A stretch of 64,000 nt of DNA from Chloroflexota bacterium (GTDB lineage Bacteria; Chloroflexota; Dormibacteria; Dormibacterales; Dormibacteraceae), in assembly GCA_005880915.1 (NCBI GenBank), contig VBIW01000034.1, positions 62,001-126,000 on the forward strand. Reading direction: 5' to 3'. Positions 1-64,000 of the stretch are shown here, in pieces. Numbering within the stretch: the stretch's first letter is position 1; the number at the start of each line of letters is the position of its first letter. The notes under the pieces were generated by a model. The model saw only the letters and a program-made list of their open reading frames with translations. It had not been told where the DNA came from and searched no databases. The position numbers and the translations under genes were made by a program.

Positions 1-127
1 CGACCCGACGCAGTGGAACGGATACGCGTGGGGCTTCGGCATCGAGCGCATGGCGATGCTCAAGCACGACGTCGACGACATCCGCCTCTTCTACGAGTCG
101 GACCTGCGCTTCCTGGAGCAGTTCTAG
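1..127 (+). CDS. pheS: Phenylalanyl-tRNA synthetase alpha subunit, C-terminal fragment
   Basis: Only the last 41 residues are present; the frame enters at base 2 and stops at TAG 125-127. The segment [10 protein letters not shown] is the class II motif 3 of PheRS alpha (the G-x-G-x-E-R region that binds ATP), followed by the usual short tail ending in DLRFLEQF. It is immediately followed by pheT, the standard pheST order, with 67 bases between them that hold a palindromic element. PheS pairs with PheT as an alpha2-beta2 enzyme charging tRNA-Phe. Confidence 0.93.
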
Positions 128-139
128 ATGATGAAGGCT

Positions 140-184
140 CCTCCCCATTCATGGGGAGGTGTCTGGCGAAGCCAGACGGAGGGG
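140..184 (+). repeat. Type 1 palindromic repeat, copy A (pheS-pheT spacer)
   Basis: Two consecutive hairpins: CCTCCCC (140-146), loop ATTCAT, GGGGAGG (153-159); then GTCTGGC (161-167), loop GAA, GCCAGAC (171-177). They end in GGAGGGG (178-184), which lies 10 bases before the TTG start of pheT and can act as its ribosome-binding site. The same CCTCCCC-ATTCAT-GGGG head followed by a second hairpin and GGAGGGG occurs at 11605-11653 before ylxR, and a reduced form lies before pnp at 22601-22619. Confidence 0.75.
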
Positions 185-194
185 CTGCGAACGC

Positions 195-2591
195 TTGCGA
201 ATTAGCTACGAATGGCTCGGCGACTTCCTCGACCTCGATGGCGTCACGCCCAAGGATGCCGCGGATGTGCTGACCCGACTCGGCATCGAGGTCGAGTCGC
301 TTGTGATGGTCGACCTCTCCCAGGTCGTGATCGGCAAGGTGCTCGAGCAGAAGCCACACCCGACATCGCGGACCGCGCTGTGGATTCACCAGGTCGACCT
401 CGGCGACCATGTGCAGCAGATCATCGCCGGCGCCCCCAATGCGGTTCCGGGGTCGCTGGTCCCCGTCGCCCTTCCCGGCACCACGGTGCCCAACGGCAAG
501 CTCGTGAGGGACGCTTACATCGCGGGCGAAAAGGCCAGCGGAATGCTTTGCTCGGCCGAAGAGCTCCTCCTGGGCGACGACCACTCTGGCATCCTGATCC
601 TCGACCGCGGCAAGCCGGGGGAAGCGTTGACCACCGTCATCCCGAGCCAGGCGATCATGGAAGCGGAGATCACCTCCAACCGGCCCGACGAGATGGGCCA
701 CCTGGGCATCGCGCGGGAATTGGCGGCGGGACTCGACCGGCCGCTGAAGCGCGACTTCATGCCGGCCTTCACCGGTACGGCCGACCCGCCGGGGCGCGAC
801 CTGGTCAAGGTCACCATCGACGACCCCGACCTGTGCAGCCGCTACATCGGGGGCGTGATCAAAGGAGTGAGGGTCGGCCCCAGCCCCGACTGGATGCAGC
901 GCCGCCTACGGGCGTGCGGAGTCCGTCCCATCAACAACATCGTCGACATCACCAACTACGTGCTCCTCGAGTACGCGCAGCCGCTGCACGCCTTCGACCT
1001 CGCCAAGCTCAACGGGCCCGCCATCCACGTCAGGCGGGCCAGGTCGAAAGAGACGCTGCTCTGCCTCGACGGCGAGGAGAGGCAGCTGACGCCGGAGATG
1101 CTGGTGATCGCCGACGCGCTCCGTCCCGTCGCCATCGCGGGCGTCATCGGCGGCGAGGAGAGCGCGGTCACGGGAGCGACTGTCGACGTACTTCTCGAGG
1201 CGGCGAACTTCAGCGGGCCGAGCGTGCGCCAGACCTCACGCGCTCTCGGCCTCCGCACCGAGGCGTCGGCCAGGTTCGAACGCGCGCTGCCGCCCGAGCT
1301 TGCCCTGGCCGGCGCTCGTCGCGCTGCATCACTGATTGCCGAGGTCGCGGGCGGTTCGGTCCACCGCGAATGGGCGGACGTATATCCGCGTCCGCAGGAG
1401 CCGGTGCGCGTCAACCTCCGGCCGGCCTTGATCGATGACGTCCTGGGTACACATGTGCCGCTAGAAGAAGCCGAGTCGATCCTCAAGCGCCTCAACTTCC
1501 ACGTCAAGGTGATGGGTGACGGGGAGTGGGACATCCTGCCGCCGGTGTTCCGTCTCGATGTGACGATTCCCGAGGACCTGGTCGAGGAGGTCGGTCGCGT
1601 GTATGGCTACGACCGCGTGCCTCCGACGCTGCCGGGCCGTCGCCGCGGCAGGTGGACACCTTCGTCGCCGAGCCTCGACCGGAGGCTCGATTCGATGCGC
1701 GAGGTGCTCGTCGGATCCGGCTACACCGAGACGTGGAACCCGGCCCTGGTCTCCGGCCGCAAGCTCGAGGCGCTGCGGATCGCCGCCCACGCCATGCGGG
1801 TTTCCAATCCTCTGAGCGACGACATGGATACGCTGCGCACCTCGGTCCTGCCATCGCTGATCGACGTTGTGGCGCTCAACCGCGACCGAGGACGTCTCGA
1901 CGTCCGCGTTTACGAGATCGGGTCTGCTTTCCTCGCCCATGTAGGCGAGAAGAACACGCAGCCCGAAGAACCTCTCCGGCTGGCCGCGGTCGTCACCGCA
2001 GGCCTCTCCGCCGAGGACGGTCGGGTCGCCTTCTATCGGCTGAAGTCCGTGCTCGACGGATGCGTCGCCGCGCTCGGGGCGCCCGGCTGCACGTATCAGC
2101 GCGCCTCCGCGCAGTTGTTTCATCCGGGTCGCTGCGCCGCGGTCGTGATCGACGGCCGGCAGCTGGGCTACATCGGCGAGCTGCACCCCACAGTCTCAGC
2201 CTCTGCGCGGATCGATGGGAGGGTCGTCGCGTTCGAGATCGACGTCGAGCCTCTGCTCGCCGCCTCGCGCACCCCACGCGCGCAGCCGCTGCCGCGGTTT
2301 CCCAGCGTCGAGCGTGACCTGGCCGTCGTCGTCGAGGAGACCGTCGCGGCCGGCGCGCTGCTGGCTACGATCAAGGAGTCGGCCGGCGACACCGGGGAAG
2401 CCGCGCTCGAGCTCGTCCGGGCGTTCGACGAGTACCGCGGCGCGCAAGTTCCGGAGGGGCACAAGAGCGTCGCGTTTACCTTGACTTTCCGTAGCCCGGA
2501 GCGCACCCTGACGGACGCCGAAGTGGACAGGGTGATTTCGCAAATCAAGGTAGGACTGGAGAAAAGACACCGCGCCAGGTTCCGCGAGTGA
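195..2591 (+). CDS. pheT: Phenylalanyl-tRNA synthetase beta subunit
   Basis: 798-residue partner of PheS in the cytoplasmic alpha2-beta2 PheRS; it binds tRNA-Phe and carries the editing site. I place the start at TTG 195 because family N-termini read M-R/K-I-S-Y-E-W-L and GGAGGGG lies 10 bases upstream; an in-frame ATG at 159 would add 12 atypical residues encoded by the palindromic repeat. Visible domains in order: OB-fold tRNA-binding domain near residues 40-150, B3/4 editing domain near 210-360, B5 domain near 395-470, and a C-terminal anticodon-binding ferredoxin-like domain (from about residue 700, PRFPSVERDLAVVV). Length is normal for the family. Confidence 0.95.
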   Translation: MRISYEWLGDFLDLDGVTPKDAADVLTRLGIEVESLVMVDLSQVVIGKVLEQKPHPTSRTALWIHQVDLGDHVQQIIAGAPNAVPGSLVPVALPGTTVPNGKLVRDAYIAGEKASGMLCSAEELLLGDDHSGILILDRGKPGEALTTVIPSQAIMEAEITSNRPDEMGHLGIARELAAGLDRPLKRDFMPAFTGTADPPGRDLVKVTIDDPDLCSRYIGGVIKGVRVGPSPDWMQRRLRACGVRPINNIVDITNYVLLEYAQPLHAFDLAKLNGPAIHVRRARSKETLLCLDGEERQLTPEMLVIADALRPVAIAGVIGGEESAVTGATVDVLLEAANFSGPSVRQTSRALGLRTEASARFERALPPELALAGARRAASLIAEVAGGSVHREWADVYPRPQEPVRVNLRPALIDDVLGTHVPLEEAESILKRLNFHVKVMGDGEWDILPPVFRLDVTIPEDLVEEVGRVYGYDRVPPTLPGRRRGRWTPSSPSLDRRLDSMREVLVGSGYTETWNPALVSGRKLEALRIAAHAMRVSNPLSDDMDTLRTSVLPSLIDVVALNRDRGRLDVRVYEIGSAFLAHVGEKNTQPEEPLRLAAVVTAGLSAEDGRVAFYRLKSVLDGCVAALGAPGCTYQRASAQLFHPGRCAAVVIDGRQLGYIGELHPTVSASARIDGRVVAFEIDVEPLLAASRTPRAQPLPRFPSVERDLAVVVEETVAAGALLATIKESAGDTGEAALELVRAFDEYRGAQVPEGHKSVAFTLTFRSPERTLTDAEVDRVISQIKVGLEKRHRARFRE

Positions 2592-2608
2592 CGGCCGGCG
2601 CGTATATC

Positions 2609-2630
2609 GCACGCTTGTGCGTGCCGTTTT
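2609..2630 (+). terminator. Possible weak intrinsic terminator after pheT
   Basis: GCACGC (2609-2614), loop TTGT, GCGTGC (2619-2624), then CGTTTT. The perfect 6-bp GC-rich stem and short T run sit 18 bases after the pheT stop. The T tract is only four bases, so partial termination is more likely than a full stop. Confidence 0.4.
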
Positions 2631-2698
2631 GTAGGGGTCCCCGCGAATTCACGCATTTGCGCTCTGAATTCGTAGGGATATTTCGGGGGAAGCGCTAA

Positions 2699-3253
2699 TT
2701 GACCTGGATCGACGTACTTCCGATCGTGTTCCTGATCGCCTACGGGGTGGGCGGGTTCTTCAGCGGCCTGATCCGCCGGTTCATCGGGCTGGTCGCACTG
2801 TTTGTCTCCGTCTGGGCGGCCACGAACATGGGCTTGCAGGCGGGCGGCATCTTGCAGCAGACGTCCAACTTCGAGACGCCGGACGCCCGCATTTACGGCT
2901 TCTTCGGCATCATCGCCGCGCTCCTGCTCATCGTCGAGGTGGCGACGCAGATCGCGCACAAGCAGATCCAGATCCCGGCCATCGTCCTCAACAGGACTCT
3001 CGGCACGGCGCTCGGCCTGGTGACCGCAATCTTCTTGTCGGTGGTCGTCGTCTATGAGGTAGGGCAGGCCGCCAACCCGGTCGGCGGGGCGCAGCTGGAC
3101 CCGCTTCAGCAGGGCCTGCGCGATTCAGTCCACCACTCGTTGTTCATGGTCAGCCTCGTCAACGCGATCGACAAGCCGATCATCGCGCTGTTCCAGCCGC
3201 TCCTGCCTGGTGATCCGCAGATCTACTTCGGTCCCGGACCGGTCAATCCCTAG
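2699..3253 (+). CDS. CvpA-family membrane protein
   Basis: 184-residue protein starting at TTG 2699 with GGGGGAAG just upstream. Four hydrophobic segments are visible, around residues 7-25, 28-45, 66-85 and 101-122, followed by a soluble C-terminus rich in Pro and Gly. The pattern (short N-terminus, helix with Gly-rich turn GVGGFFSGLIRR, four helices) fits the CvpA/colicin V production family, which are inner-membrane proteins of uncertain role. It lies between pheT and tyrS. The family call is by pattern only. Confidence 0.7.
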   Translation: MTWIDVLPIVFLIAYGVGGFFSGLIRRFIGLVALFVSVWAATNMGLQAGGILQQTSNFETPDARIYGFFGIIAALLLIVEVATQIAHKQIQIPAIVLNRTLGTALGLVTAIFLSVVVVYEVGQAANPVGGAQLDPLQQGLRDSVHHSLFMVSLVNAIDKPIIALFQPLLPGDPQIYFGPGPVNP

Positions 3254-3264
3254 ACTCGCTGGCG

Positions 3265-4416
3265 TTGAGTAAGGAGTTTTTCAATCGCCTGCGCGAGCGG
3301 GCGGTCGAGATCCACGTCCAAGATCACCTGCGTGCGCGGCTCGAACGCGGGGACAAGCTGCGCGTGAAGCTGGGGCTCGATCCCACCGCTCCAGACCTGC
3401 ACGTCGGACACCTGGTCGTGCTCGACACCCTCCGAATGTTTCAGGACGAAGGCCACACCGTGGTCGTCATCATCGGCGACTACACGGGCATGATCGGCGA
3501 CCCCAGCGGGCGCTCAGAAACCCGTCCCATGCTCACCGAAGACCAGATCGCTCGGAATGCCGAGACGTACTTCGAGCAGGTCGACCTTGTCCTCGACCGT
3601 TCGAAGATTGAGGTGCGCCGCAACTCCGAATGGCTTGCCTCGATGACTGCGGCAGACATCCTGCGGCTGATGGCGAAGGCGACGCTGCAGCAGGTATTGC
3701 AGCGTGAGGATTTCGCTGAGCGCATCAAGTCCGGCGCATCCATCGGCGCCCACGAGATCCTCTATCCCTTCAATCAGGCGTACGACTCCGTCGCGGTGAA
3801 GGCGGATGTTGAGATCGGCGGCACCGACCAGCTGTTCAACCTTCTGTTCGGGCGCGACATCCAGAAGGCATATGGACAGGAGCCGCAGGACATCGCTGTG
3901 TTCCCGCTGCTCGAAGGCACGGACGGCGTGCAGAAGATGGGCAAGTCGCTGGGCAACTACATCGGCCTCACCGAGTCACCGGAACAGATCTACGGCAAGA
4001 CGATGTCCATTCCGGACGCGCTGATCGAGCGGTACGTCCGGCTGGTGTCCGGATTCGACCGGCGGCGTCAGGACGAAGTGATGGCGATGAAGCCGCGCGA
4101 TGCGAAGGCAGCTGTAGCGCGCCAGCTCGTCAACCGACTGCATGGCGAGGAAGCGGCGCGCCGGGCGGAGGAGGACTTCAACGTCAAATTCCGCAAGCGC
4201 GAAATTCCGGACGAGAGGGAGTATTGGGTCAAGGGAGCCACCGATCTGGTCAGCCTCCTGGTCGACACAGGAATCGCCAACAGCCGCAACGAAGCAAGGC
4301 GATTGCTCGAACAGGGCGGCGTACGCGTCAACGGGGAAAAGGTCGGCGTGGACTCGCGGGCGCCGGTGACGGGAGATGTTTTGTCTGCCCGGCGGCGCTA
4401 TATCGAACTAAAATGA
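3265..4416 (+). CDS. tyrS: Tyrosyl-tRNA synthetase
   Basis: 383-residue class I synthetase charging tRNA-Tyr. The HIGH-type motif is HVGH in PDLHVGHLVVLDTLR, the TyrRS signature GDYTGMIGDPSGRS follows, and the KMSKS-type loop reads KMGKSLGNYI. The C-terminal S4-like RNA-binding domain (about residues 320-383, NEARRLLEQGGVRVNGEKV) is present. The TTG start at 3265 precedes SKEFFNRLRERAVE; the length and absence of a long N-terminal extension fit the TyrZ-like bacterial branch. No T-box leader is visible in the 11-base gap to the upstream gene. Confidence 0.95.
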   Translation: MSKEFFNRLRERAVEIHVQDHLRARLERGDKLRVKLGLDPTAPDLHVGHLVVLDTLRMFQDEGHTVVVIIGDYTGMIGDPSGRSETRPMLTEDQIARNAETYFEQVDLVLDRSKIEVRRNSEWLASMTAADILRLMAKATLQQVLQREDFAERIKSGASIGAHEILYPFNQAYDSVAVKADVEIGGTDQLFNLLFGRDIQKAYGQEPQDIAVFPLLEGTDGVQKMGKSLGNYIGLTESPEQIYGKTMSIPDALIERYVRLVSGFDRRRQDEVMAMKPRDAKAAVARQLVNRLHGEEAARRAEEDFNVKFRKREIPDEREYWVKGATDLVSLLVDTGIANSRNEARRLLEQGGVRVNGEKVGVDSRAPVTGDVLSARRRYIELK

Positions 4417-4433
4417 TCGAAAGCATGTTCCCA

Positions 4434-4460
4434 CCCCACGAAATCTTCGATTTCGCGGGG
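4434..4460 (+). other. Strong hairpin in the tyrS-yebC spacer
   Basis: CGAAATC (4439-4445), loop TTC, GATTTCG (4449-4455), extended by CCCC/GGGG on the outside across one mismatch. It is not followed by a T run (ACCCCGGG follows), so it is not a standard terminator. It may act on mRNA stability or on translation of yebC, whose ATG is 45 bases further on. Confidence 0.55.
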
Positions 4461-4504
4461 ACCCCGGGCTACGCATCTGCGGCTGTCTTGGGGATTCCCA
4501 CGTA

Positions 4505-5260
4505 ATGTCTGGCCACTCCAAGTGGGCCGGGATCAAGCACAAGAAAGCCGTCGTCGACGCCAAGCGAGGCCAGGCGTTCACCCGCGCGAGCCGTGAGATC
4601 ACGATCGCTGCCCGCGAGGGTGGCGGCAATTCCGACGGCAATTTCCGGCTCCGCCTGGCGATCCAGAAGGCGCGCGAGATCAACATGCCCACCGACCGGA
4701 TCCAGAACGCGATCAAGCGGGGGACGGGGGAGCTTGCGGGCGAGAAGCTCGAAGAGGTCCGCTACGAGGGCTACGGTCCCGCGGGCGTCGCGGTCATGGT
4801 CGACACGCTCACCGACAACCGGAATCGCACCTCCGCCTCGATCCGGCATCGGTTTTCCAAAGGCGGAGGCAACCTGGCGGAGAGCAACGCGGTGGGGTGG
4901 ATGTTCGAGCGCAAGGGCGTCATCTCTGCCAACGCCGGCAACAACGACCCTGAAGAGGTGGGGCTCACAGCGATCGAAGCGGGTGCCGACGATGTGCAGG
5001 TCGACGGCAAATCCGTCGAGATCACTGCGCCCCCCAACTCATTCGAAAAGGTGAAGGCGGCCGTCGAGGGCCTCGGGGTCAACGTCGAGAACGCCGAGAT
5101 CACGATGCAGCCGAAGCAGACGGTGGCGGTGGGTGAGGACAAGGCCGCCGCGGTGCTCAGGCTGATGGAGTCGCTGGAGGAGGACGACGACGTCCAGCAG
5201 GTCTACGCCAACTTCGATATTCCGAACAACGTCCTTGAACGCGTCTCAGCACAGGTGTAG
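4505..5260 (+). CDS. yebC: YebC/PmpR (TACO1) family protein
   Basis: 251-residue protein beginning MSGHSKWAGIKHKKA, the invariant start of the YebC family. Family members have long been annotated as transcriptional regulators and are also implicated in easing ribosome stalling at proline-rich stretches; which role applies here cannot be read from sequence. The acidic middle domain and the C-terminal segment with LEEDDDVQQVYANFDI are typical. It sits directly upstream of ruvC, a widely conserved gene order. Confidence 0.93.
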   Translation: MSGHSKWAGIKHKKAVVDAKRGQAFTRASREITIAAREGGGNSDGNFRLRLAIQKAREINMPTDRIQNAIKRGTGELAGEKLEEVRYEGYGPAGVAVMVDTLTDNRNRTSASIRHRFSKGGGNLAESNAVGWMFERKGVISANAGNNDPEEVGLTAIEAGADDVQVDGKSVEITAPPNSFEKVKAAVEGLGVNVENAEITMQPKQTVAVGEDKAAAVLRLMESLEEDDDVQQVYANFDIPNNVLERVSAQV

Positions 5261-5274
5261 AACCTGATGGATAC

Positions 5275-5772
5275 ATGCCAGGTACGCGCGACGGACTGAT
5301 CCTCGGCATCGATCCAGGCCTGGCGGGCACGGGGTTTGCCCTTTTTTCTGAACCCAACCTCGTCCTCGACTGCAGCACGGTGGTGACGATCCCCGGTCGC
5401 GACGGTGCGCGCTTGCTCACCATCACAAACCACCTCAGAGCGCTGATCGCTGCGCACCCACCGGCCGAGGCGTCGATCGAGGAGCTGTTCATGGGCCGCA
5501 ACGCGACGAGCGCGGTCGGAGTCGCACAGGCGAGGGGCGCAATCCTGAATGTGCTCGAGGAATGTGGCGTGCCGGTGTATGAGTACAAGCCGAGCCAGGT
5601 GAAGGTCATCCTCACCGGCTACGGCAACGCTGACAAGGGGCAGATCGGCCGCATGCTCGCAGCGCAGGTGAAGATGCCGGAAGGGCGGTTCGACGACCAC
5701 GCGCGGGACGCGATCGCGATCGCGGTCTGCCACGCGCGAAGCAGAAAGTTCACGAGGGCGGCAACAAGGTGA
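5275..5772 (+). CDS. ruvC: Holliday junction resolvase RuvC
   Basis: 165-residue endonuclease that cuts Holliday junctions made by RecA-dependent recombination. Catalytic acidic residues are visible in ILGIDPGLAGTG (first Asp), EELFMGRNATSA (Glu) and the C-terminal DDHARDAIAIA (two Asp). It is followed by ruvA with a 4-base GTGA overlap, so ruvC-ruvA-ruvB form a coupled operon. I see no LexA site upstream, so SOS control of ruvCAB is not evident here. Confidence 0.96.
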   Translation: MPGTRDGLILGIDPGLAGTGFALFSEPNLVLDCSTVVTIPGRDGARLLTITNHLRALIAAHPPAEASIEELFMGRNATSAVGVAQARGAILNVLEECGVPVYEYKPSQVKVILTGYGNADKGQIGRMLAAQVKMPEGRFDDHARDAIAIAVCHARSRKFTRAATR

Positions 5773-6371
5773 TCGCGCATCTGAGCGGACTTGTGCGTCG
5801 GGCGGGCGCTGATTTTGTCGTGCTCGACGTTGGAGGCGTCGGCTACATGGTCACCGTTGCCTCGCAGACCCGGCAGCAGCTTCCGCCTCCTGGCGGCGAG
5901 GTCGAGCTGCACATCCACACGCACGTGCGCGAGGACCAGCTGGCCCTGTACGGATTCGCATCGGTCGAAGAGCTCGATCTGTTCGAGATGCTGATCCAGG
6001 TCGACGGGGTCGGACCGAAGGTCGGGCTGAACATCCTGAGCGCCTCCAGTCTCGAGGTGCTCAAGCGCGCCATCATGGGCGAGGATGCAGCGCCCATCAG
6101 ACGTGCCAGCGGCGTCGGACCGCGGACCGCGGCCAAGGTGATCATCGAGCTCAAGCCGCGACTCGACGCAGTCGCGGCGCTGGACGTCGTGCCGCGCGCG
6201 GCGGCCCTCGCCGGCGATGGCCAGGTCCCGAAGGCCGTCGAGTCAGCCCTCCGCAATCTCGGCTACTCGTCGCTCGAGGCCCGCACCGGGATCGAATCCG
6301 TGGACTGGAAATCGACACCGTCCACCCAAGAGGCTCTCGCGGTTGCGCTCAAGGCACTCGGACGAAAGTGA
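5769..6371 (+). CDS. ruvA: Holliday junction branch migration subunit RuvA
   Basis: 200-residue DNA-junction-binding subunit that loads RuvB. It has the N-terminal OB fold (VLDVGGVGYMVTVAS), two helix-hairpin-helix motifs (VDGVGPKVGLNIL and ASGVGPRTAAKVIIELK), and a C-terminal RuvB-contact domain ending ALAVALKALGRK. GTG start overlaps the ruvC stop by 4 bases (GTGA). Confidence 0.96.
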   Translation: MIAHLSGLVRRAGADFVVLDVGGVGYMVTVASQTRQQLPPPGGEVELHIHTHVREDQLALYGFASVEELDLFEMLIQVDGVGPKVGLNILSASSLEVLKRAIMGEDAAPIRRASGVGPRTAAKVIIELKPRLDAVAALDVVPRAAALAGDGQVPKAVESALRNLGYSSLEARTGIESVDWKSTPSTQEALAVALKALGRK

Positions 6372-7390
6372 CAAAGGACAAAATCCTCGATGCCCGCTCC
6401 GACGACGACCAGTTCGACCTGACGCTGCGGCCACGATTCCTGGCCGAGTACGTGGGCCAGGTGCAGGTGCGGGAGAACCTCAGCATCCTGCTCGAGGCGG
6501 CGCGACGGCGGGACGAGCCGGTGGAGCACGTTTTGCTGTGTGGACCGCCAGGGCTCGGCAAGACGACGCTGGCCCACATCATCGCCAACGAGCTCGGCGT
6601 CGCGATCAAAGTCAGCTCCGGCCCGGCGATCGATCACCAGGGCGCGCTGGGCTCGATCCTCTTGAACCTCACCACACGCGACGTCTTCTTCATCGACGAG
6701 ATCCACCGCCTCAACACCGTGGTGGAGGAGTCGCTGTACCCGGCCCTCGAGGACTTCCGGTTCGATGCCGTACTGGGCAAGGGCGTCGGCGCAAGCGCCG
6801 CCACGCTGCCGCTACCGCACTTCACCTGCGTGGGCGCAACCACGCGCCAGGGCCTTTTGAGCGGGCCGCTACGCGATCGTTTCGGCGCCGTCTACCGGCT
6901 CGACTTCTACACCAAGCCCGAGCTGGAGCACATCGTCGGCCGCTCCGCCCGGATCCTGGAGATTGAGATCAAGGCCGACGCGATCTCGGAGATCGCCCGC
7001 CGCGCCCGCGGCACGCCGCGCATCGCCAACCGCCTTCTCCGGCGAGTCCGGGACTACGCGCAGGTCCGGGGCGACGGCCGCGCCACGATGGACACCACGC
7101 GGCACGCGCTGGCCTTGCTCGAGATCGACGAGATCGGCCTGGAGCCGCTCGACCGACGGCTGCTGGAGACCGTGGTCGTCAAGTTCAAGGGCGGGCCGGT
7201 CGGGCTGGATACTCTCGCCACCTCGCTCTCCGAGGAGCCCGAGACGATCGAGGACGTCCACGAGCCGTACCTGATCCAGGTCGGCTTCCTGGCGCGCACC
7301 GCCCGGGGCCGGGTCGTCACCGAGCTCGGCTACCGCCACATCGGGGTCACACCGCCCCAACCCGAATCCCAGCAGACGCGATTACTGTAG
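6368..7390 (+). CDS. ruvB: Holliday junction branch migration helicase RuvB
   Basis: 340-residue AAA+ motor for branch migration. Walker A is GPPGLGKTTLAH, Walker B is FIDEIHRL, sensor 1 lies in CVGATTRQGLLSGPLRDRFG with the arginine finger region, and the C-terminal winged helix ends RTARGRVVTELGYRHIG. Starts at GTG overlapping ruvA (GTGA). All hallmark motifs are intact. Confidence 0.97.
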   Translation: MTKDKILDARSDDDQFDLTLRPRFLAEYVGQVQVRENLSILLEAARRRDEPVEHVLLCGPPGLGKTTLAHIIANELGVAIKVSSGPAIDHQGALGSILLNLTTRDVFFIDEIHRLNTVVEESLYPALEDFRFDAVLGKGVGASAATLPLPHFTCVGATTRQGLLSGPLRDRFGAVYRLDFYTKPELEHIVGRSARILEIEIKADAISEIARRARGTPRIANRLLRRVRDYAQVRGDGRATMDTTRHALALLEIDEIGLEPLDRRLLETVVVKFKGGPVGLDTLATSLSEEPETIEDVHEPYLIQVGFLARTARGRVVTELGYRHIGVTPPQPESQQTRLL

Positions 7391-7397
7391 GTAGCAG

Positions 7398-7604
7398 ATG
7401 GCTGATGTGGGGCGCTTGCTCCTCGTTTTCGGCGTGCTTCTCGTGGTCATCGGCGGGGCGCTGATGCTTTTCGGGCGCTTCAACCTTCCAGGCGACTTCA
7501 CGTTCCGCAGCGGGAGCGTGACCGTGTACGTGCCGCTCGCCACGAGCATCGTCCTGTCGATCGTGGCCACGATCGTCCTGAACCTGGTGTTCCGGCAGCG
7601 ATGA
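7398..7604 (+). CDS. DUF2905 small membrane protein
   Basis: 68 residues with two transmembrane helices (about residues 4-24 and 42-63) separated by a short loop with GRFNLPGDFTFRSGSVTVYVPL, the DUF2905 signature. DUF2905 genes often directly follow ruvB, as here (7-base gap). Function unknown. Confidence 0.85.
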   Translation: MADVGRLLLVFGVLLVVIGGALMLFGRFNLPGDFTFRSGSVTVYVPLATSIVLSIVATIVLNLVFRQR

Positions 7605-7634
7605 CCGTGCCGACCGTAGACTGATTCGCCGCCT

Positions 7635-9140
7635 ATGCAGTTAGTCCTCAGCTGGCCCATCCGCCTGTTCGTGGTCGCCGTCCTGGTGTTTTCCTTGTTC
7701 GTCGACGGCGCCGGGTACGTCTATCGCTTCGCGAACCATTACCCGCTGCAGGGCAACGTGCCGGGCCTGCCGCCCAACTTCGGCGGCTGGCAGCTTTACT
7801 TCCACAAGGGCCTCGACCTGGCCGGCGGCACTCACATCGACTACGCGCTCACCAACTTCCCGACGGGCCAGAACCGCGCCGACGTGCAGCAGCGAACCAT
7901 CGCGGTGATCAACAGGCGGGTCAACGCACTCAACGTCAGCGAGCCTGAGATCCGGGGCGCGGGCAGCAACTACGACCGCATCACGGTCGACCTCGCAGGC
8001 GTCAACGCGGCGCAGGCGCAGAAGACGATCGGCGCTGTTTCCAAGCTCGTCTATACGAAGTGGGTGGCGGATGCGAAGGCCACAGGCGGCCCACAGCCAG
8101 GCTACAAGCCTGCGTTCACCGGGCTGACAGGCGACGACATCCAGAGCGCCAGCGCGGCGATCGACAGCACCGGGACGAGCTGGGTGGTCAACGTCAGCTT
8201 CACCTCGAGCGGAGGCACCCTCTTCGACAACCTCACCCGCGACAACGTAAGCGCGTGCCCCGGTGACCCGGGCACCTCGCAGACCGCGAACTGTCCTCAA
8301 CGCCACCTGGCGATCTGGCTCGACCTGACCCAGAAAGACATCGACAACTGGGAGGATCCGTCGTACGTCGCCAAGGTCAGCCAGCCGTATGACCCCGCCT
8401 GCCTGGCCGCCCAGACGGCGGACACGGTTTGTGGCAAGTTCCTGACCGACCCGATCACGCTGACGGAGATCGCCGGCGGCAACGCGACGATCTCTGGCGC
8501 CTTCACCCAGCAGAGCGCGCAGGACCTGGCGACCGGGATCAACTCCGGCTCGCTTCCGGTCGACCTGGTCGCGCTGGACGTGACTCAGGTCAGCGCGACG
8601 CTGGGCGCCGAGTCGGTGAAGCTCAGCCTCGCCGCCGGCCTCCTCGGCCTGGCGATCGTCGTCCTTTTCATGATCATCTACTACCGAATGCCGGGGCTCC
8701 TGGCGAGCCTCGCCCTGCTCTTCTATGCCGGTGCGGTGCTCGCCGTGTTCAAGGTTGTGCCTGTCACCCTGACCCTGGCCGGAATCACCGGGTTCATCCT
8801 CTCGGTGGGCATGGCGGTCGACGCCAACGTGCTGATATTCGAACGCTTCAAAGAAGAGGTGAGAGCCGGGCGCACAATCACCGCCGCGGTCGACGCGGCG
8901 GTCCGTCGAGCGTGGCCGGCGATCCGCGACTCGAACACGTCCACCTTCATAACCTGCGTCATCCTCGGCTTTGTCGGACCGTCGGTCGTGAAGGGATTCG
9001 CGATCACCCTTGCCATCGGCGTGCTGGCAAGCCTCGTCTCATCGATCGTGGTGACGCACAACCTGCTGGCGATCGTGCTCACCGGGAGCAGCTTCCGGCG
9101 ACCGGGGCTGCTTGGAGTTGACCGTGTCCGAAATATCTGA
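7635..9140 (+). CDS. secD: Protein translocase subunit SecD
   Basis: 501-residue RND-type membrane protein that with SecF uses the proton motive force to help the Sec translocon release proteins on the outer face. One N-terminal transmembrane helix (about residues 7-27) is followed by a large extracytoplasmic domain with GLDLAGGTHIDYAL, then five helices from about residue 315 onward, including the conserved VDANVLIFERFKEE. The extracytoplasmic region has four Cys residues (in the SACPGDP, TANCPQR, DPACLAAQ and TVCGKF contexts), unusual for this domain; disulfides are possible. Confidence 0.95.
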   Translation: MQLVLSWPIRLFVVAVLVFSLFVDGAGYVYRFANHYPLQGNVPGLPPNFGGWQLYFHKGLDLAGGTHIDYALTNFPTGQNRADVQQRTIAVINRRVNALNVSEPEIRGAGSNYDRITVDLAGVNAAQAQKTIGAVSKLVYTKWVADAKATGGPQPGYKPAFTGLTGDDIQSASAAIDSTGTSWVVNVSFTSSGGTLFDNLTRDNVSACPGDPGTSQTANCPQRHLAIWLDLTQKDIDNWEDPSYVAKVSQPYDPACLAAQTADTVCGKFLTDPITLTEIAGGNATISGAFTQQSAQDLATGINSGSLPVDLVALDVTQVSATLGAESVKLSLAAGLLGLAIVVLFMIIYYRMPGLLASLALLFYAGAVLAVFKVVPVTLTLAGITGFILSVGMAVDANVLIFERFKEEVRAGRTITAAVDAAVRRAWPAIRDSNTSTFITCVILGFVGPSVVKGFAITLAIGVLASLVSSIVVTHNLLAIVLTGSSFRRPGLLGVDRVRNI

Positions 9141-10128
9141 CGTAACTCCGCAGCAGCAGGTTGCGGACATGGTCGAGGACGGAAAGGCACAGCAGGCCGC
9201 TGTAGCCGTTCGAGAGCCGCGCGTCCGAAGGCTCAACATCATCGGCCGGCGCAACTGGTTCTTCCTCTTGTCCCTGGTGATCATCATCCCGGGCATCGTT
9301 TCGATGTGGCACAACCACTTCCTGCTCGGCATCGACTTCGCCGGCGGCACCGAGTTCACCGTGACGTTCGCCAACAAGCCGGACCTTCCGACAGTCGAGC
9401 GCGCGGTCAACGCCGAGGGCGCCAGCGGGTCGGTGATCCAGACGGCCAACGGCGGTTACATCATTCGCTACCCGCCGCTCGCCGCCGCCCAGCAGACCAA
9501 CGTGCAGGCCGACCTGCAGAACCGGCTCGGTCCGATGAACGTGCAGCAGATCCTCGAGGTCGGCGGCACGATCGCAGGTGAGACGATCTTCTATTCGATC
9601 CTTGCGGTCGTCATCGCATCGATCGCGATCCTCGCATTGCTCGCGATTCGCTTCCGAAATGTGCCTGGCGGCTGGCGCGCAGGTTTTCAGTTCGGCGGCT
9701 CGGCCCTCGCCGCGTTGCTGCACGACGTCTTCGTGCTGACCGGCGTCTTCTCGATCCTGGGCACGGTGTTCAACTCACGGCTCGGCCAGATCGACGCGTT
9801 CTTCGTCACCGCCGTCCTCACCGTGGTTGGCTTTTCGGTCCACGACACCATTGTGGTTTTCGACCGGATCCGCGAGAACTTGCGCGTCAGCCAGCGCCTG
9901 TCCTTCGAGCAGGTGGTGAACCTGAGCATCATGCAGACCGCGGCCCGGTCCATCATCACGAGCTTCACCGTCGTCCTCGTGCTCGCCTCGATCTTCATCG
10001 CGGGCGGCGCGACCCTGCAAGGCCTGGCGCTCGCCCTGCTGATCGGCATCGTCTCGGGGACCTACAGCTCGATCTTCAACGCGGCCCCTCTGTTGGTGGT
10101 CTGGCGGAGGTTGCAGCCGCTGCGATAG
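9124..10128 (+). CDS. secF: Protein translocase subunit SecF
   Basis: 334-residue partner of SecD with six transmembrane helices. Signature motifs are LGIDFAGGTEFTVTF after the first helix and HDTIVVFDRIREN in the fourth/fifth helix region. I use GTG 9124 (SEISDVTPQQQ); a TTG at 9112 would add four residues. The start lies inside the end of secD (17-base overlap), so the two are translationally linked. The roughly 45-residue hydrophilic N-terminal arm before the first helix is somewhat long. Confidence 0.95.
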   Translation: MSEISDVTPQQQVADMVEDGKAQQAAVAVREPRVRRLNIIGRRNWFFLLSLVIIIPGIVSMWHNHFLLGIDFAGGTEFTVTFANKPDLPTVERAVNAEGASGSVIQTANGGYIIRYPPLAAAQQTNVQADLQNRLGPMNVQQILEVGGTIAGETIFYSILAVVIASIAILALLAIRFRNVPGGWRAGFQFGGSALAALLHDVFVLTGVFSILGTVFNSRLGQIDAFFVTAVLTVVGFSVHDTIVVFDRIRENLRVSQRLSFEQVVNLSIMQTAARSIITSFTVVLVLASIFIAGGATLQGLALALLIGIVSGTYSSIFNAAPLLVVWRRLQPLR

Positions 10129-10158
10129 GCGACTGGTAAGGTATTCGAAACTGCGGAC

Positions 10159-10629
10159 ATGCCAACCTGGCCCATATCGTCGATCAAAGCGTTGCTCGAG
10201 CCCACGCTGAACCACATGGGTTACGAGCTGTACTCACTCGACCAGTCGGGCCAGTCCGGACGTACGCTGCGAATCTCGATCGACCACAGCGAGCCCATCT
10301 CCATCGAGGACTGCGAACGTGTCAGCCGGATCGTCGGCCCGCTCCTCGATCACGCGAACCTGATCGATGGTCGTTACGACCTCGAGGTGTCGTCGCCGGG
10401 TGCGGAACGGCCGCTGCGTTCACAGCTCGAGTACGAGCGATTCAACGGCAAGCGCGTCAACATCCGCTACCGCAGCGGCGACGCCGAGTCAGTGGTCGAG
10501 GGCCAGCTGGTCGCTGTCGACGGGGCCGGCGTTGCGGTGCAGGCGGCCGGGGTGCGTGGGCGCGCGCCGGTGATCATCCACATCACTTGGGAAGACATTG
10601 TCGCGGGCAGGCTCGCGGTCGCAATCTGA
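10159..10629 (+). CDS. rimP: Ribosome maturation factor RimP
   Basis: 156-residue 30S assembly factor. N-terminal alpha/beta domain (PTLNHMGYELYSLDQSG, ISIEDCERVSRIVGPLLD) is followed by the YDLEVSSPGAERPLR signature and a small C-terminal Sm-like barrel. It heads the conserved rimP-nusA-ylxR-infB-rbfA cluster; its end overlaps nusA by 32 bases. Confidence 0.93.
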   Translation: MPTWPISSIKALLEPTLNHMGYELYSLDQSGQSGRTLRISIDHSEPISIEDCERVSRIVGPLLDHANLIDGRYDLEVSSPGAERPLRSQLEYERFNGKRVNIRYRSGDAESVVEGQLVAVDGAGVAVQAAGVRGRAPVIIHITWEDIVAGRLAVAI

Positions 10630-11602
10630 CGCGCCCACCCAGACGCTCGCCGAAGCTCTGACCGCGCTTTGCGCGGAGGTCGGCATTCCTTTCGAGGAAA
10701 TGCTGCACACCGTCGAGAGCGCGCTCGGTGCCGCCTATGTGCGCGCCTTCAATCCCGCCGGCGAGGTGACCGTCAAGCTCGACACCGCCACCGGCGCGCT
10801 GGATGTGAGGAGTCGGATCGTGCGGCCGGACGGCACGGTGGTGGTCGAGGCGCTGCCGTCAGAGGACTTCAAACGCATGGCCGCGCAGACAGCCAAGCAC
10901 GCGGTTCTGCGGCATATCCACGACCTCGAGCGCGACAAGGTGCTCCGCGACGTGGCGGAGCACAGGGGCGAGCTCGCGACGGGTGTGATCGACCGCGTCG
11001 AGGGAGGGATCGCATTTGTCGACCTGGGACGCGCGGAAGGCGTCATGCCTCCCGAAGAGCAGATCCCGGGCGAGGTGCTGCATCCCGGCCGCAACGTGCT
11101 CGTGGTGATCCTCGAGACGCAGCACAACCGAAGGCAGGCGCAGGTGCGTGTGTCGCGCGCCGCGCGGGCCTTCGTCCATCGCCTCATGGAGGCCGAGGTG
11201 CCAGAGATCAAGGCCGGTACGGTCCAGATCCGCGCCATCGCCCGCGAGCCAGGTCTGCGCACGAAGGTTGCGGTCTCGTCGAGCGAGCCCGGCCTGGACC
11301 CGGTCGGCGCCTGCGTCGGTCCTAAGGGGGTGAGGCACCGCGCGGTCCTCAGCGAGCTCTCCAACGAGCACGTCGACATCGTGCCCTGGTCGGAGGACCC
11401 CCAGGCGTTCGTCGCCGCGGCCCTCGGCCCGGCGCGGGCTGACCGCGTGACGATCGACCGGGTGACCCGCACCGCGACCGTGCTCGTGCCAAGGAGCCAG
11501 CTCTCGCTTGCAATCGGGCGCGACGGGCAGAACGCGCGCCTGGCGGCGAAGCTGACCGGCTACCGGATCGACATCAAGCCCAGCGAACCGGCCGAAGAGT
11601 GA
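10598..11602 (+). CDS. nusA: Transcription termination/antitermination protein NusA
   Basis: 334-residue RNA polymerase-binding factor. Order of domains: N-terminal NusA domain (about 15-130, EEMLHTVESALGAAYVRAF), S1 domain (about 130-205, GELATGVIDRVEGGIAFVDLG), KH1 (GLDPVGACVGPKGVRHR) and KH2 (IGRDGQNARLAAKLTGYRIDI). It ends soon after KH2, so it is the short type without acidic repeats. Start is TTG 10598 inside rimP; no ATG or GTG lies closer to the conserved N-terminus. Confidence 0.94.
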   Translation: MSRAGSRSQSDAPTQTLAEALTALCAEVGIPFEEMLHTVESALGAAYVRAFNPAGEVTVKLDTATGALDVRSRIVRPDGTVVVEALPSEDFKRMAAQTAKHAVLRHIHDLERDKVLRDVAEHRGELATGVIDRVEGGIAFVDLGRAEGVMPPEEQIPGEVLHPGRNVLVVILETQHNRRQAQVRVSRAARAFVHRLMEAEVPEIKAGTVQIRAIAREPGLRTKVAVSSSEPGLDPVGACVGPKGVRHRAVLSELSNEHVDIVPWSEDPQAFVAAALGPARADRVTIDRVTRTATVLVPRSQLSLAIGRDGQNARLAAKLTGYRIDIKPSEPAEE

Positions 11603-11604
11603 AT

Positions 11605-11653
11605 CCTCCCCATTCATGGGGGCCGCGCCCCCTGCGGGGGCACGGAGGGGGAG
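11605..11653 (+). repeat. Type 1 palindromic repeat, copy B (before ylxR)
   Basis: CCTCCCC (11605-11611), loop ATTCAT, GGGGG (11618-11622), then a second hairpin GCCCCC-TGC-GGGGGC (11627-11641), then a GGAGGGGG run. Same layout as copy A before pheT. The terminal purine run is about 12 bases before the ylxR ATG and is the only plausible ribosome-binding site for it. Confidence 0.72.
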
Positions 11654-11667
11654 GGGCTGTGCCAAAC

Positions 11668-11943
11668 ATGAAGGGCCGTGCAGAGTCTGTGCGGACCTGC
11701 GTCGCATGCCGCGAAGAGGCCGGCAAGCGGCAGCTGATCCGAGTGGTAAGGCGCCCCGGCGGAGGTGTTGCAGTCGATCGAACCGGCCGCCTGCCAGGCC
11801 GTGCGGCGTACCTCCATCCCAACCCCGCCTGCATCGAAATCGCGCGCAAACGAGGCTCGCTGGACCGCGCCCTGGGGGCCACCGTTCAGCCTGAGGTGTG
11901 GTCTGAACTCGTGCCACGCCCCTCTCCTGACCCTCTCCCCTGA
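11668..11943 (+). CDS. ylxR: YlxR/RnpM family RNA-binding protein
   Basis: 91 residues. The YlxR core RTCVACREEAGKRQLIR plus VDRTGRLPGRAAYLHPNPAC shows the paired Cys and the GRGAY-type loop of the family, located as always between nusA and infB. Homologues bind RNA and have been linked to RNase P modulation. The last ten or so residues (ending PRPSPDPLP) are encoded by an inserted type 2 palindromic repeat, which also supplies the stop codon. An in-frame GTG at 11599 would give a longer form through repeat copy B; ATG 11668 is preferred. Confidence 0.88.
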   Translation: MKGRAESVRTCVACREEAGKRQLIRVVRRPGGGVAVDRTGRLPGRAAYLHPNPACIEIARKRGSLDRALGATVQPEVWSELVPRPSPDPLP

Positions 11944-11960
11944 GGGGAGAGGCCCTCCCC
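11917..11960 (-). repeat. Type 2 palindromic repeat, copy A (ylxR tail)
   Basis: Core CCTCTCCCC-TGA-GGGGAGAGG near 11932-11952, preceded by CGCCCCTCTCCTGA. Read on the minus strand it matches the copies at 30959-31036, 40073-40116 and 63379-63421 (CACCCTCTCCCC, AGGGGAGAGGG, GGGGAGAGGGGCG). It encodes the ylxR C-terminus and stop codon. Confidence 0.75.
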
Positions 11961-12006
11961 CGTCAGGTTTCGAATTCACCCTGGGCGGCATAATCATTAG
12001 TTCCAG

Positions 12007-13989
12007 ATGAAGGCACACGAACTCGCGCGGGAACTCGGGATCAGCCAAAAGGAGCTGGTCAACTTCCTGCAGCAGCGCAGATTGACCCGTAACGCCGCGG
12101 CGCCCCTGGCGCCTGGCGCGATCGAGGCTGCCCGCTCGGCCTTCAAGCCGACGGCGGTCACGCCCAAGATCGAAACCAACGGGGACCGGCGCGCCACGTT
12201 GCCCCCCACGCTGTCGGTCAAGGACCTGGCGGAAAAGCTCAGCGTGAGCCCCGTCGAGGTGATCAAGAAGCTGATGGCCTCCAAGATCCTGGTCACCATC
12301 AACCAGGTCATCGACTTCGCCACCGCCGAGATCGTGGCCGACGAGTTCGGCTACACAGTCGAGCCGGTGGCCAGGGAGGACGTGGTCGCGGTGGAGTCCG
12401 CCGAAGGCCAGGGGGATGTCGTCACCACTTCACGCGAGGAGCTGTTCTCACTCGCCAACGAGGACCCGACCAAGCTCAAGCTCCGCCCGCCCATCGTGAC
12501 CGTTCTGGGCCACGTCGACCACGGCAAGACCTCGATCCTCGACGCGATCCGCAAGACGCGCGTCGCGGCAGGCGAGGCCGGAGGCATCACCCAGCGGATC
12601 GGCGCGTACAAGATCGAGACCGCCGACGGGCATCCCGTGGTGTTCATCGACACTCCCGGCCACGAGGCCTTTACCGCCATGCGCGCGCGGGGCGCCCAGG
12701 TCACCGACCTGGTTGTCCTTGTCGTGGCCGCCGACGACGGCGTGATGCCGCAGACGATCGAGGCGATCCACCACGCGCGCGCCGCGAAGGTGCCGATCGT
12801 GGTCGCCATCAACAAGGTCGACAAGGAAAACGCCAACGTCGATCGCGTCCATCAGCAGCTGGCAGAGCAGGGCATCGTTACGCGGCACTACGGCGGTGAG
12901 CACGAGTGCGTTCACCTCAGTGCAAGGACCGGCGCCGGCATCGACGACCTGCTGACGACGATCGTCCTTTCGTCCGACATCCTCGAGCTCAAGGCGAACC
13001 CCGACCGCAACGCGATCGGGACGATCGTCGACGCCCACCTCGAGCGCGGTCGCGGCCCGGTCGCGACGGTGCTGGTGCAGGCGGGCACGCTCAAGGTCGG
13101 CGACGACTTCGTGTGCGGCCACATCTACGGCCGCGTGCGGGCGCTGGCCGATGACCGCGGGCGGAGCGTGGACGACGCGCCTCCGGCAACACCGGTGGTC
13201 GTGTCCGGCATGAGCGAGGTGCCTCAGGCGGGCGACATCTTCCAGGTCGTCGGCTCGGAAAAGGCGGCTCGCCAGATTGCTTTGACCAAGCTCATCGAGA
13301 AGCGCGCGGTCGAGGCGGCGCGGGATGTCGCTCCGCGCATCACGCTCGAGGACCTCGCCCGCCGCGCCAAGGAAGGCGAGGTCAAAGAGCTCAGCCTGGT
13401 CGTCAAGGCGGACGCGCAGGGCACGCTCGAAGCGCTGCTCACCGCGCTGCAGAAGATCGAAGACCCTGTGGTCGCGATCAAGATCGTGGGCCAGGGAGTG
13501 GGTGCGGTCAGCGACTCGGACCTGCTGCTGGCAAGCGTCTCGAGCGCCATCATCGTGTGCTTCAACCTCAAGCCGACGCCGGCGAGCGCCGCGGCCGCGG
13601 AGCGGGCGAAGGTCGAGGTGCGCTACTACGACGTGATCTACAAGCTCACCGAGGACGTGGAGCGCGCGGCCAAGGGTCTGCGTGAGCCGACCTACCGCCA
13701 GATCCGCGAAGGCAGCGTCGAGGTCATCACCCCGATCAAGATTCCGCGCCTTGGCGTCATCGCCGGCAGCCGCGTGGTGGAGGGCAAGGTCAGCCGTGGA
13801 GGCTGGGTCAAGCTTTTCCGGGCCCGCCAGGTTGTCCACGAGGGACGGATCAACTCTCTCAAGCACTTCAAGGAAGACGTGCGCGAGATGCCGGCCGGCC
13901 AGGAGTGCGGCATCGGGCTCGAGGGTTGGGAGGACTTCCGGCCCGGTGACACGATGGAGACGTACCGACTCGAGCGGGAAGAAATTTAA
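12007..13989 (+). CDS. infB: Translation initiation factor IF-2
   Basis: 660-residue GTPase placing initiator tRNA on the 30S subunit. A short N-terminus carries an IF2_N helix ([19 protein letters not shown]) and a second one ([19 protein letters not shown]). The G domain from about residue 165 has [18 protein letters not shown] and NKVD, followed by domains II-IV ending [14 protein letters not shown]. The N-terminal region is much shorter than in actinobacteria or enterics, as is common in Chloroflexi-like phyla. Confidence 0.96.
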
Positions 13990-14023
13990 GCAGGCCGTGG
14001 CTTTGCTAGAAGCGGAGGTCGAG

Positions 14024-14401
14024 ATGACCAGCTACCGCGCGGATCAGGTGGGGGAGCAGGTGCGTGAGGAGATCATGTCGATCATCCGGCGTGACCTGAA
14101 GGATCCGCGAATCGGATTCGTGAGCATCACAGCCGTGCGCATGTCGCCGGATCTGCGCCAGGCGCGCGTCAGGGTCAGCGTGCTCGGCAATCCTGACGAG
14201 CAGAAGGCGTCGATCAAAGGACTTGTCTCGGCGAAGGGAGTCATCCGGCACGAGCTGGGCCGGCGCCTGCAGAACCTCAAGTTCTCGCCGGACTTGCGCT
14301 TCGAGCTCGACCCATCGATCGAGTACAGCGTCCACATCTCGGAGCTGCTGAAAGAGGTGCTGCCACAAAGCAACGGCGAGCCGGAGGAGCAGAACCGATA
14401 G
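14024..14401 (+). CDS. rbfA: Ribosome-binding factor A
   Basis: 125-residue KH-like 30S maturation factor. Characteristic text: REEIMSIIRRDLKDPRIGFVSIT and the C-terminal RFELDPSIEYSVHISELL. ATG 14024 is preferred because GGAGG lies 5-6 bases upstream; a GTG at 13997 is a possible longer start. The gene ends in GATAG, the TAG overlapping the first codon (ATA) of the next gene. Confidence 0.92.
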   Translation: MTSYRADQVGEQVREEIMSIIRRDLKDPRIGFVSITAVRMSPDLRQARVRVSVLGNPDEQKASIKGLVSAKGVIRHELGRRLQNLKFSPDLRFELDPSIEYSVHISELLKEVLPQSNGEPEEQNR

Positions 14402-15402
14402 CGACCGTCAAACACGACAAACTGCATGTCTACGACGAGATCAAGGAGCTCATCGACGCGAACCAGGAGATCCTGATCTTCGGTCACAAAGACGCCGACG
14501 GCGACACGCTCGGCTGCAGCCTCGCGTTCGCGGAAGCGCTGCGTACTGAGGGCAAGGACGTCTGGGTGCTCGTACCGCCGCCGCTGCCGCCGATGTACGC
14601 GTTCCTTCCGGGATTCGACGACATCCAGGCCGAGCCTCCTCGCGGCGTCGACCCCCAGCTCGTCTTCTTCTTCGACTCGGGCAACCTGGAGCGCTCGGGC
14701 AGCGCGGTCCGCGGCATTGCCACCCACGCCACGATCATCAACGTCGACCACCATCCCTCCAACACGAGGTTCGGTGACATCAACGTGATCGATCCCAACG
14801 CATCAGCGGTGGGCCAGATGGTGATGGAGATGCTCGACCACTTCGGCTATCCCATCACGCAAGAGATCGCCACCGACCTCTACGTAGCGCTGCTCACGGA
14901 CACCGGCGGCTTCCGTCACGAGAACACGACGCCGCGAGCGCTCGAAGACGCGGCCCGACTCGCGAGGCTCGGCGCCGATCCGGGTCACATCGCGACGCAG
15001 GTCTACAAGATGCGCCCGGAGACGACCCTCAAGCTGAGCGGCCTCGCACTGGCGACGATGCGGGTGGAGATGGAGGGCCGCCTGGCGTGGGCGAAGGTGA
15101 CGCGGCGCATGCTCAAGGAGGCGAACGCCGCGATGTCGGAGTCAGAAGGCATCATCGACACTTTGAACAGCATCGCGGGCCTGGAGCTCGCCATCCTGTT
15201 CAAGGAGGTCTCGAGCGACCTGACGAAGATCAGCGTCCGAAGCCGCGGCGGGGTCGATGCGGCTGCGTTGTGCGCGTCGTTCGGCGGCGGCGGCCACATT
15301 CGCGCCGCGGGCGCTGAGATCGGAAAGCCGATGGATGAGGCGGAGAAGTTCGTCCTGGCGGCCGCCAAGGAGGCAATCCTTGCCGCCACGCCCCAGCCCT
15401 GA
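14398..15402 (+). CDS. nrnA: DHH/DHHA1 phosphoesterase (NrnA-type nanoRNase/pAp phosphatase)
   Basis: DHH-superfamily enzyme of the kind that degrades very short RNA, pAp or cyclic-di-nucleotide products. Metal ligands are H30, D32, D34, D36 in GHKDADGDTLGCS, the DHH motif is NVDHHPSNT, and the DHHA1 motif FGGGGHIRAAGAEIG is near the end. No ATG, GTG or TTG exists upstream of the first metal-binding motif within the frame back to about 14329. The first canonical codon, GTG 14566, would delete H30-D36. ATA 14398 overlaps the rbfA stop (ATAG) and has GGAGGAG (14383-14389) 8 bases upstream, so I place the start there (334 residues). CTG 14422 is the alternative. Confidence 0.85.
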   Translation: MATVKHDKLHVYDEIKELIDANQEILIFGHKDADGDTLGCSLAFAEALRTEGKDVWVLVPPPLPPMYAFLPGFDDIQAEPPRGVDPQLVFFFDSGNLERSGSAVRGIATHATIINVDHHPSNTRFGDINVIDPNASAVGQMVMEMLDHFGYPITQEIATDLYVALLTDTGGFRHENTTPRALEDAARLARLGADPGHIATQVYKMRPETTLKLSGLALATMRVEMEGRLAWAKVTRRMLKEANAAMSESEGIIDTLNSIAGLELAILFKEVSSDLTKISVRSRGGVDAAALCASFGGGGHIRAAGAEIGKPMDEAEKFVLAAAKEAILAATPQP

Positions 15403-16288
15403 ACGATTTAGCACCGGCGTTCTCAACGTCGATAAGGGCCCAGGCGAGACGTCCTTCTCGGTCGTCAACCGTCTGCGGAGGCTGACGGGCGCTCACCGCG
15501 TCGGTCACGCCGGCACCCTCGACCCGCTGGCCACCGGCGTCCTGCCCATCCTGTTCGAGTCGGCGACCAGGCTCGCCGAGTTCGCGCTGAAGCTGCCCAA
15601 GACGTATGTGGCGGACATCCACCTGGGCTTTGTGACAGCGACCGACGACGCCGAGGCGGAGCTGGAAGCGGTCGCTGACCCGAGCCGGCTCACCGCCCAG
15701 GACCTGGAGACGGCGCTGGCAGAATTTTCCGGCCGCATCTTGCAGCAGCCACCCGCCTACTCGGCGGTGAAGGTCGAAGGCAAGCGCTCCTACCGGCTCG
15801 CTCGGAGCGGCGACGCCACGAGACCCGCGCCTCGCGAGGTGGAGGTATATGCATCGGAGATGCTCGACTTTCAACCCGGGCCGAACGCCGTCGCACGCGT
15901 CGAGGTGCGCTGCGGCAGCGGCACCTATCTGCGTTCCATCGCTCGCGACCTCGGGCAGCGACTGGCCGTCGGAGGCTACCTGGGCAGGCTCGTGCGCACC
16001 GCCTACGGCCCGTTGACGATCGACGATGCGGTGGCGCTTGATGAGCTCAAGACCGCAGACGCGGTGCGAGACCGGCTGCTCGCGGCCGAAGTCATACTGC
16101 CCGAGATGGAACGAGTGAAGCTCAACGTGGAGCAGGCGGCGCAGGTCCGCCAGGGCCGTGCTGTGCGCGTCCTCCCGGAACCGGCCCCGGGACCGGTTCG
16201 GGCGCACGACGCCGAAGGCCGGCTGGTCGCCCTCGGACACACCGACCCGCTGCGCCGCACGTTCGTGCCGGAGAAAGTGCTCAGCTGA
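15380..16288 (+). CDS. truB: tRNA pseudouridine-55 synthase TruB
   Basis: 302-residue enzyme making pseudouridine 55 in the T arm of tRNAs. Motif I is VDKGPGETSFSVVNRLR and motif II GHAGTLDPLATGVLPI holds the catalytic Asp. The C-terminal PUA-like part is present. Start TTG 15380 has AAGGAGG (15366-15372) 7 bases upstream and overlaps nrnA by 23 bases. The gene ends CTGA, where CTG appears to start ribF. Confidence 0.94.
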   Translation: MPPRPSPERFSTGVLNVDKGPGETSFSVVNRLRRLTGAHRVGHAGTLDPLATGVLPILFESATRLAEFALKLPKTYVADIHLGFVTATDDAEAELEAVADPSRLTAQDLETALAEFSGRILQQPPAYSAVKVEGKRSYRLARSGDATRPAPREVEVYASEMLDFQPGPNAVARVEVRCGSGTYLRSIARDLGQRLAVGGYLGRLVRTAYGPLTIDDAVALDELKTADAVRDRLLAAEVILPEMERVKLNVEQAAQVRQGRAVRVLPEPAPGPVRAHDAEGRLVALGHTDPLRRTFVPEKVLS

Positions 16289-17190
16289 AAGTTCATCTTG
16301 GGCTTCCGACCACACCGATCGGGCCGGTGGCGCTCACGGTCGGCAGCTTCGACGGAGTCCACCTCGGCCACCTGGATGTCATCGCGCACACCGTCCGCGG
16401 CGCGGCCGACGTGGAGGGTGAGTCGGCGCTGATCACGTTCGAACCGCATCCACGATGCGTGCTCGACCCGGCCAACTGCCCGCAGTCGATCACAACGTTG
16501 CAGGAGAAGCTCGCCCTGATCGGCGCCGCGGGGATCGACCACGCGATCGTGCTGCGCTTCGACAGAGAGCTCTCGGCCCTGTCGCCCCAGGAGTTCGTCG
16601 ACCGGCTCGCCGCGTCGATGGACATCCGGCGCTGGGTGATCGGTTTCGATTTTGCATTCGGCCGCGGCCGCACGGGGAGCCCGGACTGGCTGCGCACCCA
16701 CGGTCATGACGTGGAGGTGATCCCGCCGTTCACGATCAATGGCCGCGAGCTGCACAGCTCTGAGATACGACGACTGGTGACCACAGGGGAGGTGGAGGCC
16801 GCGAACCAGCTGCTCGGGCGCGAGTTTGAGATGAGCGGCCCGGTCGAGGCGGGCGCCCAGGTCGGCAGACAGCTCGGCTTTCCGACCGCGAACATCAGCC
16901 CGGAGCCGAACAAGCTGGTGCCGGCGCTGGGAGCGTACGCGGGGCGGGTCGCGGCCCCCGAGGGGGACTTCGTCGCCGCCCTGTCCGTCGGCTACCGCCC
17001 GACGTTCGGCGGGACGGAGCTCAAGATCGAGGCCTTCCTCCTCGACTTCGAGGGCGATCTGTATCAACAGAGGCTCCGGCTCCGGTTCGTCCGTTACCTC
17101 CATCCCGATATCAAGTTCGCGACGCCGGACGACCTGGTCCGCCAGCTGAAGCAAGACGTGGCGGATACACGTCGCATCGTTGCTCGTTGA
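16285..17190 (+). CDS. ribF: Bifunctional riboflavin kinase/FAD synthetase RibF
   Basis: Makes FMN from riboflavin and FAD from FMN. N-terminal nucleotidyltransferase has GSFDGVHLGHLDVI and the ISSTxxR-like HSSEIRRLV; C-terminal flavokinase begins near residue 195 (GRQLGFPTANI, with PTAN) and ends with the helix around RLRFVRYLHPDIKF. The conserved strand before GSFDGVH (KVHLGLPTTPIGPVALTV) starts upstream of the first canonical codon, GTG 16327. CTG 16285 overlaps the truB stop (CTGA) with GGAG 11 bases upstream and gives 301 residues of normal shape. Downstream gene overlaps by TTGA. Confidence 0.92.
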   Translation: MKVHLGLPTTPIGPVALTVGSFDGVHLGHLDVIAHTVRGAADVEGESALITFEPHPRCVLDPANCPQSITTLQEKLALIGAAGIDHAIVLRFDRELSALSPQEFVDRLAASMDIRRWVIGFDFAFGRGRTGSPDWLRTHGHDVEVIPPFTINGRELHSSEIRRLVTTGEVEAANQLLGREFEMSGPVEAGAQVGRQLGFPTANISPEPNKLVPALGAYAGRVAAPEGDFVAALSVGYRPTFGGTELKIEAFLLDFEGDLYQQRLRLRFVRYLHPDIKFATPDDLVRQLKQDVADTRRIVAR

Positions 17191-18311
17191 CGAAAGTCCT
17201 CGTCATCGGCGGCGGCATCGCGGGCTACTGTGCGGCGCTGGCGGCACGGCGCGACAGGGCGGAGGTGACTGTCGTCGCGAGGGCGCCCGGCGCGACCGCG
17301 CTCTACGCGGGCGCCATGGAGGTGGTGGACGACCTCGATGCGATCCTCGGTTCGCCGAATCATCCCCTGGCGCGCCTGGGGATGGACTCGGTTGGCCTCG
17401 CCACCGAGCTCGATGCCGCGATATCGACGCTGCAGCTCGCGCTCGGCAAAGAAGGCTTGAGGTTCGAAGGAAGCTGGCGCAGCCGTGGCCTGTACGCCGA
17501 CATCCACGGCCTCGCCCGGCTGGCCGGCGTGGTCCCCGAAACCGTCGCGCGTGGCGAGCTTGGTGGGTTGAGCGGCAAGCGCGTCGCTGTCATCGGCGTG
17601 CCGCAGGTCGGGGACTACGACGCTGCATCAACGGCCCAGGCCCTGAAGGAGCTGCACGGGATCGAAGCCTTTGCGGAGGAGATCTCGATCCCTGAGCTGC
17701 CCCAGGCGGCGTCGCTGACCGACCTCTACGGACGCCGCGCACCGTCGCCTCGAGCCCGCGGCGCGGCGATCGCGTATCCGCCCGGGTTCACGAACCTGCC
17801 ACCGGACGGGTTTGAGCTGCTCGCCTCGCCACCTTCGCCCCACGGTTGGCGCCTCCAGCAGGCGATCTCGCTCGGCGCCGTAAGCGCGGAAGTGACCTCG
17901 ATCGAAACTGGACGCGGCAAGGCGACGTCGGCACGCGCGAATGGCCGCGCGTTCCGCGCTGACGCCTTCGTGCTTGCCACGGGCCGGCACATCGGCGGCG
18001 GCCTGCGAGCCGGGCGTACGACAAGTGAGCCGCTTCTTGGGCTGGGCGTGTTCGACGACGGCGCCCCGGCGGCGAGCCTGGGGACGCGGCTGCGCCACGA
18101 GAAGTACCTCGAGCCGGCAGCCCAGATGCGGATGGGGCTGATGACCGACAAACGGTTGCATCCACTGCTGGAGGACGGCTCCGTCCCGTACACGAACGTC
18201 TACGCGGCCGGCGCCATGCTCGGCGGTTACGAGTACAGCGGTCCATGCGGCTTCGGTGTCCCGATCCTCACCGGTTGGCTCGCCGGACGCTACGCCGCAA
18301 GGCAAGACTGA
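17187..18311 (+). CDS. GlpB-like FAD-dependent glycerol-3-phosphate dehydrogenase subunit
   Basis: 374-residue flavoprotein. N-terminal Rossmann motif VLVIGGGIAGYCAALAARR and C-terminal VYAAGAMLGGYEYSGPCGFGV with LATGRHIGGGL are characteristic of GlpB, the subunit that passes electrons in anaerobic glycerol-3-phosphate dehydrogenase. It is a little shorter than enterobacterial GlpB. No GlpA or GlpC is adjacent; instead an AGPS-like flavoprotein and a diacylglycerol-kinase-like gene follow. Starts TTG overlapping ribF (TTGA). The family call is good; the reaction in this organism is inferred. Confidence 0.7.
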   Translation: MTKVLVIGGGIAGYCAALAARRDRAEVTVVARAPGATALYAGAMEVVDDLDAILGSPNHPLARLGMDSVGLATELDAAISTLQLALGKEGLRFEGSWRSRGLYADIHGLARLAGVVPETVARGELGGLSGKRVAVIGVPQVGDYDAASTAQALKELHGIEAFAEEISIPELPQAASLTDLYGRRAPSPRARGAAIAYPPGFTNLPPDGFELLASPPSPHGWRLQQAISLGAVSAEVTSIETGRGKATSARANGRAFRADAFVLATGRHIGGGLRAGRTTSEPLLGLGVFDDGAPAASLGTRLRHEKYLEPAAQMRMGLMTDKRLHPLLEDGSVPYTNVYAAGAMLGGYEYSGPCGFGVPILTGWLAGRYAARQD

Positions 18312-18415
18312 ATGTCAGCGAAAGACGACCTGTTCCGCCTCGTTGTATCCAACGGCCCCTTTCGAGCGATGGAATTCGGCTCCGTTGGCGCCAGCGGTAT
18401 CGAATTGGGAAGCTC

Positions 18416-19777
18416 ATGAGGGCAGAGCTCGAGAAGATCGTCGGCGCAACCGCGGTCGACGAGCGCCGGGTCCGCGACCTATGGCCGCTGGCGATCATGG
18501 AGGAGCGTGCCGGCAATACACCGCCACGCGTGCTCGTCGTCCGACCGTCGGGTCGGGAACAGGTCGCCGCAGTGCTGCGCCTGGCGGCCGCCAACCACGT
18601 CGCCATCACGCCGATGGGCGGAGGCAGCGGCGTGTGCGGAGCGCTCGCGCCGGCGGCAGGCGAGCTGGTCCTCGACATGGGCGCCTTCGACCGGGTCCTC
18701 GAGGTGGACGAGACGAACCTCGTGTGCCGCTGCGAGGCGGGTGTCAACGGCTACGCGCTGGAACAGCAGCTCAACGCCCGCGGGCTGACCCTCGGCCATT
18801 TCCCGAGCTCGCTCCCGGGCACGACTGTCGGTGGGCTTGTCGCTACGCGGTCCTCTGGCCAGCAGTCGAGCCGCTACGGGAGCATCGAGGACATGGTGAT
18901 CTCGCTCGCCGTAGTCCTGCCCGACGGCACCTTCGCTGCTCCGCGCCCAGGTCCGCGGTCCGCCGCCGGGCCTGCGCTGCATGACCTGTTCATCGGAGCG
19001 GAGGGAGGGCTTGGAGTGGTGATCGGCGCGGTGCTACGCGTCCACCGGCTCCCCGAGTCGACAGTAGGCCGCGGCTACGCGTTTCGCGACCTGCGCGCCG
19101 GCCTCGACTGCATGCGGGCGGTCATGCAGGCCGGAATCCGGCCACTGGTGATGCGCCTCTATGACGCGGAGGACACCGCGTTTGGCGGCTACGACCTGAG
19201 CGATGGCGAGTGCTTGTTGGTGGTCGCGACCTGCGGGTTGAACGCGGTCGCCGCGGCCGAGGCTTCGGCGGTAGAGGCATTCGCGCGCGAGGCGAGGCAC
19301 CTTGGCGAGGCGCCCTGGGAGCGCTGGCTGCGCCACCGCTTCGACCTCTCGGCTGAGCGCCTGAAAGCCTTCCTCGAGCCACCCGGAGCGTACCTCGACA
19401 CCATCGAGCTCGCCGCCGCCTGGACCGTCCTCCCCGAGCTGCACGAAAGGGTGAAGCGCGCAATAGCCGTCGGCGGCCTCGCGTTATGCCATTTCAGTCA
19501 TGCCTACGAGCAGGGCTCCTGCGCCTATTTCTCATTTGGCGGCTCAGGTGATACGGAAGACGAAGCGCGTGCGGCCTACGGACGCGCATGGGAGGGAGCG
19601 ATGACCACGGCGCTCGAACTCGGCGCGACGATCACCCACCACCACGGCGTGGGGCAGGTCAGAGCAAGATGGGTCGCCGACGAGATGGGAGGTTGGATGA
19701 GGGTGTGGCGAGCGTTGAAGGATGGCATCGACCCTGGTGGGATCATGAACCCGCGTGCGGTCGGAGGCCGGTCATAG
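18416..19777 (+). CDS. FAD-binding oxidoreductase of the alkyl-DHAP synthase (AGPS) type
   Basis: 453-residue FAD_binding_4 flavoprotein. The PP-loop is ITPMGGGSGVCGALAP, the second FAD segment is GHFPSSLPGTTVGGLVATRSSGQQSSRYGSIED (its start GHFPSSLPGTTVGG is diagnostic), and late motifs SHAYEQGSCAYFSF and ITHHHGVGQ match the Tyr and HHH catalytic regions of alkyldihydroxyacetonephosphate synthase. That enzyme swaps the acyl group of acyl-DHAP for a fatty alcohol to form an ether bond. Close relatives act on glycolate or lactate, so the substrate is unproven. ATG 18416 is chosen over an upstream in-frame ATG at 18245 that lies inside the previous gene. Confidence 0.75.
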   Translation: MRAELEKIVGATAVDERRVRDLWPLAIMEERAGNTPPRVLVVRPSGREQVAAVLRLAAANHVAITPMGGGSGVCGALAPAAGELVLDMGAFDRVLEVDETNLVCRCEAGVNGYALEQQLNARGLTLGHFPSSLPGTTVGGLVATRSSGQQSSRYGSIEDMVISLAVVLPDGTFAAPRPGPRSAAGPALHDLFIGAEGGLGVVIGAVLRVHRLPESTVGRGYAFRDLRAGLDCMRAVMQAGIRPLVMRLYDAEDTAFGGYDLSDGECLLVVATCGLNAVAAAEASAVEAFAREARHLGEAPWERWLRHRFDLSAERLKAFLEPPGAYLDTIELAAAWTVLPELHERVKRAIAVGGLALCHFSHAYEQGSCAYFSFGGSGDTEDEARAAYGRAWEGAMTTALELGATITHHHGVGQVRARWVADEMGGWMRVWRALKDGIDPGGIMNPRAVGGRS

Positions 19778-20718
19778 GCGGCCATCCCGGCGCACCGATC
19801 CTTTTTATCGTGAACCCGTCTTCGGGCGCGGGCAAGGCGGGACGTGAGTGGGCTGCAATCGAGACGTGGCTGCCCGCCAGCGGCCTGCCATACGAAGCCG
19901 CATTGACGACGCGGCCGCTCGAGGCGACTGAGATCGCCCAGCGGGCTGTGCTCGAGTCGCGGCCGCTCGTCGTCGCGGTTGGCGGGGACGGAACGTTGAA
20001 CGAGGTCGTCAACGGCTTCTTCCGCAACGGAGCCCCGCTGCCGACGAGCAGCAAGCTCGCCATGGTGCCCCTCGGGACAGGCGGAGATTTCCGGCGCACG
20101 CTGCGGATTCCCGCCGACCCCAGGCAGGCGATCGACGTATTGCGCAGCGGGCTGGTGAGACGGCTGGATGCGGGGTGCGTGACCTTTCAGGCCGCTGACG
20201 GGTCGACCGCCGTGCGACATTTCATCAACATCGCCGACGCCGGGTTGGGCGGTGACGTCGTGTTCCAGATGGGCAACGGGACGAAACGGTTTGGCAACGC
20301 CGCCTACACCCTTGGCGGGCTGCGCGCGCTGATCGGCTTCAAGAACAAGCCGATGACCGTCGAGGTCGATCACGTTTCCCATGAGCTTCCGAAGGCCCAG
20401 CAGGTGGTGGTGGCCAACTGCCAGTACTTCGGTGGCGGGATGCAGATGGCGCCGTCGGCGTCGCCGACCGATGGAGTGTTCGATGTGATCTTGATCAAGG
20501 ACGCAGGCAAAATTGAAACCATGCGGGGCATGAACGATTTCCGCGCCGGCAAGCACCTCGACCAGAACAATCCGAAGATCGAGCTCATGTACGGCAAGCG
20601 CGTATCGATCACGTCGCCGGAAAAGGTGCGCATCGACATCGACGGCGAGGCGGTGGGCTTCCTGCCCGCCCTCTTCGAGATCCAGCCCGGCGCGATCGAG
20701 TTCGTCACTCCGAGATGA
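19774..20718 (+). CDS. Diacylglycerol kinase family (YegS/DgkB-like) lipid kinase
   Basis: Catalytic motifs NPSSGAGKAG, VAVGGDGTLNEVVNGF and VPLGTGGDF identify the DAGK/sphingosine kinase/YegS family that phosphorylates lipid hydroxyls with ATP. Strand 1 (APILFIVNPSSG) begins upstream of the first downstream canonical codon (GTG 19810). ATA 19774 overlaps the upstream TAG stop (ATAG) with GGAGG (19763-19767) 6 bases before it; this gives 314 residues. The only other option is an upstream start such as ATG 19588, deep inside the preceding gene. Placement after GlpB-like and AGPS-like genes suggests a glycerolipid pathway. Confidence 0.85.
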   Translation: MGGHPGAPILFIVNPSSGAGKAGREWAAIETWLPASGLPYEAALTTRPLEATEIAQRAVLESRPLVVAVGGDGTLNEVVNGFFRNGAPLPTSSKLAMVPLGTGGDFRRTLRIPADPRQAIDVLRSGLVRRLDAGCVTFQAADGSTAVRHFINIADAGLGGDVVFQMGNGTKRFGNAAYTLGGLRALIGFKNKPMTVEVDHVSHELPKAQQVVVANCQYFGGGMQMAPSASPTDGVFDVILIKDAGKIETMRGMNDFRAGKHLDQNNPKIELMYGKRVSITSPEKVRIDIDGEAVGFLPALFEIQPGAIEFVTPR

Positions 20719-22181
20719 CAAGCGGCGTCATCTGTACGCCGCATCACGTCGCCAGCGACATCGGAGCGCAGATCCTGCGCGATGGCGGCAACGCGATCGA
20801 CGCCGCGATCGCAGCCGACGCGGCGCTGTGCGTCGTCTACCCACACATGACCTCGGTGGCGGGGGACCTGATGGCGATCGTGTGGGCGGGCGGCGAGACT
20901 TCGCCCGTCGGTCTCATCGGCACCGGTCGCTCAGGCGAGCTCGCCACGGTCGAGGCCGTTCACGCGCGTGGCCACCAATCGATGCCGGTACGCGGTGTGC
21001 TGCCGGTCACGGTGCCGGGCACGGTCGAGGCGTGGGGGAGACTGCTCGAGCGATTCGGGAGCCTGGGCATGGGTGCGGTCCTCGAACCCGCAGAGTCCTT
21101 GGCACAAGACGGCTTCGTGATCACCGCGCACCTCTCCCAGTTCTTGATGCAAGCAGCCGATTGGCTTGGCCGCGAACCGGTCGCGTATGCGCTCTACCCA
21201 CCGATGGAGGCGGGCATGCTGCTGCGCAACTCCGACCTCGCGTCGGTGCTGCGTGACATCGGACACAGCGGGATCAACGGCTTCTATCGCGGCGAGATCG
21301 GTGTGGCGATCGCAGCGGCGATCAAGCGTCGCGACGGCCTCGTCACGCGACATGACCTGGCCACCCACCGGTCGCAATGGGTCGAGCCGGTCGCGTTTCC
21401 GTATCGAGACCTGGTCGTCTACGAGCTTCCCCCACCGACGCAGGGTCTCGCCGCCGCGGCGATGCTCGTCCGGCTGGAGGCAGGCGCTTCGTTCCGCGAT
21501 GCCCGCGATGCGAGCTACGTGCTGCGCGACCGCTACATCTCCGACCCGGATTTTGCACCCGTGCCGGCGAAACCATTCCTCGATCCCCAACATGCGCCCG
21601 AAGGCCATGCGGTGGCCCACGAAGCCGGCGACACGGTCTATCTGTGTGCCGCGGACGAACACGGCAACGTCATCTCGATGATCCAGAGCGTTGCGTTCGA
21701 CTTCGGGTCGGGCATCGTCGCCGAGGGCACGGGCATGCTCCTCCAGAATCGCGGCGCCTACTTCAGCCTCGACGAAGCCCACGTCAACCGGCTCGAGCCG
21801 AAGAAGCGCACGATGCACACGCTCATCCCGGCCATGGCTGCGCGCGAAGGCCGGCCGTGGGCTGCTTTTGGCTCGATGGGGGCCGACCTCCAGCCCCAGC
21901 TCCAGGCGCAGGTGCTGATGAACCTGGTCGACCACGGCATGGACCCTGCCGGCGCGGTGGCGCGCCCGCGCATGGCGATCCTGCCCGACGGGGTCACGCT
22001 GGCGGTGGAGGCTGACTATCCGGGGGCAGGGGAGATGGCGAGAGCTGGAGAAAACGTGCTTCTGATGCCTCCTCGCCACCACTCGTTCGGGCATGCCCAC
22101 GCACTCGTTATCGACGGTCCTAACGCCTGGCGCGGCGGGGCCGACCCGCGCTCGGACGGATCGGTCGAATACGTCCGTTAG
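20715..22181 (+). CDS. Gamma-glutamyltransferase family protein
   Basis: 488-residue Ntn-hydrolase of the GGT family, made as a proenzyme that cleaves itself. The probable nucleophile Thr is near residue 307 in [18 protein letters not shown], followed by the usual [19 protein letters not shown]. Early motifs [20 protein letters not shown] are typical. I see no signal peptide, so it is probably cytoplasmic; substrates of such GGT-like proteins range from glutathione to poly-gamma-glutamate and acylase reactions. ATG overlaps the previous stop (ATGA). Confidence 0.85.
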
Positions 22182-22210
22182 AGGCCTCCCCGTATACTTG
22201 CCAGCGAGTT

Positions 22211-22480
22211 TTGGCAGTCGAGAACGAAGTCAAAGGCAAGCTGATCGCGGAGCACAGGCGCGCAGACAAGGACACGGGTTCACCCGAGGTCCAGATCGCG
22301 CTGTCCACCGCTCGTATCCGGGAGCTGACCGAGCACCTGAAGACGCATGCCAAGGACCATCACTCGCGCCGTGGCCTGCTTCTCCTGGTGGGCAAGCAAA
22401 GGCGTCTGCTGAACTATCTGAGGGGCACCGACGTGGAGCGCTATCGCGCCCTGGTCGCCAAGCTCGGAATCAGGAGGTAG
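22211..22480 (+). CDS. rpsO: 30S ribosomal protein S15
   Basis: 89-residue S15 with [35 protein letters not shown], which is nearly the family consensus (key blocks [26 protein letters not shown]). Starts at TTG 22211. Followed by pnp in the classic rpsO-pnp order. Confidence 0.96.
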
Positions 22481-22600
22481 TCAAGAAACCGGGAGGACCC
22501 ACGCCGGTAGCGCGGGTCAGCTCTTAGAAGCTCTCGCTCAGGTGGACGTCATCTAGGAGGCAGCTGCTAGGAATCTGACCCAGAGTCGCACCGCCGGGTT

Positions 22601-22619
22601 CCTCCCACATTCATGGAGG
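22601..22619 (+). promoter_or_regulatory. Hairpin enclosing the pnp ribosome-binding site
   Basis: In the 146-base rpsO-pnp spacer, CCTCC (22601-22605) can pair with GGAGG (22615-22619), the Shine-Dalgarno sequence 7 bases before GTG 22627; the loop contains the ATTCAT core of the type 1 repeats. An upstream GACCCACGC/GCGGGTC hairpin lies near 22496-22519. PNPase is autoregulated through its leader in other bacteria, so a control element here is plausible. Confidence 0.5.
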
Positions 22620-22626
22620 TATTGGC

Positions 22627-24867
22627 GTGGCAATAGTCACGAAAAACGTAGACGTCGCAGGACGTCGCATCTCGATCGAGACCGGCCGGGTGGCCGAGCA
22701 GGCCAACGGGGCGGTGATCATCCGCCAGGGCGACACGGTGGTGCTCAGCACCGCCGTGATGGCCAAGGAACCGCGTGAGGGCATCGATTGGTTCCCGCTC
22801 ACCTGCGACTACGAAGAGAAGCTTTACGCGGCAGGCAAGATCCCCGGCGCGTTCATGCGCCGCGAAGGCCGGCCAAGCGAGACGGCCATCCTCGCGTCCC
22901 GCCTGACCGACCGGCCGCTCCGTCCGCTGTTCCCGGATGGGTTCCGGCTCGACGTGCAGGTCATATCGACCGTGCTGTCGGTCGACCAGGAGAACGACCC
23001 GACCATCCTGAGCATCAACGGCGCGTCGACAGCGCTCGTGATCTCGGACATCCCGTTCCAGGGCCCGGTCGGCGCCGTGCGCATGGGCTACATCGGCGGC
23101 CAGGTGGTCGTCAACCCGCCGATGTCGCAGATGGGCGACTCGCAGCTCGACCTCGTGGTCGCCGGCACCGCCGAAGCGATCCTGATGGTCGAAGCCGGCG
23201 CGAAGGGAGTCACCGAGCAGGTCGTGCTCGACGCCCTCATCGCCGCGCACGAAGAGATCAAGCGGATCTGCGCGGCACAGCTCGAGCTGCGCGACCAGGT
23301 CGGCCTCGAGAAGCGGGAATGGGTCCCGCCGACTTACCCCGAGCAGATGCGCGAGATCGTCGGCGAGTACCTGGCGCTGCGCCTTGACCCGGTCCTCTAC
23401 AACGCTGACAAGGCAGGGCGCGAGAGCGCGATGGATGACCTTCGGAGCAGGACGATCGCGGAACTGGGAGAGCGATTCCCCGAGTACGCCGACATCGTAG
23501 GCAAGCTCTTCGACAAGGCGGTGAAGGACCGGGCTCGGCAGCGCGTGGTCGAGGAAGGCGTGCGAGTCGACGGACGAGGCCTCAAAGATGTCCGGCCGAT
23601 CACCGTCGAGGTCGGCGTGCTTCCCAGGACCCATGGCTCGGGTCTCTTCACCCGCGGCCAGACGCAGGCGCTCTCCATCGCCACGCTGGGCTCGATGTCC
23701 GACCAGCAGAAGCTGGACGGCCTGACCGCCGAAGAGTTCAAGCGCTACATGCACCACTACAACTTCCCCCCGTACTCAGTCGGCGAGGCGCGACCTCTGC
23801 GCGGCCCGGGCCGGCGCGACATCGGCCATGGCGCCCTTGCCGAGCGGGCGCTGCTGGCGGTCATTCCACCCATCGAAGAGTGGCCTTACACGATGCGCGT
23901 CGTCTCCGAGATCCTCAGCTCCAACGGCTCGACGTCGATGGCCTCGGTCTGCGGCTCGACCCTCGCCCTCATGGACGCGGGTGTGCCGATCAAGTCCCCG
24001 GTCGCCGGCATCGCGATGGGCCTGGTCACGCGTGAAGGCAAGTTCGCCGTCCTCACCGACATCCAGGGAGTCGAGGATGCCCTTGGCGACATGGACTTCA
24101 AGGTCGCAGGCACACGCGATGGCATCACCGCGCTGCAGATGGACATCAAGATCAAGGGCCTGACCCACGAGATCATGGCCCAGGCGCTGGAACAAGCACG
24201 AGAGGCGCGTCTGTTCGTGCTCGACAAGATGCTCGCTGTGCTGCCACGGCCGCGCACCGAGATGAGCAATTTCGCGCCGCGCATCACGACCATCCTCATC
24301 AACCCGGACAAGATCCGCGACATCATCGGCAAGGGAGGCTCGATGATCCGGAAGATCACCGAGGAGACCGGAGCCCAGATCGACGTCGAAGACGACGGCC
24401 GCGTCTTCATCGCGGCGGTCGACCAGGAGGGTGGCCAGAGGGCCATCGACTGGATCAAGGGCCTCACCGACGAGGTCGAGGTCGGAAAGATCTACAAGGG
24501 CAAGGTCGTGCGCATCATGCCGTTCGGCGCTTTCGTCGAAGTCCTGCCGGGACAGGATGGCCTGGTTCACATCTCCAAGCTCACCGACCACCGCGTCGAG
24601 CGCGTCGAAGAGGTCTGCAACATCGGTGACGAGATCGTGGTCAAGGCGGTCGAGGTCGACAGCCAGGGCCGGCTCAACCTGAGCCGCCAGGCCGCGATCG
24701 AAGAGCTGACTGCCAAAGGCGAGCCGATCGAAGAGAAGATCAGCCAGGAGGCGATGGCGGTCGCGCTTGCGTCGCCGCCGCCTCCGCCGCGCGAAGGTAG
24801 TTTTGGCGGACGCGATCGCGGAGGTCGCAATGGCGGCGGCCGCGGCCGCGGCCCACGTCGCGACTAA
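22627..24867 (+). CDS. pnp: Polyribonucleotide nucleotidyltransferase (PNPase)
   Basis: 746-residue phosphorolytic 3'-5' exoribonuclease, a trimer in the RNA decay machinery. Two RNase PH-like domains (first about 10-225, second about 310-540, with MSDQQKLDG and SNGSTSMASVCG), a KH domain (IRDIIGKGGSMIRKITEETG) and an S1 domain (GKVVRIMPFGAFVEVLPGQDG) are in the expected order. The tail is Pro, Gly and Arg rich (SPPPPPREGSFGGRDRGG), an RGG-like RNA-binding extension. GTG start. Confidence 0.97.
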   Translation: MAIVTKNVDVAGRRISIETGRVAEQANGAVIIRQGDTVVLSTAVMAKEPREGIDWFPLTCDYEEKLYAAGKIPGAFMRREGRPSETAILASRLTDRPLRPLFPDGFRLDVQVISTVLSVDQENDPTILSINGASTALVISDIPFQGPVGAVRMGYIGGQVVVNPPMSQMGDSQLDLVVAGTAEAILMVEAGAKGVTEQVVLDALIAAHEEIKRICAAQLELRDQVGLEKREWVPPTYPEQMREIVGEYLALRLDPVLYNADKAGRESAMDDLRSRTIAELGERFPEYADIVGKLFDKAVKDRARQRVVEEGVRVDGRGLKDVRPITVEVGVLPRTHGSGLFTRGQTQALSIATLGSMSDQQKLDGLTAEEFKRYMHHYNFPPYSVGEARPLRGPGRRDIGHGALAERALLAVIPPIEEWPYTMRVVSEILSSNGSTSMASVCGSTLALMDAGVPIKSPVAGIAMGLVTREGKFAVLTDIQGVEDALGDMDFKVAGTRDGITALQMDIKIKGLTHEIMAQALEQAREARLFVLDKMLAVLPRPRTEMSNFAPRITTILINPDKIRDIIGKGGSMIRKITEETGAQIDVEDDGRVFIAAVDQEGGQRAIDWIKGLTDEVEVGKIYKGKVVRIMPFGAFVEVLPGQDGLVHISKLTDHRVERVEEVCNIGDEIVVKAVEVDSQGRLNLSRQAAIEELTAKGEPIEEKISQEAMAVALASPPPPPREGSFGGRDRGGRNGGGRGRGPRRD

Positions 24868-24879
24868 CCGACAGGACCC

Positions 24880-25638
24880 ATGGCCGAGCCGATTAGAGTC
24901 GCTATCGCGGGACACCGCGGCAAAGTCGGCTCGGTCCTCGCCGCCTCGCTTACCGGCGAACCAGGCATCGAGTACGTCGGAGGTGTGGGACACGGCGACG
25001 ACCTCGCAGCGTTCCTGCACGAAAAGAGGCCGCGTGCCTTCATCGATTTCACTCGACCGAGCGAGGCTCTCCACAACGCACTTGCCGCAATCGCGTCGGG
25101 TGCCTCGCCTGTGGTCGGCACGACGGGTCTCTCGAGCGCTGACATCGACAAGGTCGAGACCGCATGCCATGAGAAAAACGTGGGCGGGATCGTCGCGCCC
25201 AACTTCGCCATCGGCGCGGTGCTGATGATGCACCTGGCCGACATCGCCGCGCCGCTCTTCGACGCGGTGGAGATCATCGAGATGCACCACGCGGCCAAGC
25301 TCGACGCACCGTCGGGCACAGCGCTCTCGACGGCGCGCCGCCTCGCCGCACGGCGCAAGGAAAAGCCCTTTGCGCACAGGAAGGCGGAGAAGGAGACGCT
25401 CGCCGGCACGCGGGGTGGGGAGGAGGGCGGCGTCGCCGTGCACAGCGTGCGCCTCCCTGGTTTCGTGGCTGACCAGGAGGTCATATTCGGGCTGCCAGGT
25501 CAGACCCTGACCATCGCGCATCGCACGACGAGCCGCGAGGCTTACGTGCCTGGCGTCGTGCTGGCCATTCGCCGCGTCACCGCCGAGCCGCGCTTTTATC
25601 GAGGCCTGGACGAGCTGCTCGGTTTGCGCATTGGGTAA
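24880..25638 (+). CDS. dapB: 4-hydroxy-tetrahydrodipicolinate reductase
   Basis: 252-residue NAD(P)H-dependent enzyme of the lysine/diaminopimelate pathway. N-terminal nucleotide-binding motif VAIAGHRGKVGS; catalytic region EIIEMHHAAKLDAPSGTAL with the conserved His and Lys; C-terminal FGLPGQTLTIAHRTTSREAYVPGV. With asd and dapA just downstream and dapL at 46.5 kb it gives most of the route to LL-diaminopimelate. Confidence 0.95.
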   Translation: MAEPIRVAIAGHRGKVGSVLAASLTGEPGIEYVGGVGHGDDLAAFLHEKRPRAFIDFTRPSEALHNALAAIASGASPVVGTTGLSSADIDKVETACHEKNVGGIVAPNFAIGAVLMMHLADIAAPLFDAVEIIEMHHAAKLDAPSGTALSTARRLAARRKEKPFAHRKAEKETLAGTRGGEEGGVAVHSVRLPGFVADQEVIFGLPGQTLTIAHRTTSREAYVPGVVLAIRRVTAEPRFYRGLDELLGLRIG

Positions 25639-26239
25639 GGTCCGGGTCTGGGCATCGCAGCTTTGGGCGAACGACTTTCCTCCCGTCTGCGCGATGACGG
25701 GCCGGCCGGCCGAGACCTGGAAGAAGTTCAGCTTCGCGACCCCGCCCGACTGGGCCTACGCGCTGCTGCTGCTCGTCTGTTTGGGAGGGATTGGAGTCGC
25801 CGCCTACGCTGTGGTCATCGCCATCGTGTCCCAGCGTGCAAGCGGCTATCTACCGCTCACGCGTTCAAGCGCTCGCACGGCAACGCTTGCCTTCTGGATT
25901 CCAGTCGGAATCCTGATCGCGTGGCCCGTGTGCTGGTTCATCGCGCTGGTCGTCAGTGTTGCCGGCAACAACGATCCGACCGCGAACACATTCGCGGCCG
26001 TCCTTCTCTTTCTGGGTCTGGCATGCCTCCTGGCGGGTCTTGTCGGCCGTCTCGTGATTACGAGGTTGATCCGGCCGCGGGCCAAAGTCATGCAGGCCGC
26101 TCCAGGGCAGACCGATCGCATCGTCGAGCTTCGCAATGTGCATCCTGCATTTGTCGCGGCGGTGCAGCAGCATCAGCAGGCGCGAGCGGTCCAGTACGCA
26201 CCGGCGCCGCAAGCTCCATTCCTGCCCGGTCCGAAGTAA
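25631..26239 (+). CDS. Hypothetical membrane protein
   Basis: 202-residue protein inserted between dapB and asd. An N-terminal soluble stretch with FPPVCAMTGRPAETWKKFSF is followed by three hydrophobic helices (about residues 42-65, 87-110, 117-140) and a cytoplasmic tail rich in Gln, Ala and Pro. The PxVCxxTG segment resembles short Cys motifs seen at the start of some membrane proteins with a half zinc-knuckle, but no family is recognised. TTG 25631 overlaps dapB by 8 bases; ATG 25694 is an alternative start. Confidence 0.75.
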   Translation: MGKVRVWASQLWANDFPPVCAMTGRPAETWKKFSFATPPDWAYALLLLVCLGGIGVAAYAVVIAIVSQRASGYLPLTRSSARTATLAFWIPVGILIAWPVCWFIALVVSVAGNNDPTANTFAAVLLFLGLACLLAGLVGRLVITRLIRPRAKVMQAAPGQTDRIVELRNVHPAFVAAVQQHQQARAVQYAPAPQAPFLPGPK

Positions 26240-26248
26240 ACTGACCCC

Positions 26249-27277
26249 GTGCCCACCTCCAAGCAATTAAACGTTGCTGTCGTCGGCGCAACTGGCCTTG
26301 TCGGGAGCGAGATGCTCAAGATCCTGGCCCAGCGCAAGTTTCCCGTGGGCACGGTGCGCGTTTTCGCGTCCGAGCGCTCAGTCGGTAAGCAGGTCGCGTT
26401 CAACGGCAATACCCTGAAGCTCGAACGACTCGACGAGTCGTCATTCAAAGACGTCCAGGTCGCGATGTTCGCCGCCGGAGCCGACATCTCTCTGATGTAC
26501 GGACCAATTGCGGCGGAGTCGGGCGCGCTGGTCATCGACAAGAGCTCGGCCTGGCGGATGAAAGCAAACGTGCCGCTGGTCGTCCCCGAGGTCAACCCCA
26601 ACGACATTCGCGACAACGAAGGCATCATCGCGAGCCCGAACTGCACGACCATCCCGCTGACGATGGTGCTCGAGCCGCTGCGGCAGAAGGTCGGCGTGGA
26701 ACGGGTAATCGTCTCGACCTACCAGGCGGCATCCGGCGCGGGCCGGCCGCTGTCGGACGAGCTCGAAGACCAGATGGAGGCAATCGTCGCCAAAAAGAAG
26801 CCTGAGGTGAACGCGACGACGCACCAGCTCGCGTACAACGTGATCCCCGGTGGCTGGAAGCCACAGCAGTACGGCTACAACGAGGAGGAGATGAAGCTCG
26901 CCAACGAGACACGCAAGATCCTCCACAATCCGGAACTCAAGATCGCGGCAACCTGCGTTCGGGTCCCGGTCCAGATCGGACACAGCGAGTCTGTGATCAT
27001 CGAGACCATGGAGGCGATCGAGCCCGAAGACGTGCGGGCCCTCCTCGAACGCGCTCGAGGCATCGTCGTCGAGGACGACCCGGTCGCCCGCATCTACCCG
27101 ACGCCGCTGCACGTGGCGGGACGCGACGAGGTGTTCGTCGGCCGGATCCGCAAGGACATGTCGTCGGAGAAGGGAGTGGCGCTGTGGATCGTGTCGGACA
27201 ACCTGCGCAAGGGCGCCGCGCTCAACGCGGTGCAGATCGCCGAGCAGGCCATTGAGATGGGAGTGATACCGAAGTGA
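26249..27277 (+). CDS. asd: Aspartate-semialdehyde dehydrogenase
   Basis: 342-residue NADPH enzyme making aspartate semialdehyde. NADP-binding motif VAVVGATGLVGSEMLKIL, catalytic Cys in SPNCTTIPLTM, substrate-binding stretch YQAASGAGRPL, and catalytic His in RVPVQIGHSESV. GTG start at 26249. Linked to dapA by a 4-base GTGA overlap. Confidence 0.96.
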   Translation: MPTSKQLNVAVVGATGLVGSEMLKILAQRKFPVGTVRVFASERSVGKQVAFNGNTLKLERLDESSFKDVQVAMFAAGADISLMYGPIAAESGALVIDKSSAWRMKANVPLVVPEVNPNDIRDNEGIIASPNCTTIPLTMVLEPLRQKVGVERVIVSTYQAASGAGRPLSDELEDQMEAIVAKKKPEVNATTHQLAYNVIPGGWKPQQYGYNEEEMKLANETRKILHNPELKIAATCVRVPVQIGHSESVIIETMEAIEPEDVRALLERARGIVVEDDPVARIYPTPLHVAGRDEVFVGRIRKDMSSEKGVALWIVSDNLRKGAALNAVQIAEQAIEMGVIPK

Positions 27278-28185
27278 GCAAGGAGATCGGGCGTTTGCTG
27301 ACCGCGATGGTGACGCCATTCAAAGCGGACGGCTCGGTGGATTACGACGCGGCGGAGAAGCTGGCGGTGATGCTCGTGAACGATGGTTCGGACGGTGTGG
27401 TCGTCGCCGGCACCACTGGCGAATCGCCCACCCTTAGCGACGCGGAAAAGGTCGAGCTGGTTCGCACGGTCAAGGCCGCGATTCCGGGCCACGCCGTCGT
27501 CGCCGGCACCGGCAGCAACAACACCCATCATTCGGTGGAGCTCTCGAAGCTCGCGATGAAGGCCGGCGCCGACGCGCTGCTCGCGGTGGTTCCCTACTAC
27601 AACAAGCCCCCCCAGGACGGCATGTACGAGCACTTCAAGGCGATCTCGGAGGTCGGCCCGACGATCATGTACAACATCCAGGGCCGGACCGCGGTCAACA
27701 TGACCGCCGCCACCACGCTGCGCTGCGCCCACCTACCCGGGATCATCGGCGTCAAGGAAGCCAGCGGCGACCTCGACCAGGTCGGGCTGGTCTGCGCCGG
27801 CAAGCCGTCTCGCTTCAAAGTCTGGAGCGGTGATGACAGCTGGACGCTGCCCCTCCTGGCGGTCGGAGGCTATGGCGTGATCTGCGTGGTCTCGCATATC
27901 GCGGGCAAGTCGATGGCCAGGCTCATCGACGCGTATGTGAAAGCCGAGAACGACGTGGCACGAGACATTCACCTCGCGCTTCTTCCGGTGATCAAATCGC
28001 TCATGACCACCGCGGCGAACCCGGTGCCGATCAAATCGCTCCTGAACGCAATGGGATTCGCGGCAGGTCCGTTCCGGCTTCCGCTCGTGCCGCTCACCGA
28101 CGAGCAGCTGAAGTCCGTCCAGAAGACGGTCAGCGAGGCCGGCGAGTACATCACCTTCGCCAAGCGTGGAGTCAAAGTCGCTTAG
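27274..28185 (+). CDS. dapA: 4-hydroxy-tetrahydrodipicolinate synthase
   Basis: 303-residue TIM-barrel lyase condensing pyruvate with aspartate semialdehyde. Motif GTTGESPTLSDAEKVEL, catalytic Tyr in VVPYYNKPPQDGMYEHF, Schiff-base Lys in GIIGVKEASGDLDQV. GTG start overlapping asd. The downstream 177-base spacer (28186-28362) holds no gene that I can support. Confidence 0.96.
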   Translation: MSKEIGRLLTAMVTPFKADGSVDYDAAEKLAVMLVNDGSDGVVVAGTTGESPTLSDAEKVELVRTVKAAIPGHAVVAGTGSNNTHHSVELSKLAMKAGADALLAVVPYYNKPPQDGMYEHFKAISEVGPTIMYNIQGRTAVNMTAATTLRCAHLPGIIGVKEASGDLDQVGLVCAGKPSRFKVWSGDDSWTLPLLAVGGYGVICVVSHIAGKSMARLIDAYVKAENDVARDIHLALLPVIKSLMTTAANPVPIKSLLNAMGFAAGPFRLPLVPLTDEQLKSVQKTVSEAGEYITFAKRGVKVA

Positions 28186-28362
28186 CGCCCCCACGGAGCG
28201 GAGGGAGCTGCCGGGGAGGTCATCGGCGGATCTTCGGCGCCCAGGCGGCCCATCTCCGGGCTCAGCTCCTGCGCTGCTCGCTCACGAATTTCCAATGCGC
28301 TCGCTGCGCTGCTCGTCGCTTCACCCGGATCTGGACCACCTGGATCACCGAATATCTCGCCG

Positions 28363-28992
28363 ATGATCCCCAGCAGCTCCCTTCTCCGGCTCCACGAGAC
28401 CATCAGGTCATGCAAGAGCTGCGGTCTGCATGCGACCCGCACGCAGGCGGTGCCCGGCGTCGGCCCGTGTCCGGCAGACCTGATGATCGTCGGCGAGGCA
28501 CCCGGCTTCAATGAGGACCGGCAGGGCGAGCCATTCGTCGGCGCCGCGGGCAAGCTGCTCGACACGCTGCTTGCGCGCATCGGGCTGAGCCGGGCTGACG
28601 TCTACATCACCAATGTGCTCAAGTGCAGGCCGCCGATGAACCGCGACCCGATGCCCAATGAGGCAGAGGCCTGCTCGCCGTACCTCAGCCAGCAGCTCGA
28701 CCTGATCAAGCCGAAGGCTGTTCTGATCCTCGGCCGCCACGCGCTCGAGCGCCTGATGCCGGGCCAGGGTTCGATCTCTCGAATCCACGGCAGCCTGATC
28801 AAGCGCGGTGACGTGGCCTACATCCCGCTCTATCACCCGGCCGCCGCGCTGCACAACGGCTCGCTCGTGGCCGACCTCGAGCGAGATTTCGACCAGGTCA
28901 AGCGCTACCTCGACCAGCTTCTCGCACCGCCGCCCCCTCCGGTGCCCGTCGCAGCCTCGAAGCAGGAATCCGAGCAGCTGCGTCTTTTGTGA
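28363..28992 (+). CDS. udg: Family 4 uracil-DNA glycosylase (Fe-S type)
   Basis: 209-residue base-excision repair enzyme that removes uracil from DNA. The family 4 signature GEAPGFNEDRQGEPFVGAAG is present, four cluster Cys are visible (SCKSCGL, LKCRPP, EACSPY), and the second motif is the conserved His in YIPLYHPAAALHNG. ATG 28363. The C-terminal 20 residues are Pro-rich. It overlaps RNase J by GTGA. Confidence 0.9.
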   Translation: MIPSSSLLRLHETIRSCKSCGLHATRTQAVPGVGPCPADLMIVGEAPGFNEDRQGEPFVGAAGKLLDTLLARIGLSRADVYITNVLKCRPPMNRDPMPNEAEACSPYLSQQLDLIKPKAVLILGRHALERLMPGQGSISRIHGSLIKRGDVAYIPLYHPAAALHNGSLVADLERDFDQVKRYLDQLLAPPPPPVPVAASKQESEQLRLL

Positions 28993-30647
28993 GCTCTTCC
29001 CGACTTCGGTATCTCCCCCTGGGCGGCCTGGGCGAGGTCGGCATCAACATGTGGGCGCTCGAGTGGGAGAACAAGGTCCTGGTCGTCGACGCCGGGCTGA
29101 TGTTCCCCCAGGAGGACATGCTCGGGATCGACCTGGTCCTCCCGGACATCTCATACCTGTTGCACGGTGGCAAAGAGGTGCTCGGCATCTTTCTCACGCA
29201 CGGCCATGAGGACCACATCGGAGGCCTGCCCTACACGCTCAAGAAACTCAACGTGCCGGTCTACGGGACTCGGCTGACGCTGGGCCTGGTCAAGCCGAAG
29301 CTGAAGGAGCACCGGATCCTTCGCGAGTCGGACCTTCGCGAGGTGAGGGTCGGCGATTCGGTGCAGATCGGCCCTTTTCGCGTCGAGACGATCGCGGTGT
29401 GTCACTCGATTCCCGACGCGGTGGCGCTCGCCGTCGAGACGCCGGTGGGCAGGGTGGTCTACACGGGTGACTTCAAGCTCGACTCCGCGCCGCCCGACGG
29501 GCTTCCCACCGACATGGATCGATTCCGCAGGCTCGGCGATTCGGGCGTCCTGCTCCTCCTGAGTGACTCGACCAACTCAGAGCGCGAAGGGCGATCCGGG
29601 TCGGAGCGCGACCTCCATGGACCGTTCGAGCGCATCTTCACCGAGGCGCCGGGCCGGATCGTCGTGGCCAACTTCGCATCGAATATCCACCGCATCCAAC
29701 ACCTCGTGCGCATGGCGGCGCAGTTTGAGCGCCGCGTGGCGGTCGTGGGACGAAGCCTGGAGCAGAACTTCAAGACCGCGCGCGAGCTGGGCTTTCTCGA
29801 AGTGCCGGAAGGACTGACGATCCGGCTCGCGGAGTCAGAAAAGATTCAGCCTTCGAAGCTTTTGCTTCTGACCGCGGGCAGCCAGGGCGAGCCCCTCTCT
29901 GCACTGGCCCGCTTCGCCGCTCAGCGCCACCAGTTCGTCAACGTCCAGAAGGACGACTGGGTGGTGATCTCAGCGCGACCCATTCCCGGCAACGAGCGGT
30001 CGGTGCATCAGACCGTCAACAATCTCTATCGGCACGGCGCGCGGGTTTTCTATTCCGAGGTGGGTAGCGTGCACGTGACCGGTCACGCGCAGCGGGACGA
30101 GCTCCGGGAGATGCTCAACGCCGTCCGTCCGCGGTATTTCATACCAGTGCATGGCGAGTATCGCCAGCTGGTGCTGCACTCAGAGCTCGCGCACGAGATC
30201 GGCCTCGGCTCGGATCGTGTTGTGGTGGTCGAGGACGGCGAGTCGGTCGAGTTCGAGCGTGAGTCGATGACACGCGGCGAGAAGATCAACACCGGGCTCG
30301 TCTATGTCGACGGACTCGGTGTCGGTGACGTGGAGCAGGTCGTGCTGCGCGACCGCCGCCACCTGGCCGAGGATGGGATTCTCGTCGTCACTCTGACGCT
30401 CGACCGCGACACGGGCACTGTACGGGTGGGACCCGACCTGATATCGCGAGGAGTGATCGAGCCCGAGCTTTCGGTGCGGCTGATGGCCGACGCCCGCAAG
30501 GCGGTCCTCGAGAGCATCGCTAGGTTCGCGAATTCGCACCCGGAGCTGACGCTCCTTCAAGAGGTGATTCACGACGCGGTGTCGAGGACGGTTTACAAGC
30601 AGACGCGCCGCCGCCCTATGGTGATCCCGGTGATCACGGAGATATGA
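28989..30647 (+). CDS. rnj: Ribonuclease J
   Basis: 552-residue metallo-beta-lactamase/beta-CASP RNase, both a 5'-3' exo- and an endonuclease, central to mRNA decay in bacteria without RNase E. Zinc motif FLTHGHEDHIGGLPY (HxHxDH), later SDSTNSEREG and the beta-CASP motif RPIPGNERSVHQTVNNLY; C-terminal PVHGEYRQLVLHSELA. The genome also has RNase Y and PNPase in this window, a Gram-positive-type degradosome set. Confidence 0.95.
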   Translation: MSSSRLRYLPLGGLGEVGINMWALEWENKVLVVDAGLMFPQEDMLGIDLVLPDISYLLHGGKEVLGIFLTHGHEDHIGGLPYTLKKLNVPVYGTRLTLGLVKPKLKEHRILRESDLREVRVGDSVQIGPFRVETIAVCHSIPDAVALAVETPVGRVVYTGDFKLDSAPPDGLPTDMDRFRRLGDSGVLLLLSDSTNSEREGRSGSERDLHGPFERIFTEAPGRIVVANFASNIHRIQHLVRMAAQFERRVAVVGRSLEQNFKTARELGFLEVPEGLTIRLAESEKIQPSKLLLLTAGSQGEPLSALARFAAQRHQFVNVQKDDWVVISARPIPGNERSVHQTVNNLYRHGARVFYSEVGSVHVTGHAQRDELREMLNAVRPRYFIPVHGEYRQLVLHSELAHEIGLGSDRVVVVEDGESVEFERESMTRGEKINTGLVYVDGLGVGDVEQVVLRDRRHLAEDGILVVTLTLDRDTGTVRVGPDLISRGVIEPELSVRLMADARKAVLESIARFANSHPELTLLQEVIHDAVSRTVYKQTRRRPMVIPVITEI

Positions 30648-30943
30648 AGCTCCCGCCGTTGGCGCTCGTCGCGCCGAGCCTGTGCCCGCGCTGCGATCAG
30701 CCGGCGATGGTCCTCAATCACTCCGAGGAGGGACGCTGCGCGCACTGCGGCCTGCAGCTCCACCAGTGCGCGCGGTGCCGTGGCATCGCGGGCCCATTCG
30801 ACCGCTACTGCGGTTTCTGCGGGCACGAGCTGGTGCAGGGGGAGAAGCGTCCGCTGTGGTGGAGACTGTGGTTCCTGGCCGCGCTACTACCGGTAGCAGC
30901 AGGCCTGGCATACGGAATCGCGCAAGCCCAAGTCCACCACTAG
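30644..30943 (+). CDS. Small zinc-ribbon membrane protein
   Basis: 99 residues: three or four Cys pairs (CPRCDQP, CAHCGLQ, CARCRG, CGFCGHE) forming double zinc-ribbon motifs over residues 15-65, then one transmembrane helix (about residues 76-95). The ATG overlaps the RNase J stop (ATGA), so it is co-translated. Function unknown; tethered zinc ribbons are often protein-protein adaptors. Confidence 0.75.
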   Translation: MKLPPLALVAPSLCPRCDQPAMVLNHSEEGRCAHCGLQLHQCARCRGIAGPFDRYCGFCGHELVQGEKRPLWWRLWFLAALLPVAAGLAYGIAQAQVHH

Positions 30944-30958
30944 AACGGTGAGATAAGG

Positions 30959-31036
30959 GCACCCTCTCCCCTCAGGGGAGCAATCAAACAGTCCCATCCT
31001 TATGCGCTTGCCGCCAGGGATCAGGGGAGAGGGGCG
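30959..31036 (+). repeat. Type 2 palindromic repeat, copy B, split by about 40 bases
   Basis: CACCCTCTCCCC-TC-AGGGGAG (30959-30980) and AGGGGAGAGGGGCG (31023-31036) are the two outer parts of the type 2 repeat seen intact at 40073-40116. About 40 unrelated bases lie between them, as if inserted into or replacing the middle. Confidence 0.65.
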
Positions 31037-31046
31037 TACGCAGCAC

Positions 31047-31343
31047 TCACCGATTGAGACGCTGTCCACATTCCACGCAGAAGCTGTGCCGCCCCAGGTT
31101 GTGATGCCCGCACGATGGGCACACAAGGCGGCGCGGCGGGTCGGCCTGCAGCCAGCGTTCGTTCTCGCGCCGGTACCAGATTCCGTCCTCAGGCCCGAGC
31201 ATCCAGCGCCGGCCCTCGCTGTCGAGCACCGCGAGGTCGCGCACGGCGACTCGGAACGCCCGGGGCTGCATGTTGCCGGTTCGCCGCTCCTCGACGAGGT
31301 ACTTGAATCTGATCTCCGCTTCCGCGAATGGATCGACTGCCAC
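31047..31343 (-). CDS. Hypothetical protein with C-terminal zinc ribbon
   Basis: 98 residues. The N-terminal part (AEAEIRFKYLVEERRTG, RRWMLGPEDGIWYRRENERW) resembles small domains that precede zinc ribbons in high-GC bacteria; the C-terminal ribbon is CPSCGHHN...CVECGQRL. It is a lone minus-strand gene between the RNase J unit and ftsK. Function unknown. Confidence 0.7.
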   Translation of the reverse strand: MAVDPFAEAEIRFKYLVEERRTGNMQPRAFRVAVRDLAVLDSEGRRWMLGPEDGIWYRRENERWLQADPPRRLVCPSCGHHNLGRHSFCVECGQRLNR

Positions 31344-31400
31344 GCCGGAGAGTATGCAGCCCTGATCAAGTAGAATCCAATCGGCTCAAGGGCCCGCAGC

Positions 31401-33686
31401 ATGCGTCGCACCACATCCCGAAGCTCCACTAGATCCGGCGCCCGTCGCGCTTCCTCTTCACGTTCCAAACGAAGTAAGCGCGCCGCTCGTCCGCGCCTCA
31501 CGACACGCCAGGTGCGAGAGATCCTTGGCGTCCTGCTCATGCTTGCCGCGCTCCTGGGATTGCTCGCGATCCTGAGCCACGCGGGCATGATCCTCGGTGG
31601 GATTCGCGACGGCATGGTTGCCTTGTTCGGCAGCGCCTGGTTCGTACCCGTGGCGGCGGCGATTGCGCTCAGCGCGTGGCTGCTGTGGCCGAAGGCTCCG
31701 CGACCTCGCACCGTCGACATGGTGGCCGGCCTTGTCGCCTTGCTTTCGTTGGTCGGGCTGTTCGGACTGGCCGCCAGGGCCGGTGGGTCGGTCGGGAGCG
31801 GCATCGATGCGGGCCTGTCGGGCCTGTTCACCACTCCCGGCGCATGGGCGCTGCTGATCGCCGGGCTGGTGATCGGTCTCATCGTCACCATCCACTTCAG
31901 CCCGGGGGCTCTTCTGGTCAGCGCTGTGGGCACACTGCGCGCGGCCAACGCCGAACGCGCTCGGCTCCGCGACCTGGTCGGTCCGGTGACTGCGGAGAGA
32001 CCGAAGCCGGCGAAGGCTGCTCCGGCGACCACCGACGCGCTGACCCGCTCTGCGGCCAGCTTTGCGACCGCCCCGGCCACCCCTGGCCAGAAGAGCTTGT
32101 GGGAGGTCGATGAGCCCGAGGATGAGATCGCGGAGCAGCCGCGCGCTGAGCCTCGCGCCGAGCAGCCGCCCGATGAGGAGCCGGCGCGGCGAGCCGAGCC
32201 GGTGATGAGGGTCGTCGCCGAGCAGGAGGATGAACTGCCCGAGATCGAGTGGAAGCTGCCCGCGATCACGCTGCTCGACACGGTGACCGCTCGCCGCGAG
32301 CGCATGGCGGACGAGATCAAGCGCAACGTCAAGATCATCGAGACCACGCTCCAGACGTTCGGGGTCGAGTGCAAGGTCGTCGGCGTCAACCCTGGGCCCG
32401 CGGTCACGCAGTTCGAGGTCCAGCCCGGTCCGGGCGTCCAGGTCAAGCGCATAACCGCGCTCCAGAACGACCTCTCGCTGGCCCTCGCCGCCGCACCGCT
32501 GCGCATCGAGGCGCCGATCCCGGGTAAGTCGGCTGTGGGCATCGAGGTGCCGAACAAGTCGGCCAGCCTGGTGACGATTCGCGAAGTTCTCGAGACTGCG
32601 GCGTTCCGGGAGGGCACCAACAAGCTCGCCCTGGGGCTCGGCAATGATGTATCGGGACAGTCGATCGTCGCCGACCTCACCCGCATGCCTCACCTGCTGA
32701 TCGCCGGAGCCACCGGCCAGGGCAAGAGCGTGTGCATCAACGCGCTCATCACCAGCTTGCTTTTCCAGGTGACGCCGGATCACCTGCGTCTTTTGCTGAT
32801 CGACCCCAAGCGCGTCGAGCTCACGGGCTACAACGGGCTGCCTCATCTCGCGCTGCCGGTGTTGGTCGAGTCCCACCAGGCCGCGGCGGCGCTGCGCTGG
32901 GCGGTGGCCGAGATGGACCGCCGGTACAAGCTGTTCTCGGCCGAGGGTGTCAGGAACATCGCGAGCTACAACGAAAAGGCGACGCTGAAGCTCGCCCGGT
33001 CGCTGCCTTACATCGTGATCGTCATCGACGAGCTCGCCGACCTGATGATGGTCGCTGCGGGCGAGATCGAAGAGCTCATCTGTCGCATCGCGCAGCTGGC
33101 GCGCGCAGTGGGCATCCACCTGATCATCGCCACGCAGCGTCCGTCGACCGACATCATCACCGGGCTGATCAAGGCCAACATCCCATCCCGCATCGCGTTT
33201 GCGGTCGGCTCGCAGGTCGACAGCCGCGTCATCCTCGACACCGGCGGCGCGGAGAAGCTGCTCGGCCGCGGCGACATGCTGTACCAGCCGGTCGACGCGG
33301 GCAAGCCGACTCGCATCCAGGGCGCGTTCGTCAGCGACCCCGAGGTCGAGGGCGTCGTCAACTTCTGGAAGTCGCAAGGCGGACCGCGCTTCATGGAGGA
33401 GATACTCGAAGAGGGCGCCAGCACCGAGTGGGAAGGGGAGAGGCGAGAGGAGCGCAAGCTCGACGCCCTTTTCGCTCGCTCGGCGCGCGCGGTTGCTGCG
33501 GAAGGTGCCGCGTCGGTATCTCTCGTGCAGCGCAAGTTCAACGTCGGCTACTCGCGTGCCGGCCGGATTGTCGACCAGCTGGCGGAGCACCGCGTGGTCG
33601 GCGGTTACCAGGGATCCAAATCACGCGAGGTGCTGATGACGCTGCCCGACGTGGACGAGCTGCTGGAGCGCCTAGGCCTCGAATGA
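31401..33686 (+). CDS. ftsK: DNA translocase FtsK/SpoIIIE
   Basis: 761-residue membrane-anchored DNA pump that clears chromosomes from the division site. A basic Ser/Arg-rich N-terminus (about 1-35) is followed by four hydrophobic helices up to about residue 175, a linker rich in Ala, Glu and Pro, then the alpha-beta motor with Walker A GATGQGKSVC (near 436) and Walker B IVIVIDELADLMM (near 538), and a gamma winged helix (VQRKFNVGYSRAGRIVDQL). Downstream RodZ-like gene overlaps by ATGA. Confidence 0.95.
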   Translation: MRRTTSRSSTRSGARRASSSRSKRSKRAARPRLTTRQVREILGVLLMLAALLGLLAILSHAGMILGGIRDGMVALFGSAWFVPVAAAIALSAWLLWPKAPRPRTVDMVAGLVALLSLVGLFGLAARAGGSVGSGIDAGLSGLFTTPGAWALLIAGLVIGLIVTIHFSPGALLVSAVGTLRAANAERARLRDLVGPVTAERPKPAKAAPATTDALTRSAASFATAPATPGQKSLWEVDEPEDEIAEQPRAEPRAEQPPDEEPARRAEPVMRVVAEQEDELPEIEWKLPAITLLDTVTARRERMADEIKRNVKIIETTLQTFGVECKVVGVNPGPAVTQFEVQPGPGVQVKRITALQNDLSLALAAAPLRIEAPIPGKSAVGIEVPNKSASLVTIREVLETAAFREGTNKLALGLGNDVSGQSIVADLTRMPHLLIAGATGQGKSVCINALITSLLFQVTPDHLRLLLIDPKRVELTGYNGLPHLALPVLVESHQAAAALRWAVAEMDRRYKLFSAEGVRNIASYNEKATLKLARSLPYIVIVIDELADLMMVAAGEIEELICRIAQLARAVGIHLIIATQRPSTDIITGLIKANIPSRIAFAVGSQVDSRVILDTGGAEKLLGRGDMLYQPVDAGKPTRIQGAFVSDPEVEGVVNFWKSQGGPRFMEEILEEGASTEWEGERREERKLDALFARSARAVAAEGAASVSLVQRKFNVGYSRAGRIVDQLAEHRVVGGYQGSKSREVLMTLPDVDELLERLGLE

Positions 33687-34384
33687 CGGTGGGCCAAGCT
33701 CTTGCTGCGAAACGCGGCGAGCGTGGCCTCTCCATCGAGCAGGTGGCGGCGTCGATCCGGATCAATGTCGACCACGTGCGGGCGCTCGAAGCCGACGACT
33801 ACCAGCACTTTGCCGCACCTGTTTACGCGAAGGGCTACCTGCGGACGTACGCGATGTACCTCGGCCTCGACGCCGAGGAGCTTCACGGCCAGGCGCCCAG
33901 CGGCACGCCGCGCCCGAGGCTGGCACTCGGCCTCGGCAAGACCGAACGCCGCCCGCGCTTCGTCCTGACCTCGCCGGCGATCGCGGCCGCCGGCCTTGTC
34001 CTGCTGGCCGGAGCTTTCACGGGCTACGCGTGGCGCCAGGTGACTGCAGAGCAGCGGACCGGAGCTGTCGTGGCATCGCCTTCGGCCGCTGCGACCGCGG
34101 CCCCGACCGCCACGGCGTCACCGGCAATCCAGGTGCGCCCGATCGTTGTGGGCGTGCGCGTGACCGATGTCGTCTGGATCAACGCCGTCGTCGACGGCAC
34201 GCCGCAATACGGGGAGGTGGGCCGTACGCTTCCTGCCGGCTCGGTGATCTATTTCACGGGTCTAGACGTAAAGATCACGAGCGGCAAGGCTTCCGCGACT
34301 GTCATCACCATCGACGGTAAGAACCTGGGGCCGATGGGGGTCGGCGTGGCAACTCGGGAGTTCTCGTCGCAAACTTCTCCCTAA
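33683..34384 (+). CDS. RodZ-like helix-turn-helix membrane protein
   Basis: 233 residues. N-terminal Cro/CI-type HTH (AKRGERGLSIEQVAASIRI, FAAPVYAKGYLRTYAMYLGL), a single transmembrane helix near residues 95-115, an Ala/Thr/Pro linker and a C-terminal DUF4115-like domain (VTDVVWINAVVDG...GSVIYFTGLDVKITSG). This is the architecture of RodZ, which links MreB to the cell wall machinery. ATG 33683 overlaps the ftsK stop (ATGA). Confidence 0.85.
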   Translation: MTVGQALAAKRGERGLSIEQVAASIRINVDHVRALEADDYQHFAAPVYAKGYLRTYAMYLGLDAEELHGQAPSGTPRPRLALGLGKTERRPRFVLTSPAIAAAGLVLLAGAFTGYAWRQVTAEQRTGAVVASPSAAATAAPTATASPAIQVRPIVVGVRVTDVVWINAVVDGTPQYGEVGRTLPAGSVIYFTGLDVKITSGKASATVITIDGKNLGPMGVGVATREFSSQTSP

Positions 34385-34391
34385 GCCAGCG

Positions 34392-35465
34392 ATGAACATC
34401 CCCAACACGCTGACGATCAGCCGGCTCGCCGCCATCCCGATGTTGATGGCCTTGCTGCTGCTGCGCTTTCCCGGTCATGACCAGGCCGCTGCCGCGCTCT
34501 TCATCGTCTTCTCGCTGACCGATACGCTGGACGGACAGCTCGCGCGCCGGCGGGGCACCGTGAGCGATCTCGGCAGGTTCCTCGATCCACTTGCGGACAA
34601 GCTCTTCGTGCTCTCCGTCCTCATCGTGCTGGTTCAGGAAGGGCTCGTCGCCGCGTGGGTCGTCGTGGTGATCTTCTCGCGCGAGCTGATCATCACGATC
34701 CTGCGGTCGGTGGGCGCCGGCCAGGGCCGCGTCATCTCCGCCGCGCCACTCGGCAAGACGAAAACGGTCACGCAGATGGCGGCGGTGACTCTGCTGATCC
34801 TGCAGCGGCCGTATCCCGGGCTTGTTCCGATCGCGGGGATCGCCGTCGGCATCGCGGTCGTATTCACGCTCTGGAGCGGTCTCGACTACGTATGGAGATT
34901 TCGCGACCTGATCCGGCCGTTTGACACTTCGAAGGTCCGCCTGAGTCCGAGCGGGGGAGCTCCGGACGCAGCCGCGCCTCAGGAGCTGGCCGGTCTGTTG
35001 AGTGGGTCCGGCCTCACCGTCTCGGTGGCCGAGTCGATGACTGGCGGCATGGTCGGGGCCATGATCACCGGTCAGCCCGGAAGCTCGGTCTTTTTCGTAG
35101 GCGGCGTCATCGCATATTCGAATGACGTGAAGCGCGGTGAGCTGGGAGTCGCTGCCGAGTTGCTCGACAGAGTGGGCGCGGTGAGCCCGGAGGTGGCGGA
35201 GGCAATGGCCGAGGGGGTGCGGTCGCGCCTCGGCACAAACCTTGCGGTGGCGGTGACGGGAATCGCCGGACCGGCCGCGGACGGCACGACCAAACCCGTC
35301 GGATTGACCTACATCGCGGTCGCATCACAGGGCCATGTCGTCTCCCGCGAGTTCAGATTCGAAGGTGACCGGACCGTCATACGGCATCGAGCCGCCACCG
35401 CGGCGCTCCGCATGCTGATCGCAGAGGCTCGTAGCGTCTCGCGGGCGGGGGTGAAGACGGCTTGA
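34392..35465 (+). CDS. PgsA-CinA fusion: phosphatidylglycerophosphate synthase plus CinA C-terminal domain
   Basis: 357-residue protein with two domains. Residues about 1-178 are a CDP-alcohol phosphatidyltransferase with the full motif D-x2-D-G-x2-A-R-x8-G-x3-D-x3-D (DTLDGQLARR, DLGRFLDPLAD) and multiple membrane helices, as in PgsA, which makes phosphatidylglycerophosphate. Residues about 198-352 are a CinA C-terminal (PncC-like) domain, with VAESMTGGMVGAMI, GSSVFFVGGVIAYSN and TGIAGPAADGTTKPVG; PncC is a nicotinamide-mononucleotide amidohydrolase. The two are often adjacent genes before recA; here one frame joins them through a short Ser/Gly/Ala/Pro linker. Confidence 0.92.
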   Translation: MNIPNTLTISRLAAIPMLMALLLLRFPGHDQAAAALFIVFSLTDTLDGQLARRRGTVSDLGRFLDPLADKLFVLSVLIVLVQEGLVAAWVVVVIFSRELIITILRSVGAGQGRVISAAPLGKTKTVTQMAAVTLLILQRPYPGLVPIAGIAVGIAVVFTLWSGLDYVWRFRDLIRPFDTSKVRLSPSGGAPDAAAPQELAGLLSGSGLTVSVAESMTGGMVGAMITGQPGSSVFFVGGVIAYSNDVKRGELGVAAELLDRVGAVSPEVAEAMAEGVRSRLGTNLAVAVTGIAGPAADGTTKPVGLTYIAVASQGHVVSREFRFEGDRTVIRHRAATAALRMLIAEARSVSRAGVKTA

Positions 35466-35490
35466 CGGCCGAACACCTGTTCGCTACAAT
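35462..35490 (+). promoter_or_regulatory. recA promoter with LexA (SOS) box
   Basis: -35 TTGACG (35462-35467), 17-base spacer, -10 TACAAT (35485-35490). The spacer holds the perfect LexA box CGAAC-ACCT-GTTCG (35470-35483). The -35 contains the stop codon of the upstream PgsA-CinA gene. Predicted transcript start is near 35497, giving a leader of about 80 bases with AGGAGG at 35560-35565. Confidence 0.88.
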
Positions 35491-35579
35491 TGCCGGACGT
35501 TCTTAACAGGCGCGATTGTCAGTTGAACCCCAACCACGCAACATTCGACGCAACCACTTAGGAGGCACGCCGAACCGCA

Positions 35580-36671
35580 ATGGACAAAGAGAAGGACAAG
35601 GAACGGGAAAAAGCCGACGCCGAAAAGGGGAGAGCCCTGGATTCGGCGATGTCCCAGATCACGAAGAGCTACGGCAAGGGCGCGATCATGAAACTGGGAG
35701 AGCACTTCGCGCAGCGCAGCGAGGTAACCGCCATTTCGACTGGCGCGTTGCCGCTTGACCTTGCCCTGGGCGTGGGCGGCGTGCCGCGCGGCAGGGTGAC
35801 CGAGATCTATGGTCCCGAATCCGCCGGCAAGACAACCCTCGCTCTGCACGTCATCGCGGAAGCGCAGAAGGTGGGGGGCGTCGCGGCTTTCGTCGACGCC
35901 GAGCACGCGCTCGATCCCCTTTACGCCTCGCGCATCGGAGTCAAGATCGACGACCTCCTGATCAGCCAGCCCGACACGGGCGAGCAGGCGCTGGAGATAG
36001 TCGAGGTCCTCGTGCGGTCAAACGCTGTCGATGTCATCGTCATCGACTCGGTGGCGGCGCTGGTGCCGAAGGCCGAGATCGAGGGCGAGATGGGTGACTC
36101 GCACATGGGCCTCCAGGCGCGCCTCATGTCGCAGGCGCTGCGCAAGCTCACGGCTGCGATCTCAAAGTCGAACTGCTCGGTGATCTTCCTCAACCAGCTG
36201 CGGGAGAAGGTCGGGATCATGTTCGGCAACCCCGAGACGCAGCCCGGCGGTCGGGCCTTGAAGTTCTACTCCTCGGTGCGCCTGGACATCCGCAAGGTCG
36301 AGGTCATCAAAAACGGCCTCGATTCGGTCGGGAACAGGGTGAAGGTCAAAGTCGTCAAGAACAAGGTCGCGCCGCCGTTTCGGTCGGCCGAGTTCGACAT
36401 TCTCTTCAATGAAGGCATCTCACGCGAGGGATCGTTGATCGACGCCGCGGTCGAGTACGGGGTCTTCGAGAAGAGCGGGACGTGGATGTCGTACGGCGAC
36501 CAGCGTCTCGGCCAGGGTCGAGACAACGTGCGCAACTACCTGCGCGAGAACCCGACCCTGTCGTCAGAGATCGAGGCCAGGGTCCGCGAAAAGGCAGCCG
36601 GCGGGACAGCTTCTGCCGTCAAGGCCATTGCCCAGGTCAGGTCACCCACCGGTGCCGCCGAGGACCTCTAG
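35580..36671 (+). CDS. recA: Recombinase A
   Basis: 363-residue RecA: Walker [11 protein letters not shown], the MAW region, Walker [11 protein letters not shown], loop L2 region [28 protein letters not shown] (block [11 protein letters not shown] is diagnostic). Drives strand exchange and LexA self-cleavage. A charged Lys/Glu-rich N-terminal stretch ([15 protein letters not shown]) is longer than usual. A LexA-controlled promoter lies upstream; recX follows with overlap. Confidence 0.98.
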
Positions 36672-37146
36672 AGCACCGTCCAGATCGGCCTTCGACGCCG
36701 CCGTCGGCCTTCTGGCCCGGCGTTCCCACTCGCGGGCGGAGCTGCGGCGGAAGCTCGCCCGCCGTGGGTATGCGGAGGAGGAGGTGGCGGAAGCCGTCCG
36801 CCGGCTAGGCGAGATGCGCCTGCAGGACGACGCCGCATTCGCCGAGGGCCACGTTCGGCGGCGATCGAACGCCCACGGCCCGCTTGCGCTCGCTGCGGAG
36901 TTGGCGGCCCGAGGCGTGGATCGCCACCTCGTTGACGAGGCCCTGGCGGGCTTCAGCCCAGAGGCCCAGCTCGCCGCCGCGATCGATCTTGCCAGGCGTC
37001 TGGCAGCCCGCGATCGACCGGCAGGCTACCAGGAGTTGCTTAATACGGTCGGTTCGAAGCTGGTACGGCGCGGCTTCGCTCCGCACCTCGTGCGCAGCGC
37101 CTGCCAGGCGGTCTGGCACAGGACGGACCAACCGGCAAAAGCCTGA
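36628..37146 (+). CDS. recX: RecA regulator RecX
   Basis: 172-residue helical-repeat protein that limits RecA filaments. RecX signatures: [46 protein letters not shown], and the C-terminal [15 protein letters not shown]. The start is uncertain: TTG 36628 overlaps recA by 44 bases, GTG 36652 by 20 bases; homology begins only after both. Confidence 0.9.
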
Positions 37147-37153
37147 GCATCGG

Positions 37154-37247
37154 CGCCGGTCGCCTGGGCCCATGCGCCCCGCGCCGAAGCTAGGCTTCGT
37201 CGCCGGTCGTCTAGGTCGCGGCCCATCCGCCCAGCGCCGAAGCCTAG
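37154..37247 (+). repeat. Imperfect tandem duplication in the recX-rny spacer
   Basis: Unit 1 begins GCCGGTCGCCTGGGCCCATG at 37154; unit 2 begins GCCGGTCGTCTAGGTCGCGG at 37202. Both run on to GCCCAGCGCCGAAGC or a close variant followed by CTA. Unit length is 45-48 bases with several mismatches and a small indel. The 221-base spacer (37147-37367) contains no gene. Confidence 0.6.
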
Positions 37248-37367
37248 AATTTGCTCAACGCGGGCCCATTTTGAGGCCCGTCCGTCATAGAGCCCACCCG
37301 AGGCGGGACCTGCTGGTCCTGCCATGGTCACGCACTTTGACAATCGAATTAACGAGGTGCATGTCAC

Positions 37368-38906
37368 ATGCCTGCTTACGTCTTCGTATGGCTATTGGTC
37401 GTGGCAGTGGTCGCCCTCGCTGTCGGTGCCGGAGCCGCTTATCTGCTCCTCAACCGCCGGCAGAGCGACGGAAGTCACGTCCTGGAGCTCAAGGCCCAGC
37501 AGACGCTTCTCGAGGCTGAAACCCAGGCCAAGGAGAAGCTGCTGGAAGCCAAAGAGGAGGCGGTCAAGGTCAGGACCGCCGCCGAACAGGAAGCCCGCGA
37601 GTATCGGGCACAGTCACAACAGGTCGAAAAGCGCCTTCTCCAGAAAGAGGAGAACCTCGACCGGAAGGCCGAGGACGTCAATCGGTCCGAGCGCGAGCTC
37701 GCGGCCCAGAAGAAGTCGCTCGACGATATCAAGGCGCAGCTCGAGGAGAGCTACCGCCAGCAGGAAAAGGAGCTTCAGCGCGTCGCCAACATGACGCGCC
37801 AGGAGGCTCAGGGAATCCTGATGGCCCAGGTGGAGCAGGACCTTCGCAACGAAGTTGCGCGCAAGGTCCGCGAATCGGAGCTGGTGGCTCGAGACGAAAG
37901 CGAGCGGCGGGCTCGGGAGATCGTCACCGAGTCGATCCAGCGCATCGCCGCCGACCAGACCGCCGAGGTCTCGGTCTCCGTGCTGCCGCTACCGACAGAC
38001 GAGCTGAAGGGCCGCATCATCGGCAAAGAGGGACGCAACATCCGCGCTCTCCAGCAAGCCACGGGGATCGACCTGATCGTCGACGACACCCCCGAGGCAG
38101 TGATCATCAGCGGCTTCGACCCCGTCCGCCGCGAGGTGGCGAGGGTCGCGCTGAACAAGCTCATCGTGGATGGACGGATTCATCCGGCTCGCATCGAGGA
38201 GATCGTCGCCAAGTCCCGCCAGGAGGTCCTGCAAAGGGTCAAGGAGGAGGGGGAGGCGGCGGTCCTGGAGCTCAGTCTTCAGGGTCTCCATCCGGAGGTG
38301 GTCCGCCACCTCGGCATCCTTCGTTTCCGCACCAGCTACGGACAGCAGGTGCTCAACCATTCCAAAGAGGTGGCCTATCTCGCCGCAATGATGGCGTCCG
38401 AGATCGGCGCCGACGTTCGCATCGCAAAGCTGTCAGGCCTGCTGCACGACATCGGCAAGGCCATCGACCATGAGGTCGAGGGTTCGCATGCCGTGATCGG
38501 GGCGGACCTGCTGCAGCGACACGGGGTTCCCGCCCAAGTCGTGCACGCCGTACGCGCGCACCACTATGACGAGGAGCCGCACACGATCGAGGCCCTCCTG
38601 CTCATCGCCGCCGACGCCATCTCCGCGGCCCGGCCCGGAGCGCGTCGCGAGTCGCTCGAGGCGTATGTCAAACGGCTCGAGAAGCTCGAGGAGATCGCCA
38701 ACTCGTTTCAGGGAGTCCAGCAGTCTTATGCCATCCAGGCCGGCCGCGAGGTCAGGATCCTGGTCAAGCCCGAGCAGATCGACGACAGCGCTGCTCAGCT
38801 GATGGCCCGAGACATCGCCAAGCGAATCGAATCCGAGCTCAGCTTTCCCGGTCAGATCCGCGTCACCGTGGTGCGCGAGACCAGGGCTGTTGAGTACGCA
38901 AAATAA
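37368..38906 (+). CDS. rny: Ribonuclease Y
   Basis: 512-residue membrane-anchored endoribonuclease starting mRNA decay. One N-terminal transmembrane helix (about 3-27), a long Glu/Lys/Gln coiled coil (about 35-190), KH domain [19 protein letters not shown] (near 215) and HD domain with [17 protein letters not shown] (near 362). It is followed by a strong terminator before ymdB. Confidence 0.96.
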
Positions 38907-38913
38907 GCTCGAA

Positions 38914-38944
38914 GGGAGCCCCGCAAGGGCTCCCTTTTTCTTTT
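38914..38944 (+). terminator. Rho-independent terminator after rny
   Basis: Perfect 8-bp stem GGGAGCCC (38914-38921), loop CGCAA, GGGCTCCC (38927-38934), then TTTTTCTTTT. This is the strongest intrinsic terminator in the window and splits rny from ymdB, which therefore probably has its own promoter or depends on read-through. Confidence 0.92.
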
Positions 38945-38960
38945 CCACGAGAATCTGACG

Positions 38961-39752
38961 ATGGCCGCAGACGAGCTCAGGATCCTGTTCGTCGCTGATG
39001 TCGTCGGGCACCCGGGCCGCGACGCGGTCAAGGCCCTCCTTCCGGAGCTCAAGAAGGAGCTGCATCCCAACCTGGTGATCGTCAACGGCGAGAACGCGGC
39101 GGGGGGCTTCGGGCTCACCGCCAAGATCGTCGCCGAGCTGCGTGGCGCCGGCGCCGACGTCATCACCACCGGCAACCACGTCTTCGCGCAGAAGGAGTTC
39201 GTCGGTGAGCTCCCCAACATGGAGCGCGTCCTGCGGCCCGCCAACTATCCGCCTGCAGCTCCTGGCCAGGGCTGGTGCCTAGTCGACGCGGGCGGCCACC
39301 AGGTGCTGGTGATGAACCTCATCGGGCGGATCTTCCTCGACTCCCTCGACGATCCCTTCCGCGCGGCGGATGCCATCCTCAAGGACCACCCCGAAACCCC
39401 GATCGTTTTCTGCGACATGCACGCCGAGGCCACGTCGGAGAAGACGGCCATGGGCTGGTACCTGAACGGCCGGGCGAGCGCCGTGGTGGGCACCCACACC
39501 CACATTCCAACAGCAGACGCCCGCGTGCTGCCTGGGGGAACGGCCTACGTCACCGACGTGGGCATGGTGGGCCCTCGGGACGGCTGCATCGGGATGGACA
39601 AAGACGTCGTCCTCCAGCGCTTCCTCACAGGGGTCCCGAACCGATTCGTGGTGGCCTCCGGACCCGTGACATTCAATTCCGTTCTGGTTACCATTAGCAG
39701 TTCCACCGGCCGAGCAACGTCCATCCAGCGAATCGATCGAGAACATGTTTGA
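38961..39752 (+). CDS. ymdB: YmdB-family metallophosphoesterase (TIGR00282)
   Basis: 263-residue calcineurin-like phosphoesterase. Metal motifs ILFVADVVGHPGRDAV, VNGENAAGGFGLT, TTGNHVFAQKEF and the late GTHTHIPTADARVLPGGTAY match YmdB, a 2',3'-cAMP phosphodiesterase that affects mRNA levels and biofilm or spore decisions in Bacillus. It lies in the common rny-ymdB-spoVS order. Confidence 0.93.
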   Translation: MAADELRILFVADVVGHPGRDAVKALLPELKKELHPNLVIVNGENAAGGFGLTAKIVAELRGAGADVITTGNHVFAQKEFVGELPNMERVLRPANYPPAAPGQGWCLVDAGGHQVLVMNLIGRIFLDSLDDPFRAADAILKDHPETPIVFCDMHAEATSEKTAMGWYLNGRASAVVGTHTHIPTADARVLPGGTAYVTDVGMVGPRDGCIGMDKDVVLQRFLTGVPNRFVVASGPVTFNSVLVTISSSTGRATSIQRIDREHV

Positions 39753-39765
39753 AGGGGTTCCAGCA

Positions 39766-40047
39766 ATGACAGTGGAGCGCGCTCCAGTCGAGGTGCTCAA
39801 GGTTTCAGCTACCTCAAAACCGGTCGCCGTCGCGGGTGCCATTGCCGGTGTCATTCGGAGCAAGGGGCGCGTGGAGATACAGGCGATCGGAGCGGGCGCG
39901 ATCAACCAGGCTGTCAAGGCAATCGCCATCTCGCGTGGCTATGTCGCGCCAGGCGGCCTCGACCTGGTCTGCATCCCGGCGTTCATCGACATCTCGATCG
40001 ACGGCGAAGAAAGGACCGGAATCCGCCTGCTCGTGGAGAGCAGGTAA
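39766..40047 (+). CDS. spoVS: Stage V sporulation protein S (SpoVS)
   Basis: 93 residues, with the near-invariant SpoVS core VEVLKVSATSKPVAVAGAIAGVIR (blocks EVLKVSA and IQAIGAGAINQAVKAIAISRG) and FIDISIDGEERTGI. SpoVS is an Alba-like nucleic-acid-binding fold, needed for spore coat assembly in Bacillus but also present in many non-sporulating bacteria. ATG 39766 has GAAGGGG upstream; an ATG at 39745 overlapping the ymdB stop is an alternative. The presence of SpoVS alone does not show sporulation. Confidence 0.93.
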   Translation: MTVERAPVEVLKVSATSKPVAVAGAIAGVIRSKGRVEIQAIGAGAINQAVKAIAISRGYVAPGGLDLVCIPAFIDISIDGEERTGIRLLVESR

Positions 40048-40072
40048 CGGAACGGACGCCGAAGGGGGCACA

Positions 40073-40116
40073 GGCACCCTCTCCCCCCAGGGGAGAGGGC
40101 TCAGGGGAGAGGGGCG
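40073..40116 (+). repeat. Type 2 palindromic repeat, copy C (spoVS-miaB spacer)
   Basis: CACCCTCTCCCC-CC-AGGGGAGAGGG, then CTC, then AGGGGAGAGGGGCG. This is the intact reference copy of the type 2 repeat. It fills most of the spacer between the spoVS stop and the conserved N-terminus of MiaB and is open in the miaB frame. Confidence 0.78.
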
Positions 40117-40163
40117 CGAGACTCAATAGCCGGTCCTTCCATATCTGGACCATCGGATGCCAG

Positions 40164-41414
40164 ATGAACTCGGCGGATTCCGAGAGCCTCGCGCGGCGGC
40201 TGCTTGCCGCCGGTTACGTCGAGGAGTCGCTCGACCGGGCTGACGTCGCGATCCTCAATACATGCGTCGTGCGCCAGGCGTCAGAAGATCGGGTGTACTC
40301 CAAGCTCCACGAGCTGAAGGAATGGAAGAACGCGCAGCGGACCATCGCGGTCACGGGCTGCATCGTCGCCAAAGAAGGGGACGGCTTGCGCCGGCGGTTT
40401 CCCCATCTCGACGCGGTCGTGCCCATAGGCGACTACGAGGCTTTCGTCGCCGGCCTCGAGGCTCGCTACGACTACTCGCAAGGCGAGCCGCTTCCCCGTT
40501 CAGGACGAACCGGCATCAGCCACTACGTGCGTGTGATCCAGGGTTGCGACCACAACTGCACGTTCTGCATCGTGCCCAGCGTGCGTGGTCGCGAAAAGCA
40601 CGTGCCGATGACGGCGGTGGTAGAAGAGTGTCGTCAGGCCGTCGCGGAAGGGGCTAGAGAGGTCGTGCTGCTCGGTCAGAACGTCGACGACTACCGTGAT
40701 CCTGCGGGCCATGGCGGCCTCGCCGCCCTCGTGCGTGAGGTCGAGACCATCCCAGGACTGAAGCGTCTTCGCTTTATGACGTCCCATCCGCAGGACCTGG
40801 AGCCACAGCTGCTCGAGGTCATGGCTTCGAGTGACGTCGTGTGCCGCGAGCTGCAGCTTCCCGTCCAATCAGGTGATGACACCGTGCTGAAGCGGATGGC
40901 GCGTGGCTACCAGACGCGGCATTATCGCGCCATCGTCGAGAATGCGCGTCGTCTCATGCCGGACATTGGTCTGGTGACGGACGTGATCGTTGGGTTCCCG
41001 GGCGAGACAGAGTCCGCCTACATGAACACGCGCGCGCTGGTCGAAGAGATCGGGTTCGATGTGGTCCACATCGCGATGTACTCGCCCCGGCCCGGGACGT
41101 TTGCGGCGACGAGAATGGTCGACGACGTGCCTCACGAAGAGAAGCTGCGCCGCCTGAACGACCTGCTCGCGCTCTCGCGCGAGATCGCTGCCCGCAAGAC
41201 GGCGCGCTGGATCGGCAAGGACGTCGAGGTGCTGATCGAAGGTCGCGACGAGCTGAATCGTCCGTATGGGCGCATCAAACAGGGCAAGCGTGCAAACGTG
41301 CTGCGCGCGGGTGACATCGCACCGGGCGACGTGATCGACGTCCGCGTCCTTCAGGCCACCGCAGGCCAGCTCACAGGACTGCTAATCCCAACGAGCTCAG
41401 AGCCTGCGGCGTGA
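40164..41414 (+). CDS. miaB: tRNA-2-methylthio-N6-dimethylallyladenosine synthase MiaB
   Basis: Radical SAM methylthiotransferase acting on i6A37 of tRNAs. Visible: the UPF0004 N-terminal cluster Cys in LNTCVVRQ and VTGCIVAK, the radical SAM CX3CX2C in GCDHNCTFCIVPSVRGRE, LLGQNVDDY, and a C-terminal TRAM domain. The first cluster Cys (TIGCQMN, codon 40158) and the family N-terminus FHIWTIGCQMNSADSE are encoded just upstream of ATG 40164 in the same open frame. No ATG, GTG or TTG exists in that frame back to about 39970. I annotate from ATG 40164 but the real protein must start earlier, near 40134-40143. Confidence 0.9.
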   Translation: MNSADSESLARRLLAAGYVEESLDRADVAILNTCVVRQASEDRVYSKLHELKEWKNAQRTIAVTGCIVAKEGDGLRRRFPHLDAVVPIGDYEAFVAGLEARYDYSQGEPLPRSGRTGISHYVRVIQGCDHNCTFCIVPSVRGREKHVPMTAVVEECRQAVAEGAREVVLLGQNVDDYRDPAGHGGLAALVREVETIPGLKRLRFMTSHPQDLEPQLLEVMASSDVVCRELQLPVQSGDDTVLKRMARGYQTRHYRAIVENARRLMPDIGLVTDVIVGFPGETESAYMNTRALVEEIGFDVVHIAMYSPRPGTFAATRMVDDVPHEEKLRRLNDLLALSREIAARKTARWIGKDVEVLIEGRDELNRPYGRIKQGKRANVLRAGDIAPGDVIDVRVLQATAGQLTGLLIPTSSEPAA

Positions 41415-41442
41415 GTTCGCGGGGACCCCTGGAACCGGCGGC

Positions 41443-43923
41443 GTGACGGAACCAGCTACTCCGGTCATGCGCCAGTACCGGGAGGCGAAAGACAAGCACC
41501 CCGACGGGATCCTGCTGTTCAGGCTTGGCGACTTCTACGAGATCTTCTTCGAGGATGCCCAGGTCGCCGCGCCGATCATGGGCGTCCAGCTGACGTCGCG
41601 GCCGCTCGGCAAGACCGGCCGCGCCCCGATGTGTGGCGTGCCTCACCATGCGTGGCAGTCCTATGTAGGAAAGCTGCTGCGCGCGGGACACAAGGTTGTG
41701 ATCTGCGACCAGGTTGAAGCAGCGGTCAAGAACAAGATCGTGCGCCGCGACGTCACGCGTGTCCTGACGCCAGGAACTGTCGTCGAAGACGCCTACCTCG
41801 AACCGTCGCGCCCCAACTATCTCGTCGCGGCGTGGTCGCGTGGAAACGACGCCGGGATCGCCGCGTGCGAGGTTTCCACCGGCGAGCTTCTCCTGTGCCA
41901 GCTGCCCAGGGACAGATTGCAGTCCGAGCTGGAACGCCTGGCGCCGGCGGAGCTGCTCGCGCCTCCGGACATCGACGAGTACAGGTTCGATCCCGTCCGC
42001 GGCCAGCAGCGGCTCAAGGATTTGCTCGGCATCGCATTTCCTGCTTCGGTCGGGGCTCAGGACTCGCCGCTCGCGGTTGGAGCAGCCGGCGTCGTGCTCG
42101 ATTACCTGAAAAAGAACCAGACACGCGTCGTGCCTGGCTCTTTCACAGTGCGGACTTACTCGCCTGACCTCACGATGCCCCTCGACGCGGCCACGGTGCG
42201 CAACCTCGAGCTGCCTGCGCTCGCCTCCATGATGGACCGCACCTCAACCCCTGTCGGTGCGCGCCAGCTGCGGTCATGGTTGGGCGCGCCGCTTCGCGAT
42301 GCGGAATCGATCCAGCTGCGGCTGGCCGCGGTGGACGAGCTGGTGTCGGCGCCCGGTCTGAGGGATCGCCTGCAGGCGGCGCTCAAGCCCGTCGGCGATC
42401 TCGAGCGCCTTGTCTCCAGGGCGGCTCAGGGCCATGCTTCCGCGCGCGAGCTCGTCGGCCTGCGGCGCGCGCTCGAAGCCATTCCGGGCGTGCAAGAGGC
42501 CCTAAGGGCCTGCTCGGCTCTGGTGACTCGAGACCTGGCCGGCGAGGTAAGCGCTGCGCCGGAGCTGGCGGACACACTCAGCCGCGCACTCGTCGAAGAC
42601 CCACCATCGAGCTTTCGAGAAGGCGGTGTGATCCGTGCCGGCTACGATCCCGACCTCGACTCGATCGCCGACGCATCGCGCAACGCCCGCGACTGGATCG
42701 GCCACCTCGAACCCGCGGAGCGGAGGCGCACCGGCATCCGCTCGCTCAAGGTCGGCTTCAACAAGGTCTTCGGCTACTACATCGAGGTCAGCCACGCCAA
42801 CACCGCGCCGCTGCCGGGGGAGTACGCCCGCAAGCAGACCCTCACCGGCGGAGAGCGGTACATCACTCCAGAGCTGAAAGAGAAGGAGGCGGTCGTCCTC
42901 AGCGCGCAGGAGAGGATCGCAGCTCGCGAGCTCGAGATCCTGCACGACCTCGGAGCGACGGTGGCCGAGTCGTCTCCGCTCCTGAGGGTCAGTGCCCAGG
43001 CGATGGGGATGGTCGACGGGCTGCTCAGCCTCGCCGTCGCGGCGGCAGAGCATGGTTGGCGCCGGCCCGAGGTCAACGCCGGGCTCGGGCTGAGCATCAA
43101 GGCGGGCCGTCATCCACTCGTCGAGCGTGGTCTGCCCGCGGGTGTATTCGTCTCCAACGACCTGGAGCTCGATCCCGACGACGCGCAGATCGTCATCTTG
43201 ACCGGCCCCAACATGGCCGGCAAATCGACCTACCTGCGCCAGGCCGCGATGATCGTCCTTCTGGCCCAGTGCGGCAGCTTCGTTCCTGCCGAGCGAGCGG
43301 TGATCGGCCTCGCCGATCGTGTGTTCACCCGGGTGGGCGCTCACGACGACATCAGCGCCGGCATGTCGACCTTCATGGTCGAGATGACCGAGACGGCGTA
43401 CATCCTCAACCACGCCACGCGGTCGTCCCTCGTCATCTTCGATGAGGTGGGGAGGGGGACGTCGACCTACGACGGCGTCTCGATCGCACAGGCGGTCGTC
43501 GAACATCTACACGACGCCCCGAAGCTCGGGTGCCGCACGCTGTTCGCCACGCACTATCACGAGCTCACGGCGCTCGCGGAACGGCTGCCGAGGGTCCGCA
43601 ACGAGCGCATGGAGGTGCTCGAGGAAGGAGACACCGTTCGCTTCCTGCACCGGGTCGTGCCCGGCGGCGCTGACCGTTCGTACGGCATCCACGTCGCGGC
43701 CGTCGCGGGACTTCCGTCCGGGGTGATCGCTCGCGCTCGCGACGTGCTGGCAGACCTCGAGCGTCAGCGGCCCCTGGAACCTCCAGATGTGCAGCTCGGC
43801 CTGCCCATCGAGATGTCACCTGATGCGCTGCGCAAGGAGCTCGAGGAGATCGACCCCGCCTCGCTCAGCCCGCTCGAGGCGTTGCAGAAGCTCTACCAGC
43901 TCCGCGCGAGACTCGGCGAATGA
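41443..43923 (+). CDS. mutS: DNA mismatch repair protein MutS
   Basis: 826-residue mismatch sensor. N-terminal mismatch-binding domain has GDFYEIFFEDA (the F-x-E motif); connector, lever and clamp domains follow; ATPase has Walker A TGPNMAGKSTYLRQ (near residue 587), the signature DDISAGMSTFMVEM, Walker B VIFDEVGRGTSTYDG, and a C-terminal helix-turn-helix. GTG start. Overlaps mutL by ATGA. Confidence 0.97.
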   Translation: MTEPATPVMRQYREAKDKHPDGILLFRLGDFYEIFFEDAQVAAPIMGVQLTSRPLGKTGRAPMCGVPHHAWQSYVGKLLRAGHKVVICDQVEAAVKNKIVRRDVTRVLTPGTVVEDAYLEPSRPNYLVAAWSRGNDAGIAACEVSTGELLLCQLPRDRLQSELERLAPAELLAPPDIDEYRFDPVRGQQRLKDLLGIAFPASVGAQDSPLAVGAAGVVLDYLKKNQTRVVPGSFTVRTYSPDLTMPLDAATVRNLELPALASMMDRTSTPVGARQLRSWLGAPLRDAESIQLRLAAVDELVSAPGLRDRLQAALKPVGDLERLVSRAAQGHASARELVGLRRALEAIPGVQEALRACSALVTRDLAGEVSAAPELADTLSRALVEDPPSSFREGGVIRAGYDPDLDSIADASRNARDWIGHLEPAERRRTGIRSLKVGFNKVFGYYIEVSHANTAPLPGEYARKQTLTGGERYITPELKEKEAVVLSAQERIAARELEILHDLGATVAESSPLLRVSAQAMGMVDGLLSLAVAAAEHGWRRPEVNAGLGLSIKAGRHPLVERGLPAGVFVSNDLELDPDDAQIVILTGPNMAGKSTYLRQAAMIVLLAQCGSFVPAERAVIGLADRVFTRVGAHDDISAGMSTFMVEMTETAYILNHATRSSLVIFDEVGRGTSTYDGVSIAQAVVEHLHDAPKLGCRTLFATHYHELTALAERLPRVRNERMEVLEEGDTVRFLHRVVPGGADRSYGIHVAAVAGLPSGVIARARDVLADLERQRPLEPPDVQLGLPIEMSPDALRKELEEIDPASLSPLEALQKLYQLRARLGE

Positions 43924-45578
43924 TTCAGATGCTTCCGCCCGAGGTGGCCGACGCGATCGCCGCGGGCGAGGTCATCGAGCGACCGGCCTCGGTCGTCAAG
44001 GAGCTCATCGAGAACGCTCTCGACGCCGGCGCGCGGCGCGTCAGCATCGACGTTCGCGGGGCGGGGAAGACGTCGATCCGTGTCAGCGATGACGGCGCCG
44101 GCATTCCGGCGGCGGAGCTGGCTGTCGCGTTCGTCCGTCACACGACCAGCAAGCTGAGCAAGCTGGCCGACCTGGTCGCGATCCAGTCGCTCGGTTTTCG
44201 CGGCGAGGCACTGGCCAGCATCGCCGCGGTGGCCGACATCGAGTGCGCAAGCGGGGGAGCGGTGCTCCGCATCCATGCCGGAGAGTCCGCCGAGCAGGCC
44301 TCGGGGCCGCTCCTGCCCGGTGTTGCGCTCGAGGTCAGAGATCTCTTTGCCAACGTGCCGGCGCGGCTGAAGTTCTTGAAGAGCGATGCCACCGAGGTCG
44401 CGGCCATCAAGGACGTCGTCAGCGCATTCGCGCTGCTCCACCCGCACGTCCGCTTCCACCTCACCATCGAAAGCCGCGCCGCGGTCAGCAGCAGCGGCGA
44501 CGGAGACCGCCGCCGCGCGATCGCCGCGGTTTACGGACCGCCGGTCGCGACGGAGATGCTGGAGATGATCGGGATGCCGCTTGTGAGCGGCCTGGTCAGC
44601 CAGCCCAGGCTGAGCCGGGGCAGCCGCGATGGAATGGTTCTGGCGGTCAATGGCCGCCCGATCAGCGCCCGTTCCCTGGTCTATGCCCTCGAAGAGTGCT
44701 ACCAGGGCCGGCTCGAGCGTGGGCGGCATCCGGTAGCTGTGATCGACATCGGCATCGATCCCGAGCTGGTAGACGTCAACGTGCATCCGGCGAAGAGAGA
44801 GGTTCGCTTTCGCGATGAAGGCGCCGTCTTTGCCGCTCTGCAGCGCGCCGTGAGGTCCGCGCTGGACGGCAGCGATCCATTCCGCTACCGGCCTACAGAG
44901 AGCTCGACGGAAGTCGCCGTGGCAGTCGCCGGACCGCAGCTCACACTGCACGACGCGCCCGCCGCGCCCGCCGCGCTTGTCGCGGCGGACACGAACGGCC
45001 ACACCTCAAACGGCGTTCTCCGACCCATAGGTCAGGCCGGGCCGGGCTACCTCGTCGCCGAGGGACCGCACGGGCTTGTCCTCGTCGACCAGCACGCGGC
45101 GCATGAACGCGTGCTCTACAACCGCTTGCTGGAGCGCCTACGCACGGGCCGTGGCACGAGCCAGCCGCTCCTCATCCCACAGGCGGTGGACGTAGAGCCG
45201 AGCCTGATCGCCGCGGCGGCGGACCATCGTGCGGAGCTTGCCAAGCTTGGCCTGGAATACGAAGAGTTCGGGCCGCGAAGCTTGCGCATCACCGCCGTGC
45301 CGGCTGAGCTGCCGTCCGGTCGAGCGACCGTGGCGATCCAGGAAACGCTGGCCGCGCTCGCAGAGAATCGCGGCGATGGTGCAATTGAAAAGGCCGCCGC
45401 GGCCCTGGCGTGCCACTCGGCGGTGAAGTTCGGCGACGTGCTCGACGTGGCGGAGCAGCGCCATCTCCTTGCTGACCTGGAGGCCGCGTCGGAATCGATC
45501 ACCTGCCCGCACGGCCGTCCGACTCGTCTCCTCGTCGAGTGGCAAGAGCTGACGCGGCACTTCCGCAGAAACTACTGA
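43920..45578 (+). CDS. mutL: DNA mismatch repair protein MutL
   Basis: 552-residue GHKL ATPase that couples MutS to strand incision. ATPase motifs: ELIENALDAGARRVS, DDGAGI, TSKLSKLADL and GFRGEALASIAAV. The C-terminal domain resembles the endonuclease type: DQHAAHERVLYN (D390 onward), ALACHSAVKFGD and CPHGRPT. The final Glu of the metal motif DQHA-x2-E-x4-E is Asn401 here, so nuclease activity is uncertain. Pro/Ala-rich linker lies between the domains. Confidence 0.95.
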   Translation: MIQMLPPEVADAIAAGEVIERPASVVKELIENALDAGARRVSIDVRGAGKTSIRVSDDGAGIPAAELAVAFVRHTTSKLSKLADLVAIQSLGFRGEALASIAAVADIECASGGAVLRIHAGESAEQASGPLLPGVALEVRDLFANVPARLKFLKSDATEVAAIKDVVSAFALLHPHVRFHLTIESRAAVSSSGDGDRRRAIAAVYGPPVATEMLEMIGMPLVSGLVSQPRLSRGSRDGMVLAVNGRPISARSLVYALEECYQGRLERGRHPVAVIDIGIDPELVDVNVHPAKREVRFRDEGAVFAALQRAVRSALDGSDPFRYRPTESSTEVAVAVAGPQLTLHDAPAAPAALVAADTNGHTSNGVLRPIGQAGPGYLVAEGPHGLVLVDQHAAHERVLYNRLLERLRTGRGTSQPLLIPQAVDVEPSLIAAAADHRAELAKLGLEYEEFGPRSLRITAVPAELPSGRATVAIQETLAALAENRGDGAIEKAAAALACHSAVKFGDVLDVAEQRHLLADLEAASESITCPHGRPTRLLVEWQELTRHFRRNY

Positions 45579-46465
45579 CCCGGATCCCTGTCGTTGTCGG
45601 GCCGACGGGCATCGGCAAATCGCCGGTCGCTTTCGACCTTGCGCTGGCGCTCAATGGCGAGATCGTCGTCGCCGACTCGCGACAGGTCTACGGGCGGCTC
45701 GACATCGCAACCAACAAGCCAGGTCCGGAAATGCGAAGGCGCGTTCGCTATCACATGATCGATTTCGTCGATCCCGCGACAGACTTCAACGCCGCGCAGT
45801 ATGTCGAGGGTGCGCGCGCCGCAATCGACGACATAATCAGCCGCGGCCTTCTGCCGATCGTTGAGGGCGGCACGATGCTCTATGTCGACGCGCTCGCGGA
45901 TGGCTTCAGCCTGACCGGTGTCCCACCCAATGCGGCGCTGAGGGCCGAGCTGCAGCGCCTGGACATCGCTGACCTGCAGCGAACGCTGCTCGCGATCGAC
46001 CCTGATCCGGGCGTCGACATGAAGAACCCGGTGCGAGTCATTCGCGCGCTGGAGATCCTCGACGTGGCAGGACCGCCTCTGCGCCGCCTGCGCACGCGCA
46101 CACCGCCGATGTGGCGGGCGATTCGCCTCGGACTTACAGCGAGCCTCGAGGTGATCGACCGGCGGCTCGACGAGCGAAGCAGACGGCAGGTCGGACGAGG
46201 TCTCGTGGCGGAGACGCAGGACGCGCTTGACGCCGGCGTTCCGCCCACGGCGCCAGTCTTGACTGGAATCGGATACGCGGAAGCGTTGGCTCACATCCGG
46301 GGCGAGCTCACATTGGAAGAGCTGCCGGCCGCGATGGCCAGGTCGAATCGCCGGTACGCGAGACGCCAGCTCCGCTGGTGGCGTCGCGACGAACGCGTCA
46401 GATGGTTCGAGATCGAGCCTGATCCGCTGCCGGGTATCCTCAGGTACATCAGGGACCAATCGTGA
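45575..46465 (+). CDS. miaA: tRNA dimethylallyltransferase MiaA
   Basis: Prenylates A37 of tRNAs; MiaB, encoded just upstream, then adds the methylthio group. P-loop VVVGPTGIGKSPVAFDLA, DSRQVYGRLDIATNKP and the RRYARRQLRWWRRD motif near the C-terminus are typical. I place the start at CTG 45575, overlapping the mutL stop (CTGA), which gives MTRIPVVVGPTG, a normal MiaA N-terminus (296 residues). GTG 45539 is the nearest canonical codon and would add 12 residues inside mutL. Confidence 0.93.
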   Translation: MTRIPVVVGPTGIGKSPVAFDLALALNGEIVVADSRQVYGRLDIATNKPGPEMRRRVRYHMIDFVDPATDFNAAQYVEGARAAIDDIISRGLLPIVEGGTMLYVDALADGFSLTGVPPNAALRAELQRLDIADLQRTLLAIDPDPGVDMKNPVRVIRALEILDVAGPPLRRLRTRTPPMWRAIRLGLTASLEVIDRRLDERSRRQVGRGLVAETQDALDAGVPPTAPVLTGIGYAEALAHIRGELTLEELPAAMARSNRRYARRQLRWWRRDERVRWFEIEPDPLPGILRYIRDQS

Positions 46466-47634
46466 GCAAGACAGTGGCCGGCGCAAAACGTCTGGGGCGC
46501 ATCCCGCCGTATCTCTTCGCCGAGATCGATCGCAAGGTGCAGGAGAGAAGGCGCGCGGGCGTCGATGTCATCTCGTTGGGCATCGGCGATCCCGACCTGC
46601 CGACTCCGGGGCGGATCGTGAGCGTGCTCCAGGAGACCGCGGCGGATCCTTCCAATCACCGCTACGCCTCTTACTTCGGCCTGAGTGAGCTGAGGGAATC
46701 CATCGCGCGGTGGTACAGCGAACGCTCGGGCGTCGAGCTCGACCCCTCGACCGAGATCCTTCCGACGCTCGGCTCGAAAGACGGGATCAGCCACGCGCCG
46801 CTCGCCCTGGTCGACCCGGGTGATGTCGTGCTTGCGCCCGACCCTGGTTACACCGTCTACATGACGGGCGCGATCATGGCCGGGGCGGATCCCTATGTGA
46901 TGCCGCTGACCGCGGAAAATCACTGGCTGCCCGACCTCGAGGCAATTCCGACGGAGGTGGCGGACCGGGCGAGGCTGATGTGGCTGAACTATCCGAACAA
47001 CCCGACCGCCGCGACGGCGGACCGGGGGTTCCTCGAACGCGCCGTCGAATTCTGCCGGCGCCACGACATCGTCCTGTGCCATGACGCGCCGTACTCCGAG
47101 ATTGCATTCGACGGCTACCGGCCGATCACGCTGTTCGAGATCCCCAGCGCCAAAGAGATCGGCCTCGAGTTTCACTCGCTGTCGAAGACGTACAACATGA
47201 CCGGGTGGAGGATCGGCTGGGTCTGCGGGCGCGCCGACCTGGTCAACCTGATCGGCCAGCTGAAGACGAACATCGACTCCGGCATCTTCCAGGCCGTGCA
47301 GTGGGCGGCGATCGAGGCCATGAACGGCGGTGACGACGAGACGCGTGCGGCCTGCACGGTCTACGCGCGAAGACATCGCCTTGTCGCCGACACTCTGAAC
47401 AGCCTCGGCTGGTCGATCAAGCCGCCTCGCGCGACTTTCTATGTATGGGCTCCGGTGCCGAAGGGGTATGACTCCATCGGGTTTGCCAGCCACGTTCTCG
47501 ACCAGGTCGGAGTCAACATCACGCCGGGCGTCGGGTTCGGCGCCCACGGTGAAGGCTACTTCCGGCTGTCGGTCACGGCCCCGGATGCCCGCCTCGAAGA
47601 GGCGATGTCCCGCATGAGGAACCTCAAGCTCTGA
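46462..47634 (+). CDS. dapL: LL-diaminopimelate aminotransferase (DapL-type), fold type I PLP enzyme
   Basis: 390-residue aminotransferase. Key segments: RIPPYLFAEIDRKV, DVISLGIGDPDLPTP, the cofactor motif LWLNYPNNPTAA-like YPNNPT, and the Schiff-base Lys in EFHSLSKTYNMTGWRIGW, which is the LL-DAP aminotransferase wording rather than AspC. It converts tetrahydrodipicolinate directly to LL-DAP, so succinylase or acetylase steps would not be needed. Related enzymes use other substrates, so specificity rests on family resemblance. GTG start overlaps miaA (GTGA). Confidence 0.8.
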   Translation: MSKTVAGAKRLGRIPPYLFAEIDRKVQERRRAGVDVISLGIGDPDLPTPGRIVSVLQETAADPSNHRYASYFGLSELRESIARWYSERSGVELDPSTEILPTLGSKDGISHAPLALVDPGDVVLAPDPGYTVYMTGAIMAGADPYVMPLTAENHWLPDLEAIPTEVADRARLMWLNYPNNPTAATADRGFLERAVEFCRRHDIVLCHDAPYSEIAFDGYRPITLFEIPSAKEIGLEFHSLSKTYNMTGWRIGWVCGRADLVNLIGQLKTNIDSGIFQAVQWAAIEAMNGGDDETRAACTVYARRHRLVADTLNSLGWSIKPPRATFYVWAPVPKGYDSIGFASHVLDQVGVNITPGVGFGAHGEGYFRLSVTAPDARLEEAMSRMRNLKL

Positions 47635-48926
47635 TCACAACCAGGAGCCCGCGCGAGCGGGCATTTCTCGTTGGCATCCTGCTCCCAGGCACCACTCAGG
47701 AAGCCGTGCGCGAGCAGATGCTCGAGCTGACCGACCTCACCCGGACGGCCGGCGTCGAGGTCGTGGGCTCCGACGTGCAGCGGCGGTCCGACGTCGACCC
47801 GGCGCACTTCATCGGCATGGGCAAGGTCGAGGAGCTGCGCGACATGAAGCTCGAGGGCGAGTTCGACCTTGTGATCTGCAACGAGGACTTGAGCCCGCGC
47901 CAGCAGCGCAACCTCGAGCTGCAGGTCAAAGCTCGAGTCCTCGACCGGACCGAGATCATCCTCCAGATCTTCGCCCAGCATGCGCGTACTCATGAAGGAC
48001 GTTTGCAGGTGGAGGCGGCTCGACTCCATCACCTTCTGCCGCGCCTGATCGGCGCCTACGCCTACGACCGCCAGGTGGGCGGACGAAGAGGGGGAGTGGG
48101 TGCTCGCGGCGGTTTCGGCGAGCAGCAGATCGAGGTCGAGCGCCGCCGCATCCGGAAGCGGATGCGCGACCTCGATCGGGAGATCGAGCAGGTCCGCACC
48201 CAGCGCCACCAGCAGCGCACGGGCAGGCGCCGGGCCGAGCTGGAGACGGCAGCGATCGTCGGCTACACCAACGCGGGCAAGTCGACGCTGCTGAACGTGC
48301 TCACCGGGGCCGGAGTGAGGGCCGAGCAAAAGCTGTTTGCGACCCTCGACCCGACGACGCGCAAGCTCGAGCTGCCTGCGGGCCGGGAGCTGCTGCTCAC
48401 GGACACGGTGGGTTTCATCCAGAAGCTGCCCACCGACCTGGTCGCGGCCTTTCGGGCCACGCTCGAAGAGGTCACGGAGGCCGACCTGATCGTGCAGGTG
48501 TTGGACCTGAGCTCGCCGGCGGTCGAGGAGCAGGCGGAAACGGTCGAGCAGGTCCTGGGCGACCTGGGTGCCGCCGACAAGCCGCGGGTTGTCGCCCTGA
48601 ACAAGGTCGACCTGCTCGGGCCGGCCGGGCGGCGCCGTGCGATCAGCGCCCTGTCAGACCGCTACCCGGGCGCGGTGGCCGTCTCGGCCACAAACCGCAG
48701 CGGCCTGGCCCAGCTGCTGGAAGCGATCGATCGGGCGAGCCGGGGCGACGCGGTGGCACTGGACATCCTGGTGCCGTACGGACGCGAGGGCGTCCTCGCC
48801 GAGCTCCGCAAGATCGGCGGGGTGGAGCGCACCGAATACGTCGAGGGCGGCACCAGGGCCTGGGGCTGGGCGCCCCGCCAAGCGGCCCGCCGGTTTCAGA
48901 CGTATACGGCTAACGGAAGAGCCTGA
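47631..48926 (+). CDS. hflX: Ribosome-associated GTPase HflX
   Basis: GTPase that splits stalled 70S ribosomes. N-terminal HflX domain (FIGMGKVEELRD, LSPRQQRNLE, DRTEIILQIFAQHARTHEG), coiled helix, then the G domain with GYTNAGKSTLLN, DTVGFIQKLP and LNKVD. The conserved strand ERAFLVGILLPG lies upstream of GTG 47706. CTG 47631 overlaps the dapL stop (CTGA) with AGGA 10 bases upstream and yields 431 residues. The 3' end overlaps convergent lexA by 17 bases. Confidence 0.92.
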   Translation: MITTRSPRERAFLVGILLPGTTQEAVREQMLELTDLTRTAGVEVVGSDVQRRSDVDPAHFIGMGKVEELRDMKLEGEFDLVICNEDLSPRQQRNLELQVKARVLDRTEIILQIFAQHARTHEGRLQVEAARLHHLLPRLIGAYAYDRQVGGRRGGVGARGGFGEQQIEVERRRIRKRMRDLDREIEQVRTQRHQQRTGRRRAELETAAIVGYTNAGKSTLLNVLTGAGVRAEQKLFATLDPTTRKLELPAGRELLLTDTVGFIQKLPTDLVAAFRATLEEVTEADLIVQVLDLSSPAVEEQAETVEQVLGDLGAADKPRVVALNKVDLLGPAGRRRAISALSDRYPGAVAVSATNRSGLAQLLEAIDRASRGDAVALDILVPYGREGVLAELRKIGGVERTEYVEGGTRAWGWAPRQAARRFQTYTANGRA

Positions 48927-49536
48927 TCACTCCCCGGACGATGCCGACCAGGCTGACGCTGGTGGTGACGATCGGCTCGTAAGCCGGGTTTTCCGGGATC
49001 AGCTTGACGTGGCCGTTGCTCCGCTCGAACCGCTTGACGGTCGCGTCGCCGTCGACCAGCGCCACGACGATCGAGCCGTTGGTCGCCTCGTGCTGAGGCC
49101 GGACGAGCACCAGGTCGTTGTCCAGGATGCCGGCGTTGACCATGCTGTCGCCGCGCACCCGGAGCAGGAAGTAGCCTTCCTTGGCCAGCTCCGAAGAGAG
49201 AAGGACATGGTCCTCGATGTTCTGCTCTGCCAGGATCGGGCTCCCCGCCGCCACGTTGCCGACCACCGGGATGGACACGGCGCTCCGCCGCTTCTGGTCG
49301 AGCTCGGCGTCCTGGACGAGCTGGACGGTGCGCGACTTGCTCGGATCGCGCTTGATCAGGCCGCGCCGCTCGAGCTGGTTCAGGTGGTTGTGGACCGTCG
49401 AGCTCGAGCTGAGACCTACCGCCTCTCCGATCTCCCGCACGCTGGGCGGGTAGTTGCGACTCTTGCTCACGTCGCGGATGTAGTTGAGGATCCGGGTCTG
49501 CCGTTCGGTGAGTTCGTTGGTCAATTTCGCATTCAT
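48910..49536 (-). CDS. lexA: SOS repressor LexA
   Basis: 208-residue repressor. Winged HTH residues about 8-70 (SVREIGEAVGLSSSSTVHNHL), self-cleavage site Ala97-Gly98 in NVAAGSP, catalytic Ser131 (RGDSMVNAG) and Lys168 (DATVKRF). ATG at 49536. Perfect CGAAC-N4-GTTCG boxes at 35470, 49621 and 52064 fit the LexA of Gram-positive-type bacteria. Its own likely promoter (TTGCGC-17-TAGCAT on the minus strand, -10 at 49567-49572) is about 50 bases from the nearest box, so autoregulation is possible but not certain. Confidence 0.96.
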   Translation of the reverse strand: MNAKLTNELTERQTRILNYIRDVSKSRNYPPSVREIGEAVGLSSSSTVHNHLNQLERRGLIKRDPSKSRTVQLVQDAELDQKRRSAVSIPVVGNVAAGSPILAEQNIEDHVLLSSELAKEGYFLLRVRGDSMVNAGILDNDLVLVRPQHEATNGSIVVALVDGDATVKRFERSNGHVKLIPENPAYEPIVTTSVSLVGIVRGVIRLFR

Positions 49537-49607
49537 CTCCAGAGCGTGGTGGGGGACGTTGAAGCCATGCTAGCACTCCGGGTCTCCAAGCGCAAACCTT
49601 TGTTCGC

Positions 49608-49657
49608 TTGACTTGACTTCCGAACGCGCGTTCGCTATTCTCTCGAACGTATGTACG
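49608..49657 (+). promoter_or_regulatory. LysM gene promoter with two LexA boxes
   Basis: -35 TTGACT (49613-49618; a second TTGACT starts at 49608), 17-base spacer, -10 TATTCT (49636-49641). A perfect box CGAAC-GCGC-GTTCG occupies 49621-49634, and a one-mismatch box CGAAC-GTAT-GTACG lies at 49644-49657 across the start codon. Predicted transcript start near 49648 is three bases before ATG 49651, so the mRNA would be essentially leaderless. Confidence 0.85.
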
Positions 49658-49959
49658 CCGCCGGTCACGGGATCAAGTCTTGGCGGGCACCCCGTGCCGG
49701 CGGCCACCCCGCGCGCCAGGCGCTTGTCGTCGCCGGTGCCGTGGTCGCGATCAGCCTCGGCCTGGCGGTGGCGGCCCACGGCGGCACCACGCCGGCCTAC
49801 ACGACAGTCGTGGTGGAGCCGGGCGACACGCTGTGGGGCATCGCGGCCGAGCACTATCCGGCGGATGATGTGCGGGCCCGTGTCCAGGACATCGAACAAG
49901 CCAACGGCCTTCGCGGTCCGTCGATTGAGGTGGGGCAAAGCCTGCGCCTGCCGGGCTGA
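49651..49959 (+). CDS. LysM-domain membrane protein, YneA-like SOS cell-division inhibitor candidate
   Basis: 102 residues: a basic N-terminus, one transmembrane helix (about 24-43), and an extracytoplasmic LysM domain (VVEPGDTLWGIAAEHYP...IEVGQSLRLPG). The layout and the position divergent from lexA under LexA boxes match YneA/ChiA-type proteins of Firmicutes and Actinobacteria that delay division during DNA damage. The role is inferred from context; the domain call is firm. Confidence 0.82.
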   Translation: MYAAGHGIKSWRAPRAGGHPARQALVVAGAVVAISLGLAVAAHGGTTPAYTTVVVEPGDTLWGIAAEHYPADDVRARVQDIEQANGLRGPSIEVGQSLRLPG

Positions 49960-49974
49960 ACGGCGCGCCCGGTC

Positions 49975-50202
49975 GTGACTTCGCTGGTCCTCGTCACGCG
50001 GGAGGGCTGCCACCTCTGTGACCAGGCGCTCGGCCTGCTCCGCACGCTCGGCCACGAGCCGGAGCTGGAGGACGTGGACTCAGATGACCGGCTGCACGAC
50101 CTCTACGACTGGCGAGTGCCCGTGATCCTGGTCGACGGACGGGTGGTGGCGGAGGGGAGGATCAACCTGGAACAGCTCAGGAAGCAGCTAAGCGCTCTCT
50201 GA
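49975..50202 (+). CDS. Glutaredoxin-like thiol protein (DUF836 type)
   Basis: 75 residues with a thioredoxin fold: CHLC active site in LVTREGCHLCDQALGLL, a cis-Pro loop in DWRVPVILVDG, and a final helix. GTG start 16 bases after the LysM gene, so perhaps in the same transcript. Small glutaredoxin-like proteins of this type have no confirmed partner. Confidence 0.85.
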   Translation: MTSLVLVTREGCHLCDQALGLLRTLGHEPELEDVDSDDRLHDLYDWRVPVILVDGRVVAEGRINLEQLRKQLSAL

Positions 50203-50219
50203 GGCGCCGTGGGTGGAGT

Positions 50220-50410
50220 GCGGGGCGGCGTTCCTACGATCTCGGCGGCGTTTTGGGCCAGAAGGCCGAGCTCTGCATCCGGATAGACCTGGTTCAGCTC
50301 GTAGCGCTGGGTCGTGCCCCTCTCCGACCGTTTCAGCGTTCGAGCCACGTGCGGTAGCCATAGCGCCGCGCGACGAAAAGGCGCATCTCATCGAGGATCA
50401 CGCCCTGCAA
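50220..50410 (-). pseudogene. Decayed N-terminal part of an HNOB-like (heme NO-binding) protein
   Basis: From TTG 50410 the minus strand reads QGVILDEMRLFVARRYGYRTWLER then stops; a one-base shift resumes with TTQRYELNQVYPDAELGLL and AQNAAEIVG. The first block resembles the start of HNOB domains (M-K/Q-G-x-hydrophobic, then RYG..TW) and the second the following helix (YxxxEL...). The rest of the roughly 180-residue domain is missing, so it looks like a frameshifted, truncated remnant. The family assignment is by eye. Confidence 0.5.
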
Positions 50411-50575
50411 CGGGCCGAATGCTAAGCGCTGACTTAATGCGTGAGTGCGAGGCAACTCACGGTGGGGAAAGGAGGGTCAAAAGCCGCCCCGGGCCGCGCG
50501 ATGATCACGATAATGACTGGCATTCGGAAGGACCGCCGGGCCGTCCTCCCCCGAGGCCCGGCCGCGCCGCTCCTG

Positions 50576-50891
50576 GGTCCCAGGCGGGGAGATGGGGCTC
50601 TTGGGGGTCCCCGGACCCTCTGGGTGGGAGCGGCGCCCGGAGTCGGGAGGGTCGGAGGGTCGTCCCTATCCTTGTAGGTCCAACGTTTCTCGCTCCGGGA
50701 CCGTCCAACGAGTACGGATTGCCGGCGGCGGGGCTGGGGCCGGACCTGAGGGAGCTGCCCCGTCCGTGCCCGCCAGGGCAGCTCGTCCCGGGGACCCAGC
50801 TGGGCCGGGACGCCCCGGGGTGCCCAGCTGGGGGGGACCTTGCCTCAGGTCCGGCAAGACGTCCTCTCGTCTGCGCGTGGTGTCAAGGTCC
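50576..50891 (+). other. GC-rich segment dense in GGTCC/GGACC motifs
   Basis: I count ten GGWCC sites between 50576 and 50891 (50576, 50606, 50613, 50677, 50698, 50742, 50792, 50835, 50848, 50887), far more than chance at this GC content. Several can pair with each other. The wider stretch 50411-50718 holds no gene that I can support. Composition is poly-G/C rich and unlike the neighbours. Confidence 0.5.
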
Positions 50892-51132
50892 GGTTGATCG
50901 GACGGCCGTCGACCTTGTGCACGTCCTGGGATCGTCCTGGCACCGTCAGTGCTGGATCGTGTCCGCTCGAGGGCGTGAGCAGGCTCTACGATCGCAGCGT
51001 GAGCATGTGGGCAGGAAGCTGGCTCTAGCTGGCTACCTGGTCGCACAGGAGCAGTGGGGAGGGCTTCCAGCGGTCCAGCTCGGAGCTAACCTTGTGGCCC
51101 CCAACGGGGATCTTGCTGTCGATAATGACTGA
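50719..51132 (+). CDS. Doubtful hypothetical protein with CxxC-HxxxC motif
   Basis: 137 residues if started at TTG 50719. The N-terminal half is low-complexity Pro/Gly. The C-terminal half is protein-like: LVCAWCQGPVDRTAVDLVHV then SSWHRQCWIVSARGREQALR, giving a possible zinc site (Cys-x2-Cys and His-x2-Cys), followed by an amphipathic helix. The same frame is open upstream to 50314. No family recognised; it may be part of a mobile segment with the adjacent endonuclease gene. Confidence 0.35.
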   Translation: MPAAGLGPDLRELPRPCPPGQLVPGTQLGRDAPGCPAGGDLASGPARRPLVCAWCQGPVDRTAVDLVHVLGSSWHRQCWIVSARGREQALRSQREHVGRKLALAGYLVAQEQWGGLPAVQLGANLVAPNGDLAVDND

Positions 51133-51142
51133 TTCCGTAAGC

Positions 51143-51664
51143 TTAAGCTTCGGCTGAGCGCTCCTTGTGAATCTTCCGCGGAGAGTGCATCGGCTTCTTC
51201 ACGAACTCGTCGGTGCCGCGGTGGTTGAACTCGCGCTGCTTCCAATACAAAGCCTCTTGTTCGTCAAGCCAATCTTTCGGAAGGCGGTATGGACCGAGCG
51301 TGCGGTGGCTTCGGCGCGAGAGTTCAATCATTTCTAGGGCGTTGTCGCATTGCTGGACCTTGATTCGAAGGTAAGGACGCACTCCGCGTAGAAACGGGAT
51401 GGCGCTTTGGCCCGTCGGACAGCGCCAGTTCCAAGTCGGGCGCGCCTTCGTCCCGAGTGTTGCTCTTGAGCTGGCGACGATCCAGCCACCCCAGAGTCCG
51501 AGCATCCAGTCGAGCACGCCTCGATCACGATTAGACACGACCACCTGGACCGAGTAATAGAACCGGCCTCGTTTTGGTTCAAACGAACGCCCGATGGCGA
51601 TGCAGCCTTCGCCGTCGACGAATCCGGCCGCATAGGCCCAGTCAGTGTCGAGAATCTCCGCCAT
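51143..51664 (-). CDS. LAGLIDADG-family homing endonuclease
   Basis: 173 residues with one LAGLIDADG motif, AYAAGFVDGEGCIAI (residues about 10-24), including the acidic metal ligand and flanking helix, then beta strands FYYSVQVVVSNRDRGVL typical of the DNA-binding saddle. A single motif means it would act as a homodimer. It is free-standing: no intron or intein is visible around it. Its ATG is 15 bases after the stop of the 121-residue gene on the same strand, so both probably share the LexA-box promoter at 52057-52085. Confidence 0.82.
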   Translation of the reverse strand: MAEILDTDWAYAAGFVDGEGCIAIGRSFEPKRGRFYYSVQVVVSNRDRGVLDWMLGLWGGWIVASSRATLGTKARPTWNWRCPTGQSAIPFLRGVRPYLRIKVQQCDNALEMIELSRRSHRTLGPYRLPKDWLDEQEALYWKQREFNHRGTDEFVKKPMHSPRKIHKERSAEA

Positions 51665-51679
51665 CGGCCTCGACTCAGT

Positions 51680-52045
51680 TCAGGCCGAGCGCTGCAGCGC
51701 CGGCTCGGCGTCCAGGCCGCGCAGGAACACCTCGAGTGGCAGCGCCGCGGCTTCGAAGTCGCCTCGCAGCAGGTCCAGGTCGGCGCCGGCTTGCTGGAGG
51801 CCGGCGATCGCCAGCTCGATCATCCGCATGGATTCGGCCACGTAGCCTTCCAGCGGCGTCTCCAGAGGCCTGGCCAGGCTCTCCCGGTGCCAGGACACCC
51901 GCAGCTCGGCGGACAGGCCCAGGAGCCGGTCGATTACCGAGCCCGCGACGCCGCGCTCGAGTGGCTCGGAGGCGAGCCGGGTCCAGGACTCGCCAAAGGT
52001 CCGGATCAGCCGCCGCAGCTTTACCTGGGTCGCCAGAGTGCGCAT
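51680..52045 (-). CDS. Hypothetical helical protein under a LexA-box promoter
   Basis: 121 residues, mostly helical: LATQVKLRRLIRTFGESWTRL, an Arg-rich N-terminus, then LEGYVAESMRMIELAIAGLQ and an acidic Leu-rich C-terminus. No family recognised. The start ATG (52045) is about 5 bases from the predicted transcript start of the SOS-type promoter, making it nearly leaderless. The LAGLIDADG gene follows at once. Confidence 0.7.
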   Translation of the reverse strand: MRTLATQVKLRRLIRTFGESWTRLASEPLERGVAGSVIDRLLGLSAELRVSWHRESLARPLETPLEGYVAESMRMIELAIAGLQQAGADLDLLRGDFEAAALPLEVFLRGLDAEPALQRSA

Positions 52046-52056
52046 GTTCGATCGAG

Positions 52057-52085
52057 AGTATACCGAACGGGCGTTCGGACTGCAA
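52057..52085 (-). promoter_or_regulatory. SOS-type promoter with LexA box between divergent genes
   Basis: On the minus strand: -35 TTGCAG (52085-52080), 17-base spacer, -10 TATACT (52062-52057). The spacer holds the perfect LexA box CGAAC-GGGC-GTTCG (52064-52077). Same architecture as the recA and LysM promoters. It directs the 121-residue gene and the LAGLIDADG gene; bound LexA could also affect the MntP-like gene starting 34 bases to the right. Confidence 0.82.
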
Positions 52086-52110
52086 ATGGGGCCTGTTAAG
52101 CTCCAGGCCG

Positions 52111-52680
52111 GTGCGGCAGCTCCTGATCACGGCCGGGCTCCTCCTCCCCCTCGCCCTGGACACCTTTGCCCTGGCGGCCGCCCTCGGCATGGCCGGCCTC
52201 GAACGTCGCGACCGGATGCGGGTCGCGCTCGTCTTCACGGTCTTCGAGGCCGGGATGCCCATCCTCGGCCTTCTGGTCGGGCGCGTGGCAGGCAACTTGA
52301 TCGGAGCCTGGGCGGGCTACGGCGGGATCCTGTTCCTTTTGATCGCCGGCTTCCTGCTTCTCGGGCCAGGCCAAAAGCAAGACGACGAAGGGCAACGCTT
52401 GCGGTTGCTCGCCCACGCCCGCGGCCTGGCGATCATCGACCTCGGTCTGAGCATCAGCGTGGACGAGCTGACCGTCGGCCTGAGCGCCGGCCTGCTCGGC
52501 CTGTCCATCGCCGTCACCGTGATCTGGATCGCGGTCCAGGCATTCGCCGCGGCCCAGATTGGACTCCGGCTCGGCGCCAGGTTGAGCGAAGCGATCCGCG
52601 AACGATCCGAGCAGACGGCGGGTGTGGCTTTGATCCTGGTCGCGCTGGTGCTCCTGGTGTTGAAGCTGCTGAAGATCTAA
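52111..52680 (+). CDS. MntP-family membrane protein (putative Mn2+ efflux)
   Basis: 189 residues in two repeats of three helices. Conserved acidic residues lie in LALDTFALAAALGM (first repeat) and LGLSISVDELTVGLSAGL (second), corresponding to the paired Asp motifs of MntP manganese exporters. GTG start 52111. A LexA box lies in the upstream region. MntP family by topology and motifs; transport substrate not proven. Confidence 0.75.
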   Translation: MRQLLITAGLLLPLALDTFALAAALGMAGLERRDRMRVALVFTVFEAGMPILGLLVGRVAGNLIGAWAGYGGILFLLIAGFLLLGPGQKQDDEGQRLRLLAHARGLAIIDLGLSISVDELTVGLSAGLLGLSIAVTVIWIAVQAFAAAQIGLRLGARLSEAIRERSEQTAGVALILVALVLLVLKLLKI

Positions 52681-52708
52681 GGGCGCCGCCGGGCGCGCGC
52701 AGGGCGCC

Positions 52709-53305
52709 CTATGGGGCAAAGATCACGCACAGGCTCGCTGCCAGCGAGTCCGCGTCGGCACCGGGGTGGGTCAGGAAATAGCCGACCGCGTCGCTCACCG
52801 CCCCGACCACCGCCCGCCCGAACACCGCAGGGTCCTTGTCGGCATAGAACGGGTCGTGGCTCTTGGCGTGGCGCACCTCCTCGGAGACCGCGTCGGCGAA
52901 CCTCGCCTGCAGCTCGCGCCGAAGCGCCTCGACGCCCTCGCTCAGCCCGACCGACTCGACGACCAGGAGCCGCGCCACGTCGGACCGCTCGAAGCACGAA
53001 AGCACGAACCGGGTGATGCCCAGGCGCAGGCGCTCGTGGTGATCGTGCCCGGTGGCGGCGTCGGCGAGAACCTCATGGATGAGCGCACCGCCCTCGTCGT
53101 CGAGCAGCTCGCGAAAGCAATGTTCCTTCGATTCGAAGAACTCGTAGAAGGCGGACTTCGAGACCCTGGCGCGCGTGACGATTTCGTCGACTGATGTCAA
53201 CGTGTAGCCACGCCCGGCGAACAGAGCCAGGGCGGCGTCGACGATCCGCTTGCGCCGCCTCTCGATCCTCGCGTCCCGCCGGAGCTGAGCCGCCGGGACC
53301 GCCAT
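52709..53305 (-). CDS. TetR-family transcriptional regulator
   Basis: 198 residues with an N-terminal TetR HTH (RIVDAALALFAGRGYTLTSVDEIV, ARVSKSAFYEFFESKEHCF) and a helical ligand domain. Its ATG abuts the stop of the acyl-CoA dehydrogenase gene, so the two form an operon; TetR regulators of this kind often respond to acyl-CoA. It may bind the GTAC-rich site upstream of the dehydrogenase. Confidence 0.9.
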   Translation of the reverse strand: MAVPAAQLRRDARIERRRKRIVDAALALFAGRGYTLTSVDEIVTRARVSKSAFYEFFESKEHCFRELLDDEGGALIHEVLADAATGHDHHERLRLGITRFVLSCFERSDVARLLVVESVGLSEGVEALRRELQARFADAVSEEVRHAKSHDPFYADKDPAVFGRAVVGAVSDAVGYFLTHPGADADSLAASLCVIFAP

Positions 53306-54499
53306 CTAGTTCGCTGCGAGCGCCCGCGAGATGACCAGGCGCTGGATCTCGCTAGTGCCTTCGAAGAGGGTGTAGATCTTGGCGTCGCGGTGCCACTTCT
53401 CGACCGGGAAGTCCCGGATGTAGCCGTAGCCGCCGCAGATCTGGATCGCCTGCTCGGTCACCTTGACCGCGACCTCGCCGGCCTTCAGCTTCGCCATCGA
53501 CCCTTCGGCCTTGGTGAACTCGCCGCCGTTGCGGCCTTCCCACAGCGCGCGCCAGATCAGGGCTCGCGTGGCCTCGATCTCCGTCGCCATGTCGGCCAGC
53601 ATGAAAGCGATCGCCTCGTTCTCGATCAGCGTGCGGCCGAACTGCTTGCGCTCCTTCGCGTACTGGAGCGCGAACTCGAAGGCGGCGCGAGCAATCCCGA
53701 GCGCCTGGGCGCCGACGATCGGGCGCGACAGCTCGAACGTCTTGAGGGCGACCGAGGACCTCGAGTGCTTGCCCTCTCGCGCCCGGGCGAGCTTGGCCTC
53801 GAGCTTCTCCATACCGCCCAGGACGTTTTCGACCGGGATCGTGCAGTCCTCGAGCAGCACCTCGGCGGTGTGCGAGGCGCGGATGCCCATCTTCTTTTCC
53901 TTCTTGCCCATGCGGATGCCTTTGGTTCCAGGCGGCACGACGAAGCTGGCCTGGCCGCGCGTGCCAAGCTCCGGCTCGACCGCGGCGACCACGACGTGGA
54001 CGTCGGCGATGCCGCCGTTGGTGATGAAGATCTTCTGGCCGTTGAGCACCCACTGGCCGTTCTTGCGGACGGCGCGCGTCTTCATGGACGACACGTCCGA
54101 ACCCGCGTCGGGCTCGGTGACCGCGAACGCGCCCAGCGCCGGCTTGTCGGGAGTGCCGAAGCAGGCCGGGATCCAGGTGGAGATCTGCTCGGGCGTGCCC
54201 TGGGAGAAGATCGCCGCCACCGGCAGTCCGGTGCCCTGGATGGCCAGCGCGATGCCTGCGCAGCCCCAGGTCAGCTCCTCGGAGACAAGCGCGGGCATGA
54301 TCCCGGTGCCGTCGCCGTAGGTCTGCTGGAGGAACTCAGTCCCGTAGAGCCCGACCTCCGCCGCCTTCTTCACGATCGGCCACGGAAACTCCTCGGACTC
54401 GTCGTACTGGTGCGCGTAGGGGCGGATCTCCTTCTCGGCGAAGCTGTGGACCCAATCCCGTATCTCTTTCTGCTCATCGCTCAGCTCGAACGAAATCAT
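53306..54499 (-). CDS. Acyl-CoA dehydrogenase
   Basis: 397-residue FAD enzyme oxidising acyl-CoA to enoyl-CoA. Family motifs: FAVTEPDAGSDVSSMKTRA and the C-terminal QICGGYGYIRDFPVEKWHRD, with the catalytic Glu in TLFEGTSEIQRLV. Typical length. Chain-length preference cannot be read. Likely controlled by the downstream TetR. The 130-base upstream region holds a putative operator. Confidence 0.93.
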   Translation of the reverse strand: MISFELSDEQKEIRDWVHSFAEKEIRPYAHQYDESEEFPWPIVKKAAEVGLYGTEFLQQTYGDGTGIMPALVSEELTWGCAGIALAIQGTGLPVAAIFSQGTPEQISTWIPACFGTPDKPALGAFAVTEPDAGSDVSSMKTRAVRKNGQWVLNGQKIFITNGGIADVHVVVAAVEPELGTRGQASFVVPPGTKGIRMGKKEKKMGIRASHTAEVLLEDCTIPVENVLGGMEKLEAKLARAREGKHSRSSVALKTFELSRPIVGAQALGIARAAFEFALQYAKERKQFGRTLIENEAIAFMLADMATEIEATRALIWRALWEGRNGGEFTKAEGSMAKLKAGEVAVKVTEQAIQICGGYGYIRDFPVEKWHRDAKIYTLFEGTSEIQRLVISRALAAN

Positions 54500-54535
54500 G
54501 TTTGCTTTTGCACTCCCTGAACGTATAACGCCTTA

Positions 54536-54549
54536 GTACTCGTACGTAC
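54536..54549. promoter_or_regulatory. Possible TetR operator upstream of the acyl-CoA dehydrogenase
   Basis: GTACTCGTACGTAC contains overlapping GTAC-N2-GTAC and GTACGTAC symmetry, 37 bases before the ATG of the dehydrogenase. A TATACG hexamer (minus strand) lies next to it but no good -35 is visible. Suggestive only. Confidence 0.3.
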
Positions 54550-54629
54550 CGTTTCCAGGGAACAAACCTACGCCGCAGTGCGTCATCGCGTCAACTGGTT
54601 AAGGGGCGTCCTACAAGGTCTTTTCGCCC

Positions 54630-55019
54630 TCAGGTTTTCTTGGCCGTCGGGCGCCGGAGTGCCTGGACCGCGAGCCGGTAGGCGCTGAGGACGAGAAAGG
54701 CTCCCCACACCCGGGCCAGAAGGGGCCCGGGGATCTCGACCGCGACCAGGGCCCCGATGATCCCCCCGACCACCCCCCCACCGCCCATCCACAGCGCCGC
54801 CTCGAGGATCACGTTGCCCTCCCGCAGGTGGGTGTAGCCGCCGACGATCGCCGTGGGCACTATCGCGATCAGAGAGGTGCCCTGCGCCACGGATTGCGAG
54901 GCGTTGAATCCAACGGTCAGCGTGGGCACGAACAGCAGCCCGCCGCCGATCCCGAGCACGCCGGAAAGAAAGCCCGCCGCAAATCCCCCGACCACCGCGA
55001 TGAGGTCGCGCCAGGTCAC
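54630..55019 (-). CDS. TSUP/TauE-SafE half-permease, second half
   Basis: 129 residues with four hydrophobic helices. GGFAAGFLSGVLGIGGGLLFVP is the TSUP repeat signature (G-x3-G-x2-G-x-GGG-x3-P). Normal TauE/SafE proteins are about 250 residues with two such repeats; here each repeat is a separate gene, joined by a GTGA overlap. Putative exporter of sulfite or organosulfur anions, inferred from family. Confidence 0.8.
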   Translation of the reverse strand: MTWRDLIAVVGGFAAGFLSGVLGIGGGLLFVPTLTVGFNASQSVAQGTSLIAIVPTAIVGGYTHLREGNVILEAALWMGGGGVVGGIIGALVAVEIPGPLLARVWGAFLVLSAYRLAVQALRRPTAKKT

Positions 55020-55339
55020 GGGAAGACCAGCTCCTTGAGCCCGACGACGCCAAGCACGACCGCCACCGCGATCCTCAGCGGCTGCTCAGGGATCCGGCGG
55101 AGAAGTCGCGCCCCTAGAAAGGCACCGACGACGCTGCCGATGACCAGCAGCAGGGCGAGGCGGAAGTCGACCTGCGGCGACCCTTTCCGAAAGTAGTAGA
55201 TGGGCAGGGCCGCGAGGGCGATCGGGATGATCGCCACCAGCGAGTTGGCGTTGGCGTTGCGCTGGGGCACACCGGCCCACAGCACCTGCAGCGGGACCAG
55301 CACGAAGCCGCCGCCGACCCCAAGCAGCCCACCGAGCAA
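55016..55339 (-). CDS. TSUP/TauE-SafE half-permease, first half
   Basis: 107 residues from TTG 55339 with the first TSUP repeat (LLGVGGGFVLVPL, NANANSLVAII) and three to four helices. The same frame is open for 18 codons upstream and reads RQAVFATIGFLGG, which would complete the first helix, but contains no ATG, GTG or TTG; ATC or CTG codons there are the only candidates. Pairs with the second half immediately downstream. Confidence 0.75.
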   Translation of the reverse strand: MLGGLLGVGGGFVLVPLQVLWAGVPQRNANANSLVAIIPIALAALPIYYFRKGSPQVDFRLALLLVIGSVVGAFLGARLLRRIPEQPLRIAVAVVLGVVGLKELVFP

Positions 55340-55393
55340 GCCGCCCAGAAAGCCGATCGTCGCGAAGACGGCCTGGCGGCTGATGTCGGTCGG

Positions 55394-55543
55394 TTATTCG
55401 GTCGGGCGGGGCGGGGTCTCGGGCTGGCTGGTCACCACCGAGTGATGCCTGAAGCCGACGTTCGGTGGCACCGCCGCGGCGGGCTGCTTGGCCTTCTTCT
55501 TTTTCTTCGTCTCCCGTCCTTGCTTGTCGCGTCCTTTAGCCAT
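55394..55543 (-). CDS. Small Lys-rich basic protein
   Basis: 49 residues, starting MAKGRDKQGRETKKKKKAKQ and then a Pro-rich tail ending RPTE. ATG 55543 overlaps the end of the upstream TIGR00300 gene by 8 bases. Short Lys-rich proteins beginning MAKGRDK... occur in high-GC bacteria; possibly nucleic-acid binding. No known function. Confidence 0.6.
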   Translation of the reverse strand: MAKGRDKQGRETKKKKKAKQPAAAVPPNVGFRHHSVVTSQPETPPRPTE

Positions 55544-56774
55544 GGCGCCCAGTTTCCACGACCAGGGCCAGTTCGCGCAAGAACGATTCCACGTCGGTGA
55601 CGAGTCCGACCGACTGCCAGCTCCCGCGATCGGCCAGCTTGGTGACCACCGCGGGGTTGATGTCGACGCACACTGTGCGCACCCCCGCCGGGAGCATGTT
55701 GCCCGTCGCGATCGAGTGCAGCATCGTCGAGAGCATCAGGGCGATCCGGACCCCACCCAGCGCGGCGCGCATCCGCCGCTGAGCCTCGATCATGTCCGTG
55801 ATCACGTCCGGCAGCGGCCCGTCGTCGCGCACCGAGCCCGCGAGCACGATGTCCACGCCGTGCTCGATCGCGGACCTCATCACTCCCGACTTCAGCTGTC
55901 CGCTCTCCACCATCTGGCGCAGCCCGCCCGCGGCTCGGACGCGGTTGATGGCGCGCATGTGGTGCTCATGCCCATGCTCCATGGCGAGCCCGCTTTCCAG
56001 ACTCACGCCCAGCGCCGTCCCGAAGAGCGCGGACTCGACGTCGTGCACGGCCAGCGCGTTGCCGGCGAAAAGAACCTGGACGAAACCCAGCTCGATCAAA
56101 CGGGACAGGTAAACCCCCGCCCCCGTGTGGACCACGGCCGGTCCCGCCACTACCAGGATGCGGCCGCCCGCCTCGCGCGCCTGGCGCATCTCCTCTGCGA
56201 TGCCGGCGATGAGGACCTTCTTCGGCTTTTCCGCCGAGACCTCGCTGCCCATGAAGCTGAAGATCTCCGTCTGCCGCGAGCGTTCGAGCGGCGTCACTCG
56301 CACGCCCTGGTAGCCGACCACGACCTCCATCCCCGGCCTGGCGTCCTGAAACACGATGCAGCGCGCGCGGCCGGTGCCGCGATCCACCGCGATCGCGGTG
56401 TCCATCTCGATGTCGTCGACCACGACCCACTTGCCGTCCAGGAGGACCTCGGTCGGAAGGTTGCTCGTCGAGTAGAACCCCTCCGGGAAGACGCCCTCGC
56501 GCGCGACCGGCTCGAGGCGCACGGGCTGCTCGTGCTCGGCGGTCGCACCCACGGAGCGGGCGCGCTGGACGATGCGGTCCAGGAGCTCCGCCGAGTCGGC
56601 ATACACCTCCATCCGGCAGATCGACGGATCGGTCTTGTGCTGGCCGACCTTGAGCTCTTCGATGGTGAAGTTGCCGCCGAGGTCCATGACCATGTCCATG
56701 ATCTGGGGCAGCATCATCGAGTCGATGATGTGGCCCTGCAGGACAAGTCGAGCGGTGTGCTTCCGCTCGGTCAT
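55536..56774 (-). CDS. TIGR00300 (LOR/SDH region) protein, probable ornithine cyclodeaminase type
   Basis: 412 residues. The N-terminal domain (VLQGHIIDSMMLPQIMDMV, LDRIVQRA) is the LOR/SDH conserved region; the C-terminal part has a Rossmann-like NAD site (ILVVAGPAVVHTGAG) and GVSLESGLAMEHGHEHHM. Homologues in methanogens and the C-terminus of cyanobacterial ArgZ/AgrE act as ornithine cyclodeaminase (ornithine to proline). Activity here is inferred. ATG overlaps pyrF (ATGA). Confidence 0.75.
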   Translation of the reverse strand: MTERKHTARLVLQGHIIDSMMLPQIMDMVMDLGGNFTIEELKVGQHKTDPSICRMEVYADSAELLDRIVQRARSVGATAEHEQPVRLEPVAREGVFPEGFYSTSNLPTEVLLDGKWVVVDDIEMDTAIAVDRGTGRARCIVFQDARPGMEVVVGYQGVRVTPLERSRQTEIFSFMGSEVSAEKPKKVLIAGIAEEMRQAREAGGRILVVAGPAVVHTGAGVYLSRLIELGFVQVLFAGNALAVHDVESALFGTALGVSLESGLAMEHGHEHHMRAINRVRAAGGLRQMVESGQLKSGVMRSAIEHGVDIVLAGSVRDDGPLPDVITDMIEAQRRMRAALGGVRIALMLSTMLHSIATGNMLPAGVRTVCVDINPAVVTKLADRGSWQSVGLVTDVESFLRELALVVETGRHG

Positions 56775-57550
56775 GCGCGAACCCCGGCCGCCACGTTGAT
56801 CTGGGCCTTCAGCGCCGCGGCCTCACGCGCCGGGCTGGCCGCGAACAGGACGCTCCGGCTCGCCGCCACCAGGCACGAGGCGGGGTCGCCGTTCCAGGCC
56901 GCGCGCACGGCCGCCTCGACGTCGCCGCCCTGCGCGCCTACCCCTGGGAGAAGAAAAGGAAGGTTGGTGATGCGGCGCACATCCGCCACCGCCGCCGGCG
57001 CGGTCGCGCCGACCACCAGGCCGACGTTGCCTTTGTCGTTCAGCCGCTCGGCCAGCTCGGCAACGTGCCGGTAGAGCGGCTCGCCTCCGGACTCGAGGTG
57101 CTGCAGGTCCGCCGCGCCGGGGTTCGACGTCCGGCAGAGCACGTAGACCCCGCGGTCCTCGTATTTCGTGAACTCGGCAAGCGAGTCCGAGCCGAGGTAA
57201 GGGTTCACCGTCGCCGCGTCCATGCCAAGCGTCTGGAAGACCGCACGCCCGTAGGCGCGCATCGTGTTGTCCATGTCGCCTCGCTTGGCGTCGAAGAGAA
57301 ACGGCGTCCCACCGGCCTCGTCGCGCAGCTCCATCAAGGCCGACCAGCCGTCCGGTCCGTACTGCTCCCAGAACGCGCTGTTGGGCTTGAAGCAGCAGAC
57401 GTGCTCCTCTGTCTGCCGCACGACCTCCAGGCAATGCCGCAACGCTCCGGCCGCGCCGCCCTCGATGCGGTCGGGGTCAGGGTCGAGTCCGACGCACAGA
57501 AGCGTGCGACGTTCGCGCGAGAGCACGCGAAGACGTTCGAAGTAGCTCAC
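56771..57550 (-). CDS. pyrF: Orotidine 5'-phosphate decarboxylase
   Basis: 259-residue TIM-barrel enzyme of UMP synthesis, of the longer type 2 form. Active-site block FLFDAKRGDMDNTMRAYG with the Asp-x-Lys-x2-D catalytic set, plus LCVGLDPDPDRIEGG at the start and LLPGVGAQGGDVEAAV near the end. Followed with ATGA overlap by the TIGR00300 gene. Confidence 0.94.
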   Translation of the reverse strand: MSYFERLRVLSRERRTLLCVGLDPDPDRIEGGAAGALRHCLEVVRQTEEHVCCFKPNSAFWEQYGPDGWSALMELRDEAGGTPFLFDAKRGDMDNTMRAYGRAVFQTLGMDAATVNPYLGSDSLAEFTKYEDRGVYVLCRTSNPGAADLQHLESGGEPLYRHVAELAERLNDKGNVGLVVGATAPAAVADVRRITNLPFLLPGVGAQGGDVEAAVRAAWNGDPASCLVAASRSVLFAASPAREAAALKAQINVAAGVRA

Positions 57551-57573
57551 GGCACGACCAATCGTAACGGCGG

Positions 57574-59007
57574 CTAGGCGTGCACTCGGTTCAGCTGAGC
57601 CGCCACCTGCTCTCGATAGCCCACGGAGTTGTAGGCGCAGAACGGGATCATGCGTCCGTCAGGGACGAGGAACTCCACGCAGCATTTCATGACGTTCTTG
57701 ACGTTGAAGGTCCACGGGTCCATGAAGTCACGCGTGTTGATCATGAAAACGTGGCGCGCCAGGTCGCGTGGCGCGTGCGCGCTCAGGGGCAGGCGCGAGT
57801 GGCAAGCCGGACAGCTGTCTCCCAAGACCGAATGGACGTCGGCCGCCGCTTTCTCAGAACCGACTTGCGCGGATGAGCTCCACAACCGTTCCAGCGTCCC
57901 CAGCAGCTGATCGTTGAGCGACGGCAGCGTGCGGTTGGTGATGTAGTCGAGATGGCTCTCCACGTCCAGCATGCGGGTGATGGGCGTCACCTGGCCTTCG
58001 TCGATCAAGGCGTAGGTCACAAAGTTGCATGTCGGCATGCAGCACGGCACGGGCACAAAGTCATCAAGCTTGAACATGCCTCTGGTCTGCACCTCCAGCG
58101 CTTTCAGCACGTCGGGAATCGTCATGCGCTGCAACGGGTCAGCCGGAAGATGGCGCTGGGCGCGGAAGGCGGGCTGGAAGTTGACGCCGAACACCGCGGG
58201 GTGACGCAGCCCGAACTCCACGATCCCACCGATCTCGCTCTCGTTGACGCCTCGCTCGATCGCGGCGACCAGGACTACCCGCACGTCGGCCTCCGCCAGG
58301 CGGTTTAGTGCACGGAGCTTCTCCTGCACCAGGTCGGGACGGCCGCGCAGCGCCAGGTTCGTCGTGCTCTCGAAGCCGTCGAACTGCAGGTACACATGAG
58401 GTTTCAGCCGCTCGAGACCGGCCAGCAGCCGGTCGTCGTGAGCGATCTTCAAACCGTTGGTGTTGATCATCACGTAACCGACACCCTTCTCTTTGGCTAG
58501 CTCGACGAAGTTCAGCAGCTCGGGATGGAGGGTCGGCTCGCCACCCGAGAACTGCAGCACCTCGGGGTTGCCCTCCGCCTCGACGTAGCGGTCCAGCATG
58601 AAGTCGACCTGCTGTCGTGTGAGCTCGAAGCCTGTCTTGGCAAGGTGGGTGCCGGAGTTGGCAAAACATAGAGGGCAGTCCAGGTTGCATGCGGAGTTGA
58701 CCTCGATCAGCGCCAGGCACGTGTGCTGGCGGTGCTCGGGGCACAGCCCGCAGTCGTGCGGGCAGCCCTCCCGCACCTCGGTCGCAAACTTCAGCGGTAT
58801 GGTCCCCGGCTTGTTGAAACGGGCGATCTTCGTGTAAAGGTCTGCGTCGCCGAAGACGAGGGCTTCAAACCAGCCGTGATCCGGGCACCGCTTGCGCATG
58901 ATCACTCGACCATCTCGGAGCAGGATCTGTGCGTCGATCACTCGCCGGCATTCCGGGCAGAGGCTGCGAGTAAGCTCCCAAAAGATCTCCGGCCGGTCGA
59001 GCTTCAT
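57574..59007 (-). CDS. Radical SAM enzyme of the Tes/MJ0619-like type
   Basis: 477 residues. An N-terminal rubredoxin-like knuckle (C17, C20, C41: LCPECRRVIDA, CPDHGWF), a second Cys group GCPHDCGLCPEHRQHTC (C82, C86, C89), and the radical SAM cluster CX3CX2C in NSACNLDCPLCFANSG (C107, C111, C114), then FSGGEPTLHPELL and NTNGLKIAHDD. A C-terminal Cys set (CCMPTCNF, CPACH, MKCCVEF) suggests more Fe-S clusters. This is the layout of archaeal tetraether lipid synthase and its bacterial relatives. Overlaps the upstream membrane-protein gene, which follows lgt. Confidence 0.85.
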   Translation of the reverse strand: MKLDRPEIFWELTRSLCPECRRVIDAQILLRDGRVIMRKRCPDHGWFEALVFGDADLYTKIARFNKPGTIPLKFATEVREGCPHDCGLCPEHRQHTCLALIEVNSACNLDCPLCFANSGTHLAKTGFELTRQQVDFMLDRYVEAEGNPEVLQFSGGEPTLHPELLNFVELAKEKGVGYVMINTNGLKIAHDDRLLAGLERLKPHVYLQFDGFESTTNLALRGRPDLVQEKLRALNRLAEADVRVVLVAAIERGVNESEIGGIVEFGLRHPAVFGVNFQPAFRAQRHLPADPLQRMTIPDVLKALEVQTRGMFKLDDFVPVPCCMPTCNFVTYALIDEGQVTPITRMLDVESHLDYITNRTLPSLNDQLLGTLERLWSSSAQVGSEKAAADVHSVLGDSCPACHSRLPLSAHAPRDLARHVFMINTRDFMDPWTFNVKNVMKCCVEFLVPDGRMIPFCAYNSVGYREQVAAQLNRVHA

Positions 59008-59399
59008 CGGATGCTCTGGTGGATCGCTCGAAGGGGAAAGAACGCGCCGATGGCAAAGAGAATCAGACCGGCGACTAGAAAGCCGACTTGAATCCTAATG
59101 TTGGAAATACCGCCGGCGAAGTCGCTAGCTGTAAAGAACACTCCCTCTGCGATGGTGAGCGCGAACGCGGTGGCAAATGCAACGAGGATTCCCATCGCCG
59201 CGAAACTCCTTGTGAATGCGAGGACGATTGGCACCGCGATGTTTGTCAACAACAGCACAGCCGAGGCGATCAAGCCCGGAGCTGGCGAACCGACCCGGGA
59301 GATCGCCACGATACATATCGCGTTGGCGACGATCCAGACCACAAAAGCGGTCCAGAAGTCGATCCGCTTGTCTCGTGCGTCGGCGTAAGCGTGAGGCAC
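59004..59399 (-). CDS. Hypothetical four-helix membrane protein
   Basis: 131 residues with four predicted helices (about 15-35, 42-62, 68-90, 105-127) and short loops. GTG start directly follows the lgt stop, and its stop overlaps the radical SAM start (ATGA), so it lies in a tight lgt-this-radical SAM unit. No family recognised. Confidence 0.75.
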   Translation of the reverse strand: MPHAYADARDKRIDFWTAFVVWIVANAICIVAISRVGSPAPGLIASAVLLLTNIAVPIVLAFTRSFAAMGILVAFATAFALTIAEGVFFTASDFAGGISNIRIQVGFLVAGLILFAIGAFFPLRAIHQSIR

Positions 59400-60155
59400 T
59401 CAGGCCGTCGCGAAGACGCGGCGCTCACGGAGTGCGTACCAGCCGCCGAGACCGACCAACAGGGCGAGGCAAAAGAGCTGCTGGCCTGTCAGCCCCACGA
59501 GAACGACTCTGTTGTTGCGGACGAACTCGATGAAGAAACGGACCACGGCGTAGCCGGCGATTCCGAACTTCAACAGGTTGCCGTTCTGCATCGCGGGATG
59601 GTTGCGCAGAGCCATCAGCAAGCAAAACCAAGCGACGTCGAACGCCGCGTCGTACAGGGGGGCCGGATGGACCAGGTAGTTGTCACCCGGGAGCTGCACC
59701 CCCCACGGCAGGTTGGTCGGCTTACCCAGGCCATCGACTCCGGCGAGGAAGATGCCAACCCTGCCGACGGCGTTGCCGAGCGCCATCGCCGGCGCAAAAG
59801 CGTCGCATGCGCAGCCGGCCTTCCCGATGGCCCGGCTGGCGACGTAGCCGCCGAGGTACGCGCCGCCGATGCCGCCGAGGATCGAGCCGGGACCGATTCG
59901 CGGGTCGAACAGCGACCCAAAGTTGAGGACCTCGGGCCAGGTCTGCCAGCCGTTGAAGAAGAGGATCGAGAGGCGGGCACCGACCATGCCCCCGACAAAC
60001 GCGGCGAGGAGGATCGGCACCACCTCTTCCTTCGGCCAGGTCCGGCGTCGCGCTTCGTAGAGCACAAGTCCGAGAACCGTAAGTATCGCGAGCAGGAAGA
60101 AAAGGCCGTAGGCGTAAATGGGCACACCATCCACGGAGAAGAGGACCGGCCTCAT
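59400..60155 (-). CDS. lgt: Prolipoprotein diacylglyceryl transferase
   Basis: 251-residue membrane enzyme adding diacylglyceryl from phosphatidylglycerol to lipoprotein Cys residues. Motifs: GVPIYAYGLFFLLAI near the start, GARLSILFFNGWQTWP, the signature region GNAVGRVGIFLAGVDGLG, and HPAPLYDAAFDVAWF. ATG 60155 (MRPVLFSVDG) is chosen; upstream in-frame ATGs would run into nadE on the other strand. Divergent from nadE with 49 bases between the starts. Confidence 0.92.
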   Translation of the reverse strand: MRPVLFSVDGVPIYAYGLFFLLAILTVLGLVLYEARRRTWPKEEVVPILLAAFVGGMVGARLSILFFNGWQTWPEVLNFGSLFDPRIGPGSILGGIGGAYLGGYVASRAIGKAGCACDAFAPAMALGNAVGRVGIFLAGVDGLGKPTNLPWGVQLPGDNYLVHPAPLYDAAFDVAWFCLLMALRNHPAMQNGNLLKFGIAGYAVVRFFIEFVRNNRVVLVGLTGQQLFCLALLVGLGGWYALRERRVFATA

Positions 60156-60204
60156 TCTTGGCCAGTATTTTCGCCCATCTCGCATTTGTTGGGAGAATGA
60201 ACTC

Positions 60205-61959
60205 GTGAGGATCGCGCTCGCGCAGGTCAATCCGACAGTCGGCGACCTGGCCGGCAACGCACAGCTTGTCATCGACGGGATCGAGCGCGCCCGCGACGCC
60301 GCGGTGGACATCGTCTGCTTCCCCGAGCTCGTGATCACCGGCTACCCGCCGGAAGACCTCGTGCTCAAGCCATCCTTCGTGCGCGACAACCTCACGCAGC
60401 TGAACGTCATCGCCAACGCGACGGAAGGCATCTCGGCCGTCGTCGGGTTCGTCGACCAGGCGGGCGACATATTCAATGCCGCCGCGTTTCTGCACGACGG
60501 CGAGGTCAAAGCGATCTACCACAAGGTGTTCCTGCCGAACTACGGCGTGTTCGACGAGAAGCGCTACTTCGAGCCGGGCCACGAGTGCCCGATCGTGGAG
60601 CTGGATGGCCTGCGGATCGGGATGTCGGTCTGCGAAGACTGCTGGTTTCCCTCCGGCCCCATGGCCTGGCAGGCTCACCATGGCGCGCGGCTGCTGATCA
60701 ACATCAACGGCTCGCCCTACCACTACGGCAAGCGCGTGCCGCGAGAGGCGATGGTGGCGGAGCGGGCGTCCGCCTACGGAGCATTCGTCGCATGGGTCAA
60801 CACGGTCGGCGGGCAGGATGAGCTCGTCTTCGACGGGAACAGCGTCGTCTTCGACCCGCACGGCAAGCCCCTCAGCCATGCCGAGTCGATGGTCCCGGAC
60901 TTTCTCATCACCGACATCGACACCCAGGCCTCGGTCCACCTCTTCGTCGAAGACCTGAGGCACGAGGCGGAGGGCGCGCGGCGCCTCGACCTCGAGGTGA
61001 GCGAGGTGCGTCTGAGCAGCCGTCCTGTGCGCGGCCCAAAGCCTCCGATCGAGAATCGACTCGAGCAACCCCTCGAAGGCGCGGCCGAGATCTACGCCGC
61101 GGTCGTGCTCGCCACGCATGACTACATGGGCAAGCAGGGTTTCGAGAAGGTCGTCATCGGGATGTCCGGCGGAGTCGACTCGGCGCTGACGGCGGCGATC
61201 GCCTGCGACGCGCTCGGACCCCAGAACGTGATCGGGGTGCGGATGGCCTCGCGGCACACCTCGTCCGAGAGCCTGGAGGACGCCGGGCTCGTCGCCGAGA
61301 ACCTCGGCATGCAGCTGATGGATTTCTCCATCGAGCCGCCGCACCGGGGATTCGAGGCGATCCTGGCCCCCGTGTTCCAGGGCACCAAGCCTGGCGTCGC
61401 TGAGGAAAACCTCCAGCCTCGGATCCGGTCGACCATCCTCCACGCGCTGTCGAACAAGTTCGGCTACATCGTGCTCAGCACCGGCAACAAGTCAGAGCTG
61501 GCGACCGGCTACGGCACCCTGTACGGCGACATCGCAGGCGGCTACGCGGTGCTCAAGGACATCACGAAGACGACGGTCTACGAGCTGTGCCGCTACCGCA
61601 ACACGCTGGGCGCGGCGATCCCGGAGCGGGTGATCACCAAGCCGCCGTCCGCGGAGCTCAAGCCGGACCAGAAGGACAGTGACAGCCTGCCGCCCTACGA
61701 GGAGCTCGACCCGATCCTGGTCGGCTACGTCGAGGACGACCTCGGCCCGGAAGAGCTGGTCGCCGCCGGGCATCGGGCCGAGACGGTCGCGCGGGTCATC
61801 CAGCTGGTCGACCGGAGCGAGTACAAGCGACGCCAGGCGCCGCCGGGCGTGAAGATCACCCCACGTGCGTTCGGCCGCGACCGCCGGATGCCCATCGTCA
61901 ACCGCTACAGCCCGAACGGCGCCCGTACGACGCCGCCCAGGCCCGTCCGCCCGGCATAA
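60205..61959 (+). CDS. nadE: Glutamine-dependent NAD+ synthetase
   Basis: 584-residue two-domain enzyme amidating nicotinate adenine dinucleotide. N-terminal nitrilase-type glutaminase (catalytic Glu in PELVITGYPPEDL, Lys in YHKVFLPNYGVFDE, Cys in SVCEDCWFPSG) feeds ammonia to the C-terminal synthetase with the P-loop GMSGGVDSALTAAI. GTG 60205 with GGGAGA upstream is the natural start (RIALAQVNPTVGDLAGN); an ATG at 60118 adds a non-homologous leader. Confidence 0.96.
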   Translation: MRIALAQVNPTVGDLAGNAQLVIDGIERARDAAVDIVCFPELVITGYPPEDLVLKPSFVRDNLTQLNVIANATEGISAVVGFVDQAGDIFNAAAFLHDGEVKAIYHKVFLPNYGVFDEKRYFEPGHECPIVELDGLRIGMSVCEDCWFPSGPMAWQAHHGARLLININGSPYHYGKRVPREAMVAERASAYGAFVAWVNTVGGQDELVFDGNSVVFDPHGKPLSHAESMVPDFLITDIDTQASVHLFVEDLRHEAEGARRLDLEVSEVRLSSRPVRGPKPPIENRLEQPLEGAAEIYAAVVLATHDYMGKQGFEKVVIGMSGGVDSALTAAIACDALGPQNVIGVRMASRHTSSESLEDAGLVAENLGMQLMDFSIEPPHRGFEAILAPVFQGTKPGVAEENLQPRIRSTILHALSNKFGYIVLSTGNKSELATGYGTLYGDIAGGYAVLKDITKTTVYELCRYRNTLGAAIPERVITKPPSAELKPDQKDSDSLPPYEELDPILVGYVEDDLGPEELVAAGHRAETVARVIQLVDRSEYKRRQAPPGVKITPRAFGRDRRMPIVNRYSPNGARTTPPRPVRPA

Positions 61960-61990
61960 TTTTCTTCGATATCCCGTATAGGTAGGAGCT

Positions 61991-64000
61991 ATGGCCGGAA
62001 CCTTTGATGTTGTCGTGATCGGCGGCGGGCCCGGTGGTTACGTGGCCGCCTTGCGCGCCGCCCAGCTGGGGGCCAGGGTCGCCGTGGTCGAGAAGGACCG
62101 CGTCGGAGGCACCTGCCTGGTCCGCGGCTGCATCCCGACCAAGGCGCTGCTCCAGTCGTCCGAGCTCTACACGCTGGCCAGGGATGGGGCGCCGTTCGGG
62201 CTGGTCGCGGACGGGATCGGTTTCGACTGGAATGTGGCCCAGAAGCGCAAGACGGCCGTGGTCGACCAGCTCGTCAAGGGCGTCGAGGGGCTCTTGAAGG
62301 CGGGCGGCATAACGGTCTTCAAGGGCAGCGCGCGCCTCGCAGGCAAAGGCGTCGTGGACGTCTCCGGGGACCAGGTCCAGGGCAAGGACATCGTGATCGC
62401 GACCGGGTCGGCGGTGGCGCGCATCCCGCTGGCCGGCGGCGAGCTGACGATCGACTCGGATCAGATCCTCGAGCTCAAGGAGATTCCCAAGCGGCTTGCC
62501 GTCATCGGCGGAGGCGTCGTCGGAATGGAGTTCGCCGCGATGTTCGCCGCCCTCGGCAGCAAGGTCACCGTCCTGGAGATGCTGCCCCAGGTCCTGTCGA
62601 TGGTCGACGCCGACCTGGTTGCGGCCTACGCCAAGCACCTGGCGGGACTCGGTGGCGAGATCCACACCAACAGCAAGGTGTCCGAGATCGTCAAGCAGAA
62701 GGGTGGGCTGCAGGTTCATTTTTCGACCGGGGGAGAAGGCGGCGCGGTGGATGCCGACCAGGTCCTGCTCGCGGTCGGGCGGGTGCCCTACACGCAGGGC
62801 CTCGACGCAGAGAAGGCGGGGGTCAAGCTCGAGCGCGGCCGAGTCGTGGTCGATGATCACCTTCGGGCCACAGCGGACGGCGTGTGGGCGATCGGCGACG
62901 TGATCGGCGGCATCATGCTGGCGCACGTCGCCTCTTACGAGGGTGTTTGCGCGGTGGAGAACATCGTGGGCCACGGCGACCGGGTGCCCGACTATCACGC
63001 GGCGCCCAACTGCATCTACACCGAGCCGGAGATCGCCCACGTCGGACTGGGCGAGAAAGAAGCGAAAGAGAAGGGCATCGCGGTCAAGGTCGGCAGGTTC
63101 CCGTTCGCAGCCTCAGGACGGGCCCTGACGCTTGGCCAGTCCGAGGGCTTCGCCAAGGTCATCGCCGATGCGGACTCCGGGCGTCTCCTGGGCGCCCACA
63201 TCATCGGTCCGCGAGCGACGGACCTCATCGCTGAGGCGGCGCTCGCGATTCAGAACGGACTGACACTGGAACAGATCGACCTCACCATCCACGCTCATCC
63301 CACGCTGCCCGAGTCTCTGATGGAGGCGGCGCTGGCCGCGCAGGGTCGAGCGATACACATCCCGAACCGCAAGTCGAATCCCCCTCTCCCCACAGGGGAG
63401 AGGGCTGGGGAGAGGGGCGTGGCCGCGGCCGAACCGGCAAAAATGCAAAATCGGGAGAAGCAGATGGCAGCCCCCGTCAAGTCCTCCCCGGCCCCTCCCC
63501 CCTCCCCCGGCGCCATCGACCCTAAGTCGATTGAGCTCACCAAGGGGAATCGCGATCGGCTGCTTGCGCTGCACCGCGAGATGCAGCTCATCCGGCGATT
63601 CGAGGAGCGCGCCCAGGAGCAGTACACCAAGGCCAAGATCGGCGGCTACTGCCACCTCAACATCGGCGAGGAGGCGACGGTCGTCGGCGGCATCGAGGCG
63701 CTGAAGGCCAACGACTGGATCTTCACCAGCTATCGCGAGCACGGACACGCGATCGCTCGCGGTGTTGACCCGAAGAGCGTGATGGCGGAGCTCTTCGGCA
63801 AGGAGACCGGAACGTCGCACGGTCGCGGCGGTTCGATGCACCTTGTCGACTACAGCCGCCGCTTCATGGGCGGCTATGGAATCGTCGGCGGTCACCTGCC
63901 CCTCGCGGTGGGTGGCGCGTGGGCGGTCAAATACCGCAAGCAGAAGGACGTGATCTTCTGCATGTTCGGCGACGGCGCCACCAACATTGGCGCGTTTCAT
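61991..64000 (+). CDS. Dihydrolipoamide dehydrogenase fused in frame to pyruvate dehydrogenase E1 alpha (partial)
   Basis: 670 residues to the window edge with no stop codon. Residues 1-461 are a complete lipoamide dehydrogenase: FAD motif VVVIGGGPGGYVAALRAAQ, redox pair C42/C47 in GGTCLVRGCIPTKA, NAD motif LAVIGGGVVGMEFA, and the C-terminal HAHPTLPESLMEAA. Residues about 463-490 are encoded by a type 2 palindromic repeat. From about residue 492 (ATG 63464) the frame is PdhA-like E1 alpha: LHREMQLIRRFEERA, GGYCHLNIGEEA, SYREHGHAIARG, GRGGSMHL and the TPP motif FGDGATNIG at the edge. RBS AGGAG precedes ATG 61991. Internal ATGs 63443 and 63464 could also start a separate PdhA. Confidence 0.9.
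   Translation, partial: MAGTFDVVVIGGGPGGYVAALRAAQLGARVAVVEKDRVGGTCLVRGCIPTKALLQSSELYTLARDGAPFGLVADGIGFDWNVAQKRKTAVVDQLVKGVEGLLKAGGITVFKGSARLAGKGVVDVSGDQVQGKDIVIATGSAVARIPLAGGELTIDSDQILELKEIPKRLAVIGGGVVGMEFAAMFAALGSKVTVLEMLPQVLSMVDADLVAAYAKHLAGLGGEIHTNSKVSEIVKQKGGLQVHFSTGGEGGAVDADQVLLAVGRVPYTQGLDAEKAGVKLERGRVVVDDHLRATADGVWAIGDVIGGIMLAHVASYEGVCAVENIVGHGDRVPDYHAAPNCIYTEPEIAHVGLGEKEAKEKGIAVKVGRFPFAASGRALTLGQSEGFAKVIADADSGRLLGAHIIGPRATDLIAEAALAIQNGLTLEQIDLTIHAHPTLPESLMEAALAAQGRAIHIPNRKSNPPLPTGERAGERGVAAAEPAKMQNREKQMAAPVKSSPAPPPSPGAIDPKSIELTKGNRDRLLALHREMQLIRRFEERAQEQYTKAKIGGYCHLNIGEEATVVGGIEALKANDWIFTSYREHGHAIARGVDPKSVMAELFGKETGTSHGRGGSMHLVDYSRRFMGGYGIVGGHLPLAVGGAWAVKYRKQKDVIFCMFGDGATNIGAFH
63379..63421 (+). 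repeat. Type 2 palindromic repeat, copy D, inside the lpdA-pdhA frame
   Basis: CCCCTCTCCCC-ACA-GGGGAGAGGG, then CT, then GGGGAGAGGGGCG. It matches copy C closely and is read as codons of the linker (PPLPTGERAGERG). It contains no stop in this frame, at the point where a lipoamide dehydrogenase normally ends. Confidence 0.8.

Follow-up and report, generated by a model that had tools for sequence, protein, structure and literature searches.

In the window, i.e., the whole stretch of 64,000 nucleotides analysed here, the nrnA-like gene downstream of rbfA almost certainly begins, as judged from comparative sequence data, with the codon AUA at position 14398, which lies in a four-base overlap with the rbfA stop codon (Table 1). 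The start site, its conservation, the Shine-Dalgarno element, the overlap, a single gain of the codon and an ATA start of infC in the same genome were all placed from sequence; from known systems we infer, by analogy, re-initiation, discrimination by IF3 and a benefit of low NrnA. The reading as a whole, according to which nrnA would be started at AUA 14398 by re-initiation from rbfA, would be sensitive to IF3 and would be held at a low level of product, is considered highly probable.

Table 1. Features of the two stop-start overlaps in the window (positions refer to the window).
Feature	Position	Strand	Evidence
rbfA, upstream partner, 125 aa	14024..14401	+	Pfam RBFA 114.8 bits; TIGR00082 above cut-off; stop TAG 14399-14401
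Shine-Dalgarno element GGAGGAG, spacer of 8 nt to ATA	14383..14389	+	GAG at -11 to -9 kept in at least 30/31 species
ATA, predicted start codon of nrnA	14398..14400	+	ATA in 30/31 and GTA in 1/31 species; coding signal from next codon
ATAG overlap, predicted nrnA start and rbfA stop	14398..14401	+	rbfA stop TAG in 31/31 species; outgroups with ATGA, GTGA or TTGA
nrnA-like DHH/DHHA1 phosphodiesterase, 334 aa	14398..15402	+	Pfam DHH and DHHA1; PDB TmPDE (E 5.6e-43) and NrnA chains
Shine-Dalgarno element GGAGG of second ATA-started gene, spacer of 6 nt	19763..19767	+	
Second ATAG overlap, predicted ATA start of yegS/DAGK-like gene on TAG stop of ORF 18245-19777	19774..19777	+	
YegS/diacylglycerol-kinase-like protein, 314 aa	19774..20718	+	Pfam YegS_C 119.8 bits, DAGK_cat 101.5 bits

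The reading frame of nrnA is shifted by -1 relative to rbfA. The initial annotation had claimed a frame devoid of canonical starts back to about 14329; this was borne out, and the open stretch reaches even further, to TGA 14194, with no ATG, GTG or TTG in this frame between that stop and GTG 14566. The latter, the first canonical start, falls behind the HxDxD metal site; the motif was found in frame as H30-K-D-A-D, upstream of GTG 14566 as had been stated, and is followed downstream by DHH and GGGGH motifs in the same frame. Likewise, the proposed arrangement of an ATA overlapping the rbfA stop, with GGAGGAG 8 bases before it, agreed in all coordinates (14383-14389, 14398-14400 and 14399-14401). 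The product scored above cut-off with Pfam DHH (53.8 bits) and DHHA1 (41.1 bits), and its nearest PDB chain was the phosphodiesterase TmPDE (TM1595), NrnA chains being matched as well; with 93.2 bits it missed the equivalog cut-off of NCBIfam NF053633 (350 bits). By these sequence matches the protein is a DHH/DHHA1 phosphodiesterase resembling NrnA, but its status as an NrnA equivalog is not assured. The NrnA of relatives breaks down short RNAs as well as pAp.

Reading of the junction covered 31 species, the window among them, from seven genera (g1, g2, g3, g4, g7, g9 and g11) of one family of Dormibacterota, which are uncultured bacteria of soil. The start column contained ATA in 30 of these and GTA in one (L019), and the overlap was accordingly ATAG or, in that one species, GTAG. 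At fourfold-degenerate sites of nrnA, identity to the window sequence was 0.40-0.57, and 0.82 in the nearest species; conserved isoleucine columns elsewhere in the gene were mostly ATC. Judged against these sites, the ATA start is conserved above neutral expectation. Between -60 and +30, the only positions conserved to at least 95% were GAG at -11 to -9, ATAG at 0 to 3 and one base of codon 3, a set which is the signature of an initiation site. That the conservation is due to a conserved RNA structure was ruled out, since RNAalifold found no consensus fold in the region -60 to +60 of the junction. The last codon of rbfA occurred in eight forms among the 31 species (CGA, CCA, CAA, TCA, AAA, CTA, ACA and TCG), with A at the wobble base in 30 of 31 rows, as compared with a genome-wide share of the A-form of 4-22% for those codon families. 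Codons 2-3 of nrnA (GCN ACN) are conserved, with Ala (26/31) or Val (5/31) encoded by codon 2; either of them as residue 2 permits removal of the initial Met. The predicted Shine-Dalgarno energy had a median of -11.6 kcal/mol across species, versus -4.6 kcal/mol for the genes of the genome, calculated with the usual anti-Shine-Dalgarno sequence, as a search of the window genome's assembly did not find the 16S 3' end.

Since about 30 species have kept this weak start, it is not an error but a feature that is maintained. The window genome is a metagenome assembly, so that a miscalled ATG or GTG might be suspected; independent assemblies of the 30 other species, however, showed ATA in 29 cases and GTA in one. 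The sequencing correction which the initial annotation had named as a possible refutation is thus contradicted, the probability of such an error is practically nil, and by the sequences at hand this explanation can be regarded as already refuted. The same annotation had mentioned CTG 14422 as another possible start. Although CTG is a near-cognate start codon in bacteria, initiation at this or another downstream near-cognate codon would appear very improbable: the column is mostly CCG in relatives, with CGC and others also present, CTG itself being absent from most of them; the position lacks a Shine-Dalgarno element (+0.4 kcal/mol); the conserved codons 2-3 stand upstream of it; and in several relatives (L013, L018, L021 and L063) stop codons 4-6 codons upstream of ATA close the frame. 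Those stops bear also on the notion of an RbfA-NrnA fusion, arising from a -1 frameshift where rbfA ends, for which the -1 register of nrnA and its open upstream frame in the window could be adduced. Such a fusion would require that frame, which is closed in several species, to be open; moreover, a slippery sequence is absent, the bases before ATAG vary freely, and the ATGA, GTGA or TTGA found at outgroup junctions speak against frameshifting. Its probability is put at next to none.

Independent evidence for initiation at AUA 14398 was obtained from codon usage. A model was trained with about 600 kb from the window genome (assembly of 4.13 Mb in 228 contigs) and applied to 504 genes there. Of all these, nrnA possessed the strongest coding signal ahead of the first canonical start, with 35 bits in a block of 55 codons. 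The coding block began at 14401, the codon right after ATA, and together with the ATA in 30 of 31 species this upheld the original proposal of an ATA start. Of the genes that lack a usable canonical start, only nrnA had ATA behind a strong Shine-Dalgarno element. ATA is a scarce codon in this genome, with a share of 0.2% (310/156,664) of all codons and 5% of the Ile codons. A comparative scan over all near-cognate codons was too noisy, and a usable result was obtained when it was restricted to ATA. The pattern GGAGG-N4-10-ATAG was not enriched genome-wide (53 occurrences versus 66 for its reversed form, which served as control), and only two sites, nrnA and the yegS-like gene, combined a strong coding frame with a long frame upstream that ends in the TAG. 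A general use of ATA starts was rejected on these grounds; apart from nrnA and from infC and the yegS-like gene, two users of ATA which the initial annotation had not named, such starts are very rare in this genome. A variant initiator tRNA was also rejected, as the single initiator tRNA gene matched in the window genome has the anticodon CAT. Outside the window, on the minus strand, a frame of 492 codons (G000:C1:130930) showed coding signal 46 codons ahead of the first canonical start, with a CTG in CTGA context as candidate start.

Canonical codons at the junction were encountered in outgroups only. In other genera of the family they were ATGA (g13), ATGATG (g14), GTGA or a nearby ATG (g12), TTGA (g5) and GTG (g8); in families f2 and f4, ATG or GTG overlapped the rbfA TGA or was close to it. 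A check for ATG in relatives had been suggested initially, and its outcome was ATA in the close relatives, with ATGA, GTGA or TTGA restricted to outgroup genera and families; the codon is thus derived and was then kept. On the NrnA tree the ATA label requires two changes, which fits a single gain together with the exceptional GTA; given the outgroup junctions, ATA was gained once from canonical ancestors. In genus g10 (L028, L029), both ATA and a nearby canonical start are missing from nrnA, which there is likely to start at an ATC behind GGAGG. In sister family f3 a probable ACG start of nrnA was noted in the ten g16/g18 genomes read (L146, L148-L150, L154-L159), behind AAGGGGA or AAGAGGA and 11 nt before the rbfA stop; G046 has ATG.

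A derived AUA start need not be useful. The overlap could have drifted from ATGA to ATAG, the weak start then being baggage for which the strong Shine-Dalgarno element compensates; the unusual strength of that element is what compensation would predict. In addition, ATAG bars a one-step return, because ATA to ATG would convert the rbfA stop TAG to TGG and thus destroy it, and such a mutational trap could be a part-cause of the conservation. Yet easy exits have remained unused in all 31 species. One leads in two steps from ATAG through ATAA to ATGA; another would turn GTC into GTG at codon 2, which encodes Val in five of them. GTG is avoided early in nrnA: among Val codons it accounted for 1/18 in codons 2-25 versus 283/604 from codon 31 on, in rows which are not independent of each other. 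Also, the yegS-like gene, which starts with ATA in 19/23 and GTA in 1/23 close species (window included), has canonical starts in other genera, GTG in g2 and g9 and ATG in g3, so that canonical and ATA states do interchange there. A real but non-adaptive AUA start is therefore thought to be rather unlikely.

For the favoured reading, a weak start coupled to rbfA, the following course of events can be envisaged. The ordinary initiator tRNA (anticodon CAU) would decode AUA 14398, on which the ribosome would be positioned by the strong Shine-Dalgarno element within the end of rbfA. Since the last two bases of AUA are common with the rbfA UAG, ribosomes finishing rbfA would already be at the nrnA site and able to re-initiate; overlapping stop-start pairs can couple translation in this manner (PMC6728339). 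Initiation would be weak and resisted by IF3, because its third base, A, forms a mismatch with the anticodon CAU. In vitro, the third base was the only one at which departures from Watson-Crick pairing were tolerated (PMC10158994), and it is there that AUA and GUA differ from AUG and GUG. AUU and AUA starts in Staphylococcus aureus, where infC starts with AUA, are reported to give about 10-30% of the AUG yield (PMC13009471), and in Streptomyces, sigR is repressed by IF3 at a GTC start (PMC5472188). By analogy to these precedents for near-cognate starts, IF3 and overlaps, synthesis of NrnA probably amounts to a fraction of that of RbfA, and would be higher when IF3 is scarce. Its output would then be well below that of RbfA and tied to the level of IF3, as for infC, ccpN and sigR; the weak start, in other words, probably holds NrnA production low.

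A known case of this kind is infC, which codes for IF3, starts with AUU, AUC or AUA and is autoregulated by IF3. The nrnA start resembles it in being a conserved AUH codon with a Shine-Dalgarno element, and the infC of the window genome (G000:C1:59280, L093; about 17 kb upstream and about 2.7 kb before the window) itself starts with ATA, as taken from alignment and reading frame. The difference is that infC regulates its own factor, whereas nrnA, which encodes no initiation factor, has its AUA in overlap with a stop codon. Within the window's genus infC started with ATA in 14/15 and ATT in 1/15 cases; ATA was found in genus g3, ATC in g2, g4, g5, g7 and g8, and in other families ATA (f4) and ACG (f3). 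Several genera with ATC in infC have ATA in nrnA, and the two genes thus do not match codon for codon. The gene ccpN of S. aureus and Bacillus subtilis shares with nrnA a conserved AUA and a strong Shine-Dalgarno element outside infC, but encodes a transcription regulator of Firmicutes, and the accessible part of the source describes no stop-codon overlap for it (PMC13009471). Streptomyces sigR has a genus-wide noncanonical start, a strong Shine-Dalgarno element and one-base variants; its GTT in two species is a parallel to the GTA exceptions of nrnA and the yegS-like gene. Codon and gene differ, and repression by IF3, which is predicted for nrnA, was shown by experiment for sigR (PMC5472188). 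Termination-reinitiation overlaps of the type ATGA or GTGA have the same four-base geometry, and outgroups show them with the same gene pair (PMC6728339); they differ in that nrnA starts with AUA, and therefore the overlapped stop is UAG instead of UGA.

Further noncanonical starts were observed in family f3. There, infB (IF2) lacks a canonical start, having ATA GCN ACN in five g16 species and ATC in G046 (loci L182, L183, L184, L186, L189 and G038:C51). For rpsO (S15) an apparent CTG start behind GGAGGT was noted (L184, L185, L187, L188, L190 and G038:C51:85253), and in G038 the entire gene of 87 aa is without a canonical start. It may tentatively be proposed, with more doubt than confidence, that Dormibacterota keep a small set of genes for translation and RNA turnover on weak starts as an IF3-controlled regulon, in which AUAG would serve as a working stop-start junction. 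Members would be infC (AUA, AUC or ACG), nrnA (AUA, possibly also ACG or AUC) and the yegS-like gene (AUA), joined in a sister family by infB (AUA or AUC) and rpsO (CUG); this list is as speculative as the regulon itself.

A literature search yielded no paper on nrnA start codons or on start codons in Dormibacterota, and to our knowledge few conserved noncanonical starts have been described outside infC. Since gene callers generally accept only ATG, GTG and TTG, nrnA would be called across the family from GTG 14566, minus its metal site, or would be lost. For every gene with a conserved noncanonical start, discrimination at the start codon probably sets the output, and an AUA stop-start overlap which is kept in seven genera, alongside an AUA-started gene for IF3, would offer a cheap probe of IF3 control beyond infC.

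Follow-up and report, generated by a model that had tools for sequence, protein, structure and literature searches.

The window analysed here is the whole 64,000-nucleotide stretch G000:C1:62001-126000, taken from a 4.13-Mb MAG (G000) that, like its relatives, represents uncultured soil Chloroflexi bacteria. Within it, a predicted LAGLIDADG homing endonuclease gene follows a small gene with a LexA-boxed promoter, and both are located close to lexA. The features of this locus, with the evidence for each in brackets, are as follows.

35470-35483, either strand: perfect LexA box within the promoter of recA, serving as reference for the operator (motif scan)
48910-49536, minus strand: lexA (Pfam LexA_DNA_bind and Peptidase_S24)
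49621-49634, either strand: perfect LexA box in the promoter region from which lexA and LysM diverge (motif scan)
49651-49959, plus strand: LysM-domain gene, divergent from lexA, in a position resembling that of yneA-type SOS genes (Pfam LysM, E 8e-12)
49981-50193, plus strand: matched stretch of a glutaredoxin-like gene, oriented towards the endonuclease gene (convergent), a flank common to empty alleles (locus comparison)
51120-51131, minus strand: CAGTCATTATCG motif just 3' of the endonuclease gene, right boundary of the replaced segment among relatives (locus comparisons)
51143-51664, minus strand: predicted LAGLIDADG (I-CreI-like) homing endonuclease gene, 173 residues (profile match, fold search, optional among relatives)
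51680-52045, minus strand: 121-residue host gene with LexA-box promoter (conserved with the LexA box across the family; predicted four-helix bundle, model pLDDT 89)
52057-52085, minus strand: promoter TTGCAG-17-TATACT of the 121-residue gene (promoter scan, sequence reading)
52064-52077, either strand: CGAACGCCCGTTCG, a perfect LexA box between the two promoter hexamers of the 121-residue gene (motif scan, relatives)

The minus-strand promoter of the 121-residue gene is composed of TTGCAG at 52085-52080, a 17-nt spacer (TCCGAACGCCCGTTCGG) and TATACT at 52062-52057, and the reading frame that it serves (52045-51680) is separated from the LAGLIDADG frame (51664-51143) by exactly 15 bases. The positions that the initial annotation had given for promoter, box, both frames and gap are all exact. 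A simple scan of 49400-52400 for sigma-70-like sites returned two promoter-like sites, that of the LysM gene at 49613 and that of the 121-residue gene, with none ahead of the endonuclease besides the LexA-boxed one; it found no terminator-like site between the two genes either, in agreement with the initial reading. lexA itself lies ~2.1 kb from the 121-residue gene. Pairs of lexA and a divergent LysM gene sharing a LexA box (yneA type) are known in SOS regulons, and in comparison with these the locus described here adds the 121-residue gene and an optional endonuclease.

Perfect CGAAC-N4-GTTCG boxes occur 15 times in the 4.13 Mb of G000, compared with 8 occurrences of the reversed control pattern, and precede recA (window 35470, promoter architecture TTGACG-box-TACAAT), the lexA/LysM pair (49621), an ImuA-like RecA-fold gene and a DUF222 gene. 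Because the motif also stands ahead of recA and lexA/LysM, it is taken as the LexA operator of this genome, and it agrees with tCGAAC-N4-GNNCGa, the consensus measured for LexA of Streptomyces (PMC9380542).

The 121-residue gene was present in 31 of the 61 genomes searched, all from one family, and a profile search across the phylum added just three further, weak matches outside that family. Searches with the protein against Pfam, PHROG and PDB sequences were all negative, and no fold match reached significance. Among the relatives whose copy is readable from the first codon, 26 of 28 have a promoter spacer that contains a perfect LexA box, 14-20 nt upstream of the ATG, while the remaining two have a single mismatch in one case and no box in the other (G036). 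This conservation reaches down to ~34% protein identity, and most relatives with the boxed gene are without the endonuclease. From this pattern we infer that the box at 52064-52077 is an old operator of the 121-residue host gene, kept with or without the endonuclease, and the gene, with a LexA operator in its promoter conserved among relatives, is a predicted LexA-regulated SOS gene. A chance occurrence of the box was considered and rejected on the same 26 of 28 relatives. The protein family is family-restricted, LexA-boxed and predicted to be four-helix; its C-terminal end is highly conserved (EPALQRSA among core-group members). Synonymous conservation at the conserved 3' end of the gene, a candidate homing target, is only mildly raised (Mann-Whitney p 0.017).

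The LAGLIDADG identity originally proposed for the downstream gene is borne out by a profile match to I-CreI/I-MsoI among PDB sequences at E 1e-17. The match to Pfam LAGLIDADG_1 is weak (E 0.05), and a fold search with a modest model (pLDDT 66) as the query gave an I-CreI-type match at E ~1e-4. The acidic motif residue E19 and K102 align with the I-CreI motif and lysine region, and both are kept in nearly all members. Together with the I-CreI-like body, the motif acid identifies the product as a probable I-CreI/I-MsoI-type single-motif LAGLIDADG protein, with cleavage activity predicted. No DUF222 or HNH match was found in it by Pfam scan, and it falls outside the 13E12/DUF222 family. I-CreI and I-MsoI are intron-encoded and found in organelles; the present endonuclease shares their sequence profile, predicted fold, motif acid and K region but, unlike them, is carried by a bacterial chromosome as a freestanding gene that closes a LexA-boxed unit. 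The endonucleases of PHROG 5046 (E 3e-22), from actinophages and Caulobacter phages, are freestanding too and ~30% identical over most of their length, but are phage-borne, and the one viral contig examined had no LexA link. An intron- or intein-borne element was rejected, as there was no intron family match and the gene sits after the stop codon of the 121-residue gene, whose reading frame is intact with and without the endonuclease downstream. The start codon of the endonuclease is not ATG in some relatives (CTG in G018, ambiguous in G052), making its translation uncertain there.

The distribution of the endonuclease is patchy. A sequence search detected it in 10 of 42 family genomes and a profile search added a remnant in G026; in the class as a whole, profile searching found a gene or remnant in 15 of 110 genomes, three of these broken. 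The damage ranges from a frameshift (G011) through deletion of most of the gene (G005) to remnants (G026, G038). In the core group the endonuclease begins 2-15 bases past the stop codon of the 121-residue gene. The initial annotation had suggested looking in the flanks of relatives for an empty site, and occupied and empty alleles are indeed paired in G002/G010, contigs C222/C66 and G034/G025; C222 and C66 share a MAG bin yet match at only 89% identity, and so probably derive from two related populations. The left edge of the difference between occupied and empty alleles is the stop codon of the 121-residue gene (in G034, a point past the next gene), and the right edge, immediately 3' of the endonuclease, is a motif that contains TTATC (CATTATC or a similar sequence). 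Identity between G002 and G010 is 98% on the left and on the right 81-86% over ~260 bp, then mostly 95-99%, as would be expected if diverged flanking DNA had entered along with the endonuclease. Presence and absence at a fixed site with intact flanks, combined with apparent horizontal spread, places the gene among the putative homing endonucleases.

Signs of exchange are also seen between G000 and G012, which are sisters in the lexA-hflX tree. The 121-residue gene has a dS of 0.21 between them, and the endonuclease a pS of 0.72, near saturation, with a pN of 0.27; identity falls inside the endonuclease past the motif helix and recovers at the glutaredoxin-like gene. A tree test that placed the two endonucleases in one clade gave p 0.08, short of rejection at 0.05, and as this is borderline the argument for replacement rests on the synonymous divergence and the identity along the flanks. 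In a second family (f3), the dS of the endonuclease exceeds that of the NUDIX gene, and its dN/dS is 0.04-0.12 where measurable. These values are as expected for an enzyme that is kept functional by purifying selection yet exchanged between lineages, as a homing endonuclease would be. Judged from these genome comparisons, the endonuclease is apparently an optional passenger of the locus, with signs of horizontal replacement.

Wherever the context is readable, the class copies adjoin lexA, are co-directional and follow a LexA box, and three arrangements occur. In the first (family f1), the 121-residue gene is followed by the endonuclease. In the second (f3), lexA is divergent from a LysM-NUDIX-endonuclease unit in which three boxes, two of them perfect and one nearly so, precede LysM; the endonuclease is carried by G048, G052, G054 and G056, a remnant persists in G038, and the other f3 loci read are empty. 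The third, in G034, has a promoter directly before the endonuclease, TTGGCT-box-TACACT, with its own perfect box (CGAACAGACGTTCG) ~20 bp ahead of the start, and the empty sister G025 is without both endonuclease and box. As the G034 genome holds only 9 perfect boxes in 2.8 Mb, we estimate that a box at most 40 bp from one named gene would be expected about once in 10,000. In G040 the tail of the LexA-boxed LysM-NUDIX unit is occupied instead by an Endonuclease VII gene (PF02945, E 1e-22), unrelated to the LAGLIDADG one. The Endonuclease VII gene (locus L160, ~1990-2610) is directly 3' of NUDIX, the slot used by the LAGLIDADG gene in other f3 genomes. Near distant LAGLIDADG relatives (G391, G262 and others in the phylum, two Myxococcales contigs and one viral contig), no perfect LexA box was present in the stretches examined, so that the LexA link seems, from the loci covered, to be particular to this class. 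When viral sequences were scanned a second time with the endonuclease profile, one distant relative only came up.

The initial annotation had placed the endonuclease apparently under SOS control through the box in the window. That box belongs to the 121-residue host gene, and what speaks for SOS control of the endonuclease, still a prediction, is its recurrence in three arrangements and the box of its own in G034. Homing endonucleases require a second allele and active recombination, and are harmful if constantly made; to our knowledge, little is known of how those of bacterial chromosomes are regulated. We consider it probable, at roughly 0.7, that a mobile, freestanding I-CreI-like endonuclease gene rides LexA-repressed units and would be SOS-expressed when RecA is high, with expression, LexA binding and cleavage all predicted from the DNA. 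The gene would have become established at the end of a LexA-repressed unit beside lexA and, to judge from the gap and the scan, would be co-transcribed from the host promoter of the 121-residue gene. With LexA bound, the nuclease would be kept low and silent in normal growth, limiting self-harm, while DNA damage, or SOS triggered by incoming single-stranded DNA, would cause it to be made together with RecA. It would then cut, presumably site-specifically, alleles of the locus that have no endonuclease gene, and recombinational repair would copy the gene in with some flanking DNA, resulting in SOS-timed homing. The comings and goings of the endonuclease at the ends of genes predicted to be damage-induced suggest that its spread may be timed to the repair state of the cell.

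A different and clearly less probable account is that a mobile homing endonuclease simply has its target near lexA, the LexA promoters being incidental and SOS timing bringing no benefit. The recurrent position of the gene next to lexA could stem from a conserved target at that place and not from selection for SOS control, and it fits such an account that one neighbourhood contains every class copy and that the first family has a conserved CATTATC-like motif at its right boundary. However, the insertion points of the two families, after the 121-residue gene and after NUDIX, differ and are non-homologous, the G034 copy has a LexA box missing from its empty sister, and the G040 tail is occupied by an unrelated nuclease gene.

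The initial annotation had also left open whether the enzyme is a mobile element or one adopted by the host into its damage response. Adoption might make it, for example, an SOS-induced nuclease for repair or for killing damaged cells. Low dN/dS and recurrent LexA control would suit adoption, but the gene is missing from most family members, broken in several and exchanged between lineages; because of these patchy, broken and replaced copies the mobile alternative stands, and domestication, rejected as the main reading, is very unlikely. Transcription of the endonuclease independently of the 121-residue gene, free of SOS control in this genome, is the least likely of all: no clear Shine-Dalgarno precedes the endonuclease and the promoter scan covered sigma-70-like sites only, but the LexA-boxed promoter is the sole promoter-like site ahead of it and in G034 such a promoter directly precedes it.

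SOS-timed homing, the preferred reading, can be extended to a broader proposition whose chances we put at about even. One bacterial homing endonuclease lineage would have specialised in LexA-repressed units, its activity coupled to SOS so that rival alleles are cut when recombination proteins are high or foreign DNA enters, and the tails of SOS units near lexA would be a niche entered independently by unrelated families (LAGLIDADG, Endonuclease VII).

Mobile DNA that moves on SOS induction is already known from integron integrases and IncC/SGI1 transfer (PMC3375312, PMC9927553), which are integrase- or conjugation-based, in contrast to the double-strand-break homing proposed here. The 13E12 repeat family of Mycobacterium tuberculosis likewise consists of mobile-element-like genes belonging to a LexA regulon (PMC5005354, which cites Davis et al. 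2002), but is not of the LAGLIDADG type. No paper coupling a LAGLIDADG endonuclease gene to LexA control was found in the literature searched, which is weak evidence of absence as most subscription journals were outside the search. With a LAGLIDADG gene recurring in three LexA-boxed arrangements, SOS-timed homing becomes open to direct test, and the locus has brought to light a conserved family of LexA-boxed genes, that of the 121-residue gene, adjoining lexA.

Several smaller observations concern the same genome and its relatives. The DUF222 gene of G000 (G000:C220, 255-1487) lies 14 bp from a perfect LexA box and is reminiscent of the LexA-regulated mycobacterial 13E12 family. Direct repeats of CAGTCATTATCG on the minus strand, at 51120-51131 and 50508-50519, flank a ~612-bp segment (window 50508-51131) that is absent from the sister G012 and contains a plus-strand ORF with a CxxC...HxxC pattern; it resembles a further insertion at this motif. 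A divergent membrane-protein gene (window 52104-52680) starts ~27 bp from the LexA box of the 121-residue gene, and may for this reason be co-regulated. The distance from the -10 hexamer to the ATG is very short in the promoters of the 121-residue gene (52040-52062), the LysM gene and the G034 endonuclease, so that their messages are probably leaderless or nearly so.
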